Below are positions 1 through 64,000 of a DNA stretch of 64,000 nt, piece after piece. Where the stretch lies: assembly GCF_020215665.1 (NCBI RefSeq), contig NZ_CP084061.1, positions 124,001-188,000 on the forward strand. Reading direction: 5' to 3'. This DNA comes from Blautia parvula. GTDB lineage: Bacteria; Bacillota; Clostridia; Lachnospirales; Lachnospiraceae. The position numbers were made by a program, and so were the translations under genes. Position 1 is the first letter of the stretch. The number at the start of each line of letters is the position of its first letter. A model generated the notes under the pieces. It saw only the letters and a list, made by a program, of their open reading frames with translations, was not told the DNA's origin and made no database searches.

Positions 1-574
1 GGTTAATGACAAAGGGGCATTTCAGTTCCTTTAAAATAGCAGCCGCCCTCTTCATAGTCTCCCCGTCGTAGTTGGACAGTCCCACATACAGGGCTTTTCC
101 GCTTCTCACTGCCTGATCCAGGGCACCCATGGTTTCCTCAAGGGGAGTTTCCGGGTCCATTCTGTGATGGTAGAAAATATCCACATATGCAAGGCCCATG
201 CGCATAAGACTCTGGTCCAGGCTGGCAGTCAGATATTTTCTGCTGCCCCAGTCCCCGTAAGGACCCGGCCACATATCATAGCCTGCCTTGGTGCTGACGA
301 TTATCTCATCCCTGTAGGCGGATAGATTTTCTTTAACGATCCTGCCGAAATTTTTCTCCGCGCTTCCCGGTTCGGGTCCGTAATTGTTTGCCAGGTCAAA
401 GTGGGTGATGCCGTTGTCAAAGGCAGTAAAGCACAGCTTTTTCATGTTGTCATAGACTGCGGTGTCACCAAAATTGTGCCATAGTCCCAGGGAGACTGCA
501 GGAAGCTTTAGGCCGCTGTATCCGCAGCGGTTGTATGTCATGGTTTCATATCGTTTGTCATCTGCTCTGTACAT
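1..574 (-). CDS. Aldo/keto reductase, L-glyceraldehyde-3-phosphate reductase (YghZ) type, 3' end cut off
   Basis: The minus-strand frame begins at ATG 574 behind AAAAGGAGATC and runs off the left edge, so only about 191 N-terminal residues are present. It reads as an NAD(P)H-dependent aldo/keto reductase of the (beta/alpha)8 class: an early Gly-rich strand (YSGLKLPAVSLG), the DLANNYGP segment holding the catalytic Asp and Tyr, a VSTKAGYDMWPGPYGDWGS stretch with the catalytic Lys, and a YHHRMDP stretch supplying the His. The GPYGDWGSRKYL loop is typical of the YghZ branch, which reduces L-glyceraldehyde 3-phosphate and methylglyoxal. A MerR-controlled promoter lies upstream, with the regulator divergent, so aldehyde or electrophile stress is a likely trigger. 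The exact substrate is inferred. Confidence 0.85.
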   Translation of the reverse strand, partial: MYRADDKRYETMTYNRCGYSGLKLPAVSLGLWHNFGDTAVYDNMKKLCFTAFDNGITHFDLANNYGPEPGSAEKNFGRIVKENLSAYRDEIIVSTKAGYDMWPGPYGDWGSRKYLTASLDQSLMRMGLAYVDIFYHHRMDPETPLEETMGALDQAVRSGKALYVGLSNYDGETMKRAAAILKELKCPFVIN

Positions 575-588
575 AAGTGATCTCCTTT

Positions 589-661
589 TGTAACTGTTCA
601 GTGTCCTCACAGTTACAGGCAAAAATCCATACAAAATCGCCTTTGGCGATGGGATTTTTGC
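589..661. other. Structured leader: two consecutive inverted repeats
   Basis: TGTAACTGT (589-597) pairs with ACAGTTACA (609-617). GCAAAAATCC (619-628) pairs with GGATTTTTGC (652-661), enclosing ATCGCC/GGCGAT around a TTT loop. Both lie in the roughly 165-nt untranslated stretch between the MerR-type promoter and the aldo/keto reductase start. A smaller GCGCA/TGCGC dyad follows near 690-706. They could be a leader structure, a terminator-like element or a small dispersed repeat; the sequence alone does not decide. Confidence 0.5.
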
Positions 662-746
662 TTGGCTGTGAAACGTTTTCTTACGGTCAGCGCAGTAAAT
701 GCGCAGACCTGCTGAATAATTGTCATCTTTTTTTGTTTCTTTACAA

Positions 747-777
747 AGTTTAGCACTTCAAGTATACTTGAAGTCAA
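747..777 (-). promoter_or_regulatory. MerR-type promoter with 20-bp operator palindrome
   Basis: On the minus strand TTGACT (777-772) and TAAACT (752-747) are separated by 19 bp, the over-long spacer that MerR-family activators correct by DNA distortion. The perfect palindrome ACTTCAAGTATACTTGAAGT at 755-774 fills the spacer, as expected for the operator. It points at the aldo/keto reductase; the divergent merR gene starts 50 bp away on the other side and may be autoregulated through the same site. Confidence 0.8.
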
Positions 778-824
778 TAAAGGACCTTAACTTTGTTATA
801 TACGCCGAAAATAAGGAGGGTATT

Positions 825-1229
825 ATGACAACATACACAATAAAACAGGTTTCCCAGATGTTTGGGCTGCCGGCATCCACGCTCAGGTACTACGAGGAGA
901 TTGGTCTTTTGCCTGCAGTGGAAAAGACAAAGGCAAATCAGCGCATTTATACCGAAGAGCATATCGGCCGTCTGGGCGCCATACGCTGTTTTAAGGAGAC
1001 AGGCATGTCCATGGCAAAGCTTCTGGAGTTTTTTACATACGAGGAGGAGGAACAGGAGCATATCGGGGAAATCCTCGCTCTGCTAAAGGAGCAGGACCGG
1101 CATGTGGCAGAGCAGATTGAGAAACTGCAGTCTGCCAGAAAGCAGATAAACCGTAAACTGAGATATTACAGTGACATTAAGGCGTCCATGGACAGCGGGA
1201 GTACATATCCTTTCTGGGGTGACTACTAA
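825..1229 (+). CDS. MerR family transcriptional regulator (AdhR/NmlR-like)
   Basis: A 134-residue protein starting at ATG 825, chosen because AAGGAGGG sits directly before it; upstream in-frame codons lack a ribosome site and would read through the operator. Residues 1-70 form the MerR winged helix (YTIKQVSQMFGLPASTLRYYEEIGLLP, with the TLRYYEEIGLL signature). Residues 75-120 form the long dimerisation helix rich in Glu and Lys. No metal-binding Cys cluster is present and there is almost no effector domain, which is like the small AdhR/NmlR aldehyde sensors. It is divergent from the aldo/keto reductase and a perfect palindrome between them fits its operator. It probably activates that gene in response to reactive aldehydes; the effector is inferred. 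Confidence 0.85.
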   Translation: MTTYTIKQVSQMFGLPASTLRYYEEIGLLPAVEKTKANQRIYTEEHIGRLGAIRCFKETGMSMAKLLEFFTYEEEEQEHIGEILALLKEQDRHVAEQIEKLQSARKQINRKLRYYSDIKASMDSGSTYPFWGDY

Positions 1230-1235
1230 AAAAGG

Positions 1236-1336
1236 CTGCCGCTGTTTCCGAATGCGCGTCATAGCGTGTGAGTCTTCTCATGACCGAAAAACAGCTCTCC
1301 CTGCCGCTGCTTCCGGGTGCGTATCAGAGTGTGTTG
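1236..1336. repeat. Imperfect direct repeat at the 3' end of the araC-type gene
   Basis: About 35 bp at 1236-1270 (CTGCCGCTGTTTCCG...) recur with about eight changes at 1301-1336 (CTGCCGCTGCTTCCG...). The second copy overlaps the last codons and stop of the AraC-type gene. It looks like an old short duplication between two convergent genes. Confidence 0.4.
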
Positions 1337-2223
1337 ATCTTTTTCTGGTCAAAGGCTTTCCGGTACTGGGTGGGAGTCATGCCTTCAAACTGCCGGAACA
1401 GTTTCATGAAATGCTTTTCATCCGCGAATCCACACATGGAAGAAATCTGCCGAATGGTCAGGGAATGGCTGTTCAGCAGATTTTTTGATACGCTGATGCG
1501 TGTGCGGTTGATATAGGTGACAAGGGGATAACCGGTGTATTGTTTGATCAGTGCGGACAGGTAGGTAGGGTGGTACCCGAATTTTTCCGCCAGGCCGCTG
1601 ACTGTAAGGGGCTGGTCAAAATGGCTCTGCACCCATTCTATGATATCCTGCACGGCAGTCGGCAGAAGGTCCTGTCCAAAGTGCTCTGCCTGCAGATACT
1701 CACGGCTGATCTCCAGAAGCAGCAGATTCAGCGCATGGCGGCAGCTCCAGGTCCTCTGATAGCTGCTGCGCTTAGCCAGATCCAGAAGCTGGAGAAACAG
1801 GAGCTGGGAACGTTTTTCCGGGGAGATTCTGCCGTGCTCCGGAAGAAAAACCTGCTCGGCAGAGAAGGCATCTGTGAGGGGAAGGCCCCGGGCCTGCTGA
1901 TAGATTCCGGCAGAATGAGGCAGATTTTTGACCGTATCCGCAGGAGTGCCCGGCAGTGCAAAATGCACCCAGCAGTAGGAGAGATATCCATGGGAGGGCT
2001 TATAACCATAATGGGTGCTGCCGGGAAACAGGACGAAGAATTCTCCCGGGCCCACATCGCAGGCCCTGTCGTCCTGGCAGATGTGCAGTGTTCCCTCCTG
2101 TACCAAGATCAGAACAAAGAAGTCCAGGGTCCTGCTTAAATGCATAAATCCGTTTTCACTTATAAGGTTGCCGCAGGTCAGGTATTCTGCCGGCTTTGAG
2201 GCATCACAAATACAATGCAACAT
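1324..2223 (-). CDS. AraC family transcriptional regulator of carbohydrate genes
   Basis: A protein of 299 residues from ATG 2223, where AAAAGGTGG lies upstream; a longer frame reaches 2289 but has no ribosome site. The N-terminal 130 residues form a cupin-like effector-binding domain (GTLHICQDDRACDVGPGEFFVLFPG). The C-terminal 100 residues carry two helix-turn-helix motifs typical of AraC/XylS (LTVSGLAEKFGYHPTYLSAL, then IRQISSMCGFADEKHFMKLF followed by FEGMTPTQYRK). It is transcribed away from the GH127 arabinofuranosidase gene with about 190 bp between the starts, so the most economical reading is a local sugar-responsive activator of that gene. The ligand, perhaps an arabino-oligosaccharide, is inferred. 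Confidence 0.9.
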   Translation of the reverse strand: MLHCICDASKPAEYLTCGNLISENGFMHLSRTLDFFVLILVQEGTLHICQDDRACDVGPGEFFVLFPGSTHYGYKPSHGYLSYCWVHFALPGTPADTVKNLPHSAGIYQQARGLPLTDAFSAEQVFLPEHGRISPEKRSQLLFLQLLDLAKRSSYQRTWSCRHALNLLLLEISREYLQAEHFGQDLLPTAVQDIIEWVQSHFDQPLTVSGLAEKFGYHPTYLSALIKQYTGYPLVTYINRTRISVSKNLLNSHSLTIRQISSMCGFADEKHFMKLFRQFEGMTPTQYRKAFDQKKINTL

Positions 2224-2417
2224 CTGGGATATGACCACCTTTTCTTTTGATTTATATGTTGTTTCCGAAATTGTAGATGATACAATCATTTCATAAGATA
2301 AAACCTGATAAACAAAGGGAAAAAATAGGAATCCGGCTGCTGCCTTACAAAGTTTTCCATATCTTTATGGTAGCACGGGGAATCTTGGAATTCAACATGA
2401 AATTTAGGAGGTATGGC

Positions 2418-4361
2418 ATGTTAGAAAAGAAAGTGAAAATGATGCCGCTGGGCGATGTATCGATTCAGGATGATTTCTGGAAAGAGTATATGGAGCTGGT
2501 GAGAAACCATGTGATCCCTTACCAGTGGGAGGCATTAAATGACAGGATCGAGGGGGCGGAGCCCAGTTACTGTATGCAGAATTTCCGTGTTGCCGCTGGT
2601 ATGGAGGAAGGCTGTTTTCAGGGAATGGTATTTCAGGACAGTGATGCCTATAAGTGGCTGGAGGCTGTGGCCTACTCTCTCATGTGGCATCCGGACAAGG
2701 AGCTGGAGGCAACGGCGGATGAGGCCATTGATATCATCTGTGCGGCACAGCAGCCGGACGGGTATCTGGACACCTATTATATCCTGAATGGTCTGGAAAA
2801 ACGCTTTACAAACCTTATGGATCACCACGAGCTCTACTGCCTGGGTCATATGGTGGAAGGTGCTGTAGCCTATTATAAGGCAACCGGAAAACGGAAATTT
2901 CTGGACACAGCCATTGGCTATGTAAATTGTGTTTATGAAAATATAGGAAATGCGCCCGGTAAGAAACCCGGATATCCCGGTCATGAGGTAGCGGAGATGG
3001 CCCTTGTGGGACTCTATGAGGTGACAAAGGATGAAAAACATCTGGAGCTTGCCAAATATTTCATTGACCAGAGGGGGCAGGCACCGCTGTATTTTGCAGA
3101 GGAGAGGGAAAAAAACGGCAATGATTTCTTCTGGAAAGACAGTTATTTCCAAGACCAGTATTATCAGGCCGGCAAGCCGGTCCGCCAGCAGGACAGGGCA
3201 GAAGGCCATGCGGTACGTGCCGTATATCTCTATACGGGAATGGCTGAAGTGGCCAGTGCAGCCGAAGACCGGGAGTTATTTGAAGCCTGCCGGAAAATCT
3301 GGAATAATATTGTGGAAAAGCAGATGTATGTAACCGGTTCTATCGGTTCCTCGCAGTACGGTGAGGCATTTACCTTTGACTATGATCTGCCAAACGATAC
3401 GGTTTACGCGGAAACCTGTGCTGCCATCGGATTTATTTTCTTTGCCAGAAGGATGTTTGAGATCACAAAGGACAGCCGGTACACAGATGTGATGGAGCGC
3501 TGTCTCTACAACGGAGTAATCAGCGGCATGTCCCTGGACGGTAAGAAATTCTTCTATGTAAATCCTCTGGAGGCCGTGCCGGAGGCTTCCGAGAAAGATT
3601 ATCACAAAAAACATGTGAAAGTGGAGCGTCAGAAATGGTTCGGATGCGCCTGCTGCCCTCCCAATGTGGCCCGTCTCCTCTCCTCCATCGGGGGATATGC
3701 TTATGAGTACAATGAGAAAGAGATCTATATGAATCTGTTTATCGGCGGCAGTATGCAGGCTGTTCTGAACGGGAAAAAGAATCAGTTCCGAGTGGAGACT
3801 GATTATCCGTGGAGCGGTGATGTGAAGATACAGGTGGAAAATGAGGCGGATACGGCGTTTACATATGCCATCCGCGTGCCGGGCTGGTGCCGCGGCTATA
3901 GCCTGAAACTCAATGGGGAAGCGGTGGATTGTCCTGTGGAGAACGGATATCTGCTTTTAGACCGCTGCTGGAAGAACGGGGACGTGCTTGTATTTTCCAT
4001 GGAAATGCCGGTGGAACTGGTGGCAGCCAATCCAAAAGTCAGGGAGGATGTCGGTAAGGTGGCAGTGATGCGCGGTCCGGTTGTGTATTGCCTGGAAGAG
4101 GCGGACAACGGGGACCAGCTCCAGGAATTATACCTGGATGAGAATCCACAGTTTACAGTGAAATATGAGAAAGATCTGCTGAAAGGGGTTGTGACACTGA
4201 CCACAGAGGGAAAACGCCTCTCAGAGGATGAGTGGGATGAGAAAACGCTTTATAAACCCTATGCGGGAAGAAAATTTGAGCGCAAGACGCTGAAATTCAT
4301 TCCATACTATGCCTGGACAAACAGGACAGTGGGTGAGATGCTTGTGTGGGTGAGAATTTGA
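2418..4361 (+). CDS. Beta-L-arabinofuranosidase, glycoside hydrolase family 127
   Basis: 647 residues from ATG 2418 behind AGGAGG; this matches the usual GH127 length of about 650. GH127 enzymes remove beta-1,2-linked L-arabinofuranose from hydroxyproline-linked arabino-oligosaccharides using a Zn-bound Cys nucleophile. The family residues are visible: Glu316 in YGEAF (acid/base), Glu332 and Cys334 in YAETCA, and Cys412-Cys413 in GCACCPPN (zinc ligands, the first being the nucleophile). The (alpha/alpha)6 barrel is followed by beta-sandwich modules from about residue 430. No signal peptide or anchor is seen, so it should act in the cytoplasm on imported oligosaccharides. No transporter is adjacent in this window. 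Regulation by the divergent AraC protein is likely. Confidence 0.92.
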   Translation: MLEKKVKMMPLGDVSIQDDFWKEYMELVRNHVIPYQWEALNDRIEGAEPSYCMQNFRVAAGMEEGCFQGMVFQDSDAYKWLEAVAYSLMWHPDKELEATADEAIDIICAAQQPDGYLDTYYILNGLEKRFTNLMDHHELYCLGHMVEGAVAYYKATGKRKFLDTAIGYVNCVYENIGNAPGKKPGYPGHEVAEMALVGLYEVTKDEKHLELAKYFIDQRGQAPLYFAEEREKNGNDFFWKDSYFQDQYYQAGKPVRQQDRAEGHAVRAVYLYTGMAEVASAAEDRELFEACRKIWNNIVEKQMYVTGSIGSSQYGEAFTFDYDLPNDTVYAETCAAIGFIFFARRMFEITKDSRYTDVMERCLYNGVISGMSLDGKKFFYVNPLEAVPEASEKDYHKKHVKVERQKWFGCACCPPNVARLLSSIGGYAYEYNEKEIYMNLFIGGSMQAVLNGKKNQFRVETDYPWSGDVKIQVENEADTAFTYAIRVPGWCRGYSLKLNGEAVDCPVENGYLLLDRCWKNGDVLVFSMEMPVELVAANPKVREDVGKVAVMRGPVVYCLEEADNGDQLQELYLDENPQFTVKYEKDLLKGVVTLTTEGKRLSEDEWDEKTLYKPYAGRKFERKTLKFIPYYAWTNRTVGEMLVWVRI

Positions 4362-4384
4362 GATACAGACAGAGACCATAAATA

Positions 4385-4435
4385 GGAAACGCCGGACTGC
4401 GTGGGAGGATTGTTATCCCGGGGTCCGGCGTTTCC
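4385..4435. terminator. Terminator hairpin between convergent genes
   Basis: GGAAACGCCGGAC (4385-4397) pairs perfectly with GTCCGGCGTTTCC (4423-4435). It lies 23 bp after the GH127 stop and 4 bp beyond the stop of the convergent HD gene, so it may serve both. T-tracts are weak. Confidence 0.7.
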
Positions 4436-4439
4436 TGAT

Positions 4440-5006
4440 TTACTGCCCTTTGGAGTGGGCTTTCGTCTCACTGTCCAGCACATTCCGCATTTCCTCCAGC
4501 AGGATATCATCGGTAAAATACGATTTTCCGTACTGAAGATTAAAGTCGTAGTCAAAGTCCGGCGGATTTTTTCCTGTATTATGCTGGATGATCGTCTCCG
4601 CCTTATCCAGAGCCTTTACCAGACGGGCTTCGGGCGTTTGGCCGTCCTCATACTCCTGCCAGACGGCCATGAAATCTTCTTTTTGTTTTTCGGGCAGCAG
4701 GGAGAAGACACGGCTGGCAGCACGGTATTCCTCCTGGTACTTGCGGGAACTGTCCGGGAGGAGTGCGGCGGAGATGTCGCCTTCATAGATTTCCCCTATG
4801 TCGTGGAGAAGGCACATGAGCAGTGTTTTTCGGATGTCCAGCCCGGGGTACTCTTCCAGCATGACCGCGGCAAAGAGCGCAAGGTGCCAGGAATGTTCCG
4901 CGGTACTTTCCTGTTTCCCGGAACCGGTCCAGGCTGTCCTTGTCACGGATTTCAGCAGTTCCGTCTCTTTCATAAAAGCCAGATAGGCGTCTATGGTTTC
5001 TTTCAT
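4440..5006 (-). CDS. HD-domain hydrolase, YfbR/HDDC2-like nucleotidase family
   Basis: 188 residues from ATG 5006 with AAAGGAGAGAG before it. The metal-binding HD pattern is intact: His in STAEHSWHLALFA (about residue 38), the HD doublet in CLLHDIGEIYEGD (about 68-69) and a later Asp in VKALDKAE (about 135). The spacing and the EHSWHLA sequence match the small YfbR/HDDC2 group, which hydrolyse deoxyribonucleoside 5'-monophosphates. The C-terminus (GKNPPDFDYDFNLQYGKSYF) is the usual substrate-lid tail. It is a single gene convergent with the GH127 gene and sharing a terminator. Broad HD function is secure; nucleotide specificity is inferred from family resemblance. Confidence 0.8.
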   Translation of the reverse strand: MKETIDAYLAFMKETELLKSVTRTAWTGSGKQESTAEHSWHLALFAAVMLEEYPGLDIRKTLLMCLLHDIGEIYEGDISAALLPDSSRKYQEEYRAASRVFSLLPEKQKEDFMAVWQEYEDGQTPEARLVKALDKAETIIQHNTGKNPPDFDYDFNLQYGKSYFTDDILLEEMRNVLDSETKAHSKGQ

Positions 5007-5195
5007 GATCTCTCTCCTTTTTAAAATGAACCGCGTCCAAAAGCGTATTGGAAAATTTTCAAGCGCTTACATGAACTGCTGCAAAAAAATGCAGTTTCAG
5101 GACTTGCGGAGATAGTATCAGCATAAGATAAGAAGAAAAAAAGGTCAACAGAAATCTGCGCAAACCCATATATACTCTGCGTCGAGATATTTTTC

Positions 5196-5224
5196 GTATG
5201 AAACAGGGATTGTCCTCATATATT
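5196..5224 (+). promoter_or_regulatory. Possible sigma-E promoter of the spoIIIA operon
   Basis: CATATATT (5217-5224) resembles the sigma-E minus-10 element and GTATGAA lies 14 bp upstream (5196-5202). The spacing is right but the minus-35 match is partial. Sigma-E control of spoIIIA is established in Bacillus; here it is only a candidate. Confidence 0.35.
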
Positions 5225-5243
5225 ATCTTAAAGAGGTGAGACA

Positions 5244-6215
5244 ATGAGAGAAAGGGATATTATACGGTTATTTCCCCAGAAGATCAGGGCAGCCCTGGAG
5301 CATGCGGAGTTTGATATGGAGCACTTGTATGAAATCAGGCTGAGGGTCAACGCGCCGCTGATCTTAATTTACAAAGGGAATGAGTATTTTCTTACAAAAG
5401 AAGGAAAACTGACCAAGCAGATGCAGGGCGTCTGCCAGGTAGAGGCAAAGGACCTGCGGGAGACCATGGAGTATGTGAGCAATTATTCCATGTACGCATT
5501 TGAGGAAGAGATCCGGCAGGGATTCATCACCATTCAGGGAGGCCACCGTGTGGGAATTGCCGGTAAAACGGTACTGGACGGAGCAAAGATCAAAAGCCTG
5601 AAATACATATCTTATATAAATCTGAGACTTTCACACCAGATAAAAGGATGTGCCAACCAGATTCTTCCCTATGTGGTCAACAAGGGGAATGTCTGCCACA
5701 CCCTGATCATTTCCCCGCCCATGTGCGGGAAGACCACCCTGCTGCGCGACCTGATTCGACAGGTCAGTGACGGCAATACCTATCTGCCGGGCATGTCAGT
5801 GGGGGTGGTGGATGAGCGTTCCGAGATCGCCGGTTCCTATCAGGGGATTCCGCAGAATGACCTGGGAATCCGCACGGATATTTTGGATTGCTGTCCAAAG
5901 GCGGAGGGTATGATGATGCTGATCCGCTCCATGTCACCGGAAGTGGTGGCCGTGGATGAGCTGGGGGATTATGAGGACATTCATGCCATTGAATCCGTTA
6001 TCCACTGCGGATGCAAGCTGTTTGCCACGGTTCACGGAAGCTCCATTGAGGATATCAAGAGGAAGCCCCTGATGCAGCGTCTGGTGCAGGAAAAGATATT
6101 TGAGAGGTATATTATTCTCCACAATAAGGACAAGGCAGGAAAAGTGAAGGCCGTGTTTGATGAGAGGGGCACCTGTCTGTTTGATGAAACAAGGAGGAGA
6201 GGAACTTTATGCTGA
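5244..6215 (+). CDS. spoIIIAA: Stage III sporulation protein AA, secretion-type ATPase
   Basis: 323 residues from ATG 5244 with AAAGAGGTGAG upstream. SpoIIIAA is the mother-cell ATPase that powers the SpoIIIA-SpoIIQ channel connecting mother cell and engulfed forespore, and resembles type II/IV secretion ATPases. The Walker A is PPMCGKTTLLRDLIR (about residues 160-175), Walker B is EVVAVDELG (about 234-242), and an ATVHGSS motif follows. The N-terminal half is the family-specific domain ending in VGIAGKTVLDG. It opens an eight-gene operon with genes overlapping or nearly touching, and its stop overlaps the spoIIIAB start by 7 bp. Length and gene order are typical. Confidence 0.97.
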   Translation: MRERDIIRLFPQKIRAALEHAEFDMEHLYEIRLRVNAPLILIYKGNEYFLTKEGKLTKQMQGVCQVEAKDLRETMEYVSNYSMYAFEEEIRQGFITIQGGHRVGIAGKTVLDGAKIKSLKYISYINLRLSHQIKGCANQILPYVVNKGNVCHTLIISPPMCGKTTLLRDLIRQVSDGNTYLPGMSVGVVDERSEIAGSYQGIPQNDLGIRTDILDCCPKAEGMMMLIRSMSPEVVAVDELGDYEDIHAIESVIHCGCKLFATVHGSSIEDIKRKPLMQRLVQEKIFERYIILHNKDKAGKVKAVFDERGTCLFDETRRRGTLC

Positions 6216-6727
6216 AAGTGCTGGGAGTCTGTCTTGTGGTGCTCTCCTGTACGGCTCTGGGTTTTGAGAGAAGCCTGAAGCTTACCAGAAGACTTTCCGG
6301 TCTTCGGGAGCTTCAGCGGATGGTCCTGCTTATAAAAGGAGAGATCAGCTACCGCAAGGAGGCGCTTCCGGAGGCTCTTATCCGGGCAGCAGGCAGACTG
6401 ACCCCGCCGTTTTCCGATTTTTTGAGAAATGTGGCAGAGCGGGCGGATGCCTATGACGGAATCTTGTTTGCCGATATTTTTATGCAGGAGGCGGAAACCG
6501 CGTTCGGAGACAGTGCGCTTACAAAAGAAGACAAGGAGGAGCTAAGACAGCTGGGCCAGTATCTGGGCTATCTGGATATTTCCCAGCAGGAAAATGCCAT
6601 GGCTTTGTTTCAGCAGGAATTGGAGCGGAAAATTCAGGCAGTGCAGGCTGAGATTCCTGTGAAAAAAAGACTTTATCAGAGTCTGGGGGTGCTGGGAGGA
6701 ATATTTCTTGCCATTACGCTGATCTGA
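6209..6727 (+). CDS. spoIIIAB: Stage III sporulation protein AB
   Basis: 172 residues, starting at an ATG inside the end of spoIIIAA behind AGGAGAGG. A single N-terminal membrane helix (VLGVCLVVLSCTALGF) is followed by a long, mostly helical domain resembling GspF-like parts of secretion systems. The C-terminus ends in a second hydrophobic segment (SLGVLGGIFLAITLI). In the SpoIIIA complex AB is a mother-cell membrane component. Assignment rests on position, length and topology together with recognisable family sequence. Confidence 0.93.
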   Translation: MLKVLGVCLVVLSCTALGFERSLKLTRRLSGLRELQRMVLLIKGEISYRKEALPEALIRAAGRLTPPFSDFLRNVAERADAYDGILFADIFMQEAETAFGDSALTKEDKEELRQLGQYLGYLDISQQENAMALFQQELERKIQAVQAEIPVKKRLYQSLGVLGGIFLAITLI

Positions 6728-6779
6728 AAAAAGGCAGGGCACGCGGGACATGAGATCCAGGAGGAAGGGAGGAAGATAA

Positions 6780-6974
6780 GTGGAGGTAACAATTTTATTC
6801 AAAATCGGCGCAGTGGGGATTCTGGTCTCTGTGCTGTGCCAGATTTTAAAACACAGCCAGCGGGAAGAACTGGCTTTTTTGACAAGCCTTGCCGGACTTT
6901 TACTGGTGCTGTTCTGGGTGCTGCCTTACATCAACGATTTATTCCAGACCATACAGGAGTTATTTGCGCTGTAG
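6780..6974 (+). CDS. spoIIIAC: Stage III sporulation protein AC
   Basis: 64 residues starting at GTG 6780, preceded by GGAAGGGAGGAAG. Two membrane helices make up nearly the whole protein (ILFKIGAVGILVSVLCQIL and AFLTSLAGLLLVLFWVLPYI), matching the 60-70 residue AC family. It is a membrane subunit of the SpoIIIA-SpoIIQ channel, sitting 18 bp before spoIIIAD with which it shares homology. The GTG start is the only one that gives the full first helix. Confidence 0.93.
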   Translation: MEVTILFKIGAVGILVSVLCQILKHSQREELAFLTSLAGLLLVLFWVLPYINDLFQTIQELFAL

Positions 6975-6992
6975 AGGAAAGGAGGGCTTTGG

Positions 6993-7379
6993 ATGGAAGT
7001 GGTGAAAATCGTCATGCTGGGCATGACAGGAGTGGTGCTGGCGCTGTTTTTAAAAGAGACAAAGCCGGAGTATTCTCTGTATCTGAGCCTGGCAGTGGGA
7101 ATCTGCATCTTTACCTTCATGGCGCAGAAGCTCTCCTACCTGCTGGACTCTGTGCTGAAGATCCAGGAGTATGTGCCTGTGGATACAAAATATCTGACCA
7201 TACTGCTGAAAATGATAGGGGCTGCCTACATCGGCCAGTTCTCCGCCAGCATCTGCAAAGACGCGGGATACGGGGCTATTGGGAACCAGATTGAGATCTT
7301 TGTCAAACTTTATATCATGGTATTGTCCATGCCGGTGCTGCTTGCACTGATGGAGGCCATCTACGGGTTTCTGGTATGA
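6993..7379 (+). CDS. spoIIIAD: Stage III sporulation protein AD
   Basis: 128 residues with a GAAAGGAGG site ahead of ATG 6993. Four predicted membrane helices, the first two mirroring SpoIIIAC (MEVVKIVMLGMTGVVLALFL). The GYGAIGNQIEIFVKLYIMVLSMPVLLALMEAI segment is the conserved C-terminal part. It is a membrane partner in the forespore channel. The stop overlaps the next start (ATGA). Confidence 0.94.
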   Translation: MEVVKIVMLGMTGVVLALFLKETKPEYSLYLSLAVGICIFTFMAQKLSYLLDSVLKIQEYVPVDTKYLTILLKMIGAAYIGQFSASICKDAGYGAIGNQIEIFVKLYIMVLSMPVLLALMEAIYGFLV

Positions 7380-8797
7380 AAGGGGGGATAGGAAAAAGAG
7401 TCAGGGCAGCAGGATGCGTGCTGGCAGTGCTGTTTCTGGTATTGGCTGCGGCAGTGGAGGTGAGAGCCTCTTTTTTTTCGGCAAATGCAGGACAAGATGT
7501 GATGAAAAACCAGCCGCAGAATACCGTAACGCAGGATGGGCAGCCAAAAGATAACGGGGACGGAAAAGCGGCGGAGAAGGGGAATGCGGCAGAGAACAGG
7601 AATGCGGCAGAGAATGGGAATGCGGCAGAGAATGGGAATGCGGCAGAGAACGGGAATGCGGCGGAGAACGGGAATACGGCAGAGAACAAAGACGCAGCAG
7701 ATGAAAAGTCAGAGGAAGAGATCCGTCAGGACACACAGAGTGCCACAGAGGAAAAACTCATGGATGACATGGAGTTAGAGCAGATGCAGGATGCCATCAA
7801 TGAGCTTCTGGGGGAGGAAAGCTTCAGTCTGGAGGACGCCCTGCATAAGATTTTAAGCGGAGAGAAGCTGTTCTCAAAAGAGTATTTTTTTGCGCTGGCC
7901 AAGAATTTTCTGCTGGAAAACCTGGCGGCGGAGAGGGATACCATGATCCATGTGGTGCTGCTGGTGCTGCTGGCTTCTCTGTTTTCCAATTTTTCCAATG
8001 TATTCAACAACGGACAGATGGGGGAGATCAGTTTTTACATTGTATACATGCTTCTTCTGGCAGCTTTGGTGCATTCCTTCGGTACACTCAGCATAGAGAT
8101 AAGTGAGGGGCTGACAGGCTTTGTCACTTTTATGAAAGCGCTGATGCCCTCCTACTTCCTGGCAGTCACTGCGGCTACGGGGAGTGCCACAGCCATGGTC
8201 TTCTATGAAGTGGTCCTGGTGCTGGTGTATGTGGTACAGGTTATCTTTTTAAAAGGTGTTCTGCCGGGTATCCATATATACGTGCTGCTTCAGCTTGTAA
8301 ACTTTCTGCACAGTGAGGATTTCCTCTCCAAAATGGCAGAGCTTGTGAGGACCATAGTGGAATGGGTCATGCGGACCTGTATAGCAGTTGTGATCGGAAT
8401 GCAGATCATCCAGAACATGATAAGCCCTGCCATAGACACGCTGAAGCGGGACGTCATCGGCAAGACGGCGGCAGCTATCCCGGGCATCGGAAACGCCATA
8501 AACGGCGTGACAGAGGTAGCCCTCGGAACCGCTGTCCTGGTGAGGAACGGGCTGGGAGTTATCGGGATCATAGTCATCCTGTGTGTGGGACTTCCCCCTG
8601 TCATCCGGCTGGGGATGACGACTCTGCTCTACAAGCTTTTGGCAGCCATTGTCCAGCCTATTTCGGACAAAAGAATGGTGGGGGCTCTGGCTACCATCGG
8701 GGACGGCTGTATGCTGCTTTTAAAGGTGCTGCTCACTATGGAACTGCTGTTTTTGATCACCATTGCAGTACTCACCATTTCATTTATCGGACATTAG
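7376..8797 (+). CDS. spoIIIAE: Stage III sporulation protein AE with repeat-containing extracytoplasmic segment
   Basis: 473 residues, longer than the usual 390-400. The N-terminal hydrophobic stretch (CVLAVLFLVLAAAVEVRA) is a signal peptide or anchor. A low-complexity segment of about 80 residues follows, including six GNAAEN-type hexapeptides, then an acidic helical region and seven or more membrane helices from about residue 185 that make up the conserved SpoIIIAE core (VIGKTAAAIPGIGNAINGVTEVALGTAVLVRNG). SpoIIIAE is the permease-like part of the SpoIIIA channel. The repeat expansion accounts for the extra length and leaves the membrane core intact. The gene overlaps spoIIIAD by 4 bp and has spoIIIAF 12 bp later. 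Confidence 0.93.
   Translation: MKGGIGKRVRAAGCVLAVLFLVLAAAVEVRASFFSANAGQDVMKNQPQNTVTQDGQPKDNGDGKAAEKGNAAENRNAAENGNAAENGNAAENGNAAENGNTAENKDAADEKSEEEIRQDTQSATEEKLMDDMELEQMQDAINELLGEESFSLEDALHKILSGEKLFSKEYFFALAKNFLLENLAAERDTMIHVVLLVLLASLFSNFSNVFNNGQMGEISFYIVYMLLLAALVHSFGTLSIEISEGLTGFVTFMKALMPSYFLAVTAATGSATAMVFYEVVLVLVYVVQVIFLKGVLPGIHIYVLLQLVNFLHSEDFLSKMAELVRTIVEWVMRTCIAVVIGMQIIQNMISPAIDTLKRDVIGKTAAAIPGIGNAINGVTEVALGTAVLVRNGLGVIGIIVILCVGLPPVIRLGMTTLLYKLLAAIVQPISDKRMVGALATIGDGCMLLLKVLLTMELLFLITIAVLTISFIGH
7570..7700 (+). repeat. In-frame 18-bp tandem repeat in spoIIIAE
   Basis: About six copies of an 18-bp unit (GGGAATGCGGCAGAGAAC type) encode Gly-Asn-Ala-Ala-Glu-Asn. Copies differ mostly by single silent or conservative changes (GGGAAT to AGGAAT; GCGGCA to GCGGCG), which suggests recent slippage. 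Confidence 0.9.
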
Positions 8798-8809
8798 GAG
8801 GCCGGCAAT

Positions 8810-9166
8810 ATGACAGATACCCTTTACGGCTGGATGCGGAACCTGGCGTGCTACTTTATTTTTTTATCCGCAGTGATGCATTTTCTGCCGGACAACAATT
8901 ATAAAAAGTACATTCAGTTTTATATGGGACTGCTTCTGATACTCCTATTGCTCTCGCCTGTGCTGGATTTCCTGCAGCTTGAGAATAAAATCGACGCGGG
9001 TGTGGACCGGTACATGGAAGAGGAGGAGCGGGACCGGGAGGAATGGGAGAACTATGCAAGGGAGATTGAGGAGGAGTACGGCTGGAATAAAAAAAGTGAG
9101 GATACCGGGGATACACAGCCGCAGGATGAGGAAGATTCCCTGCAGGAAGGAGCGGTGGGACCATGA
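8810..9166 (+). CDS. spoIIIAF: Stage III sporulation protein AF
   Basis: 118 residues from ATG 8810 with TTAGGAGGCC just before. Two N-terminal membrane helices (LACYFIFLSAVMHFLP and FYMGLLLILLLLSPVLDFL) are followed by a short, very acidic and Arg-rich tail (MEEEERDREEWENYAREIEEEYG). SpoIIIAF usually carries a longer ring-forming domain, so this is a compact version. The last four bases overlap the spoIIIAG start. Confidence 0.88.
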   Translation: MTDTLYGWMRNLACYFIFLSAVMHFLPDNNYKKYIQFYMGLLLILLLLSPVLDFLQLENKIDAGVDRYMEEEERDREEWENYAREIEEEYGWNKKSEDTGDTQPQDEEDSLQEGAVGP

Positions 9167-9648
9167 AGCCATTTCCGGAAATGCTGAAAAAGGAGCAGAT
9201 TGTGGTAGTGCTGCTGGCAGGCATCCTGCTGCTCATCATTGCCATGCCTGTGAAGAAAAAGGATACCGAGGAACAGACTGCCAAGAGTACACCCACAAGC
9301 GAAGCAAGCCAGAAAACCAATTATGAGGACCAGCTTCAGCAGCGGCTTAAGGAGGTGCTGGCTGAGGTAAAGGGAATCGGAAAGACAGACGTCTTCGTCA
9401 CATTTGAGGACACAGGAGAGAGGGTGGTGGAAAAGGACGGCACAGACACCGTATATTCCAAGGATTCCAAGGGCAACCAGGAGCCGTATCTGTCAAATGA
9501 GCGTTACCCGAAAATAAGCGGCGTAGTGGTTGTGGCCGAGGGCGGGGAAGATCCCCATGTAATTCAGAATATTCAGGAGGCTGTGCAGGCATTATTTCAG
9601 GTAGAAGCCCATAAAATTAAAGTAATGAAGATGGTGACTGACCGCTGA
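9163..9648 (+). CDS. spoIIIAG: Stage III sporulation protein AG
   Basis: 161 residues with an N-terminal membrane helix (IVVVLLAGILLLIIAMPV) and a C-terminal ring-building-motif domain (YEDQLQQRLKEVLAEVKGIGKTDVFVTFEDTGERVV and VVVVAEGGEDPHVIQNIQEAVQALFQV). SpoIIIAG forms the large multimeric ring of the channel on the mother-cell side. Length is a little shorter than the Bacillus protein. ATG 9163 overlaps spoIIIAF. After the stop there is a small ACGCC/GGCGT hairpin (9648-9663) that might modulate expression of spoIIIAH. Confidence 0.93.
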   Translation: MKPFPEMLKKEQIVVVLLAGILLLIIAMPVKKKDTEEQTAKSTPTSEASQKTNYEDQLQQRLKEVLAEVKGIGKTDVFVTFEDTGERVVEKDGTDTVYSKDSKGNQEPYLSNERYPKISGVVVVAEGGEDPHVIQNIQEAVQALFQVEAHKIKVMKMVTDR

Positions 9649-9709
9649 CGCCCAAAAAGGCGTTCTTTCGGCAGGGCAGTTGCTAAAATGAATTAAAGGA
9701 GTAGCTCGC

Positions 9710-10495
9710 ATGAAAAAAATCTTTAAGAAGAATCAGGTCATTATCACCGCACTGGCAATCATGATCGCGGTTGCCGGGTACATCAATTATTCAGATAACC
9801 ATCTGGGGATTGACAAGACACTTAAGAAAGCCAGCACAAACACAGCGGATGATAAGAGCAAAGAGACAGCGGACGCAGACGGAATCGTGGAGGATATTGA
9901 CAGCCTGGATTACGACCTTACAGACGAGTCCGCTTTACTTGAAGAGAATGCAGCGGCGGAAAACGGGGATACCGGCACCACAGAGGACAATAATACAACA
10001 CAGGATCAGAGCTCCTCATCCACAGACGGCACAGCCACTGGGGAGGACGGAAACACCACGGACAACAATGCAGACAGCAAAGACGCGTCCGCTGAGACAC
10101 CAGGTGAGGCAGTTCTGACAGGAGCATCCAATTTTGTGGCACAGGCAAAGGTCAGCAGGGAACAGGTGCGCTCCGCCAACAAAGAGACCCTTCTTGAGAT
10201 CATCAACAATGAGAACATTGGAGACGAGCAGAAACAGGAAGCCATTGCATCTATGGTGAAAATGACAGATCTGGCTGAGCAGGAGGAAGCTGCGGAGCTG
10301 CTGCTGGATGCCAAGGGATTTGAGAACGTGGTAGTGAATCTGACCAATGACTCCGCGGACGTGATCGTTCCCCAGGAGTACATGGCAGATGATAAACGCG
10401 CCCAGATCGAGGACATCGTAAAACGGAAAACAAGCGTTCCGGTAGAGAATATCGTGATCACACCAATGGATGAAGGAACCTCCGACGGGGAATAA
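9710..10495 (+). CDS. spoIIIAH: Stage III sporulation protein AH
   Basis: 261 residues from ATG 9710 behind AAAGGAG. An N-terminal helix (QVIITALAIMIAVAGYI) anchors it in the mother-cell membrane. A long Asp/Thr/Glu/Ala-rich linker (about residues 40-140) precedes the C-terminal YscJ/FliF-like ring domain (VSREQVRSANKETLLEIINN to PVENIVITPMDEG). SpoIIIAH binds forespore SpoIIQ across the septal space. It closes the operon; the linker is longer than in Bacillus, as is usual in clostridia. Confidence 0.94.
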   Translation: MKKIFKKNQVIITALAIMIAVAGYINYSDNHLGIDKTLKKASTNTADDKSKETADADGIVEDIDSLDYDLTDESALLEENAAAENGDTGTTEDNNTTQDQSSSSTDGTATGEDGNTTDNNADSKDASAETPGEAVLTGASNFVAQAKVSREQVRSANKETLLEIINNENIGDEQKQEAIASMVKMTDLAEQEEAAELLLDAKGFENVVVNLTNDSADVIVPQEYMADDKRAQIEDIVKRKTSVPVENIVITPMDEGTSDGE

Positions 10496-10522
10496 TGAGA
10501 TAAGAGAAAGTTTAAGAAGTCC

Positions 10523-10551
10523 TTGACACCATATTCCCGGTATACTAAAAT
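10523..10551 (+). promoter_or_regulatory. Sigma-A promoter of prfC
   Basis: TTGACA (10523-10528) and TAAAAT (10546-10551) with a 17-bp spacer, 38 bp before the prfC start. It separates prfC from the sporulation operon upstream. Confidence 0.8.
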
Positions 10552-10588
10552 GTTTTAAGCGTGTTAAAAGAATAAGGAGGTCCCTCAA

Positions 10589-12181
10589 GTGGCTGACTAT
10601 ACGAAAGAAATTACGAAAAGACGTACATTTGCGATCATATCCCATCCCGATGCCGGTAAGACCACACTGACGGAAAAGTTCCTTCTCTACGGAGGAGCCA
10701 TCAATCTGGCAGGAAGTGTGAAGGGCAAGGCAACCTCACGCCATGCGGTTTCTGACTGGATGGAAATTGAAAAAGAGAGAGGTATTTCCGTTACTTCCTC
10801 TGTGCTGCAGTTTAACTATGATGGTTATTGCATTAACATATTGGATACTCCGGGACATCAGGATTTCTCGGAGGACACATATCGTACCCTGATGGCAGCA
10901 GATTCTGCGGTCATGGTCATTGACGCCTCAAAAGGTGTGGAGGCACAGACCAGAAAGCTGTTCAAAGTCTGTGCCATGCGTCATATCCCTATTTTTACCT
11001 TTATCAACAAGCTGGATAGGGATGCAAACGATACCTTTGATCTGCTGGACGACATTGAGAAGGAGCTGGGAATTCCCACCTGCCCCATCAACTGGCCCAT
11101 TGGTTCCGGCAAGAAGTTCAGAGGTGTGTATGACAGAGATACCGGGAAGGTACTCACCTTCTCCGATACCATGAAAGGTACAAAAGAGGGGATTGAGGAA
11201 GAGATCGGCATTGACGAACCGCGCCTTGATCAGGTGCTGGATGCAGAACAGAAGGAACAGCTTCTGGAAGAGATCGAACTGCTGGATGGTGCCAGTGCGG
11301 AATTTGACCAGGATCTGGTCAACCAGGGAAAACTGTCTCCCGTATTTTTCGGCTCCGCCCTCACCAACTTTGGTGTAGAGACATTCCTTGAGCATTTCCT
11401 GAAAATGACATCCTCACCGCTGCCAAGAACTGCGGATATCGGAGTCATTGACCCTATGAAGGAAGAATTCTCTGCTTTTGTATTTAAGATTCAGGCAAAT
11501 ATGAATAAGAACCACAGAGACCGAATCGCGTTTATGCGTATCTGTTCCGGAAAATTCGACGCTTCCCAGGAAGTGTACCATGTCCAGGGAAATAAAAAGA
11601 TGCGTCTTTCCCAGCCTCAGCAGATGATGGCTTCAGATCGTCATGTGGTGGAGGAGGCCTATGCAGGTGACATTATCGGTGTCTTTGACCCGGGCATTTT
11701 CTCCATCGGCGACACAGTGTGTTCACCGGGAAAAAAATACGCCTATGAAGGTATCCCAACCTTCGCGCCGGAGCATTTTGCAAGGGTTCGTCTCATGGAC
11801 AGCATGAAGAGAAAACAGTTTGTCAAAGGTGTCAACCAGATTGCCCAGGAAGGTGCGATCCAGATCTTCCAGGAATTTATGGGCGGCATGGAGGAGATCA
11901 TTGTAGGCGTAGTAGGTGTCCTGCAGTTTGACGTGCTGAAATACAGACTGGAAAATGAGTATAATGTGGAAATCCGTCTGGAGAACCTGCCGTACGAACA
12001 TATCCGCTGGATTGCCAACAAGGAATCCGTGGATATTGAAAAGCTGACAGGAACCTCAGATATGAAGAAAGTAAAAGATATGAGAGGAAATCCGCTGCTT
12101 CTGTTTGTCAATGCCTGGAGTGTGGGCATGACGCTGGACAGGAACGAAGGCCTGGAGCTTGCGGAATTTAGCAGAAACTGA
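10589..12181 (+). CDS. prfC: Peptide chain release factor 3
   Basis: 530 residues starting at GTG 10589, with AAGGAGG upstream and no better start. RF3 is the translational GTPase that removes RF1 and RF2 from the ribosome after peptide release. G1 is HPDAGKTTLTEKFLLYGG, the switch region is SDWMEIEKERGISVTSSV, G3 is DTPGHQDFSEDTYR, G4 is NKLDRD, and a C-terminal EF-G domain III-like part (VGVVGVLQFDVLKYRLENEY) is the RF3 hallmark. Length is typical. It is monocistronic, with a sigma-A promoter before and a terminator after. Confidence 0.97.
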   Translation: MADYTKEITKRRTFAIISHPDAGKTTLTEKFLLYGGAINLAGSVKGKATSRHAVSDWMEIEKERGISVTSSVLQFNYDGYCINILDTPGHQDFSEDTYRTLMAADSAVMVIDASKGVEAQTRKLFKVCAMRHIPIFTFINKLDRDANDTFDLLDDIEKELGIPTCPINWPIGSGKKFRGVYDRDTGKVLTFSDTMKGTKEGIEEEIGIDEPRLDQVLDAEQKEQLLEEIELLDGASAEFDQDLVNQGKLSPVFFGSALTNFGVETFLEHFLKMTSSPLPRTADIGVIDPMKEEFSAFVFKIQANMNKNHRDRIAFMRICSGKFDASQEVYHVQGNKKMRLSQPQQMMASDRHVVEEAYAGDIIGVFDPGIFSIGDTVCSPGKKYAYEGIPTFAPEHFARVRLMDSMKRKQFVKGVNQIAQEGAIQIFQEFMGGMEEIIVGVVGVLQFDVLKYRLENEYNVEIRLENLPYEHIRWIANKESVDIEKLTGTSDMKKVKDMRGNPLLLFVNAWSVGMTLDRNEGLELAEFSRN

Positions 12182-12182
12182 G

Positions 12183-12209
12183 AAAAAGAGTCCGACAGGG
12201 CTCTTTTTT
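12183..12209 (+). terminator. Intrinsic terminator of prfC
   Basis: AAAAAGAG and CTCTTTTTT pair across a short loop immediately after the prfC stop, ending in a run of six T. Confidence 0.85.
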
Positions 12210-12309
12210 AATTGCCTGTTTTCAAAGGAGGAAAAATACAGTATAATAAAAAAGCGGCAGAAAGTTTCGTCAAACAGAGAGGGGAGTGCACAGCAACGGG
12301 GGTAATAAA

Positions 12310-12849
12310 ATGGAATACCAAATAATTTACGGCAGCAGGACTACAGTGGGAATCCAGATCACACCGGAAGGGAATGTGGTAGTCCGGGCGCCAAAGCATT
12401 ATCCTAAGCGAAAAATCAAACAGTTTGTACGAATGAAAAAAGAATGGATACATAAAAAGGCAGAGGCCGGGAAAACCGATGCCTGGTATATCAATGCCCA
12501 GCCATATCAGAAGGAAGAAAAGGCCCAGTACCTTGATTCTGCACTGGAAATCTTCGCTGTGAAAGCAGATTACTATGCGTCACTTATGGGAGTTTCTTAT
12601 GAGCAGATCCAGGTTATGGAAAAATATGGTCAATGGGGAAAATGCACAAAGGACGGCAGGCTCTTTTTTAACTGGAGACTGATCCTTGCACCGGAGGAGG
12701 TGCTGGACTATGTGGTCATCCTCACACTGGCCCGTGTGAAAAATTATCCTTTTCTGACCATCAGACTGGTGGAACAGCTCATGCCGGATTTTCAGGTATG
12801 GAAACAGTGGCTGAAAGAGCGTTCCATTTTGTTATGGAGCCGTGAGTGA
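12310..12849 (+). CDS. YgjP/SprT-like (DUF45) protein lacking the zinc-binding motif
   Basis: 179 residues from ATG 12310 (GGGGGT upstream; GTG 12286 is an alternative adding 8 residues). The fold-specific segments are clear: the N-terminal strand region ending VRAPKHYPKRKIKQFV, the central WGKCTKDGRLFFNWRLILAPEEVLDYV and the end LMPDFQVWKQWLKE. In the family the DYVV segment is followed by HELxH and a third His about ten residues on. Here the corresponding residues 138-142 read LTLAR, and the third ligand position is Phe or Leu, so all metal ligands and the catalytic Glu are gone. The reading frame is intact. It is probably a pseudoenzyme with a binding role; function unknown. Confidence 0.8.
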   Translation: MEYQIIYGSRTTVGIQITPEGNVVVRAPKHYPKRKIKQFVRMKKEWIHKKAEAGKTDAWYINAQPYQKEEKAQYLDSALEIFAVKADYYASLMGVSYEQIQVMEKYGQWGKCTKDGRLFFNWRLILAPEEVLDYVVILTLARVKNYPFLTIRLVEQLMPDFQVWKQWLKERSILLWSRE

Positions 12850-12886
12850 GCCGAAGATCCATTTTAACAAAATAAGTAATGATTGC

Positions 12887-12924
12887 AAAGGCAAAGCTGT
12901 CAAATAGCTTTGCCTTTTGTATTT
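12887..12924 (+). terminator. Intrinsic terminator
   Basis: AAAGGCAAAGCT (12887-12898) pairs perfectly with AGCTTTGCCTTT (12906-12917), followed by TTGTATTTT. It separates the YgjP-like gene from the redox operon. The following 140 bp are AT-rich with no ORF. Confidence 0.9.
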
Positions 12925-13061
12925 TACGAAAAATTATGGATATTTATCGGATGAATTGCATGAAAATACATTCTTGTTCCGGAGATACAAATAATATTTT
13001 GAAATACAAAGTAATATAGATATAATTTACAGAAAAATATAATAAAAATAAACAAATTGCA

Positions 13062-13090
13062 TTGACTATAATCGGTCGAATCTCTATAAT
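13062..13090 (+). promoter_or_regulatory. Sigma-A promoter of the dehydratase-like redox operon
   Basis: TTGACT (13062-13067) and TATAAT (13085-13090) with a 17-bp spacer, 42 bp before the first start. The upstream stretch 12930-13060 is strongly AT-rich and could hold an UP element or operator, but I see no clean dyad. Confidence 0.8.
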
Positions 13091-13132
13091 AAAGGTAACA
13101 GTGCAGCGTGAACACAGGAGGTGGATAGGCGT

Positions 13133-13894
13133 ATGAGAGAAGCAAAAATCATTGCCGTTGCAGGTAAAGGAGGTGTGGGAAAGACATCGGTTTCCGCCAT
13201 GATCGTTCGTATCCTGACACGGAAATATCCGGATGCCAGGATCCTGGCCATCGACGCGGACCCGGCTGTAGGGCTTGCCACAGCACTTGGGGTTACTGTG
13301 GAGAGCACCATGGATGACATACGGAAGGCAATTGTTGAAAATGTTCAAAAAGGTCAGAAAAAGGAAGCGGTGGAGTGCCTGGGGGAGGCCAGAAATTTAA
13401 TGTTTGATGCTCTGAAAGAGCAGGAGGGATTTGCGTTTCTGGCGATCGGACGCCCGGAGGCTGCAGGATGTTACTGTGCGGTAAACGCATATCTGAAGGA
13501 AGTCATCACCATGATGGCAGAGCAGTTTGACTATGTGGTGATTGACGGTGAGGCCGGGATTGAACAGATCAACCGCCGTGTTATGGAGCGCGTGACCCAT
13601 TTGATTCTCATCACAGATCCCAGCCAGAAAGGGCTGCAGGTCATCAAAACCATAAAAAAAGTGGCGGATGAGCTGGTCATGTATGAAGCCTGCGGTGCGC
13701 TTGTGAACCGTCTGCCGGATACGGAAATGCTGAGGTTTCTGGATTTTGAGAAGATTCCTTTTCTCGGGTCCATCGGACAGGACAGCAGTCTGACAGAGTT
13801 TGATCTGAAGGGGGAGAACATTTTAGACCTGCCTGACAGTTCCCTGCTGGCAGCAGGCGTGGGAGAGGCACTGGAAAAACTGCATATTGTATAA
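13133..13894 (+). CDS. CooC-like P-loop ATPase (nickel-insertion accessory protein family)
   Basis: 253 residues from ATG 13133, 11 bp after AGGAGG; GTG 13121 overlaps that site. It is a MinD/ParA-class ATPase with deviant Walker A VAGKGGVGKTSVSAM (about residues 9-23), an AIDADPAVGLATALG switch segment, and a DYVVIDGEAGIEQINRR Walker B region. Cys113-Tyr-Cys115 in AGCYCAVN matches the CxC pair that binds nickel or zinc at the CooC dimer interface. CooC proteins load Ni into carbon monoxide dehydrogenase and related enzymes. It leads a tight operon without a CO dehydrogenase catalytic subunit, so the client is unclear; the acetyl-CoA-synthase-like protein four genes later is the best guess. 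Confidence 0.85.
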   Translation: MREAKIIAVAGKGGVGKTSVSAMIVRILTRKYPDARILAIDADPAVGLATALGVTVESTMDDIRKAIVENVQKGQKKEAVECLGEARNLMFDALKEQEGFAFLAIGRPEAAGCYCAVNAYLKEVITMMAEQFDYVVIDGEAGIEQINRRVMERVTHLILITDPSQKGLQVIKTIKKVADELVMYEACGALVNRLPDTEMLRFLDFEKIPFLGSIGQDSSLTEFDLKGENILDLPDSSLLAAGVGEALEKLHIV

Positions 13895-13909
13895 GGAGGT
13901 GTGAACCGG

Positions 13910-15115
13910 GTGAAAGATTTAAAGCACTTGTTTTACTTTGAAAACCTGCTTCAGGAGGCTAACAATGAACTGGTACAGCAGGCAAAAAAGGAGGGAAAAC
14001 TGGCGATTGGATATACCTGTTTCCATATGCCGGAGGTTCTGCTCAATGTGGACAACTGTTTTTCTCTCAGGATGAGGGCGCCCAGGACAGGTTCCCTGGA
14101 GATTGCCACATATTACATGTCAAACTATACCTGTGAGTATTGCCGCGCCCTTTTGGAGCGGGCAGTGGAGGGCGGCTACAATTTCCTGGACGGTATAGCA
14201 GCGGTTGATGCCTGTGCCCAGATGAACCGTTCCATGGAAAATATCCTGGTGCAGAAGCTGATACCGGGAGACAAATTTTTCATGTCCCATGTGGATGTGC
14301 CCTATAAGGTGACGGAACATGGGGTGGAGCACCAGGCAGAACAGATTCGGACAAAGGTCTTTAAAAAACTTGAGGAAAACTACGGGGTGGACACTTCGGA
14401 TGATGCCATCAGAAAGGCCGTGGAGGAGCACAATAAAATCTGCCGTATCATCACAGAGATCGGGGAATACCGCAAGGAAGAGAATCCCCGCATTACAGGC
14501 TACGAATTCCATATTCTGAACCTGGTCACCTATGTCTGTCCGAAATATCTGATCCTGGACAGGCTGCAGGAGACGCTGGAGGAGATTAGAAACAGAGAAC
14601 CGGATGAAAAAAAGAATTACCGGGCCAGGGTGGTCATTGCGGGCAGTGAGATCGATGACCCTGATTTTACGAAGCTGGTGGAGGAGGCCGGTGCCCTTGT
14701 GGTAGCAGACCGTTTCTGCTTTGGCTCCTTTCCGGGAAGACAGGAGATACACATTGGAGAAGAGGAGGACGCACTGAAGGCAGTATGCCGCAGATATATG
14801 GAGGACAGCCAGTGTGCCCGTTATATGAGCCACGAGAAGATCCAGGCAAGACGTGATTTTGTGAGAAAACTCTATGAGGATTACCATGCGGACGGCATTA
14901 TATATGAGCAGTTAAAATTCTGTGACTACTGGGGATATGAAAGAGCCTTAGTCAGTCATATCATGCAGGAGGAATACGAACTTCCGGTACTGTCCGTGGA
15001 CAGACCTTACAGGGTCGGCTCCTCCGGGCAGATGCGTACCAGGATCCAGGCTTTTGTGGAACGGATGGAAATTAAGAAGATCCAGAACCAGAGAGGAGGC
15101 GCCCTCCATGGATAA
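13910..15115 (+). CDS. 2-hydroxyacyl-CoA dehydratase-like subunit, HgdB/FldC family
   Basis: 401 residues from GTG 13910, 9 bp after AAGGAGGT (GTG 13901 is too close). The family holds a [4Fe-4S] cluster and receives an electron from an ATP-driven activator to eliminate or reduce at an acyl-CoA. Likely cluster Cys are C37 (GYTCFHMPEVLL), C75/C78 (NYTCEYC) and C338 (QLKFCDYWGYE), in the usual order for HgdB-like subunits. The C-terminus LPVLSVDRPYRVGSSGQM also matches; a Gly-rich loop is present. It is shorter and more divergent than characterised lactoyl- or phenyllactyl-CoA dehydratases. The next gene overlaps by 8 bp, consistent with a heteromeric complex. The substrate cannot be told from sequence. 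Confidence 0.85.
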   Translation: MKDLKHLFYFENLLQEANNELVQQAKKEGKLAIGYTCFHMPEVLLNVDNCFSLRMRAPRTGSLEIATYYMSNYTCEYCRALLERAVEGGYNFLDGIAAVDACAQMNRSMENILVQKLIPGDKFFMSHVDVPYKVTEHGVEHQAEQIRTKVFKKLEENYGVDTSDDAIRKAVEEHNKICRIITEIGEYRKEENPRITGYEFHILNLVTYVCPKYLILDRLQETLEEIRNREPDEKKNYRARVVIAGSEIDDPDFTKLVEEAGALVVADRFCFGSFPGRQEIHIGEEEDALKAVCRRYMEDSQCARYMSHEKIQARRDFVRKLYEDYHADGIIYEQLKFCDYWGYERALVSHIMQEEYELPVLSVDRPYRVGSSGQMRTRIQAFVERMEIKKIQNQRGGALHG

Positions 15116-16754
15116 AAAAATAGAAGAACTGCTGGAAAAGGGAAAAGAACTGAAAACACAGGGCAGTGAGATTCTGAAAAAGGAGAAAAAAACAGTCTCC
15201 AGAGCCTTTCATGCCTGGAAAGACATGGACCATCACAAGGGAGATGTCCACACCGGTGAGCTGACAACCGCCTTCAGAGAGTGGAGAGGTGTAAAGGACA
15301 CAGCCTACGACTTTGCAAAATGGCTGCAGGTGTGGGGAGATATGAGCCTTATGATCATGAAAAATCCTGTGGGTTCCGTAAAGGGACTGTGGAAATACAG
15401 ATGGTTCAGTTCCTATCTGCAGACCCCCATGTTCATTGACGCCCAGCTCACAGGACTGCGCGGGCCGCAGCTCCGTATTGCCAGGGAGCATATGAGGATG
15501 ATCGTGCGGTTCTGTACCCGCCTTCTGGAAAACACCTTCAAGGCAGATGAGAACCTGAACGGACCCAATGCCTTAAGCGATAAAATCGTACTTTTTGACG
15601 AGATGATGCCCATACATATCATGGCAGGTTTTCCGAACCTCATAGGCATGCCGTCCCAGATGGCCCCTGTGTACATCACTTCCCTTCTGGATCAGCAGAT
15701 GCAGGTACATTATCTGGATGAGACGGAAAACTACGGGCTTCCGGCAGACGTATGTCCCCTTCCCTCCGCGGAGGCAGGATGCGGCATCGCCGGGGATTAT
15801 CCCATATTCGGAAAATGCTATATAACCAGCAGCATGCCCTGCGACGGAAGCGTTATGACAAATATATTCCAGGACAGATATTTTAAGCTCCCCACCTATC
15901 CGCTGACTCTTCCGGTGCGCTATCTGGATGAGCAGGCCGTGGACTATGCGGTGGAGGAGATCAAGGGTATGATCCGCTTTATCGAGGAGAATACAGGGGA
16001 GACATTTGACTGGGACGCTTATTTTGAAGCCATGGAAAGATACAATAAGGAGACAGAGTATGAGCAGGAGAAATGGGATGTAAACCAGACCGCGTATCCG
16101 CAGATCACAGGCTCCATCCTGGCTATCTACCGGGAGCTGAGCTATATGGCAGACGCAGGCCGGGATCCCAGATTTTTGAAGACAGATGAGAGAGTGAACA
16201 AGATCATGATGAAGGCCTACAGGGAGAAGAACCCCTGTGCAAAAGAGATGCGGCACCGGGCTGTGGTATGGTCCTGTCCGGCCCACTATTACGCCAACTT
16301 CGGAAATTGGGCAGAACAGTGCTGGGGGATTGATGTGCTCATTGATATGGAGAGCATGATGTCCATGAAATTCATCAATACGGAGGACAAAGAGGAATCT
16401 TTAAAGGATATTGCATGGACCTATGAGCGAATGGCCATGAGAAAACACACCAACGGCGGCTATGCCAATGTGCTGGATGAACTCTGGAAGGTCTGTGAGG
16501 AATTCCATGCGGATATGGTTATCATGTACAGCCACATTTCCTGCAAGACCATGGCAGGGCTTCAGGGACTGTTTGACGATCAGGCAAGGGAGCGGGGAAT
16601 CCGTTTTATCTGGGTGGAACACGATCTGATGGACCCCAGAACGGTCTCCAGGCGCCATATGAGAGAGTCCGTGAACCGCTACATGCGCACAGTCATGCAT
16701 GAGGAACCCGTGGACCCGTCTTTGGAAGATTTTGACGATGAGAAAGAATGGTAG
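15108..16754 (+). CDS. 2-hydroxyacyl-CoA dehydratase-like large subunit, HgdA-related
   Basis: 548 residues from ATG 15108 behind GAGAGGAGG. This is about 100-150 residues longer than typical HgdA/FldB subunits because of an N-terminal extension: a charged helix (residues 1-40, MDKKIEELLEKGKELKTQG) and a further domain to about 130. Conserved core pieces are visible, including Cys216 in ADVCPLPSAEAGCG, FGKCYITSSMPCDG, VVWSCPAHYY and Cys479 in MYSHISCKTMAG near the end. It has many Cys, enough for one or two clusters. It is translationally coupled to the preceding subunit and precedes the activator, so the three should work together. The extension has no function I recognise. Confidence 0.8.
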   Translation: MDKKIEELLEKGKELKTQGSEILKKEKKTVSRAFHAWKDMDHHKGDVHTGELTTAFREWRGVKDTAYDFAKWLQVWGDMSLMIMKNPVGSVKGLWKYRWFSSYLQTPMFIDAQLTGLRGPQLRIAREHMRMIVRFCTRLLENTFKADENLNGPNALSDKIVLFDEMMPIHIMAGFPNLIGMPSQMAPVYITSLLDQQMQVHYLDETENYGLPADVCPLPSAEAGCGIAGDYPIFGKCYITSSMPCDGSVMTNIFQDRYFKLPTYPLTLPVRYLDEQAVDYAVEEIKGMIRFIEENTGETFDWDAYFEAMERYNKETEYEQEKWDVNQTAYPQITGSILAIYRELSYMADAGRDPRFLKTDERVNKIMMKAYREKNPCAKEMRHRAVVWSCPAHYYANFGNWAEQCWGIDVLIDMESMMSMKFINTEDKEESLKDIAWTYERMAMRKHTNGGYANVLDELWKVCEEFHADMVIMYSHISCKTMAGLQGLFDDQARERGIRFIWVEHDLMDPRTVSRRHMRESVNRYMRTVMHEEPVDPSLEDFDDEKEW

Positions 16755-16781
16755 ATATCCGGGAAAAGGAGGTTGCAGGCA

Positions 16782-17576
16782 ATGAAAAAATATTATGGGG
16801 GTTGTGACGTGGGCTCCACCTATACCAAATGCGTGATACTGGATGAGGAGGGAAATATAGCTGCCCACACAACAATAAAAAGTAAGATCAATCCATCGGA
16901 AAGCTCCGTGATCGCCATGGATGAAACCGTAAAACAGGTGGAGGAGTTAAAAAGCCCGGAGGACCTGGCTTATCTCATCGGCACCGGCTACGGAAGAAAC
17001 AAGGTACCCTTTGCGGACGAAAATATCTCGGAGATAAGCTGCCATGCCATGGGTGTCCATGTGACGAATCCGGAAGTGCGCGCCATCATTGATATCGGCG
17101 GACAGGATGTGAAGGGAATTGCCATAGACACAGACGGCACCGTCAAGAACTTTGCCATGAATGACAAGTGTGCCGCCGGAACGGGACGCTTTTTCGAGAC
17201 CATGGCAAATGCCTTTGAAATGTCCCTGGAGGATTTTTCAAATCTGTCTCTGAGCGCGAAAAATGTCATTCCCATCACTGCCCAGTGCACCGTATTTGCG
17301 GAGAGTGAAGTGATCACACTGGTAGGCGAGGGAAAGGCAAGGGACGAGATCGCAGCCGGCATTGAGCTGGCAGTGGCAAAACGCTGTTTTGTCATGGCAA
17401 AGAAAGCCGGTGTCACGGACAGGATCACCCTGACCGGAGGCTGCGCCAAGAATGCAGGACTGAAAAAGGCCATTGAGCATGTTCTGAAGGTAAAAGTGAT
17501 CGATCTGGATGTGGACCCGCAGCTTATGGGCGCCCTGGGCGCAGCGGAATATGCCCGCCAGAAGGGCAGAAGATAA
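16782..17576 (+). CDS. Dehydratase activator ATPase, HgdC/BcrAD/BadFG family
   Basis: 264 residues from ATG 16782 behind AAAAGGAGGTT. This homodimeric ASKHA-fold ATPase carries one [4Fe-4S] cluster between its subunits and uses ATP to push an electron to a very low potential for its dehydratase or reductase partner. Signatures: GGCDVGSTYTKCVI (phosphate loop), DIGGQDVKGIAID, MNDKCAAGTGRFFE with Cys130, and AQCTVFAESEVI with Cys169. The 39-residue spacing between the two Cys is the same as in the Acidaminococcus activator (127/166). TGGCAKNAGL follows. Every functional residue I can check is present, so the activator should be active. Confidence 0.93.
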   Translation: MKKYYGGCDVGSTYTKCVILDEEGNIAAHTTIKSKINPSESSVIAMDETVKQVEELKSPEDLAYLIGTGYGRNKVPFADENISEISCHAMGVHVTNPEVRAIIDIGGQDVKGIAIDTDGTVKNFAMNDKCAAGTGRFFETMANAFEMSLEDFSNLSLSAKNVIPITAQCTVFAESEVITLVGEGKARDEIAAGIELAVAKRCFVMAKKAGVTDRITLTGGCAKNAGLKKAIEHVLKVKVIDLDVDPQLMGALGAAEYARQKGRR

Positions 17577-17589
17577 AGGAGGAATCCCT

Positions 17590-17790
17590 ATGAAGAAAGA
17601 ATGCTGTGTAAAGACATGCTGTATCAAAAAGCACGGATGCATCCTGAAAAAGATACTGGCAGTAAGCGGAATCGCAGCCGTCCTGCTTTTCATCATATAT
17701 ATCTTTAACCTGGATGTGAAGCTGATCGGCTTTGTCTATAAGCTGCTTGGCAAACATTACGACGATATGGACAGGGAGAGAAAACTGTAA
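17590..17790 (+). CDS. Small Cys-rich single-span membrane protein
   Basis: 66 residues from ATG 17590, 7 bp after AAAGGAGG. The N-terminal 20 residues carry five Cys in the pattern CC-x3-CC-x4-C (ECCVKTCCIKKHGC) among Lys residues. One strong membrane helix follows (ILAVSGIAAVLLFIIYIF, about residues 25-42), then a short charged tail (HYDDMDRERKL). No family is recognised. Positive charges precede the helix, so the Cys cluster should face the cytoplasm. Its stop shares one base with the next start, so it is part of the operon; a metal- or electron-relay anchor for the complex is an inference. Confidence 0.75.
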   Translation: MKKECCVKTCCIKKHGCILKKILAVSGIAAVLLFIIYIFNLDVKLIGFVYKLLGKHYDDMDRERKL

Positions 17791-18503
17791 TGGATATACA
17801 GGATCAGATCATCCGGGATACCCGTTCTCTGCTGCAGCAGATCCCTGCCGCCTGTTTTCCCTATAATGCACAGGACTGCGCACCCGCCCGGAAGGACAGC
17901 CAGGTGCTGCTTCTAAAAGAGACGGCCTTTGAGCTTGGCGGCAGAGAGAAAAAGAGCGCAGCGTATACCTGTGTTTCCTCCACGCCGGGCATAGTGGGGG
18001 AAAGCAAAACCCTGCTGTACGGGCCGGATCTTGGGCAGATCAGGGGGCCTCTTTCCTATGCCAGAATCACATTTGCGGAGACGGAGGAGATTGGGGAGGA
18101 CGACAGGGCGTATCACATCTGTAAGGACATTGACCTGATCAAATACAGTGTCTACCCCGAAGGATTTATGGTAAGAGCCTCCTCTATGGAGGAGCGGGAA
18201 CAGGTCAGAGTAGGAAAAAAAGCCGTTAAGGAAGGGCTGTCCTTTGCCCGGGTAGGCAGTCTGTATATAAATAAATATCTGGAATACCCCGGTGTAAAAG
18301 CTGTGCAGGTACTGTTCATAACCGAGGAGTCAGCAGATATTTTGTCGCTTAAGCGGCTGGCAGAGAAGAATAAAATGATAACAAAAGCACTGAATAAAAT
18401 CATGGAAAAAGCAGACAAAGAGTGCAGCACCTGCGGATTAAAGGAAATCTGCGATGAGGTGGAAGGGCTTCGGAAACTGCATTTCCAGAACAGAAAGAGG
18501 TGA
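17790..18503 (+). CDS. Stand-alone protein resembling the central domain of acetyl-CoA synthase (AcsB/CdhC)
   Basis: 237 residues from ATG 17790. The pattern of an early FELGG, a GPDL...GPL segment and the later stretch ending RVGKKAVKEGLSFARVGSLY then AVQVLFITEES follows the middle domain of CO dehydrogenase/acetyl-CoA synthase beta subunits (their RISK-A-KGF-HIGK and KVQVTIYTD elements). The C-terminal domain that holds the Ni A-cluster is absent. Instead a C212-x2-C215-x5-C221 motif (ECSTCGLKEIC) lies near the end, and two further Cys lie near the start (AACF, QDCAP). It sits between a Cys-rich membrane protein and a flavin reductase, in an operon led by a CooC-like ATPase. Homology is judged by eye; role unknown. 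Confidence 0.6.
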   Translation: MDIQDQIIRDTRSLLQQIPAACFPYNAQDCAPARKDSQVLLLKETAFELGGREKKSAAYTCVSSTPGIVGESKTLLYGPDLGQIRGPLSYARITFAETEEIGEDDRAYHICKDIDLIKYSVYPEGFMVRASSMEEREQVRVGKKAVKEGLSFARVGSLYINKYLEYPGVKAVQVLFITEESADILSLKRLAEKNKMITKALNKIMEKADKECSTCGLKEICDEVEGLRKLHFQNRKR

Positions 18504-18508
18504 CATGT

Positions 18509-20782
18509 TTGAAAACTGATAAAATCGTTCAGAAGCTGGTAGACAGCTACGGAAGCTGGGTACAGGAGGAGAAGGAAAACTGTCCCGGACACTCTGCTGT
18601 CATGAGCAGTAAGCTTTACCCCTACGACGCGATCTTTTCACCTATACGGGTCAACCGCATGACATTGAAAAACAGGGTGGTCATGGCCCCCATGGGCAAT
18701 CTGAACATGTGTGAGGAGAACGGACGGCCAAATGACAAGATGCTCCAGTATTTTTTTGCCAGGGCAAAAGGAGGGACCGGCCTTCTTACAACCGGCCTGA
18801 TCCCCATCAGCCACGGGATTGACAATACCGTTACCGAGCCCGGGAAGCTGAGCTTTTTCCCCAGGATCGACAGAAGCCGGACGGTTTTCTCCGGGTGGAG
18901 AGATCTGGCTCAGGGAGTACATGCATACGGGAGCCGCATTTTTATCCAGCTCACCCCGGGGCTCGGAAGGGTAGGACCGCCCCAGTGTGTCATCAATGAG
19001 ATGAAGCTGCCCTGTTCCGCCTCTCTGAACCCTAATTTCTACATTCCGGAGCTTCCCTGTCTGCCGCTGACAGACCTGGCTCTCCATAAAATCATTAAAA
19101 ACGGCGGCCAGGCCGCCTCCGACGCCAAGACAGCGGGACTTGACGGCGTTTACCTCCACGGCCATGAGGGTTATCTGCTGGATCAGCTCACAAACCCTGC
19201 GTTCAACAGGAGAAAAGCAGGGAGATATGCTTACTGGCAGAACTTCGGCCTGGACCTGGTAAGGGAAATCAGAAAACGAGTGGGAGACGCTTATCCTATC
19301 ATGTACAGGATCGATCTGTCCCTGGCTCTCAATGAGACGTACAAGGAGCGGATGGAGAGCGTAAAATCCCTGAAGAAATTCGGAAACGGAAGAACCATCT
19401 ACGATACCCTGCGCTACATGGAAAATCTGATAAAAGCCGGCGTGGATATGTTTGACGTGGATCTGGGCTGCTATGACAACTGGTGGCTGCCCCATCCCCC
19501 GGCAGGTATGCCGGCAGGCTGTTTTTTGGAAATTTCCAGGATCGCAAAGAAATATTTCAAGACCAGGGAAGTGAAATCCAATGCCGGTCTGGAGGTACCG
19601 ATCGTGGCAGTGGGGAAACTGGGATACCCGGATTTGGCGGAAAAGGCTTTAAGAGACGGCATGTGCGACCTTGTCATGCTGGGGCGTCCCCTTCTTGCTG
19701 ACCCGGACTGGTGCAAAAAGGCATATGCCGGGGAGGTGGACCGGATCCGTCCCTGCATCGGATGCCAGGAGGGCTGCATCAACGAGTTTGTGGAGGGCGG
19801 CCATCCCCAGTGCGCAGTAAACCCGAGAACCGGCTTTGAGGACGTGATACCGGAGACTCTGCCAAAAGCGGAGAACAAAAAGAAGATCGCAGTTGTGGGA
19901 GCCGGCCCATCAGGCATGCAGTTTGCCCTGACCGCATCTGCCCGCGGCCATGAGGTAACCCTGATCGAGCGGGAAAAGGTGCTTGGCGGCAAGGTGGTTC
20001 CCGGCAGCAGACCGAAGATAAAATTTGATTTTAAAAACTATCTGGATTACCTCATAAGGGAAGTACGGCTGGCAGAGGAAAAAGGCGGCATTATCCTGCA
20101 GACCGGTGTGGAGGCAGACACACAGTGGCTGAAAGAACAGAACTTTGACGCCATTGTCTACAACATCGGAACCACCAGCGTAGTCCCCAGAATCCCCGGC
20201 GTGGACCAGGCAGACTGGGTGCAGGCCACAGACCTTCTCTGCGAACCCGAGAAACTGGGAGATGCCAGAAGAACCGTGGTCATCGGCGGCGGCGTTGTGG
20301 GATGTGAGACGGCATACTGGCTTAAATACGAAAAGGGCTGCGACGTGACCGTTGTGGAGATGCTCCCCTACATTATGAGCGGCGCCTGCACAGCGAACCG
20401 TTACCATCTGATCCATTACATGGAGAAGGCGGGAGTGAAGCTGTTAAACTGTGCAAAAGTCACGGGATTTACTAAGAACAGTGTACAGATAGAAAAGAAC
20501 ATCTCAAAAGGGGTTCCGGACCCCTACAATACCTGGCAGCCACAGCTTCCTGAAAACATTGCCAATCCCCTGGCTAAAAAAATCGGCCCGGAGACAGAGG
20601 TACAGGAGCTTCCCGCCGATCTGGTGGTATTTGCCATGGGAGGCAGACCGGATGAGAGTCTGTATCTGGAAGGGCTTCGGATGCATGCAGCCAAAGAGCT
20701 TTACAACATCGGAGACAGTTTCGCAGGCGGAAGAGTGTTGGAGGCGGCACGGGCGGCTTATCGTTTGGCACGGGATATTTAG
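18509..20782 (+). CDS. Old Yellow Enzyme/2,4-dienoyl-CoA reductase-type FMN, Fe-S, FAD oxidoreductase
   Basis: 757 residues from TTG 18509, 6 bp after AGAGGTG; GTG 18500 adds three residues. Residues 40-400 form the FMN TIM barrel (NRVVMAPMGNLNM; FIQLTPGLGRVGPP; GVYLHGHEGYLLDQL; CDLVMLGRPLLADPDW). Cys416, 419, 423 and 435 (RPCIGCQEGC...HPQC) bind a [4Fe-4S] cluster. Residues 455-757 hold FAD and NAD(P) Rossmann folds (VVGAGPSGMQFAL; VVIGGGVVGCETAYW). This is the layout of enoate and dienoyl-CoA reductases, including BaiCD-like enzymes. A 35-40 residue N-terminal extension (VQKLVDSYGSWVQEEKENC) is unusual. It is the last gene of the operon and could supply electrons to, or reduce the enoyl product of, the dehydratase-like complex. 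Confidence 0.85.
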   Translation: MKTDKIVQKLVDSYGSWVQEEKENCPGHSAVMSSKLYPYDAIFSPIRVNRMTLKNRVVMAPMGNLNMCEENGRPNDKMLQYFFARAKGGTGLLTTGLIPISHGIDNTVTEPGKLSFFPRIDRSRTVFSGWRDLAQGVHAYGSRIFIQLTPGLGRVGPPQCVINEMKLPCSASLNPNFYIPELPCLPLTDLALHKIIKNGGQAASDAKTAGLDGVYLHGHEGYLLDQLTNPAFNRRKAGRYAYWQNFGLDLVREIRKRVGDAYPIMYRIDLSLALNETYKERMESVKSLKKFGNGRTIYDTLRYMENLIKAGVDMFDVDLGCYDNWWLPHPPAGMPAGCFLEISRIAKKYFKTREVKSNAGLEVPIVAVGKLGYPDLAEKALRDGMCDLVMLGRPLLADPDWCKKAYAGEVDRIRPCIGCQEGCINEFVEGGHPQCAVNPRTGFEDVIPETLPKAENKKKIAVVGAGPSGMQFALTASARGHEVTLIEREKVLGGKVVPGSRPKIKFDFKNYLDYLIREVRLAEEKGGIILQTGVEADTQWLKEQNFDAIVYNIGTTSVVPRIPGVDQADWVQATDLLCEPEKLGDARRTVVIGGGVVGCETAYWLKYEKGCDVTVVEMLPYIMSGACTANRYHLIHYMEKAGVKLLNCAKVTGFTKNSVQIEKNISKGVPDPYNTWQPQLPENIANPLAKKIGPETEVQELPADLVVFAMGGRPDESLYLEGLRMHAAKELYNIGDSFAGGRVLEAARAAYRLARDI

Positions 20783-20795
20783 ACGATAGGTGGTT

Positions 20796-20881
20796 GGCAG
20801 GGGGGACGGGCTGGCGGGGGAGGCTGTTGTGGTCTTCTGGCAGCCAGCTTCGTTCCCCTTCCGTCCGCCCTCCACCCTGCC
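20796..20881 (+). terminator. Probable terminator after the redox operon
   Basis: GGCAGGG-GGACGG (from 20796) can pair with CCGTCC and CCCTGCC (20861-20881) with a bulge, enclosing an inner GGCTG/CAGCC stem. An A7T3 stretch follows rather than a clean U-tract, so termination is likely but not certain. Confidence 0.4.
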
Positions 20882-20916
20882 ACAAAAAAATTTCTCTTTT
20901 ATTTTCTATAGGAATT

Positions 20917-20925
20917 TGGTATAAT
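20917..20925 (+). promoter_or_regulatory. Extended minus-10 promoter of the asp23-type gene
   Basis: TGGTATAAT is a perfect extended minus-10; no good minus-35 is seen. CTATAGGA occurs on both sides (about 20905 and 20944), the second copy overlapping the ribosome site. Confidence 0.55.
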
Positions 20926-20961
20926 AACAACCAGGAGATTTTCCTATAGGAGGTTGAAACT

Positions 20962-21342
20962 ATGGCGGAAGACAGAAATACGTATAAGATACATGATAAC
21001 GGTTCGCTTGGTGAAGTGCAGATTGCTGATGAAGTGGTTGCCATCATCGCCGGACTGGCTGCTACAGAAGTTGACGGTGTCGGCTCCATGGCAGGAAATA
21101 TCACCAATGAACTGGTAGGCAAGCTGGGCATGAAGAACCTTTCCAAGGGCGTCAAAGTGGACGTGCTTGAGGACGTTGTATGTGTGGATTTGGCCCTGAA
21201 TATTGAATATGGTTTCAATATCCTGGAAACCAGCAAAAAGGTGCAGGAAAGAGTAAAATCTGCGATTGAAAATATGACAGGTCTGAATGTTTCCGATGTG
21301 AATGTGCGGATTGCCAGTGTGGAGATGGAAAAGACCAAATAA
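20962..21342 (+). CDS. Asp23/Gls24 family protein (YqhY-like)
   Basis: 126 residues from ATG 20962 behind TATAGGAGG. Small alpha/beta proteins of this family (DUF322) are linked to envelope stress in Gram-positives, and YqhY is tied to acetyl-CoA carboxylase control in Bacillus. The characteristic sequence is visible: EVQIADEVVAIIAGLAATEVDGV, LGMKNLSKGVKVDV and VNVRIASVEME at the C-terminus. It stands first in the conserved nusB-xseA-dxs block, as in many Firmicutes, but is cut off from nusB by a terminator hairpin. Confidence 0.92.
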   Translation: MAEDRNTYKIHDNGSLGEVQIADEVVAIIAGLAATEVDGVGSMAGNITNELVGKLGMKNLSKGVKVDVLEDVVCVDLALNIEYGFNILETSKKVQERVKSAIENMTGLNVSDVNVRIASVEMEKTK

Positions 21343-21403
21343 GGTGTAAAGCCGTTAGAGTACCCTGACAAGTGAAGCACAGCATTTTAGAAATGAAAAA
21401 ATG

Positions 21404-21440
21404 AAAAGGTGTCTTTTACAAAAAGGGCACCTTTTCTTTA
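21404..21440 (+). terminator. Intrinsic terminator between asp23-type gene and nusB
   Basis: AAAAGGTG (21404-21411) pairs with CACCTTTT (21428-21435), followed by CTTTA. It may terminate or attenuate transcription into nusB. Confidence 0.75.
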
Positions 21441-21481
21441 TAGAAGATGGAATGGATTACAAACACAAACGGAGGATAACC

Positions 21482-21889
21482 ATGGGTAGAAGAGAAATGA
21501 GGGAGCACATTTTCAAGCTCCTGTTTTTGAGAGAATTTAATCCGTCAGAGGAGATGCCGGAGCAGATTCGGATGTATTTTGAATCTCTGGAGGAACTGAC
21601 CCCGATGAATGAGGTCTATATGCAGGACAAATACGGAAAGATTCTGGAACATCTCGCTGAGATTGACGAAGTCCTGAATCAGGCATCCTCCGGATGGAAA
21701 GTGAGCCGTATGAGCAAGGTGGATGTGAATATTCTGCGTCTTGCGGTCTATGAGATGAAATATGATGAGGATGTGCCTGTGAAGGTGGCGATCAACGAGG
21801 CAGTGGAGCTGGCGAAGAAATTCGGCGGCGATGATTCCTCTTCCTTTGTCAACGGTATTTTAGGAAAGATTGCCAAGGAGCTGTCATGA
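21482..21889 (+). CDS. nusB: Transcription antitermination factor NusB
   Basis: 135 residues from ATG 21482 with GGAGGATAACC before it. Earlier in-frame codons lie inside the terminator hairpin and are rejected. NusB, with NusE (S10), binds the boxA of rRNA leaders. The all-helical fold and conserved ends are seen: [64 protein letters not shown]. Its stop overlaps the xseA start by 4 bp (ATGA). Confidence 0.96.
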
Positions 21890-23133
21890 ACAGCGTCTAC
21901 TCCGTAGGCCAGGTGAACACCTACATTAAAAATATGTTCACACAGGACTTCCTTCTAAATAAAATCTATATAAAAGGGGAAGTATCCAATTGTAAATACC
22001 ACACTTCCGGCCATATTTATTTCTCCCTGAAGGACGAGACAGGAGCCATGGCCTGCGTTATGTTTGCAGGAGCCAGAAAAGGCCTGGCCTTCCAGATGAA
22101 GAACGGGGATAAGGTGATCGTGGGCGGCAGTGTGAATGTATACGAAAGAGACGGCAAATACCAGCTCTACGCAAAGGAGATCACCCTGGAAGGGGCCGGC
22201 CTTCTGTATGAGCGTTATCTGGCTCTGAAACGTGAGCTGGAGGAGATGGGAATGTTTGCCCAGGATTATAAACAGCCCATACCAAAACACATCCGCACCC
22301 TGGGTGTGGTCACAGCTCCAACCGGGGCTGCCGTGCAGGATATCAGGAATGTGGCCGGCAGAAGAAATCCCTATGTGCAGATCATTCTCTACCCTGCCCT
22401 TGTACAGGGAGAAGGTGCGAAGGAGAGCATTGTGAAAGGGATTCAGATGCTGGATGACTATGGTGTGGACGTGATGATCGTGGGAAGAGGCGGAGGCTCC
22501 ATTGAAGATCTGTGGGCCTTTAATGAGGAGGAAGTGGCACGTGCCATTTTCAACTGCAGGACGCCTGTGATCTCAGCCGTAGGGCATGAGACAGATACCA
22601 CCATTGCGGACTATGTAGCAGATCTGCGGGCTCCCACGCCCTCCGCGGCGGCAGAGCTGGCAGTGGGCGATGTGCGCATGCTGCTGAAGACCTTTGAGGA
22701 TTACAGGGATAAGCTGTCAAGAAGCGTGGAGAACAGAATTTTACTGCTTCGCCAGCATTTGCGCCTGTATCAGAACAAGCTTAGGTTCTTAAGCCCGGAG
22801 AATCAGATTCGGGAAAAACGTCAGCACCTGATGGATTTGGAGGATAAGATGGAGGCTGCCATGAAGAATCAGATCTATATGGCAAGAAGAAGCTTGGACA
22901 TCTATATTGAGAGGATGAAGGGTCTGTCACCTCTTGAAAAGCTGAATCAGGGATTTTCTTATGTGGAAGATGAAAGACATCATGCGGTGACCAGTATAGA
23001 GCATGTGAAGACAGACGATATTCTGCGTATCCAGGTCAGTGACGGCTGCATACTGTCACGAGTGACAGGCGTGCAGGCTGTGAGCAGAAATGACCGTCCC
23101 GGCAGTTCCGACAGCGCACAGATGGGACAGTGA
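21886..23133 (+). CDS. xseA: Exodeoxyribonuclease VII large subunit
   Basis: 415 residues from ATG 21886. An N-terminal OB fold ([29 protein letters not shown]) binds single-stranded DNA. The catalytic core contains [31 protein letters not shown] and [29 protein letters not shown], followed by long coiled-coil helices. ExoVII degrades single-stranded DNA in repair. folD, which lies between nusB and xseA in several Bacilli, is absent here. The partner xseB is 151 bp away, separated by a tandem repeat rather than the usual overlap. Confidence 0.97.
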
Positions 23134-23141
23134 TTTGAAAA

Positions 23142-23258
23142 CAGACCGGATAGTAAACCGAAAGCAGATGGGACAGTAGGCAGACCGGACAGTGAACCGA
23201 AAGCAGGCCGGACAGTAGGCAGACCCGACATCGAACCGAAAGCAGACGTGACAAAGAA
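23142..23258 (+). repeat. Three tandem 39-bp repeats between xseA and xseB
   Basis: Units at 23142-23180, 23181-23219 and 23220-23258 share CAGACC.GA, .GAACCGAAAGCAG and GACA. Units 1 and 2 are near-identical; unit 3 is more diverged. A partial match (CAGATGGGACAGT) lies inside the end of xseA. There are no spacers, so it is not a CRISPR array. Confidence 0.85.
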
Positions 23259-23284
23259 GGAAAACGCTAAGAGAGGTGTGACAT

Positions 23285-23506
23285 TTGGCAGCGAAAAAAG
23301 AAGCAGAAGAAAAGACGATCGAGGAATCCTTAAAAGAACTGGACACCATTGTGGAAAAGCTGGAGAGCCGGGAGATTTCCCTGGAGGACTCCTTTACCAT
23401 GTACCAGCAGGGCATGGAGCTTTTAAAACAGTGCAGCAATAAAATTGATACTGTGGAAAAAAAGATGCTCAAGATGAATGAGAATGGTGAATTAAGTGAA
23501 TTTTAA
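23285..23506 (+). CDS. xseB: Exodeoxyribonuclease VII small subunit
   Basis: 73 residues starting at TTG 23285, about 7 bp after GAGAGGTG; no ATG or GTG gives the full N-terminus. Two helices carry the XseB signature: ESLKELDTIVEKLESREISLEDSFTMYQQGMELLKQC. The small subunits decorate the XseA coiled coil. The stop lies inside the start of ispA (11-bp overlap). Confidence 0.95.
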   Translation: MAAKKEAEEKTIEESLKELDTIVEKLESREISLEDSFTMYQQGMELLKQCSNKIDTVEKKMLKMNENGELSEF

Positions 23507-24398
23507 AGAAGAATTACAAATGAGGACGGAACTGGCGGAACAGGTCATCAGAAAATACCTGCCCCGGGAGTCCGGATTTTCAAAAAAGATGGCTGAGGCG
23601 GTGAACTATAGCATGCTGGCAGGCGGAAAGAGACTGCGTCCTGTCTTTATGTATGAGACATACCGCATGTTCGGAGGCACTGAGAAACTGGTGGAACCGT
23701 TTATGGCAGCCATGGAGATGGTGCACACACATTCCCTGATCCATGACGACCTGCCGGCCCTTGACAATGACGAGTACCGCAGAGGAAGGAAGACCACACA
23801 TGTGGTCTACGGGGAATCCGCGGCTATACTGGCAGGGGATGCTTTGCTGAATTATGCCTATGAGACGGCATTTACCGCGTTTGATATGGAAAGCGCGCGC
23901 GGGGAAGGCAGACAGGCAGAGATCGCCCGGGCCCTTCAGATCCTGGGAAGGAAAACAGGCATTCACGGAATGCTGGGCGGTCAGGGCGTGGACGTGGAAA
24001 ATGACGGAAAACCTCTTTCCAGGGAAATGCTTGATTACATTTATGAGAACAAGACTTCAGCCCTGATCGAGTGTGCCATGATGATAGGCGCCGTGCTGGC
24101 AGGGGCATCCGGGGAAGAGACAGAAAAAATAGAACAGGCAGCAAGCCGTATCGGCATTGCCTTCCAGATCCAGGATGATATACTGGATGTGACAGGCAGC
24201 TCAAAGGAGCTTGGAAAAGCTGTGGGCAGCGACGAGAAAAACCATAAAACCACATACGTGACCCTGGAAGGAATCGAAAAAGCGGGAGAGAAGGTCAGGA
24301 TTCTGACAGATGAAGCCATCGGGCTTCTGCAGGAGCTTCCCGGAGAAAAAGAATTTCTCACAGAATTGCTGATCTCACTTTGCACCCGCAGAAAATAG
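23496..24398 (+). CDS. ispA: Farnesyl/geranyl diphosphate synthase
   Basis: 300 residues from GTG 23496; ATG 23520 would drop eight residues of the conserved N-terminus (NFKEEL). The all-helical prenyltransferase joins isopentenyl diphosphate to allylic diphosphates to make farnesyl diphosphate for undecaprenyl and quinone lipids. The first Asp-rich motif is HDDLPALDNDEYRRGRKTTH and the second is QIQDDILDVTG; GGKRLRP precedes. It is next to dxs, the entry enzyme of the MEP pathway, as is usual. Confidence 0.95.
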   Translation: MNFKEELQMRTELAEQVIRKYLPRESGFSKKMAEAVNYSMLAGGKRLRPVFMYETYRMFGGTEKLVEPFMAAMEMVHTHSLIHDDLPALDNDEYRRGRKTTHVVYGESAAILAGDALLNYAYETAFTAFDMESARGEGRQAEIARALQILGRKTGIHGMLGGQGVDVENDGKPLSREMLDYIYENKTSALIECAMMIGAVLAGASGEETEKIEQAASRIGIAFQIQDDILDVTGSSKELGKAVGSDEKNHKTTYVTLEGIEKAGEKVRILTDEAIGLLQELPGEKEFLTELLISLCTRRK

Positions 24399-24412
24399 AG
24401 GTGCAGTAAGAA

Positions 24413-26275
24413 ATGCTGTTAGAGCAGATAGAAAAAGAAAATGATATCAAGAAGATCCCGCCTGAGAATTTCCCGCAGCTTGCACAGGAGATCAGGGAAT
24501 TTCTGCTGGAACATCTGAGCAGAACAGGGGGACATCTGGCTTCCAATCTGGGAGCTGTGGAGCTTACCATGGCTCTGCACTATGTCTTTGACCTGCCCAA
24601 GGATAAGATCATCTGGGATGTGGGGCATCAGTCCTATACCCATAAAATCCTGACCGGGCGGAAGGAAGGCTTTGATGAACTTAGAAAATTCGGCGGACTG
24701 AGCGGTTTCCCCAAAAGGTCGGAGAGCTCATGTGACGCTTATGATACAGGACACAGCTCCACTTCCATTTCCGCAGGGGTGGGCTATGTCAGCGCGCGTG
24801 ATCTGAAAAAAGAGGATTACCGGGTGGTCTCCGTGATTGGGGACGGTGCCCTGACAGGCGGCCTGGCCTACGAAGCACTCAACAACGCGGCGCAGTTAAA
24901 AAAGAATTTTATCATTGTCTTAAATGACAATAAAATGTCCATTTCCGAGAATGTGGGCGGCATCTCCCAGTACCTGAGCAATCTGCGCACAGCGGAATCC
25001 TACACAGGGCTCAAGACAGAGGTGAAGCGCACGCTGAACAAGGTGCCGGGGATCGGCCCTGCCATGGTGCAGAGGATACACAAGACAAAGGACAGTATCA
25101 AACAACTGATCATTCCCGGTATGTTCTTTGAAGATATGGGCATCAAATATCTGGGACCCATCAGCGGCCACGACTGCGGGCGTATGATCCAGGTACTCAA
25201 TGAGGCCAGGAAAGTGGAGGGGCCGGTGCTGGTCCATGTGCTCACGGAAAAAGGCAGGGGATACGAGCCTGCCATGCGGCATCCCGCCAGATTCCACGGC
25301 ACAGCGGCATTTGACCTGGAACACGGAATTCCCCTTGCCAACAGCGGGAAGGCCAACTACACGGATATTTTTTCCACAGTCATGAGGAAATTCGGCGACA
25401 GGGAGGAACGCGTGGTAGCAGTCACAGCGGCCATGCCGGACGGAACAGGGCTGAAACGGTTCCGCAATATGTTCCCGGAACGTTTTTTTGATGTGGGCAT
25501 TGCCGAGGAACACGCCGTGACCTTTGCGGCAGGCCTTGCCCTGGGGGGATTGATTCCCGTGGTGGCGATTTATTCCACTTTTCTGCAGAGGGCAGTGGAC
25601 CAGGTGATCGAGGATGTGTGCCTCCAGAATCTGCATGTGATATTCGCAGTGGACCGGGCAGGCATTGTGGGAAGCGATGGGGAGACCCATCAGGGCTGTT
25701 TTGACTTATCTTATCTGTCCATGATTCCCAACATGACCGTGATGGCTCCGAAAAACAAATGGGAGCTTTCCGATATGATGAAATTCGCGGTGCGCTACAG
25801 CGGCCCTATCGCAGTGCGCTATCCCCGCGGGGAAGCCTATGACGGCCTGGAAGAGTACAGGGAGCCTATGGTGTACGGGAAAAGTGAGCTGATCTATAAA
25901 GGGCGCGACATTGCGCTGGTGCCTGTGGGCAGCATGGTCAGGACAGCAGAGGAAGTTTACAATATGCTGAAAGAGGAGGGCAAAGACCCCACTCTGGTAA
26001 ATGCCAGGTTTGTGAAGCCTCTGGATACCAGGATGCTGGATAGCCTGGCAAAGGCCCATAAAGTGCTGGTGACCATGGAGGAGAATGTGAAATCCGGAGG
26101 TTTCGGAAGTGCTGTGCTCTCCTATATGCATGAGAACCATCCTGAGGTAAGGGTGGAGATTGTGGCCATTCCGGACGCATTCATTTCCCACGGCAATCCG
26201 GAAGTGCTGAAAAAAGAAGCGGGCATGGATGCTCTGTCAGTATACAAGAAAATCAAGGAGGCATACGAAGGATGA
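24413..26275 (+). CDS. dxs: 1-deoxy-D-xylulose-5-phosphate synthase
   Basis: 620 residues from ATG 24413. The thiamine-diphosphate enzyme condenses pyruvate and glyceraldehyde 3-phosphate, the first step of the MEP isoprenoid pathway. Signatures: GHQSYTHKILTGR, GDGALTGGLAYEALNNAA (TPP/Mg2+ site), NDNKMSISENVGG, and the transketolase-like middle domain FFDVGIAEEHAVTFAAGLA. The transketolase C domain ends the protein. Its stop overlaps the tlyA start by 4 bp. Confidence 0.97.
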   Translation: MLLEQIEKENDIKKIPPENFPQLAQEIREFLLEHLSRTGGHLASNLGAVELTMALHYVFDLPKDKIIWDVGHQSYTHKILTGRKEGFDELRKFGGLSGFPKRSESSCDAYDTGHSSTSISAGVGYVSARDLKKEDYRVVSVIGDGALTGGLAYEALNNAAQLKKNFIIVLNDNKMSISENVGGISQYLSNLRTAESYTGLKTEVKRTLNKVPGIGPAMVQRIHKTKDSIKQLIIPGMFFEDMGIKYLGPISGHDCGRMIQVLNEARKVEGPVLVHVLTEKGRGYEPAMRHPARFHGTAAFDLEHGIPLANSGKANYTDIFSTVMRKFGDREERVVAVTAAMPDGTGLKRFRNMFPERFFDVGIAEEHAVTFAAGLALGGLIPVVAIYSTFLQRAVDQVIEDVCLQNLHVIFAVDRAGIVGSDGETHQGCFDLSYLSMIPNMTVMAPKNKWELSDMMKFAVRYSGPIAVRYPRGEAYDGLEEYREPMVYGKSELIYKGRDIALVPVGSMVRTAEEVYNMLKEEGKDPTLVNARFVKPLDTRMLDSLAKAHKVLVTMEENVKSGGFGSAVLSYMHENHPEVRVEIVAIPDAFISHGNPEVLKKEAGMDALSVYKKIKEAYEG

Positions 26276-27081
26276 AAGAGCGTCTGGATGTGATGCTGGT
26301 TAAACAGGGGCTTGCGCCTTCCAGGGAGAAGGCTAAGGCTATAATTATGTCAGGCAATGTCTATGTGGACAACCAGAAAGAGGATAAGGCGGGCTCTATG
26401 TTCGCCGATACCGTGAAGATAGAGGTAAGGGGCAGTACCCTTAAGTATGTAAGCCGTGGCGGGCTGAAGCTTGAAAAGGCTATGGAGCGCTTCGGTGTAA
26501 CTCTGGAAGGCAAAGTGTGCATGGATGTGGGCTCCTCCACAGGAGGGTTTACGGACTGCATGCTGCAGAACGGAGCTGTGAAAGTCTATGCCATTGATGT
26601 GGGGCACGGACAGCTTGACTGGAAGCTCAGAAATGATGCGCGTGTGGTCTGCATGGAGCGTACCAATATCCGCTATGTGGTGCCGGAGGATTTGGGGGAG
26701 AGAGCCGGATTTTCGTCCATAGACGTATCCTTTATCTCCCTGACAAAAGTGCTTCTGCCTGTGCGGGAGCTGCTGCTGGAAGGCGGCGAGATCGTCTGCC
26801 TGATCAAGCCCCAGTTTGAGGCGGGGAGAGAAAAGGTGGGGAAAAAAGGCGTGGTCCGTGACCCGGGAGTACATGAGGAAGTCATTGAAAAAGTGATGGC
26901 ATATGCAAAGAGCATCGGATTTGCCGCCCTGCACCTGGACTTTTCACCAATCAAAGGGCCCGAAGGTAATATTGAGTACCTGTTGCACTTAAAGAAAAAA
27001 GATGGAGAAGAGCCAGCAGAAGATGCCGCTCTGGATGTTCATACAGTGGTAAGCGAGGCGCACAAAGAGCTGGACAAATAG
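26272..27081 (+). CDS. tlyA: TlyA/YqxC family rRNA methyltransferase
   Basis: 269 residues from ATG 26272. An S4 RNA-binding domain (residues 3-60, ERLDVMLVKQGLAPSREKAK) precedes an FtsJ-like SAM domain with MDVGSSTGGFTDCMLQNGA and LIKPQFEAG. TlyA enzymes 2'-O-methylate rRNA; some members are called hemolysin A. In Firmicutes it always sits between dxs and argR/recN, as here. Enzymatic specificity in this organism is inferred. Confidence 0.92.
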   Translation: MKERLDVMLVKQGLAPSREKAKAIIMSGNVYVDNQKEDKAGSMFADTVKIEVRGSTLKYVSRGGLKLEKAMERFGVTLEGKVCMDVGSSTGGFTDCMLQNGAVKVYAIDVGHGQLDWKLRNDARVVCMERTNIRYVVPEDLGERAGFSSIDVSFISLTKVLLPVRELLLEGGEIVCLIKPQFEAGREKVGKKGVVRDPGVHEEVIEKVMAYAKSIGFAALHLDFSPIKGPEGNIEYLLHLKKKDGEEPAEDAALDVHTVVSEAHKELDK

Positions 27082-27085
27082 ACAA

Positions 27086-27946
27086 ATGGAAAAATTTTTT
27101 ATCATAGCCAACTGTGAAAAAGACGAAGGACTGAAAATTTCCAGAAAAGCGGAGGCCTATCTCAAAAGCAAAGGAAAAATGTGTACCATCGGGGCAGAGA
27201 AATCCTGCGAAAGAGATGCCGACAACCATTACACGGACGCGTCTGCCATACCGGAAGGGGTGGAGTGCGTCATTGTCCTGGGCGGGGACGGCACACTGCT
27301 CCACGCGGCCAGGGATGTGGTGGACCGGCAGATTCCCCTGCTGGGCATTAACCTGGGAACCCTGGGATATCTGGCGGAGATTGACCATTCAAATATTGAG
27401 TCAGCCCTGAACCACCTGATGCTGGATGAATATACCATTGAAAAACGCATGATGCTCAGCGGCAGGGTATTCCATCAGGGAGAGCTTATGGCCAGGGACG
27501 TGGCACTCAATGATATCGTCATCGGAAGAGAAGGACCTCTTCGCGTCACACGGTTTCATAATTTTGTAAACGGGGAATTTCTGAATTCCTACACAGCAGA
27601 CGGCATTATCATTTCCACGGCAACAGGTTCCACAGGATACAGCCTCTCCGCAGGAGGGCCTATCGTATCCCCGGAGACGAATATTCTGATCATGACACCG
27701 GTAGCGCCGCATACCCTGAATACGAGAAGCGTGATCTTCCCGGCGGATGATGAGATCACCGTGGAGATCGGTGAGGGCAGGCAGAAGGGTATGGCCCGGG
27801 CAGTGGCATCTTTTGACGGGGATACCAATGTGACCATGACCACAGGAGACAGGATTGTCATCAGACGCTCCGTCAGGGATACCCAGATCGTGAAGATCAG
27901 CAACATCAGCTTTCTGGAAGTGCTGCGGCGGAAGATGAAGAACTGA
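27086..27946 (+). CDS. nadK: NAD kinase
   Basis: 286 residues, 5 bp after tlyA. It phosphorylates NAD to NADP with ATP or polyphosphate. Family motifs: LGGDGTLLHAARDV (GGDG), NLGTLGYLAEI and STATGSTGYSLSAGGPIVSP. Start ATG 27086 has only a weak ribosome site within the tlyA stop, suggesting translational coupling. Confidence 0.96.
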   Translation: MEKFFIIANCEKDEGLKISRKAEAYLKSKGKMCTIGAEKSCERDADNHYTDASAIPEGVECVIVLGGDGTLLHAARDVVDRQIPLLGINLGTLGYLAEIDHSNIESALNHLMLDEYTIEKRMMLSGRVFHQGELMARDVALNDIVIGREGPLRVTRFHNFVNGEFLNSYTADGIIISTATGSTGYSLSAGGPIVSPETNILIMTPVAPHTLNTRSVIFPADDEITVEIGEGRQKGMARAVASFDGDTNVTMTTGDRIVIRRSVRDTQIVKISNISFLEVLRRKMKN

Positions 27947-27984
27947 CAATGGCTTGAATCGAAATTTCACACAAGGAGGGAACC

Positions 27985-28455
27985 ATGAAGATTGCCAGAC
28001 ATTCAAAAATCATAGATTTGATCAACCAGTATGACATTGAGACACAGGAAGAACTGGCTGCAAAACTGCAGGAGGCCGGCTTTGCGGTAACGCAGGCCAC
28101 CGTTTCACGCGATATCCGGGAGCTGAAGCTGATGAAGATCGCCAAGCCGGACGGCGGCTCCAGGTACACCGTTATGGGGCAGCGTGACAGCCAGAACAGC
28201 GAGAAGTACATAAGGGTTTTGAAAGATGCCTTTCTATCCATGGAGATGGCACAGAATATTCTGGTGATCAAAACGGTTTCCGGTATGGCAAATGCAGCAG
28301 GTGCAGCCCTGGACAACATGAACTACAGTGAAGTGGTGGGCTGCATCGCAGGGGATGACACCATTGCCTGCATCAACAGAAGTACAGATGACACGATCAT
28401 CCTGATGGATAAAATTAAAAAAATAATCAATGCTTATGAAGAGAGTACAAGGTAG
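27985..28455 (+). CDS. argR: Arginine repressor ArgR/AhrC
   Basis: 156 residues from ATG 27985 behind AAGGAGGG. N-terminal winged helix with KIIDLINQYDIETQEELAAKL and TQATVSRDIRELKLMK. The C-terminal hexamerisation and arginine-binding domain includes GMANAAGAALDNMN and GCIAGDDTIACINRS. It represses arginine biosynthesis genes, and its place before recN is the standard Firmicute order. No ARG box was identified nearby. Confidence 0.96.
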   Translation: MKIARHSKIIDLINQYDIETQEELAAKLQEAGFAVTQATVSRDIRELKLMKIAKPDGGSRYTVMGQRDSQNSEKYIRVLKDAFLSMEMAQNILVIKTVSGMANAAGAALDNMNYSEVVGCIAGDDTIACINRSTDDTIILMDKIKKIINAYEESTR

Positions 28456-28460
28456 AGAGT

Positions 28461-30146
28461 ATGCTGGTACATTTACATGTAAAAAATCTGGCGCTGATCG
28501 ATGAGATAGAAGTGGACTTTGCGGAAGGCCTGAATATCCTTACAGGTGAGACAGGCGCAGGTAAATCCGTACTCATCGGCTCTGTCAATCTGGCGCTGGG
28601 ACAGAAGGCTTCCAGAGAAATGATCCGGGAAGGCGCCGAATTTGCTTTTGTGGAGCTGGTCTTTGAAGTGAATGAAAAAACAGCGGCACATTTGAAGGCC
28701 ATGGATATTTTTCCTGAAGATGGGCAGATTATTATCAGCAGGAAAATTACCGGGAGCAGAAGTATCTGCAAAATTAACGGTGAGACCTGCACCGTGTCCG
28801 CTGTGAAGGAAGCAGCGTCCTATCTGCTTGATATCCACGGACAGCATGAACACCAGTCCTTATTATATCCGGAAAAACAAATGGATATTCTGGATGCATA
28901 CGGCAGAGAGGATATTCTTCCCTGCAGGGAACAGGTGAGCAGACTTTACAGAGAATATGCAGATATGAAAAAAGAACTTTCCACCTACCAGCTTGACGAG
29001 GAACAACGGAAGCGGGAGATGGACTTTCTTGCATTTGAGATTGGTGAGATAGAAGATGCCCAGTTAAAGGAAGGCGAGGATGAAACTCTGGAGACAGAGT
29101 ACCGCCGCCTGATCAATGGCAAAAAGATCACGGAAGCGTTAAATGAGATCCATGAGCAGACCGGATATGAGAGGGATGGAAGCGCCGACCGAATCGGAAG
29201 ATCTGTGCGGCGTCTTGCCCAGGTGACAGAATTTGATGAGAACCTGTCCGGGCTGTACGCGTCACTGAGTGATGTGGATGCACTTCTGAGCGATTTTAAC
29301 AGGGAACTGTCCTCCTATTTGAATGATTTTTCTTTTTCCCAGGAAGAGTTTCTGCAGCTTGAGGAGAGGCTGAACCTGATCAACCACCTGAAGGCAAAAT
29401 ATGGAAGGACCATCCGGGATATCCTCTCTTATAAAGAAGAGAAAGAAAAAGAACTGGAACGTCTCCAGAACTTTGAGCTTTACAGGGAACGGCTGAAAAA
29501 AGAGCTGTCCGTGAAAGCGGAGGCACTCACCGGGAAAAGCGATGTCCTGACCAAAGCCAGAAAGACCTGGGCAGGGAAGCTGGAGCGTGAGATCACCCAG
29601 GCACTGAAGGATTTGAATTTTCTGGAAGTGGTATTTCGTATCGACTTTGCAAGAAAGGAAGCTTTTGGAGAAAACGGTGTGGACCGTATCTGCTTTATGA
29701 TCTCCACCAATCCGGGCGAACCGGTGAAGGATCTGACAAAAGTGGTATCCGGCGGTGAGCTGTCCAGAATCATGCTTGCCATCAAGACTATTCTGGCTGA
29801 CAAGGATGAGAAGGAGACCCTGATCTTCGATGAGATCGACACAGGAATCAGCGGCAGGACAGCCTGGAAGGTGTCTGAGAAGATGGCAGTCATCGGCAGG
29901 CAGCATCAGGTGCTCTGCATCACCCATCTGCCCCAGATCGCGGCCCAGGCGGATTTCCATTTCCTTATTGAAAAAAATGTGGAAAATAAGGGGACGCGGA
30001 CCAGGATATTGAAGCTTGGAAAGCAGGACTCCGTAAGAGAACTGGCAAGGATGCTGGGCGGTGACAGGATCACAGACGCCGTATTATCCAATGCTTCCGA
30101 AATGAAAGATTTGGCACGTCAACAAAAAAATACAAGATTGAAATAG
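28461..30146 (+). CDS. recN: DNA repair protein RecN
   Basis: 561 residues from ATG 28461, 5 bp after argR. This SMC-like ATPase acts early in double-strand break repair. Walker A TGETGAGKSVLIGSV is near the start, long coiled coils occupy the middle (about residues 150-370), and the C-terminus has the ABC signature VSGGELSRIMLAIK with Walker B DEIDTGISG and a LACK of membrane segments. Followed directly by a terminator. No LexA box was seen upstream because it is inside an operon. Confidence 0.96.
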   Translation: MLVHLHVKNLALIDEIEVDFAEGLNILTGETGAGKSVLIGSVNLALGQKASREMIREGAEFAFVELVFEVNEKTAAHLKAMDIFPEDGQIIISRKITGSRSICKINGETCTVSAVKEAASYLLDIHGQHEHQSLLYPEKQMDILDAYGREDILPCREQVSRLYREYADMKKELSTYQLDEEQRKREMDFLAFEIGEIEDAQLKEGEDETLETEYRRLINGKKITEALNEIHEQTGYERDGSADRIGRSVRRLAQVTEFDENLSGLYASLSDVDALLSDFNRELSSYLNDFSFSQEEFLQLEERLNLINHLKAKYGRTIRDILSYKEEKEKELERLQNFELYRERLKKELSVKAEALTGKSDVLTKARKTWAGKLEREITQALKDLNFLEVVFRIDFARKEAFGENGVDRICFMISTNPGEPVKDLTKVVSGGELSRIMLAIKTILADKDEKETLIFDEIDTGISGRTAWKVSEKMAVIGRQHQVLCITHLPQIAAQADFHFLIEKNVENKGTRTRILKLGKQDSVRELARMLGGDRITDAVLSNASEMKDLARQQKNTRLK

Positions 30147-30163
30147 ATGAATCATCACATACT

Positions 30164-30194
30164 AAAAAGGGTACACAAGAGTGTATCCTTTTTT
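30164..30194 (+). terminator. Intrinsic terminator after recN
   Basis: AAAAAGGGTACAC (30164-30176) pairs with GTGTATCCTTTTTT (30181-30194) around an AAGA loop, with a long T-tract. Any start for the next gene upstream of this is excluded. Confidence 0.92.
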
Positions 30195-30227
30195 CTTTTT
30201 AAAAAAATTATGAAAGGATGTGATTTT

Positions 30228-31430
30228 TTGTCGAAAAAGCGTAATTATCGGCGCCTTCTTTTCGTATTCTTAATAGCAGATATTATTGCAGCCGGCACAA
30301 TGGGATATAAGGAGGTTAAAGACTCCATACCGGACACCCTGTATGTCCGTTCAGGAAATGAGGATGGGATCAGCAAAATGCTGGATAATCCCCTGGTCAC
30401 TTACCCGGAAACCCTGAACGTGGCAGACAGCGGCACCTACCGGATTCCCTGCAGCCTGCTTGGAGTAGTTCCGCTTAAGGATGTGAAAGTGGAGACTGTG
30501 GAGGAGAAATGGGTATCTGTGTGCGGCATGCCCATAGGCCTCTATATGGACACACAGGGAGTTTTGATCGTGGATACAGGGGAAATCATTGGCAGCGATG
30601 GAATTCCCTGTGAGCCGGCCGCTAACATTGCCAAATCAGGAGATTACATCCTGCAGGTTGACGGAGAAGCTGTCAATTCCAAAAAAGATCTGATCTCAAG
30701 GATCCATGACTGCGGCGGAAAGCCTGTCACCCTTCTTGTAAAGCGCGGCGAGGAGGAAGTTCCCATCTCCATCGACCCGGTCATGGGGGAGGATCAGGAG
30801 TATAAACTGGGCATCTGGGTCAGGGACAATACCCAGGGTATCGGCACCCTCACTTATGTGGAGGAGGATGGAAGCTATGGTGCGCTGGGCCATGGGATCA
30901 GCGATACGGATACAGGTGAGCTTCTTGATATAGCCGGCGGGGAACTGTATCAGGCACAGATCGTATCTGTCTTAAAAGGGACAAAGGGAAATCCGGGGGA
31001 ACTCTCGGGCTATATTGATTATGATGACAGCAAAAGGATCGGCACCATTGACAGCAACACGCAAAAGGGTATATTCGGTTCTGTGGGCGATGGCTGCATG
31101 TATAAGCTTCCGCTTACTTCCATGGAGGTGGGCTACAAACAGGAGGTGGAGACAGGGGAAGCCCAGATACTGGCAGAACTGGAAGGTGAGGTAAAGGCTT
31201 ACCAGGTAAATATCACGGATATTTACAGGGACCAGGCGGACACGAACAAAGCTTTTGCCATACAGGTGACAGATCCGGAGCTGCTTGCGGCAACAGGCGG
31301 GATCGTGCAGGGCATGAGCGGAAGTCCTATTGTACAGAACGGAAAACTGATCGGCGCTGTGACACATGTTTTTGTACAGGATTCTACCAAAGGCTACGGC
31401 ATTTTTATTGAAAAAATGCTGGAGGATTAG
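30228..31430 (+). CDS. spoIVB: SpoIVB sporulation signalling serine peptidase (S55)
   Basis: 400 residues from TTG 30228, where GAAAGGATGTGA gives proper spacing; ATG 30210 in the same frame lacks a site. SpoIVB is secreted from the forespore and cleaves SpoIVFA to trigger sigma-K processing. An N-terminal membrane anchor (LLFVFLIADIIAAGTMGY) is followed by a PDZ domain (about residues 100-180) and the S55 peptidase domain with catalytic His222 in ALGHGISD and Ser364 in GMSGSPIV. The order recN-spoIVB-spo0A is conserved. A sigma-F/G promoter is expected but was not identified in the short gap after the terminator. Confidence 0.95.
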   Translation: MSKKRNYRRLLFVFLIADIIAAGTMGYKEVKDSIPDTLYVRSGNEDGISKMLDNPLVTYPETLNVADSGTYRIPCSLLGVVPLKDVKVETVEEKWVSVCGMPIGLYMDTQGVLIVDTGEIIGSDGIPCEPAANIAKSGDYILQVDGEAVNSKKDLISRIHDCGGKPVTLLVKRGEEEVPISIDPVMGEDQEYKLGIWVRDNTQGIGTLTYVEEDGSYGALGHGISDTDTGELLDIAGGELYQAQIVSVLKGTKGNPGELSGYIDYDDSKRIGTIDSNTQKGIFGSVGDGCMYKLPLTSMEVGYKQEVETGEAQILAELEGEVKAYQVNITDIYRDQADTNKAFAIQVTDPELLAATGGIVQGMSGSPIVQNGKLIGAVTHVFVQDSTKGYGIFIEKMLED

Positions 31431-31460
31431 GCGAAAAAATATCTGCAAAATCAGGTTAGA

Positions 31461-31467
31461 TGTCGAA
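31461..31467 (+). promoter_or_regulatory. 0A box upstream of spo0A
   Basis: TGTCGAA matches the Spo0A~P binding heptamer, about 56 bp upstream of the promoter minus-35. It fits autoregulation as known from Bacillus. A seven-base match can occur by chance. Confidence 0.5.
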
Positions 31468-31516
31468 AAAATGATGAATGTGGCAGAATACGGTGAAAGT
31501 TGTAAGATGATTTAGC

Positions 31517-31545
31517 TTGATTATGAAAACAACTGATAATATAAT
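31517..31545 (+). promoter_or_regulatory. Sigma-A promoter of spo0A
   Basis: TTGATT (31517-31522), a 17-bp spacer and TATAAT (31540-31545). It lies 85 bp before the spo0A start and would put the leader hairpin at the 5' end of the mRNA. Confidence 0.75.
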
Positions 31546-31554
31546 ACAAGTAGT

Positions 31555-31598
31555 CTTCAGAAATGACGATTCAACAGGGCGCCCGTCATTTACTGAAG
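31555..31598 (+). other. Hairpin in the spo0A mRNA leader
   Basis: CTTCAG-A-AATGACG (31555-31568) pairs with CGTCATT-TA-CTGAAG (31584-31598) with a small asymmetric bulge; the loop is GC-rich. No T-tract follows. It sits between the predicted transcription start and the ribosome site. Confidence 0.65.
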
Positions 31599-31629
31599 AA
31601 AAAGAGCAACATGACATGGAGGACGAGTT

Positions 31630-32424
31630 ATGGAAAAGTTAAATGTCGCTATAGCAGATGATAATGAGAAAATGTTGGATTTACTGGGGAATCTCATCAA
31701 TGAAGATAAAGAGCTGGAATTGGTAGGTCATGCCAACAATGGCGCCGATATATACGATATAATCAGAGAAAAAGAACCTGACGTAGTACTTTTAGATATC
31801 ATAATGCCGAAAGTGGACGGATTGAGCGTGATGGAACGTGTCGGAAGGGACGGCAATCTGAAAAAACATCCCGCTTTTATCGTGGTATCCGCTGTCGGAC
31901 AGGAGCAGATCACAGAAGATGCCTTTAATCTGGGGGCAAATTATTATATTATGAAACCGTTTGACAACAAGATGCTTCTGTCCCGCATCAAGCATATCAG
32001 GCAGTCCAGGGACACGAGAGTGAAGGAACTGCGCAAAGTCAATGCATATGAGGATAAGGGTACTTATTTCGAGAGAAATCTGGAAGCAGATGTGACCAAC
32101 ATCATCCACGAGATTGGTGTTCCTGCACACATCAAGGGCTATCAGTATCTGAGAGATGCGATCATACTCTCTGTCAATGACATGGAAATGCTCAATTCTA
32201 TTACGAAGATCTTATATCCAACCATAGCAAAAAAACACCAGACAACACCCAGCCGCGTAGAACGGGCAATCCGCCACGCCATTGAAGTGGCATGGAGCAG
32301 AGGAAAGATGGATACCATCGACGAGCTGTTTGGCTATACCGTAAGTACAGGAAAAGGCAAACCCACCAATTCGGAATTTATTGCCTTAATTGCAGATAAA
32401 ATCAGATTAGAATACAAGAAATAA
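31630..32424 (+). CDS. spo0A: Sporulation master response regulator Spo0A
   Basis: 264 residues from ATG 31630 with CATGGAGGACG upstream. The receiver domain (1-125) has the acidic pocket DDN, phospho-acceptor Asp in [13 protein letters not shown] (about 57) and Lys in MKPFDNK. The C-terminal DNA-binding domain contains the invariant recognition helix [21 protein letters not shown]. Phosphorylated Spo0A binds TGTCGAA boxes to start sporulation. The gene is monocistronic. No phosphorelay protein is nearby, as usual for clostridia, where kinases act on it directly. Confidence 0.98.
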
Positions 32425-32572
32425 AAATCACCGCCAAAAAAGCACTTTTCATTGCACTGAAAATAGGGTATAATCATTATAATAGGCAGGTTGAGATACT
32501 GTCTAAAATATGCAGGCATGGCAGACTTGGGAGGTTTGTGAGGAAGGTGCCTGGCTGAAGGAGGGTATTTCA

Positions 32573-34018
32573 GTGAAGAAGATATTGTTTGTGGCTTCAG
32601 AGGCCGTACCGTTTATTAAAACAGGAGGGCTGGCAGATGTTGTCGGCGCGCTGCCCAAGTGCTTTGATAAGAATTATTTTGATGTGCGGGTGATTATCCC
32701 CAAATACATGTGCATGAAGGAAGAGTTCAAGAACCAGCTTCAGTATGTTACACATTTTTATATGGACATAGGCTACCGCAGAGAATATGTGGGCATCATG
32801 CAGATGGAATATGACGGTGTTCAGTTCTATTTCATTGATAACGAATACTATTTTTCAGGATACCAGCCATATGGTGATATCCGTTTTGACATTGAGAAAT
32901 TTGCGTTTTTCTCAAAAGCCGCACTGTCCATCCTGCCTGTAATTGATTTCAGGCCTGATGTGATCCACTGCCATGACTGGCAGACAGGACTGGTACCGGT
33001 TTACTTAAAGGACAGGTTCCAGGAAGGTGCCTTTTATCAGGGTATTAAGACAATCATGACCATACATAACCTGAAATTCCAGGGTACCTGGGATATTAAG
33101 ACGATCCGAGAACTGACCGGACTTCCGGCATATTATTTTACCCCTGACAAGCTGGAGTCATTCAAGGACGGCAACCTCTTAAAAGGCGGACTGGTGTATG
33201 CGGATGCCATTACAACTGTGAGTAATACCTATGCAGAAGAGATTAAGACTGAATTTTACGGAGAAAAACTGGACGGACTGCTTCGCGCCCGCGCCCATGA
33301 CCTGCGCGGTATCGTAAATGGAATTGACTATGATGAATACAACCCCGAAACTGACCGTATGATCGCGAAGAACTACAATGCGAAGACGTTCCGCAAAGAA
33401 AAAATAAAGAACAAGACAGCTCTGCAGAGCGAACTGGGATTGAACCAGGATCCGAAGGCTATGATGATTGGTATTGTGTCACGTCTGACAGACCAGAAGG
33501 GCCTTGATTTGATCGCTTATGTAATGGATGAGCTGTGCCAGGATGCGATCCAGCTTGTAGTGCTGGGCACTGGTGAAGAACGATACGAGAATATGTTCCG
33601 CCATTTCGCATGGAAATATCAAGGCAAGGTGTCCGCCAATATTTTCTATGACAATGCGTTATCTCACAGAATCTATGCATCATGTGATGCGTTCCTGATG
33701 CCGTCACTGTTTGAGCCATGCGGCCTGAGTCAGTTGATGAGCCTTCGTTACGGAACCATTCCCATTGTGCGTGAGACTGGCGGTTTGAAAGACACAGTAG
33801 AACCATACAATGAATTTGAAAGTACAGGAACAGGCTTCAGCTTTACGAACTACAATGCTCATGAGATGCTGAGTACGATTCGCTATGCAGAGTCTGTATA
33901 CTACGATAGGAAGCGCGAGTGGAACAAACTGATCGACCGCGCAATGGCCAAGGATTATTCCTGGTCCAATTCTGCGAACCAGTATGAAGAAATGTACAAC
34001 TGGCTGATTGGATCATGA
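32573..34018 (+). CDS. glgA: Glycogen synthase (ADP-glucose type)
   Basis: 481 residues from GTG 32573, 7 bp after GGAGGG; the longer frame from 32510 has no ribosome site. The GT5 enzyme transfers glucose from ADP-glucose to glycogen. Signatures: VKKILFVASEAVPFIKTGGLADVVGALPK (KxGGL motif), VIHCHDWQTGLVP, and the C-terminal LMPSLFEPCGLSQLMSLRYGTIPIVRETGGLKDTV. Only glgA is present; other glg genes are not in the window. TATAAT at 32469-32474 is a plausible minus-10 but has no good minus-35. Confidence 0.96.
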   Translation: MKKILFVASEAVPFIKTGGLADVVGALPKCFDKNYFDVRVIIPKYMCMKEEFKNQLQYVTHFYMDIGYRREYVGIMQMEYDGVQFYFIDNEYYFSGYQPYGDIRFDIEKFAFFSKAALSILPVIDFRPDVIHCHDWQTGLVPVYLKDRFQEGAFYQGIKTIMTIHNLKFQGTWDIKTIRELTGLPAYYFTPDKLESFKDGNLLKGGLVYADAITTVSNTYAEEIKTEFYGEKLDGLLRARAHDLRGIVNGIDYDEYNPETDRMIAKNYNAKTFRKEKIKNKTALQSELGLNQDPKAMMIGIVSRLTDQKGLDLIAYVMDELCQDAIQLVVLGTGEERYENMFRHFAWKYQGKVSANIFYDNALSHRIYASCDAFLMPSLFEPCGLSQLMSLRYGTIPIVRETGGLKDTVEPYNEFESTGTGFSFTNYNAHEMLSTIRYAESVYYDRKREWNKLIDRAMAKDYSWSNSANQYEEMYNWLIGS

Positions 34019-34049
34019 CAGGAAGGATTCTTGTAAAAAGCTGAGAGTG

Positions 34050-34084
34050 AACCGGATGCGGCAGAGGCTGCGTCCGGTTTTCTG
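34050..34084 (+). terminator. Intrinsic terminator of glgA
   Basis: AACCGGATGCGGC pairs with GCTGCGTCCGGTT (to 34079), allowing two G-U pairs, followed by TTCTGG. Confidence 0.85.
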
Positions 34085-34145
34085 GTTGTGCAGCCGCGCA
34101 GAGAAAAGATCACTTACCCGGCTGCAGAAGAAAGAAGGGATAGAT

Positions 34146-34814
34146 ATGAAAGTTCTTTTGACGGAAGACGATGACAAACTGCGCACAGAGCTGGCGCTGT
34201 TTTTTAAAATGCACGGATATGATACCGGGGAGATCACGGATTACAAAAATGCAGTGGAGGAGATCTGCCGTGCAGGGGGCGATATTCTGCTTTTAGACCT
34301 CTCCCTGCCGGACGCAGACGGAAAATACATCTGTAAGGAGCTGAGAAAACGTCTGGCGATTCCCATTGTCATCATAACCAGCCAGAATACGGAGATGAAT
34401 GAGCTTCTGTGTCTTAATTACGGGGCAGATGATTTTATAGCGAAGCCGTTTAATCCCCAGATCCTTTTGGCCCATGTGGAGGCAGTGCTGAAGAGAAGCC
34501 AGGGAAGCCTGCAAGAGACAGAGGAGATATCCTGCGGTGACTTTATTCTGGATATTTCCCGGAGCGTGGCAAAAGCAGGGGAGCAGGAGGCGGACCTGAC
34601 GAAAAATGAGAGCAGGATACTGTACTGCCTTGCGAAAAACAGGGGAAAGATCGTGTCCAGGGATGTGATCATCAATGATCTGTGGGACAGTGAACTGTTT
34701 GTAGATGACAATACCCTGACTGTGAATATCACAAGGCTTCGGGCAAAACTGGAATCTATCGGACGAAAGGGCGTGATCCATACCAAGAGAGGGCAGGGGT
34801 ATCTGTTAGAATGA
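34146..34814 (+). CDS. OmpR/PhoB-type response regulator, Bce group
   Basis: 222 residues from ATG 34146 behind AAGAAAGAAGGG. Receiver domain with EDD pocket, phospho-acceptor Asp in DILLLDLSLPDADG (about residue 51) and Lys in AKPFNPQ. The winged-helix C-terminal domain (about 125-222) ends LRAKLESIGRKGVIHTKRGQGYLL. The stop overlaps the sensor kinase start. The partner is a short two-helix kinase, and a Bce-type ABC transporter lies 7.6 kb downstream, so resistance to a cell-wall-active peptide is the likely task. Confidence 0.93.
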   Translation: MKVLLTEDDDKLRTELALFFKMHGYDTGEITDYKNAVEEICRAGGDILLLDLSLPDADGKYICKELRKRLAIPIVIITSQNTEMNELLCLNYGADDFIAKPFNPQILLAHVEAVLKRSQGSLQETEEISCGDFILDISRSVAKAGEQEADLTKNESRILYCLAKNRGKIVSRDVIINDLWDSELFVDDNTLTVNITRLRAKLESIGRKGVIHTKRGQGYLLE

Positions 34815-35827
34815 ATCTGAGAGAATATATAAAGGAGCGATGGCTGCAGTTTATTATGCTGCTGGCAGTTCTCACGGTGGTGATCCTTTTCGGTGTGCTG
34901 GTCATGATACCGAACTTTTACCTGCTGCTGGTAGGGGTCTCTTTTGTCAGCATCTGGTTCGCGGTGTGGTGCACGGATTATATGAGAAAACGCCGTTTTT
35001 ACAGGACAGTGGAAAATCATCTGGCACATCTTGACCAGAAATACCTGCTTCCCGAGCTGCTGGAATGCCCGGGTTTTCTGGAAGGGAAATTCATGTATGA
35101 AACCCTGCAGGAAATGGCGGAATCCATGAACTGGCGGGTGGGAGAGTACAGACGCAAAAGCGATGAGTACAAGGAATACATTGAACTGTGGGTTCATGAG
35201 GTGAAGCTCCCCATAGCCACCGGGAAAATGATTCTGGAAAACAACAGGGACAGCTGCAGTGAAAGCCTTTCGGAGGAGCTGGACAAGATCGATGACTTTG
35301 CAGAGCAGGCACTTTTTTACGCCAGAAGCAATTACGTGGAAAAGGACTATATACTGAAAAAGCTGAATCTGGAGGAGCTGGCACGCGAGGTTATACGCAA
35401 AAACAAGAAAGCACTTATAGGCGGAAAATTCTCCATAGCCCTGCATGACCTGAATGTATGTGTGTATTCTGACAGTAAGTGGCTGGCCTTTATTCTGAAC
35501 CAGATCCTGGCAAACAGCATCAAATACCGGAAGGAAGACAGCGCGGGAATCGAGTGGTATGCTGCTGCCGAAAAGGAAAAAGTCATCCTGTGCATGAAGG
35601 ACAAGGGCATCGGTATTCCGGTCATGGATGCAGGCCGTGTTTTTGACAAGGGTTTTACCGGCTCCAATGGCCGTTTTGGCAAAAAGTCCACGGGTATAGG
35701 CCTCTACCTGTGTAGAAAACTCTGTGAGAAAATGGGACACAAAATCTACCTGACATCCAGGGAAGGGGAAGGCTGTGAAGTCTTTATTGAATTTCCAAAA
35801 GGCAGTATGACCGGATTTCTGGAGTGA
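34811..35827 (+). CDS. Intramembrane-sensing histidine kinase, BceS-like
   Basis: 338 residues from ATG 34811. Two membrane helices (IMLLAVLTVVILFGVLVMI and LLVGVSFVSIWFAVWC) with almost no extracellular loop is the hallmark of BceS-type kinases that sense through a partner ABC transporter. The H box is ELWVHEVKLPIAT, the N box is NQILANSIKYR, and G boxes are KDKGIGIP and KKSTGIGLYLCRKL. It is coupled to the response regulator by a 4-bp overlap. No BceAB genes follow immediately, which is unusual; a matching pair starts at 42453. Confidence 0.92.
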   Translation: MNLREYIKERWLQFIMLLAVLTVVILFGVLVMIPNFYLLLVGVSFVSIWFAVWCTDYMRKRRFYRTVENHLAHLDQKYLLPELLECPGFLEGKFMYETLQEMAESMNWRVGEYRRKSDEYKEYIELWVHEVKLPIATGKMILENNRDSCSESLSEELDKIDDFAEQALFYARSNYVEKDYILKKLNLEELAREVIRKNKKALIGGKFSIALHDLNVCVYSDSKWLAFILNQILANSIKYRKEDSAGIEWYAAAEKEKVILCMKDKGIGIPVMDAGRVFDKGFTGSNGRFGKKSTGIGLYLCRKLCEKMGHKIYLTSREGEGCEVFIEFPKGSMTGFLE

Positions 35828-35930
35828 TCCCTTCTGCCTATGTGACTCTGTTACGGAAAACCCATCCGAATCTGTGTATGATAGTGGCAATGAGAAAACA
35901 GACCAACCACAAAAAAGGAGTGTTTCAGAT

Positions 35931-38504
35931 ATGCCAAAAAAGACAGTGATAATCGGAGGCGTAGCAGGAGGAGCCACAGCAGCGGCCAGACTGCGCAGAA
36001 GAGATGAGAATATGGAGATTGTTGTTCTGGAAAAAGGAGACTATATATCCTTTGCCAACTGCGGCCTTCCCTACTATATCGGGGATGTGATAAAGAGCAG
36101 AGATGCCCTTCTTCTCCAGACACCGGAGGCCATGAAGAAAAAATTCAATATTGATGTCCGCACAAAAGCAGAGGCAGCCGCCATTGATCCGAAGGAGCAC
36201 AAAGTCCTGGTACGCAGCCTTTCCACCGGAGAGGAATACGAGGAAACCTACGACAGCCTTATCCTTGCCACCGGTTCCTCTCCCTTAAAACCGCCTATCC
36301 CCGGCATTGACGGGCAGGGTATTTTCACCCTCTGGAATATTCCGGATACGGACAATATAAAGCATTACATGGAACAGCATCATCCGGGCAGGGCGGCCGT
36401 GATCGGCGGAGGCTTTATCGGCCTTGAGATGGCGGAAAATCTGCACAGGGCAGGTCTTGACGTGACGATCATAGAGATGCAGAATCAGGTCATGGCGCCT
36501 CTTGACTACGAAATGGCGCAGCTTCTCCACGAAAACATCCGCATGAACAACACCAGGCTGATCCTGGAGGACGGTGTCGACCACTTTGAGACACAAAACG
36601 GCAGTACAAAAATCCATCTGAAAAGCGGCAGAATCGTGGAGGCTGAGCTGGTTCTCCTCTCCATCGGCGTAAGGCCCAACAGTGCACTTGCAAAAGACGC
36701 AGGCCTTGCCTTAAATGCCCGTGGAGGCATTCAGGTCGATGCCTGTCTCAGGACTTCCGAACCGGATATCTATGCAGTAGGTGATGTCATAGAAGTCAAC
36801 CATCTGGTGACCGGTGAGAAAACCATGATTCCCCTTGCAGGACCTGCCAACAAGCAGGCCAGAATCTGCGCGGACAACATTACGGGCAGCCAAAAAACAT
36901 ACGAGGGTTCCATGGGAACCTCTGTTGCCCAGGTCTTTGACCGGACCGCAGCTGCAGTGGGTCTGAACGAAAAAGCCCTTCTGGCATCCGGCAGGAAAAA
37001 GGGAACAGATTATGAGACTGTTGTCATCAACCAGAAATCCCATGCCGGCTACTATCCCCAGGCTACACCCATCACTCTGAAGCTTCTCTTTGACAAAGAG
37101 GGAAAGATACTGGGGGCCCAGGCAGTAGGCCAGGATAAAGTGGATAAAAGGATAGATACCATAGCCACGGTCATGAGCATGAAGGGAACCACAGAGAATC
37201 TTGCAAAACTGGAACTGGCCTATGCCCCGCCCTTTTCCTCAGCCAAGGATCCTGTCAATATGCTGGGCTTTGTGGCGGAGAATATTCGGAACAACATGGT
37301 ATCCTTTGTCACCCCCGCGGAGCTGGATCTGCTTCTGCAGGCAGAGCATGAGGGCGTTACCGTCCTGGATGTTACAGAGGAGGCTGAACGCATGGTATTT
37401 TCCATTCCCGGTTCTGTCCACATGCCTCTCGGCACCCTGCGGAGCCGTCTCAGGGAGCTGAATCCGGATAAGAGGATTGTAGCGTATTGTTCCATAGGCG
37501 TGCGTTCCTACAATGCGGCCCGCATCCTTATGCAGAGCGGATTTCAAAAGGTAAGTGTACTGGCCGGCGGTACATCCTTCTACAAAACATATCACCACAC
37601 TGCATCCGGTGAGACACCGCCGGTTTTTACTTCCGCTGAAAAAAGCCCTGCGGCGCCGGAGCCTGCCAAAGACTCACCGCAGAAGCTTCAGATTCTGGAC
37701 TGCAGCGGCCTTCAGTGCCCCGGTCCCATCATGAAAGTAAATGAGACCCTGAAGAAGATGCCCGAAGGCTCCAGACTTCAGGTGTCCGCCACAGACATGG
37801 GATTTGCCCGGGATATAGACGCCTGGTGCCGGAGAACCGGCAACACTCTATTGTCCACAGAACGCCAGGGCAGGGAAAACATTGTGACTATTCAAAAAGG
37901 CACTGCATCCTCCTCAGCTGTAGATGCAGCCTCCTGTCCGTCCCACAACCGGGATGATTTGAGCGCAGCCTCCTGCCCGTCCCACAACCGGGATGATTTG
38001 AGCGCAGCCTCCTGGCCGTCCCATGACCGGGATGATCAGGGAAAGACAATTATCGTCTTCGACGGTGATTTAGACAAAGTTCTGGCCTCCTTCATCATAG
38101 CCAACGGCGCTGCTGCCATGGGCCGCCCGGTCACCATGTTCTTTACCTTCTGGGGCCTGAACGCTCTTAGAAAACCGGAAAAAGTCCATGTCAAAAAGCC
38201 TTTTATTGAGAAAATGTTCGGTTTCATGATGCCCCGGGGCACCACAAAACTGAAGCTTTCCAAAATGAACATGATGGGCATGGGCACCAAAATGATGAAA
38301 AAAGTCATGAAATCCAAAAATGTCTCCTCTCTGGAAGAACTCATCAGGCAGGCCCAGGAAAACGGCGTAAAGCTGGTAGCCTGCACCATGTCCATGGATG
38401 TCATGGGCATTACCCCGGAGGAACTCATAGACGGCGTAGAACTGGCCGGTGTAGCCTCCTACCTGGGCGACGCGGAGCAGTCCAACGTAAATCTGTTTGT
38501 ATAA
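35931..38504 (+). CDS. CoA-disulfide reductase-rhodanese-TusA-DsrE four-domain fusion
   Basis: 857 residues from ATG 35931 behind AAAAAAGGAGTG. Residues 1-450 are an FAD/NAD(P) disulfide reductase (IIGGVAGGATAAARLRRR; active Cys in FANCGLPYYIGD). Residues 455-560 are a rhodanese domain with Cys in VAYCSIGVRSYNAARIL (about 519). Residues 585-660 form a TusA/SirA domain (LQCPGPIMKVNETLKKMP). A repeat linker follows, then a DsrE-like domain from about 704 (IIVFDGDLDKVLASFIIANGAAAMG) with Cys in ACTMSMDVMGI. These domains pass sulfane sulfur along Cys residues, so the protein likely reduces or relays persulfides, polysulfide or CoA persulfide. It is monocistronic with a terminator. Confidence 0.9.
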   Translation: MPKKTVIIGGVAGGATAAARLRRRDENMEIVVLEKGDYISFANCGLPYYIGDVIKSRDALLLQTPEAMKKKFNIDVRTKAEAAAIDPKEHKVLVRSLSTGEEYEETYDSLILATGSSPLKPPIPGIDGQGIFTLWNIPDTDNIKHYMEQHHPGRAAVIGGGFIGLEMAENLHRAGLDVTIIEMQNQVMAPLDYEMAQLLHENIRMNNTRLILEDGVDHFETQNGSTKIHLKSGRIVEAELVLLSIGVRPNSALAKDAGLALNARGGIQVDACLRTSEPDIYAVGDVIEVNHLVTGEKTMIPLAGPANKQARICADNITGSQKTYEGSMGTSVAQVFDRTAAAVGLNEKALLASGRKKGTDYETVVINQKSHAGYYPQATPITLKLLFDKEGKILGAQAVGQDKVDKRIDTIATVMSMKGTTENLAKLELAYAPPFSSAKDPVNMLGFVAENIRNNMVSFVTPAELDLLLQAEHEGVTVLDVTEEAERMVFSIPGSVHMPLGTLRSRLRELNPDKRIVAYCSIGVRSYNAARILMQSGFQKVSVLAGGTSFYKTYHHTASGETPPVFTSAEKSPAAPEPAKDSPQKLQILDCSGLQCPGPIMKVNETLKKMPEGSRLQVSATDMGFARDIDAWCRRTGNTLLSTERQGRENIVTIQKGTASSSAVDAASCPSHNRDDLSAASCPSHNRDDLSAASWPSHDRDDQGKTIIVFDGDLDKVLASFIIANGAAAMGRPVTMFFTFWGLNALRKPEKVHVKKPFIEKMFGFMMPRGTTKLKLSKMNMMGMGTKMMKKVMKSKNVSSLEELIRQAQENGVKLVACTMSMDVMGITPEELIDGVELAGVASYLGDAEQSNVNLFV
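37926..38039 (+). repeat. 39-bp in-frame tandem repeat in the fusion-protein linker
   Basis: Units 37926-37964 and 37965-38003 differ at a single base and encode AASCPSHNRDDLS. A third, partial copy at 38004-38039 reads AASWPSHDRDDQ. The repeat lies between the TusA and DsrE domains and adds two Cys to the linker. Confidence 0.9.
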
Positions 38505-38507
38505 GCA

Positions 38508-38550
38508 AAACGTCCGGCATCTGTTTTTTACAGAGCCGGGCGTTTCTCTT
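38508..38550 (+). terminator. Intrinsic terminator
   Basis: AAACGTCCGGC (38508-38518) pairs with GCCGGGCGTTT (38535-38545), with inner CTGT/ACAG pairing, followed by CTCTTTG. The next 200 bp hold no gene; AT content rises toward the following acetyltransferase. Confidence 0.85.
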
Positions 38551-38762
38551 TGTCCTCCGGAATCACCTGAATTTGGCGTGCGGGAATCCTGAGCTTCAGC
38601 AGAATATTTTTACATACAAGAACAGAAAGTATGTTCGAAAAACATTGTCATACTCCTGCTAATCCTGTATACTATAACTAAATTCAGCCCTGAAAAAGCA
38701 GCACCAATCCATTTCAAAAATTTTTGGGGCAGCTACTAATATGAACAAAGGACGGTGTTTTG

Positions 38763-39209
38763 ATGATTATTACAAAAGCTACAAAAGAGGACTTATCAGA
38801 AATTCTACAACTGCAATATTTGTCTTATCAAAGCGAGGCAAAACTATTAAATAATTTTGATATTCCGCCACTAAAGCAGACATTACAAGAGGTTCAAAAC
38901 GAATATGATAATGGGACAATATTAAAAGTTCTTGATGATAATAACAGAATTATCGGTTCAGTACGTGGCTATATAGAAAATGGTACTCTATACATTGGAA
39001 AATTATTCGTACACCCATTTTGGCAAGGAAAAGGGATAGGCACAAAATTATTAAAAGAAATTGAACACACTTGTCCACATAACCGATGTGAATTGTTTAC
39101 AAGTTCAAAAAGTGCAAAAAATTTACAGCTGTATGAACAGGTTGGATATGAAATTTTTAAACAACAGGAAGTTTCGAATGAACTTACTTTTATATACTTA
39201 GAAAAATAG
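38763..39209 (+). CDS. GNAT family N-acetyltransferase, AT-rich
   Basis: 148 residues from ATG 38763 behind AAAGGACGG. The acetyl-CoA loop is KLFVHPFWQGKGIGTKLLKEIE (about residues 80-101) and the end KNLQLYEQVGYEIFKQQEVSNELTFIYLEK is typical of small GNATs. The substrate is unknown. The gene is visibly richer in A and T than its neighbours and favours codons such as TTA, AAA, ATA and AAT that flanking genes avoid, which suggests recent acquisition. It stands alone. Confidence 0.9.
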   Translation: MIITKATKEDLSEILQLQYLSYQSEAKLLNNFDIPPLKQTLQEVQNEYDNGTILKVLDDNNRIIGSVRGYIENGTLYIGKLFVHPFWQGKGIGTKLLKEIEHTCPHNRCELFTSSKSAKNLQLYEQVGYEIFKQQEVSNELTFIYLEK

Positions 39210-39336
39210 ACAACAATGGAGGATGAATCGTCTGCCTGTTAAATTATTGTGTTATTTTACGGCACATGAGTTTAAGACGCATGATATAAGAATAATGTTG
39301 ACCGGAAAACCGATAGATATATAAGCGAGGATAAAT

Positions 39337-40086
39337 ATGAATAAAAATTTTATTAACCTGACAACCGAAAACCTTCCCGCTGAGCATTTATGCTGCATCA
39401 TCCGCAGCAAAAAGCCCCATCCCGGCGTTGAGGCAAAGCGGCAATGGCTTTCTTACCGCCTGAAAGAGGGCCATGTCTTCAGAAAATTAAACGAAAAAGC
39501 AGTGGTCTTCATAGAATACGCTCCTCTGGAAACCGCCTGGGTCCCCATAACCGGCTATAATTACTATTATATATACTGCCTGTGGGTCACGGGTGCCCAC
39601 AAAGGAAACGGTTACGGCAGATTACTGATGGAATACTGCATAGCCGACGCCAAAGCAAAGGGAAAGTCCGGCATCTGCATGCTCGGCTCCAAAAAACAAA
39701 AAGCCTGGCTTTCCGACCAGGCATTTGCCAAAAAGTTCGGCTTTGAAGTTGTCGACACCACAGACTCCGGCTACGACCTTCTTGCCCTCTCCTTCGACGG
39801 AACCACCCCTCAATTTACCAAAAGCGCCAAAGCCCAAACAATCGAGAACAAAATCCTCACCATCTACTACGACCATCAATGCCCCTACACCTACCAAACC
39901 ATAGAAACCATAAAAAAATACTGCGAATCCACCAATACCCCCTCCGCCTTCATCCAGGTAGACACACTACAAAAAGCAAAAACCCTCCCCTGTGTATTCA
40001 ACAACTGGGCCATATTCTACAAAGGAAACTTTGAAACCGTAAATCTTGCAGACCTCAACACCATAAAACGAATCCTAAACAAATAA
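39337..40086 (+). CDS. GNAT acetyltransferase with C-terminal YoaP-like domain
   Basis: 249 residues from ATG 39337 with AAGCGAGGATAA upstream. The N-terminal GNAT domain (1-150) contains LWVTGAHKGNGYGRLLMEYCIADAKAKGKSG. The C-terminal 90 residues (ILTIYYDHQCPYTYQTIETIKKYCESTNTPSAF) look like the YoaP domain, a thioredoxin-like module with a single Cys in place of CxxC. YoaP-type proteins are widespread in Firmicutes but have no assigned substrate. The second half of the gene has unusual codon use, with many C- and A-rich codons and few G. It is followed by a bidirectional terminator. Confidence 0.85.
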   Translation: MNKNFINLTTENLPAEHLCCIIRSKKPHPGVEAKRQWLSYRLKEGHVFRKLNEKAVVFIEYAPLETAWVPITGYNYYYIYCLWVTGAHKGNGYGRLLMEYCIADAKAKGKSGICMLGSKKQKAWLSDQAFAKKFGFEVVDTTDSGYDLLALSFDGTTPQFTKSAKAQTIENKILTIYYDHQCPYTYQTIETIKKYCESTNTPSAFIQVDTLQKAKTLPCVFNNWAIFYKGNFETVNLADLNTIKRILNK

Positions 40087-40110
40087 AAATAATTTTTCTG
40101 CATAAAGAAA

Positions 40111-40157
40111 AAGAAGCTTCCACGGTTTTAAATATCAACCGTGGAAACTTCTTTTTT
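40111..40157. terminator. Bidirectional terminator
   Basis: AAGAAGCTTCCACGGTT pairs with AACCGTGGAAACTTCTT, flanked by A-rich sequence on the left and TTTTTT on the right, so it can serve both the YoaP-type gene and the convergent pyrophosphatase gene. Confidence 0.92.
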
Positions 40158-40186
40158 CTACCGCTTTCACTGTCCCTTATATCACA

Positions 40187-42151
40187 TCAAAGAAACAAAG
40201 GCGTAAACACCACCGCCACAATCGTCATCAACTTAATCAAAATATTGATCGAAGGCCCCGAAGTATCCTTAAACGGATCCCCCACTGTATCACCGACAAC
40301 CGCCGCCTTATGCGCCTCGCTGCCCTTACCGCCGTGAGCCCCCTCCTCAATAAACTTCTTGGCATTATCCCATGCCCCGCCGGAATTTGCCATAAAAACA
40401 GCCATCAGCACTCCTGTGACCAATGCCCCGGCCAATAACCCGCCAAGCGCTGCCGGCCCCAGAACCAGCCCCACAAACAGTGGAGCCACAACAGCCATAA
40501 TACCTGGAACCAGCATCTCTCTTAACGCTGCCTGGGTAGAAATCTGCACGCAGGAAGAGTAATCCGGCTTCCCTGTCCCTTCCATAATACCCGGAATCGT
40601 CTTAAACTGCCTCCGCACCTCCTCGATCATTTTATTTGCCGCCTTGGAAACAGAATCCATGGTAAGCGCAGAGAATAAAAACGGCAGCATACCGCCAATA
40701 AACAGCCCCACAATAACCTGCGGATTCAGAATATCGATGGTATCCAGATTCACCGCCTCCGCGTAAGACACAAACAATGCCAAAGCCGTTAACGCCGCGG
40801 AGCCAATGGCAAATCCTTTGCCCATGGCAGCAGTGGTATTTCCCACAGAATCCAGCTTATCCGTAATATTCCGTACAGATTCATCAAGCCCTGCCATCTC
40901 CGCGATACCGCCTGCATTATCCGCAATCGGCCCATAGGCATCGATGGCGATGGTGATACCGGCTGTGGAAAGCATTCCCACTGCGGAAAGAGCAATCCCG
41001 TACAGTCCGCTGAAATGATAAGCAGCCAGGATTCCGACAGCAATAAAAAGGATCGGGAGCATAGTGGAACGCATACCCACAGACAGTCCGCTGATAATAG
41101 TAGTGGCAGCACCTGTCTCAGACTGGGATGCAATCTTCTGAACCGGCTTAAAATCCCCGGAAGTATAATACTCTGTGGTGATACCGATCAGCAGTCCCAC
41201 GATCAGTCCGCTGATAATGGCGACAGCCGCCTTAAAATTTCCAAAGAACATATGACTTAACACAAGGGAGAGCACCAGTACCACTACACTGGAACCGTAA
41301 GTTCCTACCTTCAGTGCCTTGCCGGGGTCTGCGCTGCTGCTGGCTTTCACCAGGAAAGTGCCAGCCATGGAAGCCAGAATCCCCACACCTGCCAGCACCA
41401 GCGGGAATACGGCACCGGAACCCTGAAAATAGATCAGCCCCAGCGTGATGGCAGATACCAGGGAACCCACATAAGATTCAAACAGGTCAGCCCCCATACC
41501 GGCCACATCACCTACATTGTCACCTACATTATCGGCAATAACAGCCGGATTTCTGGGGTCATCCTCAGGAATCCCCGCCTCCACCTTTCCAACCAGATCG
41601 GCGCCCACATCAGCCGCTTTTGTATAGATACCGCCGCCCACACGGGCAAAAAGCGCGATAGAGGAAGCGCCCAGGCCGAAACCGGAGATGATTCCGGCAT
41701 CCTTTGTCACAAGATAAACCAGGCTGACACCCAGAAGGCCCAGGCCGGTTACACACATACCCATAACAGAACCGCCTGAGAAGGCAATAGAAAGTGCCTG
41801 TTTCATGCCGGATTCCTTTGCAGCGCCTGCTGTGCGCACATTGGCCTTTGTGGCAACCTGCATGCCGCAGTAGCCGGATACGGAGGAGAAGACCGCTCCC
41901 ATAAGAAACGCGGCTGCAGTCATCCAGCTTTTCAGAGCGATACCTAAAATCAGGAAGAACACCACAACGAAAATGATCAGTATCTTGTACTCAGCCGTTA
42001 AAAAAGCCTGTGCCCCCTCATGAATGTAGGAGGCGATCTCCTTCATCCTGTCATTTCCGGCCTGCTGTTTTTTTATGGTGCAGGTCAGAAAGAAGGCGAA
42101 GAGAAGTCCCAGTATCCCTATAACAGGGACGAGATAAAGCAGTTGTTCCAT
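40187..42151 (-). CDS. hppA: Membrane-bound ion-pumping pyrophosphatase, K+-dependent type
   Basis: 654 residues from ATG 42151 behind AAAGGAAGGGAA; a longer frame to 42184 lacks a site. It hydrolyses pyrophosphate to pump H+ or Na+ across the membrane, with about 16 helices. The active site is clear: [47 protein letters not shown], with EEVRRQF and [24 protein letters not shown] near the end. The [15 protein letters not shown] segment has Ala where K+-independent enzymes have Lys, so it should need K+. Sodium or proton specificity is not settled here. It is a single gene, divergent from the ABC transporter. Confidence 0.95.
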
Positions 42152-42356
42152 AATATAATTCCCTTCCTTTCCCTGTGAGGACATTTGGCTGCGCAGGGGT
42201 GCGGAGGAGTTTCACCCGGCGTGGACGTTTGTCCTGTCACAAATAAGTTTTGTAATATCATTATATAACAAATATGTCGAAAATACATAAAAAAACTTAA
42301 AAAAACATGACATTTTTCAGTAAATCGCTAATTTTTATCAAAAACGCATGGAAAAC

Positions 42357-42383
42357 CTTACAAATCTGAAAGATAAATGTAAG
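42357..42383 (+). promoter_or_regulatory. Inverted repeat upstream of the Bce-type transporter
   Basis: CTTACA (42357-42362) and TGTAAG (42378-42383) form a perfect dyad with a 15-bp gap. BceR-type sites in Bacillus read TTACA-N4-TGTAA, so the arms fit but the spacing does not. TATGAT at 42416-42421 is a possible minus-10. A TGTCGAA heptamer lies near 42274. The 300-bp divergent region holds no gene. Confidence 0.4.
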
Positions 42384-42452
42384 TCAAATCGATGGGATGG
42401 ATTTTTAAACGGTTGTATGATAGAATCATCAATCAAGGAAGGAGTTACCATC

Positions 42453-43220
42453 ATGAATACAGTATTGGAAGTAGCGAATGTGGAAAAATATTATGGAAAT
42501 AAAAGTAACCTGACAAAAGCCCTGGACGGAATCAGCTTTTCTGTGGAGGAGGGTGAATTTGTGGGGATCATGGGAGCGTCGGGAAGCGGTAAGACAACAC
42601 TGCTCAACTGTGTCTCTACGATTGACCGTGTGACCAGCGGAAAGATCATCGTCAATGATATAGATGTGACAAGACTCAGGGGAAATCACCTTAATCAGTT
42701 CAGAAGAGAGGAGCTGGGTTTTATTTTCCAGGATTTCAACCTTCTGGATACATTGACCGCCTATGAGAATATTTCCCTGGCACTCACGATTCAGCGCATC
42801 AGCCCGGCGAAAATCCATAAGTCGGTAAAAGAGATCGCAGATAAGCTGGGAATTGAGGACATTTTAGAGAAATATCCCTATCAGATGTCAGGAGGCCAGA
42901 AGCAGCGTGTGGCCTGCGCAAGAGCCATGATAACAAATCCGCAGATCGTAATGGCCGATGAGCCCACAGGCGCTCTGGATTCCAAGTCTGCCAGGATGCT
43001 GCTGGAGAGCTTCCAGTATCTGAACCAACAGATGGCTGCCACGATCCTTATGGTCACGCACGACGCCTTTACCGCCAGTTATGCCAACAGGATTCTGTTT
43101 ATCAAGGACGGAAAGCTGTTCAATGAACTGGTAAGGGGAAGGGACACGAGAAAAGAATTTTTCAACCGCATCATCGAGGTGGTTACTCTCCTGGGAGGTG
43201 AGCTGAACGATGTTATTTAA
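42453..43220 (+). CDS. ABC transporter ATPase, BceA/MacB-like
   Basis: 255 residues from ATG 42453 with AAGGAAGGAG ahead; the frame extends upstream but has no earlier site. Walker A GASGSGKTTLLN (about residues 43-54), Q-loop FQDFNLL, signature SGGQKQRVACARAM, Walker B IVMADEPTGALDS and H-loop VTHDA are all intact. Length and sequence match BceA-type ATPases that pair with a ten-helix permease and a two-component system for peptide antibiotic resistance. Overlaps the permease by 11 bp. Confidence 0.95.
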   Translation: MNTVLEVANVEKYYGNKSNLTKALDGISFSVEEGEFVGIMGASGSGKTTLLNCVSTIDRVTSGKIIVNDIDVTRLRGNHLNQFRREELGFIFQDFNLLDTLTAYENISLALTIQRISPAKIHKSVKEIADKLGIEDILEKYPYQMSGGQKQRVACARAMITNPQIVMADEPTGALDSKSARMLLESFQYLNQQMAATILMVTHDAFTASYANRILFIKDGKLFNELVRGRDTRKEFFNRIIEVVTLLGGELNDVI

Positions 43221-45210
43221 GCTTTCGGTCAAGAATATCAGAAAGAGCCTGAAGGACTATGCTATCTATTTCATGACACTGATACTGGGGGTTGCCATTT
43301 TTTATATTTTCAACTCCCTGGATTCCCAGCAGGCCATGACGGATCTGTCCTCCTCCACAAAAGAGATCATACGGCTCATGATCACCATGTTAGGCGGGGT
43401 CTCCGTGTTTGTTTCCTGTATCCTGGCGTTTCTCATCGTTTACGCCAACAATTTCCTGATCAGGAGAAGGAAAAAAGAATTTGGGGTATATATGACACTG
43501 GGAATGGGAAAAGGGCAGATATCCAGGATCCTTGTGGGAGAGACCTTTCTCATCGGTCTTCTGTCCCTGGCAGTTGGACTGTTCATCGGCGTTTTGGGAG
43601 CGCAGTTCATGTCCGTGCTGGTGGTGAAAATGTTTGAGGTGGATATGGAGTCCTATGTCTTCGTATTTTCCAAAACGGCCTTCTTCAAAACGATTTTATA
43701 CTTTGGGATCATGTACCTGGCTGTCCTGGTCTTCAATACTGTCAGCATCTCAAAATGCAGCCTCATAGACCTTTTATCTGCCGGGAAGAAGACAGAGCAG
43801 ATCAAAATGAAAAAGCCGGCAGTCTGCATACTGCTGTTCCTTGCTTCCGCTGCGCTTCTGGGAGTGCTCTACTATCTGGTAGCTGTTACACCGGATAAGC
43901 TGGATACCGGTTCCTACGGGATCATCATTTTACTGGGCTGCCTGGCTACATTCCTGATCTTCTGGTCTCTGTCAGGATTTCTTCTGCACATGGTGAAGCG
44001 GAATAAAAAATATTATCTGAAGGATTTAAACGCTTTTGTTCTCAGACAGATCAACAGCAAGGTCAATACCACGGTGTTTGCCATGACAGTCATCTGCATT
44101 ATGCTTTTTATGACGATCACAGTGCTGTCAAGCGGTCTCGGAATAAACCACTCTTTCCGGGTATCTTTAGAGGAAATGACTCCGGTGGATGTGAATACGG
44201 AATATATGCCGCCTGAAGGGGAGAGCGCAGGGATTTCTGTTTCGGATAAACTGCAGGAGGAAGGATTTGACCTTACTGCTTTTCAGGATGACTATGTGGA
44301 TATGGGTATCTATGCCACAGACCAGCTCACCATGGGCATGACTATTGGGGAAAACATAGACGAGGTGACAAAGAATTTTATGTTCCTTGACGCGAATCTG
44401 CCGGAGGACATTGTAAAACTGTCAGATTACAACCGCCTTGCAAAGCTTTACGGCAGGGAACAGTATGAGCTTGGGGATGGGGAATATCTGGTGCTCTGCA
44501 ATATAGATGATGTGAAACTGCAGAGAGACAAAATGCTGAAAAAGGGGGAGAAGATCCGGCTGGACGGCGTGTCCTATTCACCCAGATACGAGGAATGCCA
44601 GGACGGTTTTCTCATGATGATGACCAACCGTATTAATCCGGGAATCTATATACTTCCGGACCATGCGGTAAAGGAAGCCTGGAGGACAGGCGGATTTCTG
44701 GCAGCCAATTATGCCGTGCAGGATAAAAAGGGCGTGGAGGAGACAGATATCAAGATCAACGCTGTGCGAAGAGAGAGCGGAATTTACAGCAATACCAGGA
44801 CAGATATTGTGTCTGCCAGCATGGGGCTTTCCACGATCATTACATTTGTAGCCATATACCTGGGAATCATATTCCTGATCTCAGGGGCAGCCATTCTGGC
44901 CCTGAAAGAGCTTTCGGAGAGTTCAGACAACCGTGAACGGTATGATGTGCTGCGCAAGATCGGTGCGGATGAGAGCATGATAAACCGCTCCCTGTTCAAA
45001 CAAATTGGGATATTTTTCCTCATGCCGCTCAGTTTGGCAGTGGTGCATTCCGTCTTTGGTCTGCAGTTTGTTAGGAAGATGATGATCACCATAGGAGAAG
45101 TGAACCGTTTCGGCTCCATTGTCACCACAGCGGCCGTTCTGCTGGTTATTTACGGCGGATATTTCCTCACCACATATCTGGGCAGCAAACGAATTATTCA
45201 GGGAAAATGA
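43210..45210 (+). CDS. FtsX-type ABC permease, BceB-like
   Basis: 666 residues from ATG 43210. About ten membrane helices in the BceB order: one at the N-terminus (YAIYFMTLILGVAIFYIF), three to about residue 180, two near 200-260, one at about 290 (TTVFAMTVICIMLFMTITV), a large extracellular domain of about 200 residues (310-530), and three at the C-terminus. The extracellular domain is the expected sensor of bacitracin-like or lantibiotic peptides. It is the partner of the preceding ATPase. The cognate kinase is most likely the BceS-like protein at 34811. Confidence 0.93.
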   Translation: MLFKLSVKNIRKSLKDYAIYFMTLILGVAIFYIFNSLDSQQAMTDLSSSTKEIIRLMITMLGGVSVFVSCILAFLIVYANNFLIRRRKKEFGVYMTLGMGKGQISRILVGETFLIGLLSLAVGLFIGVLGAQFMSVLVVKMFEVDMESYVFVFSKTAFFKTILYFGIMYLAVLVFNTVSISKCSLIDLLSAGKKTEQIKMKKPAVCILLFLASAALLGVLYYLVAVTPDKLDTGSYGIIILLGCLATFLIFWSLSGFLLHMVKRNKKYYLKDLNAFVLRQINSKVNTTVFAMTVICIMLFMTITVLSSGLGINHSFRVSLEEMTPVDVNTEYMPPEGESAGISVSDKLQEEGFDLTAFQDDYVDMGIYATDQLTMGMTIGENIDEVTKNFMFLDANLPEDIVKLSDYNRLAKLYGREQYELGDGEYLVLCNIDDVKLQRDKMLKKGEKIRLDGVSYSPRYEECQDGFLMMMTNRINPGIYILPDHAVKEAWRTGGFLAANYAVQDKKGVEETDIKINAVRRESGIYSNTRTDIVSASMGLSTIITFVAIYLGIIFLISGAAILALKELSESSDNRERYDVLRKIGADESMINRSLFKQIGIFFLMPLSLAVVHSVFGLQFVRKMMITIGEVNRFGSIVTTAAVLLVIYGGYFLTTYLGSKRIIQGK

Positions 45211-45237
45211 GAATAAGAAAAACCCGGACCTGCCATA

Positions 45238-45285
45238 CTATTTCTGTAGACAAAACGGTGTTAGAACCACCAAAAACAGAAATAG
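45238..45285 (+). other. Hairpin overlapping the ribosome site of the first CotF-like gene
   Basis: CTATTTCTGT (45238-45247) pairs with ACAGAAATAG (45276-45285); an inner GGTG/CACC stem lies between. The right arm touches the AGGAGG at 45284-45289. CATACTAT at about 45234 also resembles a sigma-E/K minus-10. Confidence 0.6.
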
Positions 45286-45297
45286 GAGGAAAATGTC

Positions 45298-45483
45298 ATG
45301 ACAGAACTTTCAGTACTTGACTTACAGAATCTGCGCCATCTGATCGGCGGATTTGAGACTACCCACTGCAAAATGCAGGACTATGCACACGAGGCACAGG
45401 ACCCACAGGTGAAACAGTTCTTCCAGAAGGCTGCACAGTCAGCTATGGAGAGCAAACAGCAGCTTATGCAGTATTTACAGTAG
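45298..45483 (+). CDS. Small CotF-like spore coat protein
   Basis: 61 residues from ATG 45298 behind AGGAGGAAAATGTC. Two amphipathic helices (LDLQNLRHLIGGFETTHCKMQDYAHEA and PQVKQFFQKAAQSAMESKQQLMQYL) match half of the helical coat F domain. It contains one Cys. Coat F proteins are abundant spore or ferritin-like structural proteins made in the mother cell. It sits 12 bp before a second CotF-like gene and the pair likely form a four-helix unit. Function rests on family resemblance. Confidence 0.7.
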   Translation: MTELSVLDLQNLRHLIGGFETTHCKMQDYAHEAQDPQVKQFFQKAAQSAMESKQQLMQYLQ

Positions 45484-45495
45484 GAGGTAGGAAAA

Positions 45496-45753
45496 ATGAC
45501 AGATAAGACAATGGTAGTAGATACCCTGGTTGGTATCAACGGTGAACTGGTACACTATGGTGAAATGATTCCCCAGACAGAAAATGCCCAGTTAAAACAG
45601 GCTTTAAAACAGATGAGAAACCAGAGTGAAATGTCACAGGAAGAGATCTATCAGATCGCCAGAGCAAAGAGCTATTACGTTCCCGCTGCGAAAGCGACAC
45701 CGGAAGAGATTTCTCATGTAAAAAGCGTACTGACACAGTTATCTGCACAGTAG
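45496..45753 (+). CDS. CotF-like spore coat protein
   Basis: 85 residues from ATG 45496 with TAGGAGGTAGG before it. All-helical; MVVDTLVGINGELVHYGEMI followed by QALKQMRNQSEMSQEEIYQIARAKSYYVPA is the typical coat F ending with the aromatic-Pro turn. A short C-terminal helix (PEEISHVKSVLTQL) follows. It forms a two-gene unit with the preceding gene and is closed by a terminator. It is a likely spore component made late in sporulation. Confidence 0.8.
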   Translation: MTDKTMVVDTLVGINGELVHYGEMIPQTENAQLKQALKQMRNQSEMSQEEIYQIARAKSYYVPAAKATPEEISHVKSVLTQLSAQ

Positions 45754-45807
45754 ACACTTCTCACACACCGCTGGCCTGCCGGGCACGGAGTAAACAGCAG
45801 TGCACAG

Positions 45808-45839
45808 GGACATCGGAACACATCCGGTGTCCTTTTTTT
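45808..45839 (+). terminator. Intrinsic terminator of the CotF pair
   Basis: GGACATCGGA (45808-45817) pairs with TCCGGTGTCC (45823-45832), followed by seven T. Confidence 0.92.
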
Positions 45840-45998
45840 CTTGACAAATCCCGCCAGATGCTACATACTGAACACATACCGTCAAAGGCAGCTCTGCCTT
45901 TTTTATCTGTTCAAGCAGCATTCCGCTGCGCCGGTATTCCCATAGAAAAAGAACGCGCAGAAAGGGTGTGATGCGTATTGCAGGCAGGAAAATAACAG

Positions 45999-46027
45999 TT
46001 GACAAGGAACGAAAAGTGTACTATTAT
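45999..46027 (+). promoter_or_regulatory. Sigma-A promoter of recA
   Basis: TTGACA (45999-46004), 17-bp spacer, TATTAT (46022-46027). The rest of the 350-bp gap before recA holds only the CotF terminator and no ORF that I can support. Confidence 0.88.
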
Positions 46028-46040
46028 GATAACAGCAATA

Positions 46041-46054
46041 CGAACATAAGTTCG
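46041..46054 (+). promoter_or_regulatory. LexA (SOS) box of recA
   Basis: CGAACATAAGTTCG matches the Gram-positive LexA consensus CGAAC-N4-GTTCG. It lies just after the predicted transcription start, where LexA would block RNA polymerase. Confidence 0.9.
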
Positions 46055-46108
46055 TAGAAATGACAGAAGAAGAAATTATTGAGATGAATCGAATAAAGGA
46101 GATTTCAA

Positions 46109-47248
46109 ATGGTCAAAGAAGATAAATTAAAAGCCCTGGATGCGGCCCTGGGACAGATTGAGAAGCAGTTTGGTAAAGGCTCTGTTATGAAACTAGGCGA
46201 TTCCTCTGTACATATGAATGTGGAGACAGTACCTACAGGTTCTCTCAGCCTTGACATTGCACTGGGTCTGGGAGGCATCCCGAAAGGAAGGATCGTAGAG
46301 GTCTACGGTCCGGAATCCAGCGGTAAGACCACCGTGGCGCTGCATATGGTGGCTGAGGTACAGAAAAGAGGCGGAATTGCCGGATTTATTGATGCAGAGC
46401 ATGCTCTGGACCCGGTATATGCCAAGCATATCGGCGTGGATGTGGACAATCTCTATATTTCACAGCCGGATAACGGGGAGCAGGCCCTGGAGATCACAGA
46501 GACTATGGTGCGTTCCGGTGCTGTGGACATTGTGATCGTGGACTCTGTTGCGGCTCTGGTTCCGAGAGCGGAGATCGAGGGTGATATGGGTGATTCCCAT
46601 GTGGGTCTGCAGGCGCGTCTGATGTCACAGGCTCTCCGTAAACTGACGGCTGTCATCAGCAAATCCAACTGTATCGTTATCTTTATCAATCAGCTCCGTG
46701 AGAAAGTCGGAGTTATGTTCGGCAACCCGGAGACCACCACAGGCGGCCGTGCCCTGAAGTTTTATTCCTCCATCCGTCTGGATGTCAGAAGGATTGAAGC
46801 TCTGAAGCAGGCCGGAGAGATCGTTGGAAACCGTACCAGGATCAAGGTAGTTAAGAATAAGATCGCGCCTCCTTTTAAAGAGGCAGAGTTTGATATCATG
46901 TTCGGCCAGGGAATCTCCAAAGCCGGTGATATCCTGGATCTGGCAGCAGATCTGGGCATTATCAATAAAAGCGGCGCATGGTATGCATATAAGGACGGAA
47001 AGATCGGCCAGGGACGTGAAAATGCAAAACAGTACCTGAAAGAAAATCCGGACGTGGCAGCAGAAGTGGAAGCAAAAGTCAGGGAACACTACGGACTTGT
47101 TGAGGGAAATACAGAAGAAGAAGACAAGAAAGGTGCAAAAGAGGAGAAAAAGGCTGACGCCAAAGCCTCTGACACAAAAGCACCGGATATGAAGGCCGCG
47201 GAGGCACCTGCAGCGCAGGGTGCGAAAAAGGAAAATGGGGTTGTATAA
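46109..47248 (+). CDS. recA: Recombinase RecA
   Basis: 379 residues from ATG 46109 with AAAGGAG upstream. Core motifs: Walker [24 protein letters not shown], Walker [16 protein letters not shown], and loop L2 region [26 protein letters not shown]. The C-terminal tail from about residue 335 is an unusual Lys/Ala/Asp/Glu-rich stretch ([20 protein letters not shown]) of about 45 residues. RecA pairs DNA strands and stimulates LexA cleavage. It overlaps recX by one base. Confidence 0.98.
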
Positions 47249-47859
47249 TGCTTGTCACAAAAATACAGGCTGTAACAAAACAAAAATACAGGATTGAACT
47301 TGACGGACAGCCCGCCTTTGTTATTTACAAAGGCGAGCTGTCTCGCTATGGAATAAAAGAAGGACAGGAGATTCCAGGACCGGTTTATCAGGAGCTTGTG
47401 GGACAGGTTCTCACCAAACGGGCCAAACTGCGCGCCATGCACCTTTTGGAGAGCATGGACCGGACCAGGGCGGAGCTTGAGAGAAAACTGCAGGCAGGTG
47501 AGTACCCCAGGGAAGCTGTGGAAGCGGCACTTGCGTATGTGGAATCTTTTGGATATCTGGATGACAGAAGATATGCCCGGCATTATGTGGAATGTAAAAA
47601 AGAGGGCAGAGGAAAAGCAAGGCTGAAGATGGAGCTGGCCCAAAAAGGTGTAGACAGAAGCATCATAGAGGAGGTTCTGGAGGAGGCGGAGCTGGATGAC
47701 TCCAGGGACACGATCCGGGAACTGGTAAGGAAGAGAAGAAGGGGCAGCGGCCCCATGGATGACAGAGAACGGCAGAGAATTTACGGCTATTTAATGAGAA
47801 AAGGTTTTTCCTCCTCTGATATTTTGTCCGTATTAAAAGAAAAAGAGGATTTTTGCTGA
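47248..47859 (+). CDS. recX: Regulatory protein RecX
   Basis: 203 residues from ATG 47248, sharing a base with the recA stop. RecX binds RecA filaments and restrains them. The helical repeats are visible: ALLYA-like LESMDRTRAELERKLQAGEYPREAVEAALAYVESFGYLDDRRYARHYVECKKEGRGKARLKMELAQKGVD, and a C-terminal third repeat. The coupling to recA is standard. Confidence 0.93.
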   Translation: MLVTKIQAVTKQKYRIELDGQPAFVIYKGELSRYGIKEGQEIPGPVYQELVGQVLTKRAKLRAMHLLESMDRTRAELERKLQAGEYPREAVEAALAYVESFGYLDDRRYARHYVECKKEGRGKARLKMELAQKGVDRSIIEEVLEEAELDDSRDTIRELVRKRRRGSGPMDDRERQRIYGYLMRKGFSSSDILSVLKEKEDFC

Positions 47860-47911
47860 AAAATCTTGGACAGATTTCACATACTTGTCTTTTAGAAAAA
47901 TAGGTTTTATG

Positions 47912-47940
47912 TTGACTTTTCAGTAAAAACAGTATAAAAT
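47912..47940 (+). promoter_or_regulatory. Sigma-A promoter of rny
   Basis: TTGACT (47912-47917), 17 bp, TAAAAT (47935-47940), 48 bp before the GTG start. Confidence 0.78.
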
Positions 47941-47987
47941 TAAACTGTTGTATTTGTACAATGAAAACTAAATAAGGAGGTGCTCCT

Positions 47988-49547
47988 GTGGCAATCTATG
48001 TAATAGTTGCAATTGTTGCTGTGGTAATCACGCTGCTGATTGCAGTTCCTGTTACAGCCAACATTTCAGTTAAGAAAAAAACTGAAAAAGATGCTGAGAC
48101 GATCGGAACGGCAGAAGTAAAAGCAAGAAGCATTATAGATGAAGCATTGAAATCTGCGGAAACGAAGAAACGTGAAGCTCTCTTAGAAGCAAAAGAAGAA
48201 AATCTCCGTACTAAAAATGAGTTGGAGAAAGAGACAAAAGAGAGACGGGCAGAACTTCAGAAGTATGAGAAGCGTGTTTTATCCAGAGAAGAAGCAGTGG
48301 ACAAGAAGGCTGATGCCCTGGAAAAACGAGAAGCAGATTATACAGCAAAAGAAGCCGAGCTAAAAAAGAAAGAAAAGAAAGTCGATGAATTACATGACCA
48401 GAGAGTACAAGAGCTGGAGAGAATTTCCGGCCTGACCTCCGAACAAGCAAAAGATTATTTGTTAAAAACTGTTGAGGACGAAGTAAAAATTGACACTGCC
48501 AAGCTCTACAAGGAATTGGAGAGCAAAGCAAAAGAGGAAGCCGATAAGAAGGCCAAGGAATACGTGGTGACAGCCATTCAGAAATGTGCGGCAGACCATG
48601 TATCGGAAGCTACAATTTCCGTTGTACAGCTTCCAAGCGATGAAATGAAGGGCCGTATTATCGGTAGGGAAGGACGCAATATCCGAACTTTGGAAACACT
48701 TACGGGCGTAGATCTCATTATTGACGATACCCCGGAAGCAGTCGTATTGTCCGGTTTCGATCCGATCCGGCGTGAAGTAGCACGTATTGCGCTGGAAAAA
48801 CTGATTGTGGACGGAAGAATTCATCCGGCCAGAATCGAAGAGATGGTGGAAAAGGCACAAAAAGAAGTAGAGACCATGATGAGAGAAGAAGGTGAATCCG
48901 CAGCCCTGGAAGTTGGCGTACACGGTATTCATCCGGAATTGATCCGTCTGCTGGGACGTATGAAATTCCGCTCCAGTTACGGCCAGAATGCTTTAAAGCA
49001 TTCTATTGAGGTGGCACAGCTTGCCGGCCTTTTGGCGGGTGAAGTTGGGACAGACATTCGCATGGCTAAACGTGCAGGTCTGTTACATGACATCGGAAAA
49101 TCCATCGATCATGAAGTAGAAGGTTCCCATATTCAGATCGGTGCTGACTTATGTAGAAAATATAAAGAGTCCCAGGTGGTAATAAATGCCGTGGAATCCC
49201 ATCATGGAGACACGGAACCCACATCACTGGTGGCTTGCATTGTACAGGCTGCTGACGCGATCAGCGCGGCAAGACCTGGTGCTAGAAGAGAAACTTTAGA
49301 AACATATACCAACAGATTAAAACAATTAGAAGACATAACAAACTCTTTCAAAGGAGTGGACAAATCTTTTGCTATTCAGGCAGGTAGGGAAATTCGAGTG
49401 ATGGTAGTACCGGAACACGTAACAGATTCCGATATGGTACTGCTGGCACGGAATATTTCAAAACAGATTGAAGCTGAACTGGAGTATCCGGGACAGATCA
49501 AGGTTAATGTGATTCGGGAGAGCCGCGTAGTAGATTACGCAAAGTAG
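47988..49547 (+). CDS. rny: Ribonuclease Y
   Basis: 519 residues from GTG 47988 with AAGGAGG 8 bp before. RNase Y is the membrane-anchored endonuclease that begins mRNA decay in Firmicutes. N-terminal helix ([20 protein letters not shown]), a long coiled coil to about residue 190 (Lys/Glu/Ala rich), a KH domain ([36 protein letters not shown]) and an HD domain with [17 protein letters not shown]. Monocistronic, with a terminator. Confidence 0.97.
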
Positions 49548-49564
49548 GCTGGACCGGGAAAGAT

Positions 49565-49618
49565 GTGCAGAATGCTGCGATGATATTTTATATATCACTG
49601 CAGATTCTGCACTTTTTT
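49565..49618 (+). terminator. Intrinsic terminator of rny
   Basis: GTGCAGAAT (49565-49573) pairs with ATTCTGCAC (49604-49612), with an inner TGATAT/ATATCA stem, followed by TTTTTTATT. Confidence 0.92.
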
Positions 49619-49740
49619 ATTGCAGAGAAAGATGGCTGCAGGGCCTGTTTACCCGGGAGCAGCGGCGGAAGAAAAAAGATGTGACAGACAGGAGCGTACT
49701 AATCGCAGGGGGCAGGGCATAGAATATATAGGGTGAGATT

Positions 49741-50310
49741 ATGAAAAAATATTTGAATGTGTTTTTCCTCCTGTACTTAGGAGGATTTGTAGTGGGGGTG
49801 CTTTGTTGTAATTTTTTGAGGAGTTATGCGGGGTATCAGACCAGTCTGCTGGGGGTCTATCTGGCAGACAGGGCGGCGGGAAGTGTTTCCGGGAGCGGGA
49901 TCTTTCTGCGGTTGTTTGAGAGAAGAGGTGTCTGGTTTTTGTTGTATCTGATCAGCGGGGTGACGCCTTTTGGGATTCCGCTGGTGCTTGGGGGACTGCT
50001 TTGGCTGGGGTTTCTGGGCGGGAATCTGCTGACTGTGTTTTTGATGGAATATGGGATTCGCGGAATCGGGGCCGCGCTTGCCTGCTTTTTTCCTCAGGGG
50101 CTTTTTTATGTGCCCTCTGTGCTGCTGTTTTTCTTCTTCATTGTGCAGATGAGCCAGAAGTATTGGGGGAAGGGTATTCGGGTGAAGGCGGACTACAGGG
50201 CATACCTTTTTTTTATGACCGGGATTGGTATCTTATTCCTGCTGGCTCTTTTTATGGAAAGTTATGTCAACCAAAATGTGCTGAGTTTTGTAATTGAGAG
50301 GTTTTTATAA
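49741..50310 (+). CDS. spoIIM: Stage II sporulation protein M
   Basis: 189 residues from ATG 49741, weak GGGTGAG site. Five hydrophobic helices (VFFLLYLGGFVVGVLCCNFL; FLLYLISGVTPFGIPLVLGGLLWLGFLGGNLL; VLLFFFFIVQM; YLFFMTGIGILFLLALFM) match SpoIIM, the membrane component of the DMP complex that drives engulfment. It directly precedes xerD, as spoIIM is close to xerD (ripX) in Bacillus. The sequence is divergent, so the name rests on topology, size and position as well as sequence. Confidence 0.8.
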   Translation: MKKYLNVFFLLYLGGFVVGVLCCNFLRSYAGYQTSLLGVYLADRAAGSVSGSGIFLRLFERRGVWFLLYLISGVTPFGIPLVLGGLLWLGFLGGNLLTVFLMEYGIRGIGAALACFFPQGLFYVPSVLLFFFFIVQMSQKYWGKGIRVKADYRAYLFFMTGIGILFLLALFMESYVNQNVLSFVIERFL

Positions 50311-50435
50311 AAAATTAACAAAATATTAACAATTTCAAATTTACCACATCTGGTAGACATAAATAGAGCTTTTTCGATATGTTGTGGAAATGTAAAAAAA
50401 GCCTGAAAAACAAGAAAAACTTTGGAAAAATCCGT

Positions 50436-50465
50436 TTGCTTTTTCTATGGAAGTTGATATATAAT
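50436..50465 (+). promoter_or_regulatory. Sigma-A promoter of xerD
   Basis: TTGCTT (50436-50441), 18-bp spacer, TATAAT (50460-50465), in an AT-rich gap of 215 bp. Confidence 0.65.
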
Positions 50466-50525
50466 TTCATTATGATTTGGAAAGGTATGGCCTTTTACAA
50501 TTAACTTAACGAGGGATAATCATAC

Positions 50526-51410
50526 ATGAAGTGCGAGATTGAAGAGTTTATAGCCTATTTACATAACACCAAAGGCACTTCCAAAAATACAGAAGTATCC
50601 TATGAGCGGGATTTGCGAAAGATGGATCAGTTTCTGAGGAACGAAGGAGTGGACAGGGTTCAGGATGTGACTGCCACGAATCTGAATTCTTATGAGATGT
50701 ATTTGGAGCGGGAGAAGTTCGCTGCTTCCACCATTTCCAGGAGTATCGCGTCTATGCGCGCTTTTTTTCAGTATTGCTGCCAGCAGGGAATGCTTTCGGA
50801 GAATCCGGCAGACATATTGAAGGCGCCTAAGATCGAAAAGAAGATGCCTGGGATTCTTACTGTAGAAGAAGTCGATTTGTTGTTGAACCAGCCAAAGGAA
50901 AATACAGCCAAGGGTGTCCGGGATAAAGCCATGCTGGAGCTTTTATATGCCACAGGAATCCGGGTCAGTGAGCTGATCGGACTGAAGCTGGAGAATATAA
51001 ATTTAAAACTGGGATACATCACCTGCGAGGCCAGCGAGAAGGAGAGGGTAATACCTTTCGGAAACGCGGCGAAGAAGGCGGTGAAGGAGTATCTGGAGCA
51101 GGCAAGGGAGGAGCTTTTAAGCCATAAGGAAAGCGACTGCCTCTTTGTTAATTGTTCCGGAAAACCTATGAGCCGGCAGGGATTCTGGAAGGTGCTGAAG
51201 ACCTATGCCTCTTCTGCCGGGATTCAGCAGGATATCACACCACATACGCTGCGGCATTCCTTTGCAGCCCATCTGGTGCAGAACGGTGCGGATCTGAAAA
51301 GTGTACAGGAAATGCTGGGACATTCTGATATATCCACCACCCAGATTTATCTGAATATGAATGTGAATAAAATCAGGGATGTGTATCTGAAAGCGCATCC
51401 GAGAAAATAG
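50526..51410 (+). CDS. xerD: Tyrosine recombinase XerD
   Basis: 294 residues from ATG 50526. XerD with XerC resolves chromosome dimers at dif. The SAM-like N-terminal domain spans residues 1-90. The catalytic domain carries Arg in ATGIRVSELIGL, HTLRHSFAAHL (His-x-x-Arg) and the Tyr in HSDISTTQIYLNM. Size, absence of phage genes nearby and the spoIIM neighbour indicate the housekeeping recombinase, not a phage integrase. Confidence 0.92.
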   Translation: MKCEIEEFIAYLHNTKGTSKNTEVSYERDLRKMDQFLRNEGVDRVQDVTATNLNSYEMYLEREKFAASTISRSIASMRAFFQYCCQQGMLSENPADILKAPKIEKKMPGILTVEEVDLLLNQPKENTAKGVRDKAMLELLYATGIRVSELIGLKLENINLKLGYITCEASEKERVIPFGNAAKKAVKEYLEQAREELLSHKESDCLFVNCSGKPMSRQGFWKVLKTYASSAGIQQDITPHTLRHSFAAHLVQNGADLKSVQEMLGHSDISTTQIYLNMNVNKIRDVYLKAHPRK

Positions 51411-51450
51411 AGGACCTGAAAAGATATGAGTTTTCGGGTTCTTTCTTTTT
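51411..51450 (+). terminator. Intrinsic terminator of xerD
   Basis: AGGACCTGAAAA (51411-51422) pairs with TTTTCGGGTTCT (51431-51442), with two G-U pairs, then TTCTTTTT. Confidence 0.9.
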
Positions 51451-51465
51451 GGCAGGAGAAACAGG

Positions 51466-51517
51466 AAAGGCATTTGCCTCCGAGTGTGATGTTCGGAAGC
51501 AAATGCCTTTTGTTTTT
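51466..51517 (+). terminator. Second, tandem terminator-like hairpin
   Basis: AAAGGCATTTGCCTCCGA (51466-51483) pairs with TCGGAAGCAAATGCCTTT (51493-51510) with one mismatch, followed by TGTTTTTG. It makes xerD read-through into aroF antisense unlikely. Confidence 0.85.
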
Positions 51518-51521
51518 GAAC

Positions 51522-51553
51522 ATCGGAAAGTTCAAAAAGCGTGGCTTTCCGAT
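51522..51553 (-). terminator. Hairpin downstream of aroF
   Basis: ATCGGAAAG (51522-51530) and CTTTCCGAT (51545-51553) pair, ending 4 bp from the aroF stop. The U-tract on the minus strand is poor. Confidence 0.55.
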
Positions 51554-51556
51554 AAT

Positions 51557-52588
51557 TTAACACAGTTCCGCGATGGTATAGAGGAGTTTCTCTGTCTCCT
51601 CCCAGCCAAGGCAGGGGTCTGTGATGGATTTTCCATAGATATGGTCAGGGCCGATCTTCTGGCAGCCGGATACCAGGTAGCTTTCAATCATGACACCTTT
51701 TACCAAATGGCGGATATCACGGGATACCAGGCGGCTGTGCAGCACTTCTTTGACAATGCGGACCTGCTGTTCGTATTTTTTGCCGGAGTTGGCATGGTTG
51801 GCGTCAATGATGACTGCCGGATTTTCCAGGTCACGGTCATTGTACATTTCCAGAAGAAGCTGCAGATCCTCGTAGTGATAGTTGGGCAGGGTATTGCCGT
51901 GTTTGTTCACAGCACCGCGCAGGATGGTGTGGGTGAGGGGATTGCCCTCTGTCTTGACTTCCCATCCTCTGGAGATGAAGTCATGTCCCTGCTGTGCGGC
52001 AACCACGGAGTTGAGCATAACAGAGAAGTCCCCGCTGGTGGGATTTTTCATACCCACAGGAACGTCAAGGCCGCTTACCATGAGACGGTGCTCCTGGTTC
52101 TCCACAGAACGCGCTCCGATCGCCACGTAGGAGAGCAGGTCAGATAAGTAGTGGTAGTTGTCCGGGTACAGCATTTCATCCGCGGAGCTGAGCCCTGTCT
52201 CCTGCAGGGAACGGATGTGCATGTGGCGGATGGCCAGAATGCCTGCCAGTACGTCCGGCTTTGCCTCAGGGTCCGGCTGGTGGAGCATGCCCTTATAGCC
52301 CTCCCCTGTAGTACGCGGTTTGTTGGTGTATATACGCGGAACCAGCACCAGACGGTCTTCCACTTTATCCTGAAGCTTTGCAAGGCGGTTGGTGTAGTCA
52401 CATACAGAATCTTCATTGTCTGCAGAACAGGGGCCGATGATGACAAGGAATTTGTCGGAAGCACCTGTGATGACATCGCTGATCATTTTGTCTCTTTTAG
52501 CTTTTATCTGTTTCAACTCTTCGGACACGGGTGCCTGTGCTTTGATCTCATCCGGAGAGGGAAGCTGTTTTACGAATTTGAAACTCAT
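51557..52588 (-). CDS. aroF: 3-deoxy-7-phosphoheptulonate (DAHP) synthase, class I AroFGH type
   Basis: 343 residues from ATG 52588 behind AAAGGAGATAA. It condenses phosphoenolpyruvate and erythrose 4-phosphate in the first step of aromatic amino acid synthesis. Signatures: VIIGPCSADNEDSV, PRTTGEGYKGMLHQPD, VGMKNPTSGDFSVMLN, DANHANSGKKYEQQ and GVMIESYLVSGCQ. Length and motifs are those of the class I-alpha enzymes feedback-controlled by Phe, Tyr or Trp. It is a single gene with a long hairpin in its leader. The isoenzyme cannot be named, so aroF is used generically. Confidence 0.95.
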   Translation of the reverse strand: MSFKFVKQLPSPDEIKAQAPVSEELKQIKAKRDKMISDVITGASDKFLVIIGPCSADNEDSVCDYTNRLAKLQDKVEDRLVLVPRIYTNKPRTTGEGYKGMLHQPDPEAKPDVLAGILAIRHMHIRSLQETGLSSADEMLYPDNYHYLSDLLSYVAIGARSVENQEHRLMVSGLDVPVGMKNPTSGDFSVMLNSVVAAQQGHDFISRGWEVKTEGNPLTHTILRGAVNKHGNTLPNYHYEDLQLLLEMYNDRDLENPAVIIDANHANSGKKYEQQVRIVKEVLHSRLVSRDIRHLVKGVMIESYLVSGCQKIGPDHIYGKSITDPCLGWEETEKLLYTIAELC

Positions 52589-52613
52589 AATTATCTCCTT
52601 TGTTTGACTTTCC

Positions 52614-52688
52614 AGAGCGTGTTTGAAAATTTATTCCGGCAGTCTGTACGCCGCACATCTTGCCGAAAGCAATTTTCAAACACGTTCT
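52614..52688 (-). repeat. 75-bp palindromic element in the aroF leader
   Basis: AGAGCGTGTTTGAAAATT (52614-52631) pairs with AATTTTCAAACACGTTCT (52671-52688), one G-U. An inner CGGCA/TGCCG stem (52637-52641 and 52661-52665) lies inside. It fills almost the whole space between the minus-10 and the ribosome site of aroF. It resembles small palindromic intergenic repeats (MITE-like) but could be an attenuator. Confidence 0.8.
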
Positions 52689-52696
52689 AGTTGATT

Positions 52697-52725
52697 ATTA
52701 TAATACAAAACTTTCCGGTTGTCGA
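52697..52725 (-). promoter_or_regulatory. Sigma-A promoter of aroF
   Basis: On the minus strand TCGACA (52725-52720), a 17-bp spacer and TATAAT (52702-52697). Transcription would begin near 52690, at the very edge of the palindrome. Confidence 0.75.
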
Positions 52726-52832
52726 CAGTTTTGGGTAATTTTTTGCTTTAAAGCGTCTAAGCGGTAAAGATTAGAACTGCATGGTACGGGAGTCTGGGGG
52801 GGATCTTTTCCCGGGTGCGAAAAGCACCGGGT

Positions 52833-54164
52833 TTATTCACCCGGCGCTGTTTTCATGTAATCTTTTAAGAAAAATAAAGTGAGGAGCGTGATTGCCAATT
52901 CACTGATCAAAAGCCCCCACAGATACCCCAGAATACCGAAACGCGGAATCACGAAAAAAACAAAGAGCAGGCGGATGGAGAGGCCTAACAGGTTCTGGGC
53001 AAAGTATTTTCCCGTCTCCCCCAGACCGTTTAAGATTCCGCTCAGCGTGCTGGAGAGATACAGGCAGGGGCAGATAAAGGAAAGCGTTTTGATAAAAGTC
53101 CCTGCGAACTCATTTTTGAATAAAAACAGCCCCAGAAAATCACCGGAAAAATAAAAAAAGGCGGTGGAGAGGAAACCCAGCAGCAGGCAGTAGCGGGTGG
53201 TGGTAAAAATGCTTCTCCGTATATTCTTATAATTCCCCACTGCCTGGTCCTGTGCCACAGAGGGCAGAAGCATGGCTGAGACAGCGTTGGTGATCGCGGA
53301 GGGAAACAGTATGAGCGGCAGTGCCATACCGTTTAACACCCCGTAGATGGAGAGTGCGGAGGCGCTGTCCATGCCGAAAAGCCGCAGATGCCCGGGGATC
53401 AGCACAGACTCCATACTGTGCAGGATATTGATAAAGAGCCGGTTTCCTGTAAGGGGCAGAGACAAAGACACAATGTCCTTTAAATCCTTACCCGGCGCAT
53501 GGATATTGCTGATTTGGTAATGATACTTTCTGTAATCCCACAGAATGAACAACAGAGAGAACAGCATGGAGACCAGTTCCCCCGCGAAAAGCCCCACAAC
53601 AGCCAGCATGGGTGTGAGCGGATGCCCTTCCCCGGTCCACACCAGGTAGAGAAGGTAGGTTGCGCTCATGCGCGCTGTCTGCTCCACAAGCTGCGACCAG
53701 GCCGGGATTCCTGTCTTCTTCCTGGCCAGATAGTAGCCGTAGGCACAGGAATGAAAAGTTCCCATGGGAATTGACAGGGAGGAGACACGGAGCAGGTCTG
53801 TACACTGTTCCTCCAGCAGGATATGTACGGCAAACCAGGAGGCATGTCGGTACAGCAAAAAGGTGACGGCAAAAGATATGGCCATGGACAGGGAAGTGGC
53901 GATGAGAAAAATATCACGGGCGCCCTGTTCATCCTTTAAAGCTACCCGGGCAGCCACGAAGCGGGAGATCGCGGTCTGGATTCCTCCGACTGTCAGTGCA
54001 AAACAGAGGGTGTGGATGGGAAAGATAAGCTGGTAGATACCCATCCCCTGTGCACCAATTGTCTGCGACAGGAATATTCTATAGAGAAACCCAAGGATTT
54101 TTGTAAGGAAACCAGCCAGGGTCAGGATGAGTGTTCCTTTCAGCAAAATATGTTTGTTATCCAT
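52833..54164 (-). CDS. SpoVB/MurJ-like flippase (MOP superfamily)
   Basis: 443 residues from ATG 54164 behind AAAGGACTTC; an upstream extension lacks a site. About 12 membrane helices with the characteristic start KGTLILTLAGFLTKILGFLYRIFLSQTIGAQGMGIYQLIFP and QTAISRFVAAR, as in SpoVB, which handles lipid-linked cell-wall precursors for the spore cortex. It is shorter than Bacillus SpoVB (about 518). CCCGGTGC/GCACCCGGG makes a hairpin just after the stop (52810-52832) with no U-tract. It lies in the clostridial neighbourhood next to aroF and iscR. The lipid substrate is inferred. Confidence 0.85.
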   Translation of the reverse strand: MDNKHILLKGTLILTLAGFLTKILGFLYRIFLSQTIGAQGMGIYQLIFPIHTLCFALTVGGIQTAISRFVAARVALKDEQGARDIFLIATSLSMAISFAVTFLLYRHASWFAVHILLEEQCTDLLRVSSLSIPMGTFHSCAYGYYLARKKTGIPAWSQLVEQTARMSATYLLYLVWTGEGHPLTPMLAVVGLFAGELVSMLFSLLFILWDYRKYHYQISNIHAPGKDLKDIVSLSLPLTGNRLFINILHSMESVLIPGHLRLFGMDSASALSIYGVLNGMALPLILFPSAITNAVSAMLLPSVAQDQAVGNYKNIRRSIFTTTRYCLLLGFLSTAFFYFSGDFLGLFLFKNEFAGTFIKTLSFICPCLYLSSTLSGILNGLGETGKYFAQNLLGLSIRLLFVFFVIPRFGILGYLWGLLISELAITLLTLFFLKDYMKTAPGE

Positions 54165-54247
54165 AAGAAGTCCTTTATAGTCACTATCCGCAGAGAGAGC
54201 AATAGTAACTTTTATAGCCTTTTTCACAATATATTCCAAAAAGTATC

Positions 54248-54276
54248 TTGACAGAACAGGATAAGAATGATATTCT
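54248..54276 (+). promoter_or_regulatory. Sigma-A promoter of the iscR-nifS-nifU-mnmA operon
   Basis: TTGACA (54248-54253), 17 bp, TATTCT (54271-54276). Confidence 0.85.
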
Positions 54277-54285
54277 ACAATCAAA

Positions 54286-54304
54286 TCCGAGTAAAACAGT
54301 CGGA
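54286..54304 (+). promoter_or_regulatory. Candidate IscR/Rrf2 operator
   Basis: TCCGAGTAAAACAGTCGGA has 5-bp inverted arms TCCGA/TCGGA with a 9-bp centre, just after the predicted transcription start. It is well placed for autorepression by the following Rrf2 protein. Confidence 0.6.
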
Positions 54305-54326
54305 ATTTGAAAAGGATGGTGATGAT

Positions 54327-54782
54327 TTGAAATTATCAACCAAAGGAAGGTACGGCTTGAGAGCTTTGATCGATTTGGCTTTATACAGCGAATCTGAGGC
54401 TGTTTCCATACAGAGCATTGCCACACGCCAGAACATTTCTGACAGTTATCTGGAACAGCTGGTGCGCAAGTTAAAGAGTGCCGGGTTGGTAGTGAGCGTC
54501 CGCGGTGCACAGGGCGGATATAAGCTTGCCAGACCTGCCGGTGAGATATCCGTAGGGGATGTCCTTCGGGCGCTGGAGGGCAGTCTGGATGCCGTTACCT
54601 GTAATGGAGGAGGAGAACATAGCTGCCAGGGTGCGGATTTGTGCGTCACCCGCTATGTATGGCAGCGTATCAATAATAGTATAAAAGAAACTGTAGATTC
54701 CATCATGCTGGATCAGCTCGTAGAGGAAAGCCGCAGGATGCGGGATAAGGGGCAGATTCAGGTGCAAAAATGTGACAATTAG
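54327..54782 (+). CDS. iscR: Rrf2 family Fe-S regulator, IscR-like
   Basis: 151 residues from TTG 54327, preceded by AAAGGATGGTGAT; the ATG at 54267 is upstream of the operator. The winged helix STKGRYGLRALIDLAL and SYLEQLVRKLKSAGLVVSVRGAQGGYKLA is typical. Three Cys in C-x7-C-x5-C (VTCNGGGEHSCQGADLC, about residues 92-106) match the [2Fe-2S]-binding Cys of IscR and distinguish it from CymR. It heads the nifS-nifU operon, so it most likely represses Fe-S assembly when cluster-loaded. Confidence 0.88.
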   Translation: MKLSTKGRYGLRALIDLALYSESEAVSIQSIATRQNISDSYLEQLVRKLKSAGLVVSVRGAQGGYKLARPAGEISVGDVLRALEGSLDAVTCNGGGEHSCQGADLCVTRYVWQRINNSIKETVDSIMLDQLVEESRRMRDKGQIQVQKCDN

Positions 54783-54794
54783 GAGAGAGGAATT

Positions 54795-55988
54795 ATGAAG
54801 ACAACAATATATCTGGATAATGCAGCAACAACAAAAACAGCACAGGAGGTTGTAGATGCCATGCTTCCGTACTTCACAGAGAGCTACGGAAATCCATCCA
54901 GCATCTATGAGATCGGACAGAGAAGCAAAGAGGCGATCACAAAAGCCAGAGAACAGATCGCAGAGGTGCTGGGCGCAAAGTCAGAGGAAATTTACTTTAC
55001 AGCAGGCGGCAGTGAAGCGGATAACTGGGCTTTGAAAGCGGCATTTGAAGCATACAAAAGCAAAGGAAACCATATCATCACCACGAAGATTGAGCATCAC
55101 GCTATTCTGCACACCTGCGAATATCTGGAAAAACGCGGAGCAAGGGTGACCTATCTGGATGTGGATGAGAATGGTATCGTAAAGCTGGATGATCTCTTAG
55201 AAGCCATCACACCGGAGACAATCCTGATCTCCATTATGTTTGCAAACAATGAGATCGGCGCTGTCCAGCCCATCAAAGAGATCGGAATGATCGCCAAAGA
55301 ACACAATATATTATTCCACACAGATGCGGTACAGGCATTCGGACAGGTCCCGATTCATGTGGATGAGATGAACATTGATATGTTAAGCTCCAGCGGACAT
55401 AAGATCAACGGGCCAAAGGGCATTGGTTTCTTATATATCCGCAAAGGCGTAAAAATCCGCAGTTTTGTACACGGCGGTGCTCAGGAGAGAAAGAGAAGAG
55501 CAGGTACAGAGAACGTGCCGGCCATTGTGGGATACGGTGTGGCAGCAGAGCGCGCAGCCAGAACCATGGAGGAGCGTACGAAGAAAGAGATAGAGCTGAG
55601 GGATTACTTTATCGGCAGAATCTTAAATGAGATTCCCTATGTCCGCCTCAACGGTGACGCCAAAAGACGTCTGCCGAACAACATTAATGTGAGCTTCCAG
55701 TTCATTGAAGGTGAGTCCCTGCTCATTATGCTGGATATGAAGGGAATCGCGGCGTCAAGCGGCTCTGCATGTACCTCCGGATCCCTGGACCCGTCCCATG
55801 TACTGCTGGCCATCGGTCTGCCTCATGAGATTGCCCATGGTTCCCTCAGAATGACCATCAGCGAGGAGACAACAAAAGAAGATCTGGACTACACACTGGA
55901 CCAGATTAAGGAGATTGTAAACCGTCTGCGTGAACTCTCCCCGTTATATGAAGATTTCATAAAAAAACAGAAACAGAACAGAGCGTAA
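54795..55988 (+). CDS. nifS: Cysteine desulfurase NifS/IscS
   Basis: 397 residues from ATG 54795, 12 bp after iscR with GGAGAGAGG. The PLP enzyme takes sulfur from cysteine for Fe-S clusters and tRNA thiolation. Signatures: YLDNAATTK, AGGSEADNWALK, TKIEHHAILHTCE, the PLP-binding Lys in SSSGHKINGPKGIGFL, and the persulfide Cys in SSGSACTSGSLDPSHVL. Immediately followed by nifU and mnmA, both sulfur acceptors. Confidence 0.97.
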   Translation: MKTTIYLDNAATTKTAQEVVDAMLPYFTESYGNPSSIYEIGQRSKEAITKAREQIAEVLGAKSEEIYFTAGGSEADNWALKAAFEAYKSKGNHIITTKIEHHAILHTCEYLEKRGARVTYLDVDENGIVKLDDLLEAITPETILISIMFANNEIGAVQPIKEIGMIAKEHNILFHTDAVQAFGQVPIHVDEMNIDMLSSSGHKINGPKGIGFLYIRKGVKIRSFVHGGAQERKRRAGTENVPAIVGYGVAAERAARTMEERTKKEIELRDYFIGRILNEIPYVRLNGDAKRRLPNNINVSFQFIEGESLLIMLDMKGIAASSGSACTSGSLDPSHVLLAIGLPHEIAHGSLRMTISEETTKEDLDYTLDQIKEIVNRLRELSPLYEDFIKKQKQNRA

Positions 55989-56023
55989 GATCAAAAAAGA
56001 CAAATTATGGAGGAAAATAAATT

Positions 56024-56461
56024 ATGTACAGCGAAAAAGTAATGGACCATTTTCAGAACCCGAGAAATGTAGGAGAGATTGAAGGCGCCAGCGGTGTCGG
56101 AACCGTAGGCAATGCAAAATGCGGAGACATTATGAGAATGTATCTGGATATTGATGAGGACGGAATCATCCGGGACTGTAAATTCAAAACCTTCGGCTGC
56201 GGCGCCGCAGTGGCAACCAGCAGTATGGCTACAGAGCTTGTGAAGGGCAAAACCATTCAGGAGGCCCTGCAGGTGACAAATAAAGCGGTTATGGAGGCTC
56301 TTGACGGCCTTCCCCCGGTAAAAGTACACTGCTCCCTGCTTGCTGAGGAAGCAATCCATGCAGCACTCTGGGATTATGCGGAAAAGCACGGAATTAAGAT
56401 CGAGGGTCTGGATAAGCCAAAAAGCGATATTTCTGAAGGGGAAGAAGAGGAAGAGTATTAA
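56024..56461 (+). CDS. nifU: Fe-S cluster scaffold NifU/IscU
   Basis: 145 residues from ATG 56024 behind TATGGAGG. It is the IscU-like domain only, without the NFU part: [14 protein letters not shown], Cys in [24 protein letters not shown] and [17 protein letters not shown]. The three cluster Cys and the key Asp are present. An acidic C-terminal tail ([10 protein letters not shown]) ends the protein. The stop overlaps mnmA by one base. Confidence 0.96.
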
Positions 56462-57537
56462 TGGAAAAAAAGAAGGTAGTTGTGGGGATGTCCGGCGGTG
56501 TGGACTCCTCAGTGGCGGCCTATCTGCTGAAGGAACAGGGATATGATGTCATTGGAGTCACCATGCAGATCTGGCAGGATGAAGACAATGCGGCACAGGA
56601 GGAGAACGGCGGCTGCTGCGGCCTGAGCGCTGTGGACGATGCCAGAAGAGTGGCGAACATGCTGGAGATTCCCTACTACGTCATGAACTTCAAACATGAG
56701 TTCAGAGAAAATGTCATTGACTATTTCATTCAGGAATATCTAAAAGGCCGCACACCCAACCCCTGTATTGCCTGCAACCGTTATGTAAAATGGGAATCCC
56801 TTCTAAAAAGGAGCATGGAGATCGGTGCGGATTACATTGCCACAGGCCATTACGCCAAGATCGTGCAGACAGACAGCGGCAGGTATTCTCTGAAAATGTC
56901 GGATGCCACAGGAAAAGACCAGACCTATGCCCTTTATAATCTTACCCAGTTCCAGCTTTCACACACGCTTATGCCTGTTGGATTCTATGAGAAGGATGAG
57001 ATCAGAAAAATAGCGGAACAGATTGGCCTTCCCGTGGCGAAGAAGAAGGACAGCCAGGAAATCTGCTTTGTGCCGGACAAGGACTATGCCGGATTTATCG
57101 AGGAGAATACAGAGCATAAGATAGAAGAGGGCAGCTACGTGCTGGCAGACGGTACGGTGATCGGGCGCCATAAAGGGATCACCCATTATACCATTGGTCA
57201 GAGAAAAGGCCTGGGCCTGGCAATGGGACATCCTGTCTTTGTGACAGAGATTCGTCCTGAAAGCAACGAGGTGGTGATCGGAGAAAATGAGGACCTGTTC
57301 CAAAGAGAACTGATCTGTAACCGGATTAACTTTATGTCCATTCCTGACCTGAAAGAGGACATGCATGTTATGGCTAAAATCCGGTATAACCACAGAGGTG
57401 CTTCTGCTGTCATACACAGAGAAGAGGAAGACAAGATTCGGGTGATCTTCGATGAACCCCAGAGGGCCATCACTCCGGGACAGGCAGTTGTCTTTTATGA
57501 CGGAGAATATGTAGCCGGAGGCGGCATTATTTTATGA
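56461..57537 (+). CDS. mnmA: tRNA-specific 2-thiouridylase MnmA
   Basis: 358 residues from ATG 56461. It installs 2-thiouridine at position 34 of Lys, Glu and Gln tRNAs, receiving sulfur from NifS. P-loop [15 protein letters not shown], catalytic Cys in [12 protein letters not shown] (about residue 102) and in SQEICFVPD (about 202), and the [11 protein letters not shown] motif are present. Operon with nifS is the usual Firmicute arrangement, giving direct sulfur transfer. Confidence 0.97.
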
Positions 57538-57557
57538 CTTTTTTGGAGTATAAAATT

Positions 57558-57606
57558 GCCCGGGAGACAGTTTTTGCATGAAGCTGTTTTCCGGGCCGTT
57601 TTTTCT
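57558..57606 (+). terminator. Intrinsic terminator of the iscR-mnmA operon
   Basis: GCCCGGGAGACAG pairs with CTGTTTTCCGGGC (to 57596), followed by CGTTTTTTC. Confidence 0.88.
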
Positions 57607-57677
57607 TTGGGCCGGTACAGATCGTATGCAGAACACGCGGCCGAAATATTGGGTTTTAACCGGGAGGTAAGGATTAG

Positions 57678-58301
57678 ATGAATGTGAGAGCAGAGAGACT
57701 GGATAATGAAAGCATTCGGTACATATATAAAACCTACATGAAGAAAGATTTTCCAAGGTCAGAACTCAAACCTCTGAAAAGTATTCTGGCGCTGACAGAG
57801 AGCGGCAGAGGGGATGGGTATGGGTTCTATGACGGGAATGCACTGGCAGGATATGCGTTTTTGATAAAGGCACCCTCCGGGAGGGCATACCTGATCGATT
57901 ATCTGGCAGTGCTGCCGTCTGTGAGAGGCAGAGGGTATGGGAGTGCATGTCTTCTGGCACTTCAGTCTATTTTAGATAAAAGAGACATGTACAGCGATAA
58001 AGAAGCCGTACGGGAGAAAGAGGGGTATATCATCATGGCAGAGACCGAAGACCCATCCTTTGCAGCCCGGGAAGAGGAACTGCAGGTCCGCAGAAGAAGA
58101 ATCCGCTTTTACGAAAAAAATGGATTTTTTGATTCCCGGAACACCTGCCGCCTCTTTGGGGTGGAATACAGAATTTTAGGAAAGTCCTCCGCTGCAGCCG
58201 AAAAAGAGGAGATACAGATACGCTGCAGGGAGGAATTGGACAGCATTTACCGCACTGTCATTCCTAAGATCGTATATGGCAGCCAGGTGATCTGGCTGTA
58301 A
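57678..58301 (+). CDS. GNAT family N-acetyltransferase
   Basis: 207 residues from ATG 57678 with GGGAGGTAAGG upstream. The acetyl-CoA site is YLAVLPSVRGRGYGSACLLALQ (about residues 78-100). A following helix rich in Arg and Glu (EEELQVRRRRIRFYEKNGFFDS) and the RLFGVEYRI strand complete the fold; a 35-residue C-terminal helix is extra. The substrate is not known. Monocistronic and convergent with the PHP gene. Confidence 0.85.
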   Translation: MNVRAERLDNESIRYIYKTYMKKDFPRSELKPLKSILALTESGRGDGYGFYDGNALAGYAFLIKAPSGRAYLIDYLAVLPSVRGRGYGSACLLALQSILDKRDMYSDKEAVREKEGYIIMAETEDPSFAAREEELQVRRRRIRFYEKNGFFDSRNTCRLFGVEYRILGKSSAAAEKEEIQIRCREELDSIYRTVIPKIVYGSQVIWL

Positions 58302-58306
58302 GATTT

Positions 58307-58337
58307 CGGAATTTCTCTTACAATGGAAGAAATTCCG
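58307..58337. terminator. Terminator hairpin shared by convergent genes
   Basis: CGGAATTTCT (58307-58316) pairs with AGAAATTCCG (58328-58337), then GTTTTC. The right arm overlaps the last codons of the PHP gene. Confidence 0.8.
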
Positions 58338-59118
58338 GTTTTCTGTTCCTGAAAACCGTATAATAATGAAAACCACATTCCTTTAACAATGCCCCTGCGC
58401 GCTCAAAGTCATAGGCTATATGTTCCGGCGCATGAGCGTCAGAGCCAAGGGTGAGGATTTCGCCTCCCAGTTCCCGGTAGCGGCTCAATATCTTTTCCGT
58501 GGGATTGGGATGCCCGAGACCGTATTTGAACCCCGCGGTGTTGCATTCCAGTCCGATGCCTTTCTGCACCAGAACGCGGAGAATTTCGTCCAGGATATCC
58601 CTGTATTTTTCATAGGTATAATACAGGTTGCGGTTGGGGCCGTAGCGAACCACATAGTCAATGTGACCGCATACATCGAAACAGGAGAAGACTTTTAAGT
58701 TTTCCAAAAGGCAGGTAAAATAGCTGCGGTATGCCTCCTCCTCGCTGCGGTTTTCAAAAAATATCCTGTCATAGGGGTCACATCCGTCCGCAACATGCAC
58801 GGAGCCGATGACAAAATCAAAGGGGTAGCCGGCTGCGAAGGACGGCAGTTTCCCGGTCAGATGGGGCTGGAGTCCAAGCTCGATACCGAAATTTATCTCT
58901 ATTTTATCTTCATACTTTTTTCTGAGTTCCAGAAGTTTTTCCCGGTAAGCCGGCATATCCACAAGAAAATCAAATTCTCCTGTGGGAAAATCGAAATCCA
59001 TATGCTCTGTAAAGCAGACCCGGGGCACATTTCTGTGAATGGCACCGAGGATCATGTGCTCCATAGGAGCTTCGCTGTCGCTGGAAAATGATGTGTGCAT
59101 GTGATAATCTGCGTACAT
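58318..59118 (-). CDS. PHP-domain histidinol-phosphatase (HisK/HisJ type)
   Basis: 266 residues from ATG 59118, 9 bp after AAAAGGAG; ATG 59127 touches that site and is rejected. Metal-binding residues: YHMHTSFSSDS (HxH), FTEHMDFDFP, FVIGSVHVAD, CFDVCGHIDYVVRYG and GSDAHAPEHIA. This is the PHP-type histidinol phosphatase family, which completes histidine biosynthesis. No other his genes are near, so the substrate could be another sugar or nucleoside phosphate. Confidence 0.85.
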   Translation of the reverse strand: MYADYHMHTSFSSDSEAPMEHMILGAIHRNVPRVCFTEHMDFDFPTGEFDFLVDMPAYREKLLELRKKYEDKIEINFGIELGLQPHLTGKLPSFAAGYPFDFVIGSVHVADGCDPYDRIFFENRSEEEAYRSYFTCLLENLKVFSCFDVCGHIDYVVRYGPNRNLYYTYEKYRDILDEILRVLVQKGIGLECNTAGFKYGLGHPNPTEKILSRYRELGGEILTLGSDAHAPEHIAYDFERAGALLKECGFHYYTVFRNRKPEFLPL

Positions 59119-59218
59119 AGATGACATCTCCTTTTCATTTGCTGCCCTAATTATATAGGAAAGAAAGGGAATTGTACATAAAGAGAATGTAAAACTGGTA
59201 CGATTTTTCATTTTATGC

Positions 59219-59247
59219 TTGAATTTTTGTCTCAGATTAGGTACAAT
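59219..59247 (+). promoter_or_regulatory. Sigma-A promoter of gapA
   Basis: TTGAAT (59219-59224), 17 bp, TACAAT (59242-59247), giving a roughly 75-nt leader. Confidence 0.72.
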
Positions 59248-59326
59248 ATCAAATAGGTTGATGTTTCTTTAACAATCTTAATAGAAACCTCACGGAATAC
59301 AAACACTTTTAGGAGGAATGAATAAC

Positions 59327-60346
59327 ATGGCAGTAAAAGTAGCAATCAATGGATTTGGACGTATTGGACGTCTGGCTTTCAGACAGATGTTTGGAGCAGA
59401 AGGATTTGAAGTTGTAGCAATCAATGACTTAACATCTCCGACAATGTTAGCTCACTTACTGAAATATGACTCTACACAGGGAAGATATGCACTTGGCGAT
59501 ACAGTAACAGCAGGTGAAGATTCCATCACAGTTGATGGCAAAGAAATCAAAATCTACGCAAAAGCTAACGCTGAAGAACTTCCTTGGGGAGAAATCGGTG
59601 TAGATGTTGTTCTGGAATGTACAGGTTTCTATACATCCAAAGCAAAAGCAGAAGCTCATATCAAAGCAGGTGCTAAGAAAGTTGTTATCTCCGCTCCGGC
59701 TGGAAACGACCTTCCGACCATCGTTTACAATGTAAACCATGAGACACTGACAAAAGATGACAACATCATCTCCGCAGCTTCCTGTACAACAAACTGCCTG
59801 GCTCCGATGGCAAAAGCATTAAACGACCTGGCTCCGATCAAATCCGGTATCATGTGCACAATCCATGCTTACACAGGCGATCAGATGACACTGGACGGAC
59901 CGCAGAGAAAAGGCGATTTAAGAAGATCTCGTGCAGCTGCAGTTAATATCGTTCCGAACAGCACAGGTGCTGCAAAAGCAATCGGTCTGGTTATTCCGGA
60001 ACTGAACGGCAAACTGATCGGATCTGCTCAGCGTGTTCCGACCCCTACAGGTTCTACTACAATTCTGACAGCAGTTGTTGACGGAACTGTAACTGTAGAT
60101 CAGGTTAACGCAATCATGAAAGAGCAGGCTACAGAGTCCTTCGGATACAACACAGATGAAATCGTATCCAGCGATATCATCGGTATGAAATACGGTTCTC
60201 TGTTCGATGCAACCCAGACAATGGTTCTGCCGTTAGACAATGGCACAACTGAGGTTCAGGTTATTTCCTGGTATGACAATGAGAATTCTTACACAAGCCA
60301 GATGGTAAGAACAATCAAATACTTCGGAAAATTATTAGAGAAATAA
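59327..60346 (+). CDS. gapA: Glyceraldehyde-3-phosphate dehydrogenase
   Basis: 339 residues from ATG 59327; ATG 59318 is too close to the AGGAGG. NAD-dependent glycolytic enzyme: NAD fold [14 protein letters not shown], catalytic Cys in [49 protein letters not shown] and [15 protein letters not shown]. Codon use is strongly biased, with GAA, AAA, GTT and GCA, as in highly expressed genes. A terminator separates it from pgk, but a read-through operon is possible. Confidence 0.98.
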
Positions 60347-60367
60347 TATTACGAATAAAGACTCATT

Positions 60368-60403
60368 AAGGGGTCCGGTCTATTTTGGACCGGGCTCCTT
60401 TTG
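60368..60403 (+). terminator. Terminator between gapA and pgk
   Basis: AAGGGGTCCGGTC (60368-60380) pairs with GGACCGGGCTCCTT (60387-60400), followed by TTG. The stem is strong and the U-tract short, suggesting partial termination. Confidence 0.82.
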
Positions 60404-60451
60404 TCCATTCTGTTATTTAACAAGAACAAATATTAAAGGAGGCATCATCCA

Positions 60452-61645
60452 ATGCTCAACAAGAAATCAGTTGATGACATCAACGTAAAAGGAAAAAAAG
60501 TTTTAGTCCGCTGTGATTTCAACGTTCCCCTTCAGGAAGGTAAGATCACAGATGAAAACCGTCTGGTGGCAGCCCTTCCTACCATCAAGAAGCTGATTGC
60601 TGACGGTGGAAAAGTAATTCTGTGCTCTCATCTGGGCAAACCTAAGGGAGAAGCAAAACCGGAGTTATCTCTGGCTCCTGTTGCCAAGAGAATGTCAGAG
60701 TTACTGGGCCAGGAAGTAAAATTTGCAGCAGACCCGGAAGTAGTCGGACCGAATGCAAAAGCTGCTGTCCAGGCAATGAAAGACGGAGATGTTGTTTTAC
60801 TGGAGAATACACGTTACCGTGCAGAAGAGACAAAGAACGGAGAGGCATTCAGCAAAGAGCTGGCATCTCTGTGCGATGTATTTGTAAATGACGCATTTGG
60901 TACTGCCCACAGAGCACACTGCTCCAATGTCGGTGTGACACAGTTTGTAGATACCGCAGTTGTCGGATATCTGATGCAGAAAGAGATCGACTTCCTGGGA
61001 AATGCTGTGGACAACCCCAACAGACCGTTTGTTGCAATTCTGGGCGGCGCTAAAGTTTCCAGCAAGATTTCTGTGATCGACAACCTGCTTGATAAAGTAG
61101 ATACTCTGATCATCGGCGGCGGAATGTCCTACACATTCTCAAAAGCTCTGGGCGGACACATTGGCGTGTCTCTCTGTGAAGACGATTATCTGCAGTATGC
61201 ACTGGATATGATGAAAAAGGCAGAGGAAAAAGGCGTGAAACTTTTACTGCCGGTGGACAACCGTATTGGTGATGCATTCTCCAATGACTGCAACATCCAG
61301 GTTGCAAAACGCGGTGAGATCCCGGATGGCTGGGAAGGCATGGACATTGGACCTGAGACAGAGAAGATTTTCTGTGACGCTGTAAAAGATGCCAAGACTG
61401 TTGTATGGAACGGACCTATGGGATGTTTCGAGATGCCGAATTTTGCTCATGGTACAGAAGCAGTTGCAAAAGCACTGGCTGAAACAGATGCTACCACTAT
61501 CATCGGCGGCGGTGATTCTGCAGCGGCTGTCAATATCCTGGGATATGGTGACAAGATGACCCACATTTCCACAGGAGGCGGCGCTTCCCTGGAATTCTTA
61601 GAGGGCAAAGAACTGCCGGGCGTGGCAGCAGCTAATGATAAATAA
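60452..61645 (+). CDS. pgk: Phosphoglycerate kinase
   Basis: 397 residues from ATG 60452 behind AAAGGAGGC. It makes ATP from 1,3-bisphosphoglycerate. Signatures: [65 protein letters not shown] and [36 protein letters not shown]. The canonical glycolytic neighbours flank it. Confidence 0.98.
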
Positions 61646-61708
61646 AAGTAACTGTGAAAACACTGGACAGTTGCAGATAAAGAATAAGTGAAAGAAGGAA
61701 ATAAAGTC

Positions 61709-62458
61709 ATGGCAAGAAGAAAAATTGTTGCTGGTAACTGGAAGATGAATATGACTCCCAGCGAAGCTGTTGAATTAGTAAACACATTAAAACCTCTGGT
61801 AGCAAACGAGGAAGTTGACGTAGTATTCTGTGTACCGGCAATTGATATCCTTCCGGTTGTAGAAGCCTGCAAAGGCACAAACATCCAGGTTGGCGCTGAG
61901 AATATGTACTATGAGGAGAAAGGTGCCTACACAGGTGAGATCGCTCCTGGCATGCTCACAGATGCCGGTGTAAAATATGTTGTTTTAGGCCACTCTGAGA
62001 GAAGAGAATACTTCGCAGAGACAAGCGAGACTGTAAATAAAAAAATGCTGAAAGCATTTGAGCATGGAATCACTCCGATCATGTGCTGCGGCGAGACTCT
62101 GGAGCAGAGAGAGCAGGGCGTGACCATGGACTTCATCCGTCAGCAGGTGAAAGTTGGATTCCAGGGCGTAACAGCAGACCAGGCTAAGACAGCAGTGATC
62201 GCTTACGAGCCGATCTGGGCTATCGGAACAGGTAAGACAGCTACCACAGAGCAGGCACAGGAAGTTTGTGCAGGTATCCGTGCATGCATCGCTGAAGTAT
62301 ATGACGAGGCGACTGCAGAAGCTATCCGCATCCAGTACGGCGGATCCGTAAATGCCAAGACAGCTCCGGAACTGTTCGCTCAGAACGATATTGACGGCGG
62401 CTTAGTAGGCGGCGCTTCCCTGAAACCGGAATTCGGACAGATTGTGAACTACAAATAA
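61709..62458 (+). CDS. tpiA: Triosephosphate isomerase
   Basis: 249 residues from ATG 61709, after AGAAGGAAATAA; ATG 61688 lacks a site and would add seven residues. It interconverts dihydroxyacetone phosphate and glyceraldehyde 3-phosphate. Lys in GNWKMN, catalytic His in [11 protein letters not shown], Glu in [14 protein letters not shown], and phosphate loop [11 protein letters not shown] and [13 protein letters not shown]. It closes the triad with gapA and pgk. Confidence 0.98.
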
Positions 62459-62475
62459 TATGTAACAGCAGAAAG

Positions 62476-62512
62476 AAAGCCTTCCACGGTAAACACGGGG
62501 AAGGCTTTTTTG
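62476..62512 (+). terminator. Intrinsic terminator of tpiA
   Basis: AAAGCCTTCC (62476-62485) pairs with GGAAGGCTTT (62499-62508), extended by CG/CG pairs inside and a T6 tract. It ends 8 bp from the convergent radical SAM stop. Confidence 0.92.
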
Positions 62513-62519
62513 ACACTGT

Positions 62520-63422
62520 CTATATCCCCTCCAGATCAAAGGGCGGGGTGTATTCCTCTTTGGCACTGCTTTTTTCCTGCATATATCCGTCTGTGAGCCC
62601 AAGACGGACAGCCTCCTCCAGTACGCTCTCGTATTCATAAGTTGTGATCCTGCGGTTGATCTCAGGATACCCGCTGCTTTTATAGAATGGGGTAAACTGG
62701 CTCAGCAGGCTGATGAGATAGTGGTTGTCCGGAAGATTTTCCTTGATCCAGTGCAGCAGCCGGATGGAATCTTTTCGACAGCCGGGGAGGACCATATGGC
62801 GGATGATGACACCGCTTTTCAAAAGTCCGTTATCGTCAAATCTGGGAGCACCTGTCTGCTCTATCATATATGGTATGGCTTTGGACGCGGCGGAAAAATA
62901 ATCGGGGGCCATGGAGTAGCGCATGGAGAGCGCGGAATCATAATATTTTAGATCCGGCAGATAAATATCCACATAATCTCTGAGGCGTGCCAGGGTTTCC
63001 GGTTTTTCATATCCTCCGCAGTTGTACACAACGGGAATATGCAGGCGGTCCTTTACCCTGTCAAGGGCAGGCAGGACGGAAGGCAGGTACTGGGTGGCTG
63101 TCACCAGATTGATATTGTGGGCACCGGCATCCTGCAGTTCCAGGAAGATTTCGGACAGCCTCTCCTCTGTGATCTCCTTTCCAAAGCCTTCACTGCTTAC
63201 GGAATAATTCTGGCAGAAACAGCAGCGGAGCGTACAGCCCGTAAAAAATACAGTGCCGCTGCCGTTGGTGCCGCTGATACATGGCTCTTCCCAGTGGTGC
63301 AGGGCAGCTCTTGCGGCCGTCAGCCTGTCGGTACATTGACAGTAACCTTTACGCAAATGACGGTCTGCATGGCAGTTCCTTGGGCAGAGTGAACAATTTT
63401 TATATTCGTCAGGCTGGTTCAT
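62520..63422 (-). CDS. Radical SAM protein of the COG1313 (PflX/PflA-like) group
   Basis: 300 residues from ATG 63422, 10 bp after GGAGG; ATG 63443 has no site. The radical SAM cluster motif is CTLRCCFC (CxxxCxxC, about residues 67-74). An N-terminal extra Cys set (CSLCPRNCHADRHLRKGYC) resembles the auxiliary cysteines of pyruvate-formate-lyase activating-enzyme relatives. NLVTATQYLPSVLPAL and the VYNCGGYEKPETL segment are typical of COG1313. These proteins are broadly distributed with no settled reaction. It stands alone and convergent with tpiA. Confidence 0.88.
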   Translation of the reverse strand: MNQPDEYKNCSLCPRNCHADRHLRKGYCQCTDRLTAARAALHHWEEPCISGTNGSGTVFFTGCTLRCCFCQNYSVSSEGFGKEITEERLSEIFLELQDAGAHNINLVTATQYLPSVLPALDRVKDRLHIPVVYNCGGYEKPETLARLRDYVDIYLPDLKYYDSALSMRYSMAPDYFSAASKAIPYMIEQTGAPRFDDNGLLKSGVIIRHMVLPGCRKDSIRLLHWIKENLPDNHYLISLLSQFTPFYKSSGYPEINRRITTYEYESVLEEAVRLGLTDGYMQEKSSAKEEYTPPFDLEGI

Positions 63423-63610
63423 CAGCGATTTTCCTCCAAACATTTCAAATCTCTTCCAAAACTGTTTCGTTTTATTAACATCATAATGAAAATTTCCTAA
63501 AATTTCAAGTGTGTGCCTGAAACCTCTTCCTTTTTGTCGTATTTTGCGTTAAAATAATTCATGTGAAACTTTTTAGGGGAGAAATGCGTCTAATAATTAA
63601 GGGTGTGAAA

Positions 63611-64000
63611 ATGAGTAAAAAAACGAATGAAAAAAAGAAAACAGAAAAAAAGAATAAGGGAAAAAGCAAGGTCGTCAAAAGGATACTGCTGGCGCTTCTG
63701 ATCGTGCTGCTTTTGGCAGTGGTGGGTATCTATTGTGCTGTGGGCTATTATTACCAGGACAAGTTCTACAGCGGCACTACCATCAACGGATATGACTGCA
63801 GTGAAAAATCTGTGGACTACATCAAGGAGATCATTAAAAAAGAGGCGGAGACATATTCTCTGACGATCAAAGAGAAAGAGGATAAGCAGGATGTGATCCA
63901 GGCGGCAGATATTAAGCTGACTTATAAGGACGACGGTGAACTGGAAAAGCTTATGGAGGACCAGAACGCCTGGCTGTGGATCTTCAGCCTGACAAAAGAC
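63611..64000 (+). CDS. L,D-transpeptidase-like cell-wall protein, 3' end cut off
   Basis: The frame opens at ATG 63611 (GGGTGTG before it) and runs off the right edge with 130 residues visible. A Lys-rich cytoplasmic stretch of 22 residues (KTNEKKKTEKKNKGKSK) precedes one membrane helix (ILLALLIVLLLAVVGIYCAVGYYY). Then follows YSGTTINGYDCSEKSVDYIKEI, the start of the peptidoglycan-binding-4 repeat that typically precedes a YkuD L,D-transpeptidase domain or a VanW domain. The catalytic domain is outside the window, so the name is a prediction. Confidence 0.7.
   Translation, partial: MSKKTNEKKKTEKKNKGKSKVVKRILLALLIVLLLAVVGIYCAVGYYYQDKFYSGTTINGYDCSEKSVDYIKEIIKKEAETYSLTIKEKEDKQDVIQAADIKLTYKDDGELEKLMEDQNAWLWIFSLTKD

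Follow-up and report, generated by a model that had tools for sequence, protein, structure and literature searches.

Seven genes in the window, the 64,000-nucleotide stretch of Blautia parvula DNA analysed here, place a CooC-type ATPase and a protein resembling acetyl-CoA synthase (ACS) beside the predicted parts of an ATP-driven reductase, which raises the question of what reaction such an assembly could carry out. We consider it rather probable that the unit encodes an ATP-driven reductase that needs nickel and belongs with class I benzoyl-CoA reductase (BCR) and DCCP, a reading drawn from gene co-conservation, the cysteine sets, an ACS A2 fold and a linkage to nickel proteins, all visible in the sequences; the chemistry, clusters, nickel seat and substrate are given below as predictions. 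An earlier note on this DNA had proposed an ATP-driven, perhaps metal-assisted reductase belonging to neither an amino-acid fermentation nor a Wood-Ljungdahl operon, and both proposals gain support, with nickel as the metal.

Gene organization and conservation

All seven open reading frames that the note had described were found on the + strand, with junctions from an 8-nt overlap up to a 27-nt gap. A consensus scan places two sigma-A-like promoter boxes on the same strand ahead of them (12999-13026 and 13062-13090; span 12999..13090), each with 11/12 matches; the box at 13062-13090 reads TTGACT-17-TATAAT, and its neighbour is equally good. Given this second equal box and the 23 boxes that the scan finds in the 11-kb region, vs 11.9 +/- 3.3 in shuffles, what had been called one strong sigma-A promoter stands as a consensus match only.

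Conservation was assessed in 110 loci, 30 picked by their ACS-like gene and 80 being the best HgdB-like matches; the loci are not independent and include close relatives (L135/L145, 95%, and L091/L092, 90% in DNA), and the counts exclude L066 (G019, no tblastn match) and L067 (the DCCP-type gene of the window genome itself). For cysteine conservation, matches with <60% query coverage or internal stops were dropped and the window was counted in; alignment A3 omits L065, which has a stop codon. The order CooC, HgdB-like, HgdA-like, activator, peptide, ACS-like is exact in 53/110 loci, and in a sister species (G697) all seven genes are present at 86-98% identity with collinear flanks. The note had held that a lack of co-conservation of the seven genes would refute its reading; six prove co-conserved, while the seventh, encoding an old yellow enzyme (OYE), varies. 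Among pattern matches in 84,980 genomes there are at least 582 HgdB-type relatives, though membership of the unit is not established for every one; many carriers among the matches listed are gut metagenome assemblies, so the unit may represent nickel-dependent metabolism of animal gut bacteria. No description of the six-gene unit and no assigned substrate were found in the literature searched, and its novelty is not certain; the gene set, present in many gut bacteria, may represent a new kind of nickel enzyme.

The predicted reductase pair and its activator

Pfam and NCBIfam models give good placement to both HGD-D subunits, to the BcrAD_BadFG activator and to the Fe-S/FMN/FAD OYE. The HgdB-like subunit (13910..15115, from the conserved start; the ORF begins at GTG 13901) and the HgdA-like subunit (15108..16754, with an extra N-terminal helical region) belong to the HGD-D fold family by sequence (2e-89 for the former), the latter also by fold. 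Six cysteines of the HgdB-like subunit, invariant in 107/107 rows, align with BzdN C36, C73, C100, C263, C293 and C327 and with DCCP C76, C114, C144, C309, C341 and C374. The BzdN cluster is described, in the available text of PMC11971306, as held by six cysteine thiolates and located at helices 74:85, 103:113 and 327-343. By their position, the six aligned cysteines are candidate double-cubane ligands, and the protein is predicted to be an [8Fe-9S] double-cubane (N-type) subunit; the NCBIfam models NF040772 (double_cubane; 139.8 vs 350 needed) and TIGR03190 (BzdN; 100.8 vs 453.8 needed) are matched far below their cut-offs.

The HgdA-like subunit has the three cysteines of a BzdO-type [4Fe-4S] ligand set, although C245 is offset, lying within one column of BzdO Cys128, and C479 aligns with ligand Cys380 in a weak second segment; C216 aligns directly with ligand Cys95. 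A [4Fe-4S] (O-type) subunit is therefore predicted. As to the catalytic pair Glu65/His131 of BzdO, a nearly invariant Ser stands 3 residues past C245, and Glu65 lies outside the aligned part. Because the two subunits carry BzdNO/DCCP cysteine sets, the 'HgdAB-type' label given to them earlier has to be dropped. That the unit is an ordinary 2-hydroxyacyl-CoA dehydratase (HgdAB/HadBC) is very improbable: HadC has Pro (P35) and Ala (A261) at two of the six HgdB-like cysteine positions, all of which are filled here, its NCBIfam model gives only 91.8 of 700 bits, and a CoA-transferase and a hydroxyacid dehydrogenase are absent among the seven genes.

The activator (16782..17576) scores 219.8 bits against TIGR00241 (cut-off 125.4) and matches MbdQ best in the PDB (E 3e-59; HgdC, 1hux, E 9.7e-57). 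Its two cluster cysteines, C130 and C169, occur in 81/81 rows, which places it with the HgdC/BadF-type ATPase activators and agrees with the HgdC-type activator that had been recognised. In the nickel-requiring reductase that we favour, ATP used by the activator dimer would drive electrons of very low potential onto the HgdB-like subunit's [8Fe-9S] double cubane; from this subunit they would move on to the HgdA-like partner and its open [4Fe-4S] site. A small molecule with unsaturated bonds or an aromatic ring is the probable substrate.

Variable flavin enzymes

The OYE (18509..20782; ORF from GTG 18500) combines Oxidored_FMN and Pyr_redox_2 domains, and its best PDB match is 2,4-dienoyl-CoA reductase (1ps9, E 5e-53). 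The FMN barrel, the FAD/NAD domain and the 4Fe-4S cysteine set of Fe-S OYEs, which we take to be CxxCx3Cx11C, are all present. This gene is a variable partner and not the fixed member that it had seemed: an OYE of the window's clade occurs in 13/110 loci, a different OYE in 12/110 (two of them weak) and an IsrA-like protein in 9/110, while in the remaining 76/110, many of them cut by contig ends, none of the three was seen. HypA is found in 8/110 loci, always together with the IsrA-like protein. An interchangeable flavin ene-reductase (OYE, BaiCD-like OYE, or IsrA-like with HypA) would serve either as electron donor or as reducer of a diene/ene product.

CooC, CooT and the linkage to nickel

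The first gene (13133..13894) encodes a P-loop ATPase that matches general ParA/MinD-type models in Pfam/NCBIfam; its identity as CooC is seen only with a family profile (A4) against the PDB (best match 3kje CooC, E 1.8e-21, CYC aligned). The CxC pair, C113 and C115, is present in 88/88 rows, window included, as expected of the CooC-like ATPase that had been named. CooC would load nickel, and in the minority of species that have them, CooT (PF10133) and a CooJ-like, His-rich protein would help it; these two occur in the same 19/110 loci, and CooT is missing from 91/110.

The association was analysed in a sample of 397 genomes of the family, some of them incomplete, with at most three candidates scored per genome and CODH-containing genomes defined by E < 1e-80 (87 genomes, five above the 82 over the tool's cut-off). 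Of 30 genomes with the ACS-like protein, 24 have no CODH. Among CODH-less genomes, CooT is present in 9/24 with the ACS-like protein (15/24 are without it) vs 1/286 without (Fisher p 2e-10, kinship ignored). In 9/9 of the former it lies on the contig of the unit, 229-14,772 bp away, in nine genera, and in the single exception without an ACS-like protein (G515) it sits in an ACS operon. Where CODH is present, CooT and the ACS-like protein are unassociated (2/6 vs 47/81, p 0.4). In the available part of a 2018 review (PMC6006190), nine nickel enzymes are counted as discovered, and 111 CooT homologues are listed, with 85 CooT proteomes also containing CODH. With CooT on the contig of the unit in 9/10 CODH-less CooT genomes of the sample, the unit offers a concrete client for such orphans.

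The earlier remark that no CODH was seen holds for the operon, and a search of 112 loci for CODH or ACS at E 1e-5 came back empty. Elsewhere, however, the window genome encodes two ACSs along with three CODHs and keeps its single CooT within a CODH/ACS operon, so that CooC here could be explained otherwise. It could serve Fe-S instead of a nickel site. We regard as unlikely the alternative in which CooC and the ACS-like protein serve only to build or mend Fe-S clusters in a reductase that is nickel-free when finished: CooC is a MinD-family ATPase like NifH, an Fe-S cluster handler (PMC6006190, available part), and every catalytic part has predicted clusters, but CooT, the His-rich protein and HypA lie near the unit in some loci, and the DCCP-type gene of the same genome (L067), with its adjoining activator, has no CooC match in a 16-kb stretch.

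The ACS-like protein and the membrane peptide

The truncated ACS-like protein (17790..18503) is confirmed by family profile and by fold, although as a single sequence it scores 20.7 bits against Pfam CdhC, under the cut-off of 24. The match is to ACS domain A2; in place of domains A1 and A3 and the C-x2-C-x8-C-x9-C and CGC motifs of full ACS, the 237-aa protein has no CGC and ends in C212-x2-C215-x5-C221-x9-H231, a tail that falls outside the structural alignment. An ACS A2 fold next to nickel proteins of the CODH/ACS kind could also suggest a C1 enzyme, with CoA or CO bound by the ACS-derived subunit and a one-carbon unit being reduced or coupled. This is highly improbable, as the six-gene unit is without CODH, corrinoid protein and methyltransferase, most carriers have no CODH, and A1 and A3 are missing.

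In the favoured reductase, the likeliest nickel seat would be the A-cluster-like cysteine tail, the ACS-derived protein acting as an extra Ni-Fe-S subunit or as a carrier. A more specific proposal, which we advance tentatively, is an unrecognised class of nickel enzyme. Its ACS-derived subunit would hold half of an A-cluster, with nickel attached to a [4Fe-4S] site whose ligands are C-x2-C-x5-C-x9-H, would be charged by CooC/CooT/CooJ-type chaperones and would work in a common complex with the ATP-driven double-cubane reductase; if true, this would link CODH/ACS biochemistry to that of nitrogenase-like enzymes, for the most part in CODH-less bacteria.

Alternatively, the HgdBA pair and activator could be a machine for reductive activation whose target is a nickel site carried by the ACS-like protein, which would be the real catalyst. 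A precedent is the MCR activation complex, which reduces F430 nickel and, in the available text of PMC12176620, is described as ATP-dependent, with Fe-S clusters of nitrogenase type forming a path to the Ni site; in four loci (L041, L043, L051, L063) CooC, activator and ACS-like protein stand without HgdBA between them. This arrangement nevertheless seems improbable to us: six loci (L036, L037, L052, L127, L133, L146) have extra HgdB/HgdA pairs with a single ACS-like protein, a pattern that better suits several catalysts served by one maturation set, and the HgdA-like subunit retains its three-Cys site.

The small single-TM peptide (17590..17790), with NLD(M/Q)K and K-x-YD-like motifs, is found in 61/64 loci possessing the other five genes and may tether the complex to the membrane. 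Of the 'Cys-rich membrane peptide' described earlier, the small TM peptide stands, whereas the Cys-rich N-terminus is no family trait in a 22-row alignment; apart from the window's own row, only L037 shows Cys there, and the upstream extension in which they lie is doubtful.

Comparison with known systems

The unit resembles class I BCRs (BzdNO(PQ), MbdONPQ) in its six-Cys N-type subunit, three-Cys O-type subunit and HgdC-type activator, but has one activator gene, adds CooC, the ACS-like protein and the TM peptide, and differs in the N-terminal region of its HgdA-like subunit and its low BzdN model score. With HgdAB/HadBC it shares fold and activator, HadC being without two of the six cysteines; to our knowledge, no CooC or ACS-like gene neighbours these enzymes. 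CODH/ACS systems likewise have nickel proteins (CooC, CooT, CooJ) and an ACS A2 domain followed by CxxC, whereas the unit is without CODH, domains A1/A3 and CGC. With DCCP/DCCP-R it has in common six Cys, a single activator and, in the HgdA-like subunit, the TTCDG motif; unlike them, it has two different subunits, one down to three Cys, and nickel genes. DCCP is called the archetype of its protein family, with no biological function given as known in the available text (PMC11971306), and the unit presents a widespread DCCP relative with rich gene context. IsrA, the putative isoprene reductase with HypA/HypB, is echoed by the IsrA-like and HypA genes that follow the unit in some species, and the isr system also has Ni chaperones without a hydrogenase; its operon differs in its five genes (oxidoreductase, two HypA, HypB, ferredoxin; PMC10134865, available text). 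The MCR activation complex, finally, also couples ATP-driven low-potential electrons and complex Fe-S clusters to nickel, but with other proteins (McrC, Mmp7 and the ABC-type A2 component, in the available text of PMC12176620) and an archaeal F430 target.

Gene organization and conservation of the unit

In the window, seven plus-strand genes encoding CooC, HgdB-like and HgdA-like subunits, an activator, a membrane peptide (66 aa), an ACS-like protein and an Fe-S/FMN/FAD old-yellow-enzyme (OYE) lie between a YgjP-like gene ending at 12849 and a gene starting at 20962 that we take to be Gls24-like. The ACS-like protein comprises 237 aa and the OYE 757–760 aa; adjoining genes overlap by at most 8 nt or are separated by at most 27 nt. 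The sigma-A promoter claimed for them in the earlier note is a putative one, recognized by its consensus boxes. Positions 15108–15600 encode a conserved N-terminal helical region of the HgdA-like protein, before the HGD-D fold, that carries no Pfam name. The sister species G697, of the same genus, retains all seven genes at 86–98% identity with collinear flanks. Among 20 genus genomes searched, full-length HgdA-like matches were found in two (own and G697), merely 21–26% fragments in nine, and no match in nine.

Searches with the ACS-like protein detected it in 3 of the 299 phylum-sample genomes and 30 of the 397 family-sample genomes, the own genome being counted in both. Stretches of up to 20 kb were taken around ACS-like matches, and GTDB loci were the best 80 of at least 582 related stretches from a search with an HgdB-like protein alignment; the fetched set comprised 110 loci (L036–L065 and L084–L163). 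The exact order CooC–HgdB–HgdA–activator–peptide–ACS-like was found in 53 of them, and in the GTDB loci of at least 18 kb (n = 29) HgdB, HgdA, activator and peptide were always present, with CooC and the ACS-like gene in 27. Because of these counts, the six genes form one unit. CooC, HgdB, HgdA, activator and ACS-like genes were all present in 64 of the 110 loci, 61 of which also carry the peptide; in 41 of the 46 incomplete loci no more than 1,200 bp separate the unit from a locus end, the other five being L041, L084, L099, L131 and L148. Tested for the seven families of the earlier note, co-occurrence holds for six, whereas an OYE of the window's clade (61–73% identity) occurs in only 13 of 110 loci.

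CooC, activator and ACS-like genes are separate from the HgdBA pair in L041, where the genome's HgdB sits on another contig, L043, L051 and L063; a second pair shares one ACS-like gene in L036, L037, L052, L127, L133 and L146. Of the 80 GTDB loci, 24 (including L124, L129, L139, L140, L142, L143, L149, L151, L156, L157, L161 and L163) have their activator match within 300 bp of the end of the contig stretch, as if near-identical activator copies had broken the assemblies.

Flavoprotein partners

BaiCD-like OYEs occur in 12 of the 110 loci (two weak) and an IsrA-like FAD/Fe-S protein in nine, eight with HypA alongside; no locus combines two of the three flavoprotein kinds. The best solved match of the window OYE is 2,4-dienoyl-CoA reductase. 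The exchange of one ene-reductase-like family for another as partner is a hint that ene reduction may be a linked step. PMC10134865 describes Acetobacterium wieringae IsrA as a putative isoprene reductase whose gene stands with those for HypA/HypB, although that genome has no [NiFe]-hydrogenase. The own genome carries an IsrA homologue (C1:2521355–2524003; 47–48% to the IsrA-like proteins that accompany the unit in other loci) adjoined by a CobW/HypB-family gene.

Association with nickel proteins

CooC is the best solved match of the CooC-type gene (E 1.8e-21, profile 8–236, CYC aligned), and its CxC is kept in 88 of 88 rows. Elsewhere in the own genome, a Wood-Ljungdahl operon (C1:562000–581000) includes genes for two CooC-type ATPases, and a second CODH/ACS pair lies at C1:2231000–2250000; the window CooC is nearer the CODH-side ATPase (31.5%) than the ACS-side one (28.3%). 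A separate DCCP/YjiM-type HGD-D gene (C1:856975–858006) has its own activator and adjoins what is presumably a NifS-like aminotransferase gene; CooC had no match in the 16-kb stretch around it.

CooT (PF10133; E 1.4e-13 and 1.6e-16 for two tested copies) and a small His-rich protein occur in the same 19 of 110 loci, and neither in the other 91. Neither lies within 5–30 kb in the window; the own genome's single CooT sits inside its CODH/ACS operon. Directly 5' of the unit in locus L133, positions 27–2023 encode Sulf_transp (YedE-like), a presumably TusA-like protein, Se_S_carrier, the His-rich protein and CooT, a possible selenium or sulphur link.

In the strongest test of this association, on a 397-genome sample (30 with the ACS-like protein, 59 with CooT, 87 with CODH), CODH is absent from 24 of the 30. 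Among the 310 CODH-less genomes, CooT occurs in 9 of the 24 that have the ACS-like protein, against 1 of the 286 that lack it (nine genera; Fisher p 2e-10, kinship of genomes ignored). Each of the nine carries CooT on the contig of the ACS-like gene, at a distance of 229–14,772 bp; in G515, the single carrier among the 286, CooT is part of an ACS operon. CooT is missing from the other 15 of the 24, and CODH-containing genomes show no such link (2 of 6 versus 47 of 81, p 0.4). The unit is therefore an apparent client of CODH-type nickel proteins where CODH is absent.

Comparison with known systems

In the best reading, favoured as a joint statement, the unit would encode an ATP-driven reductase of the double-cubane type whose nickel maturation is of the CODH/ACS kind; the predicted double-cubane part is very probable and the predicted nickel need probable. 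According to PMC6006190, Rhodospirillum rubrum cooC, cooT and cooJ mutants require extra nickel to grow on CO, and CooJ is His-rich; by comparison, the His-rich protein of the loci may be its equivalent. In a serious though improbable rival, the HgdBA pair would reductively activate nickel held by the ACS-like protein; PMC12176620 describes such a role of the MCR activation complex towards F430.
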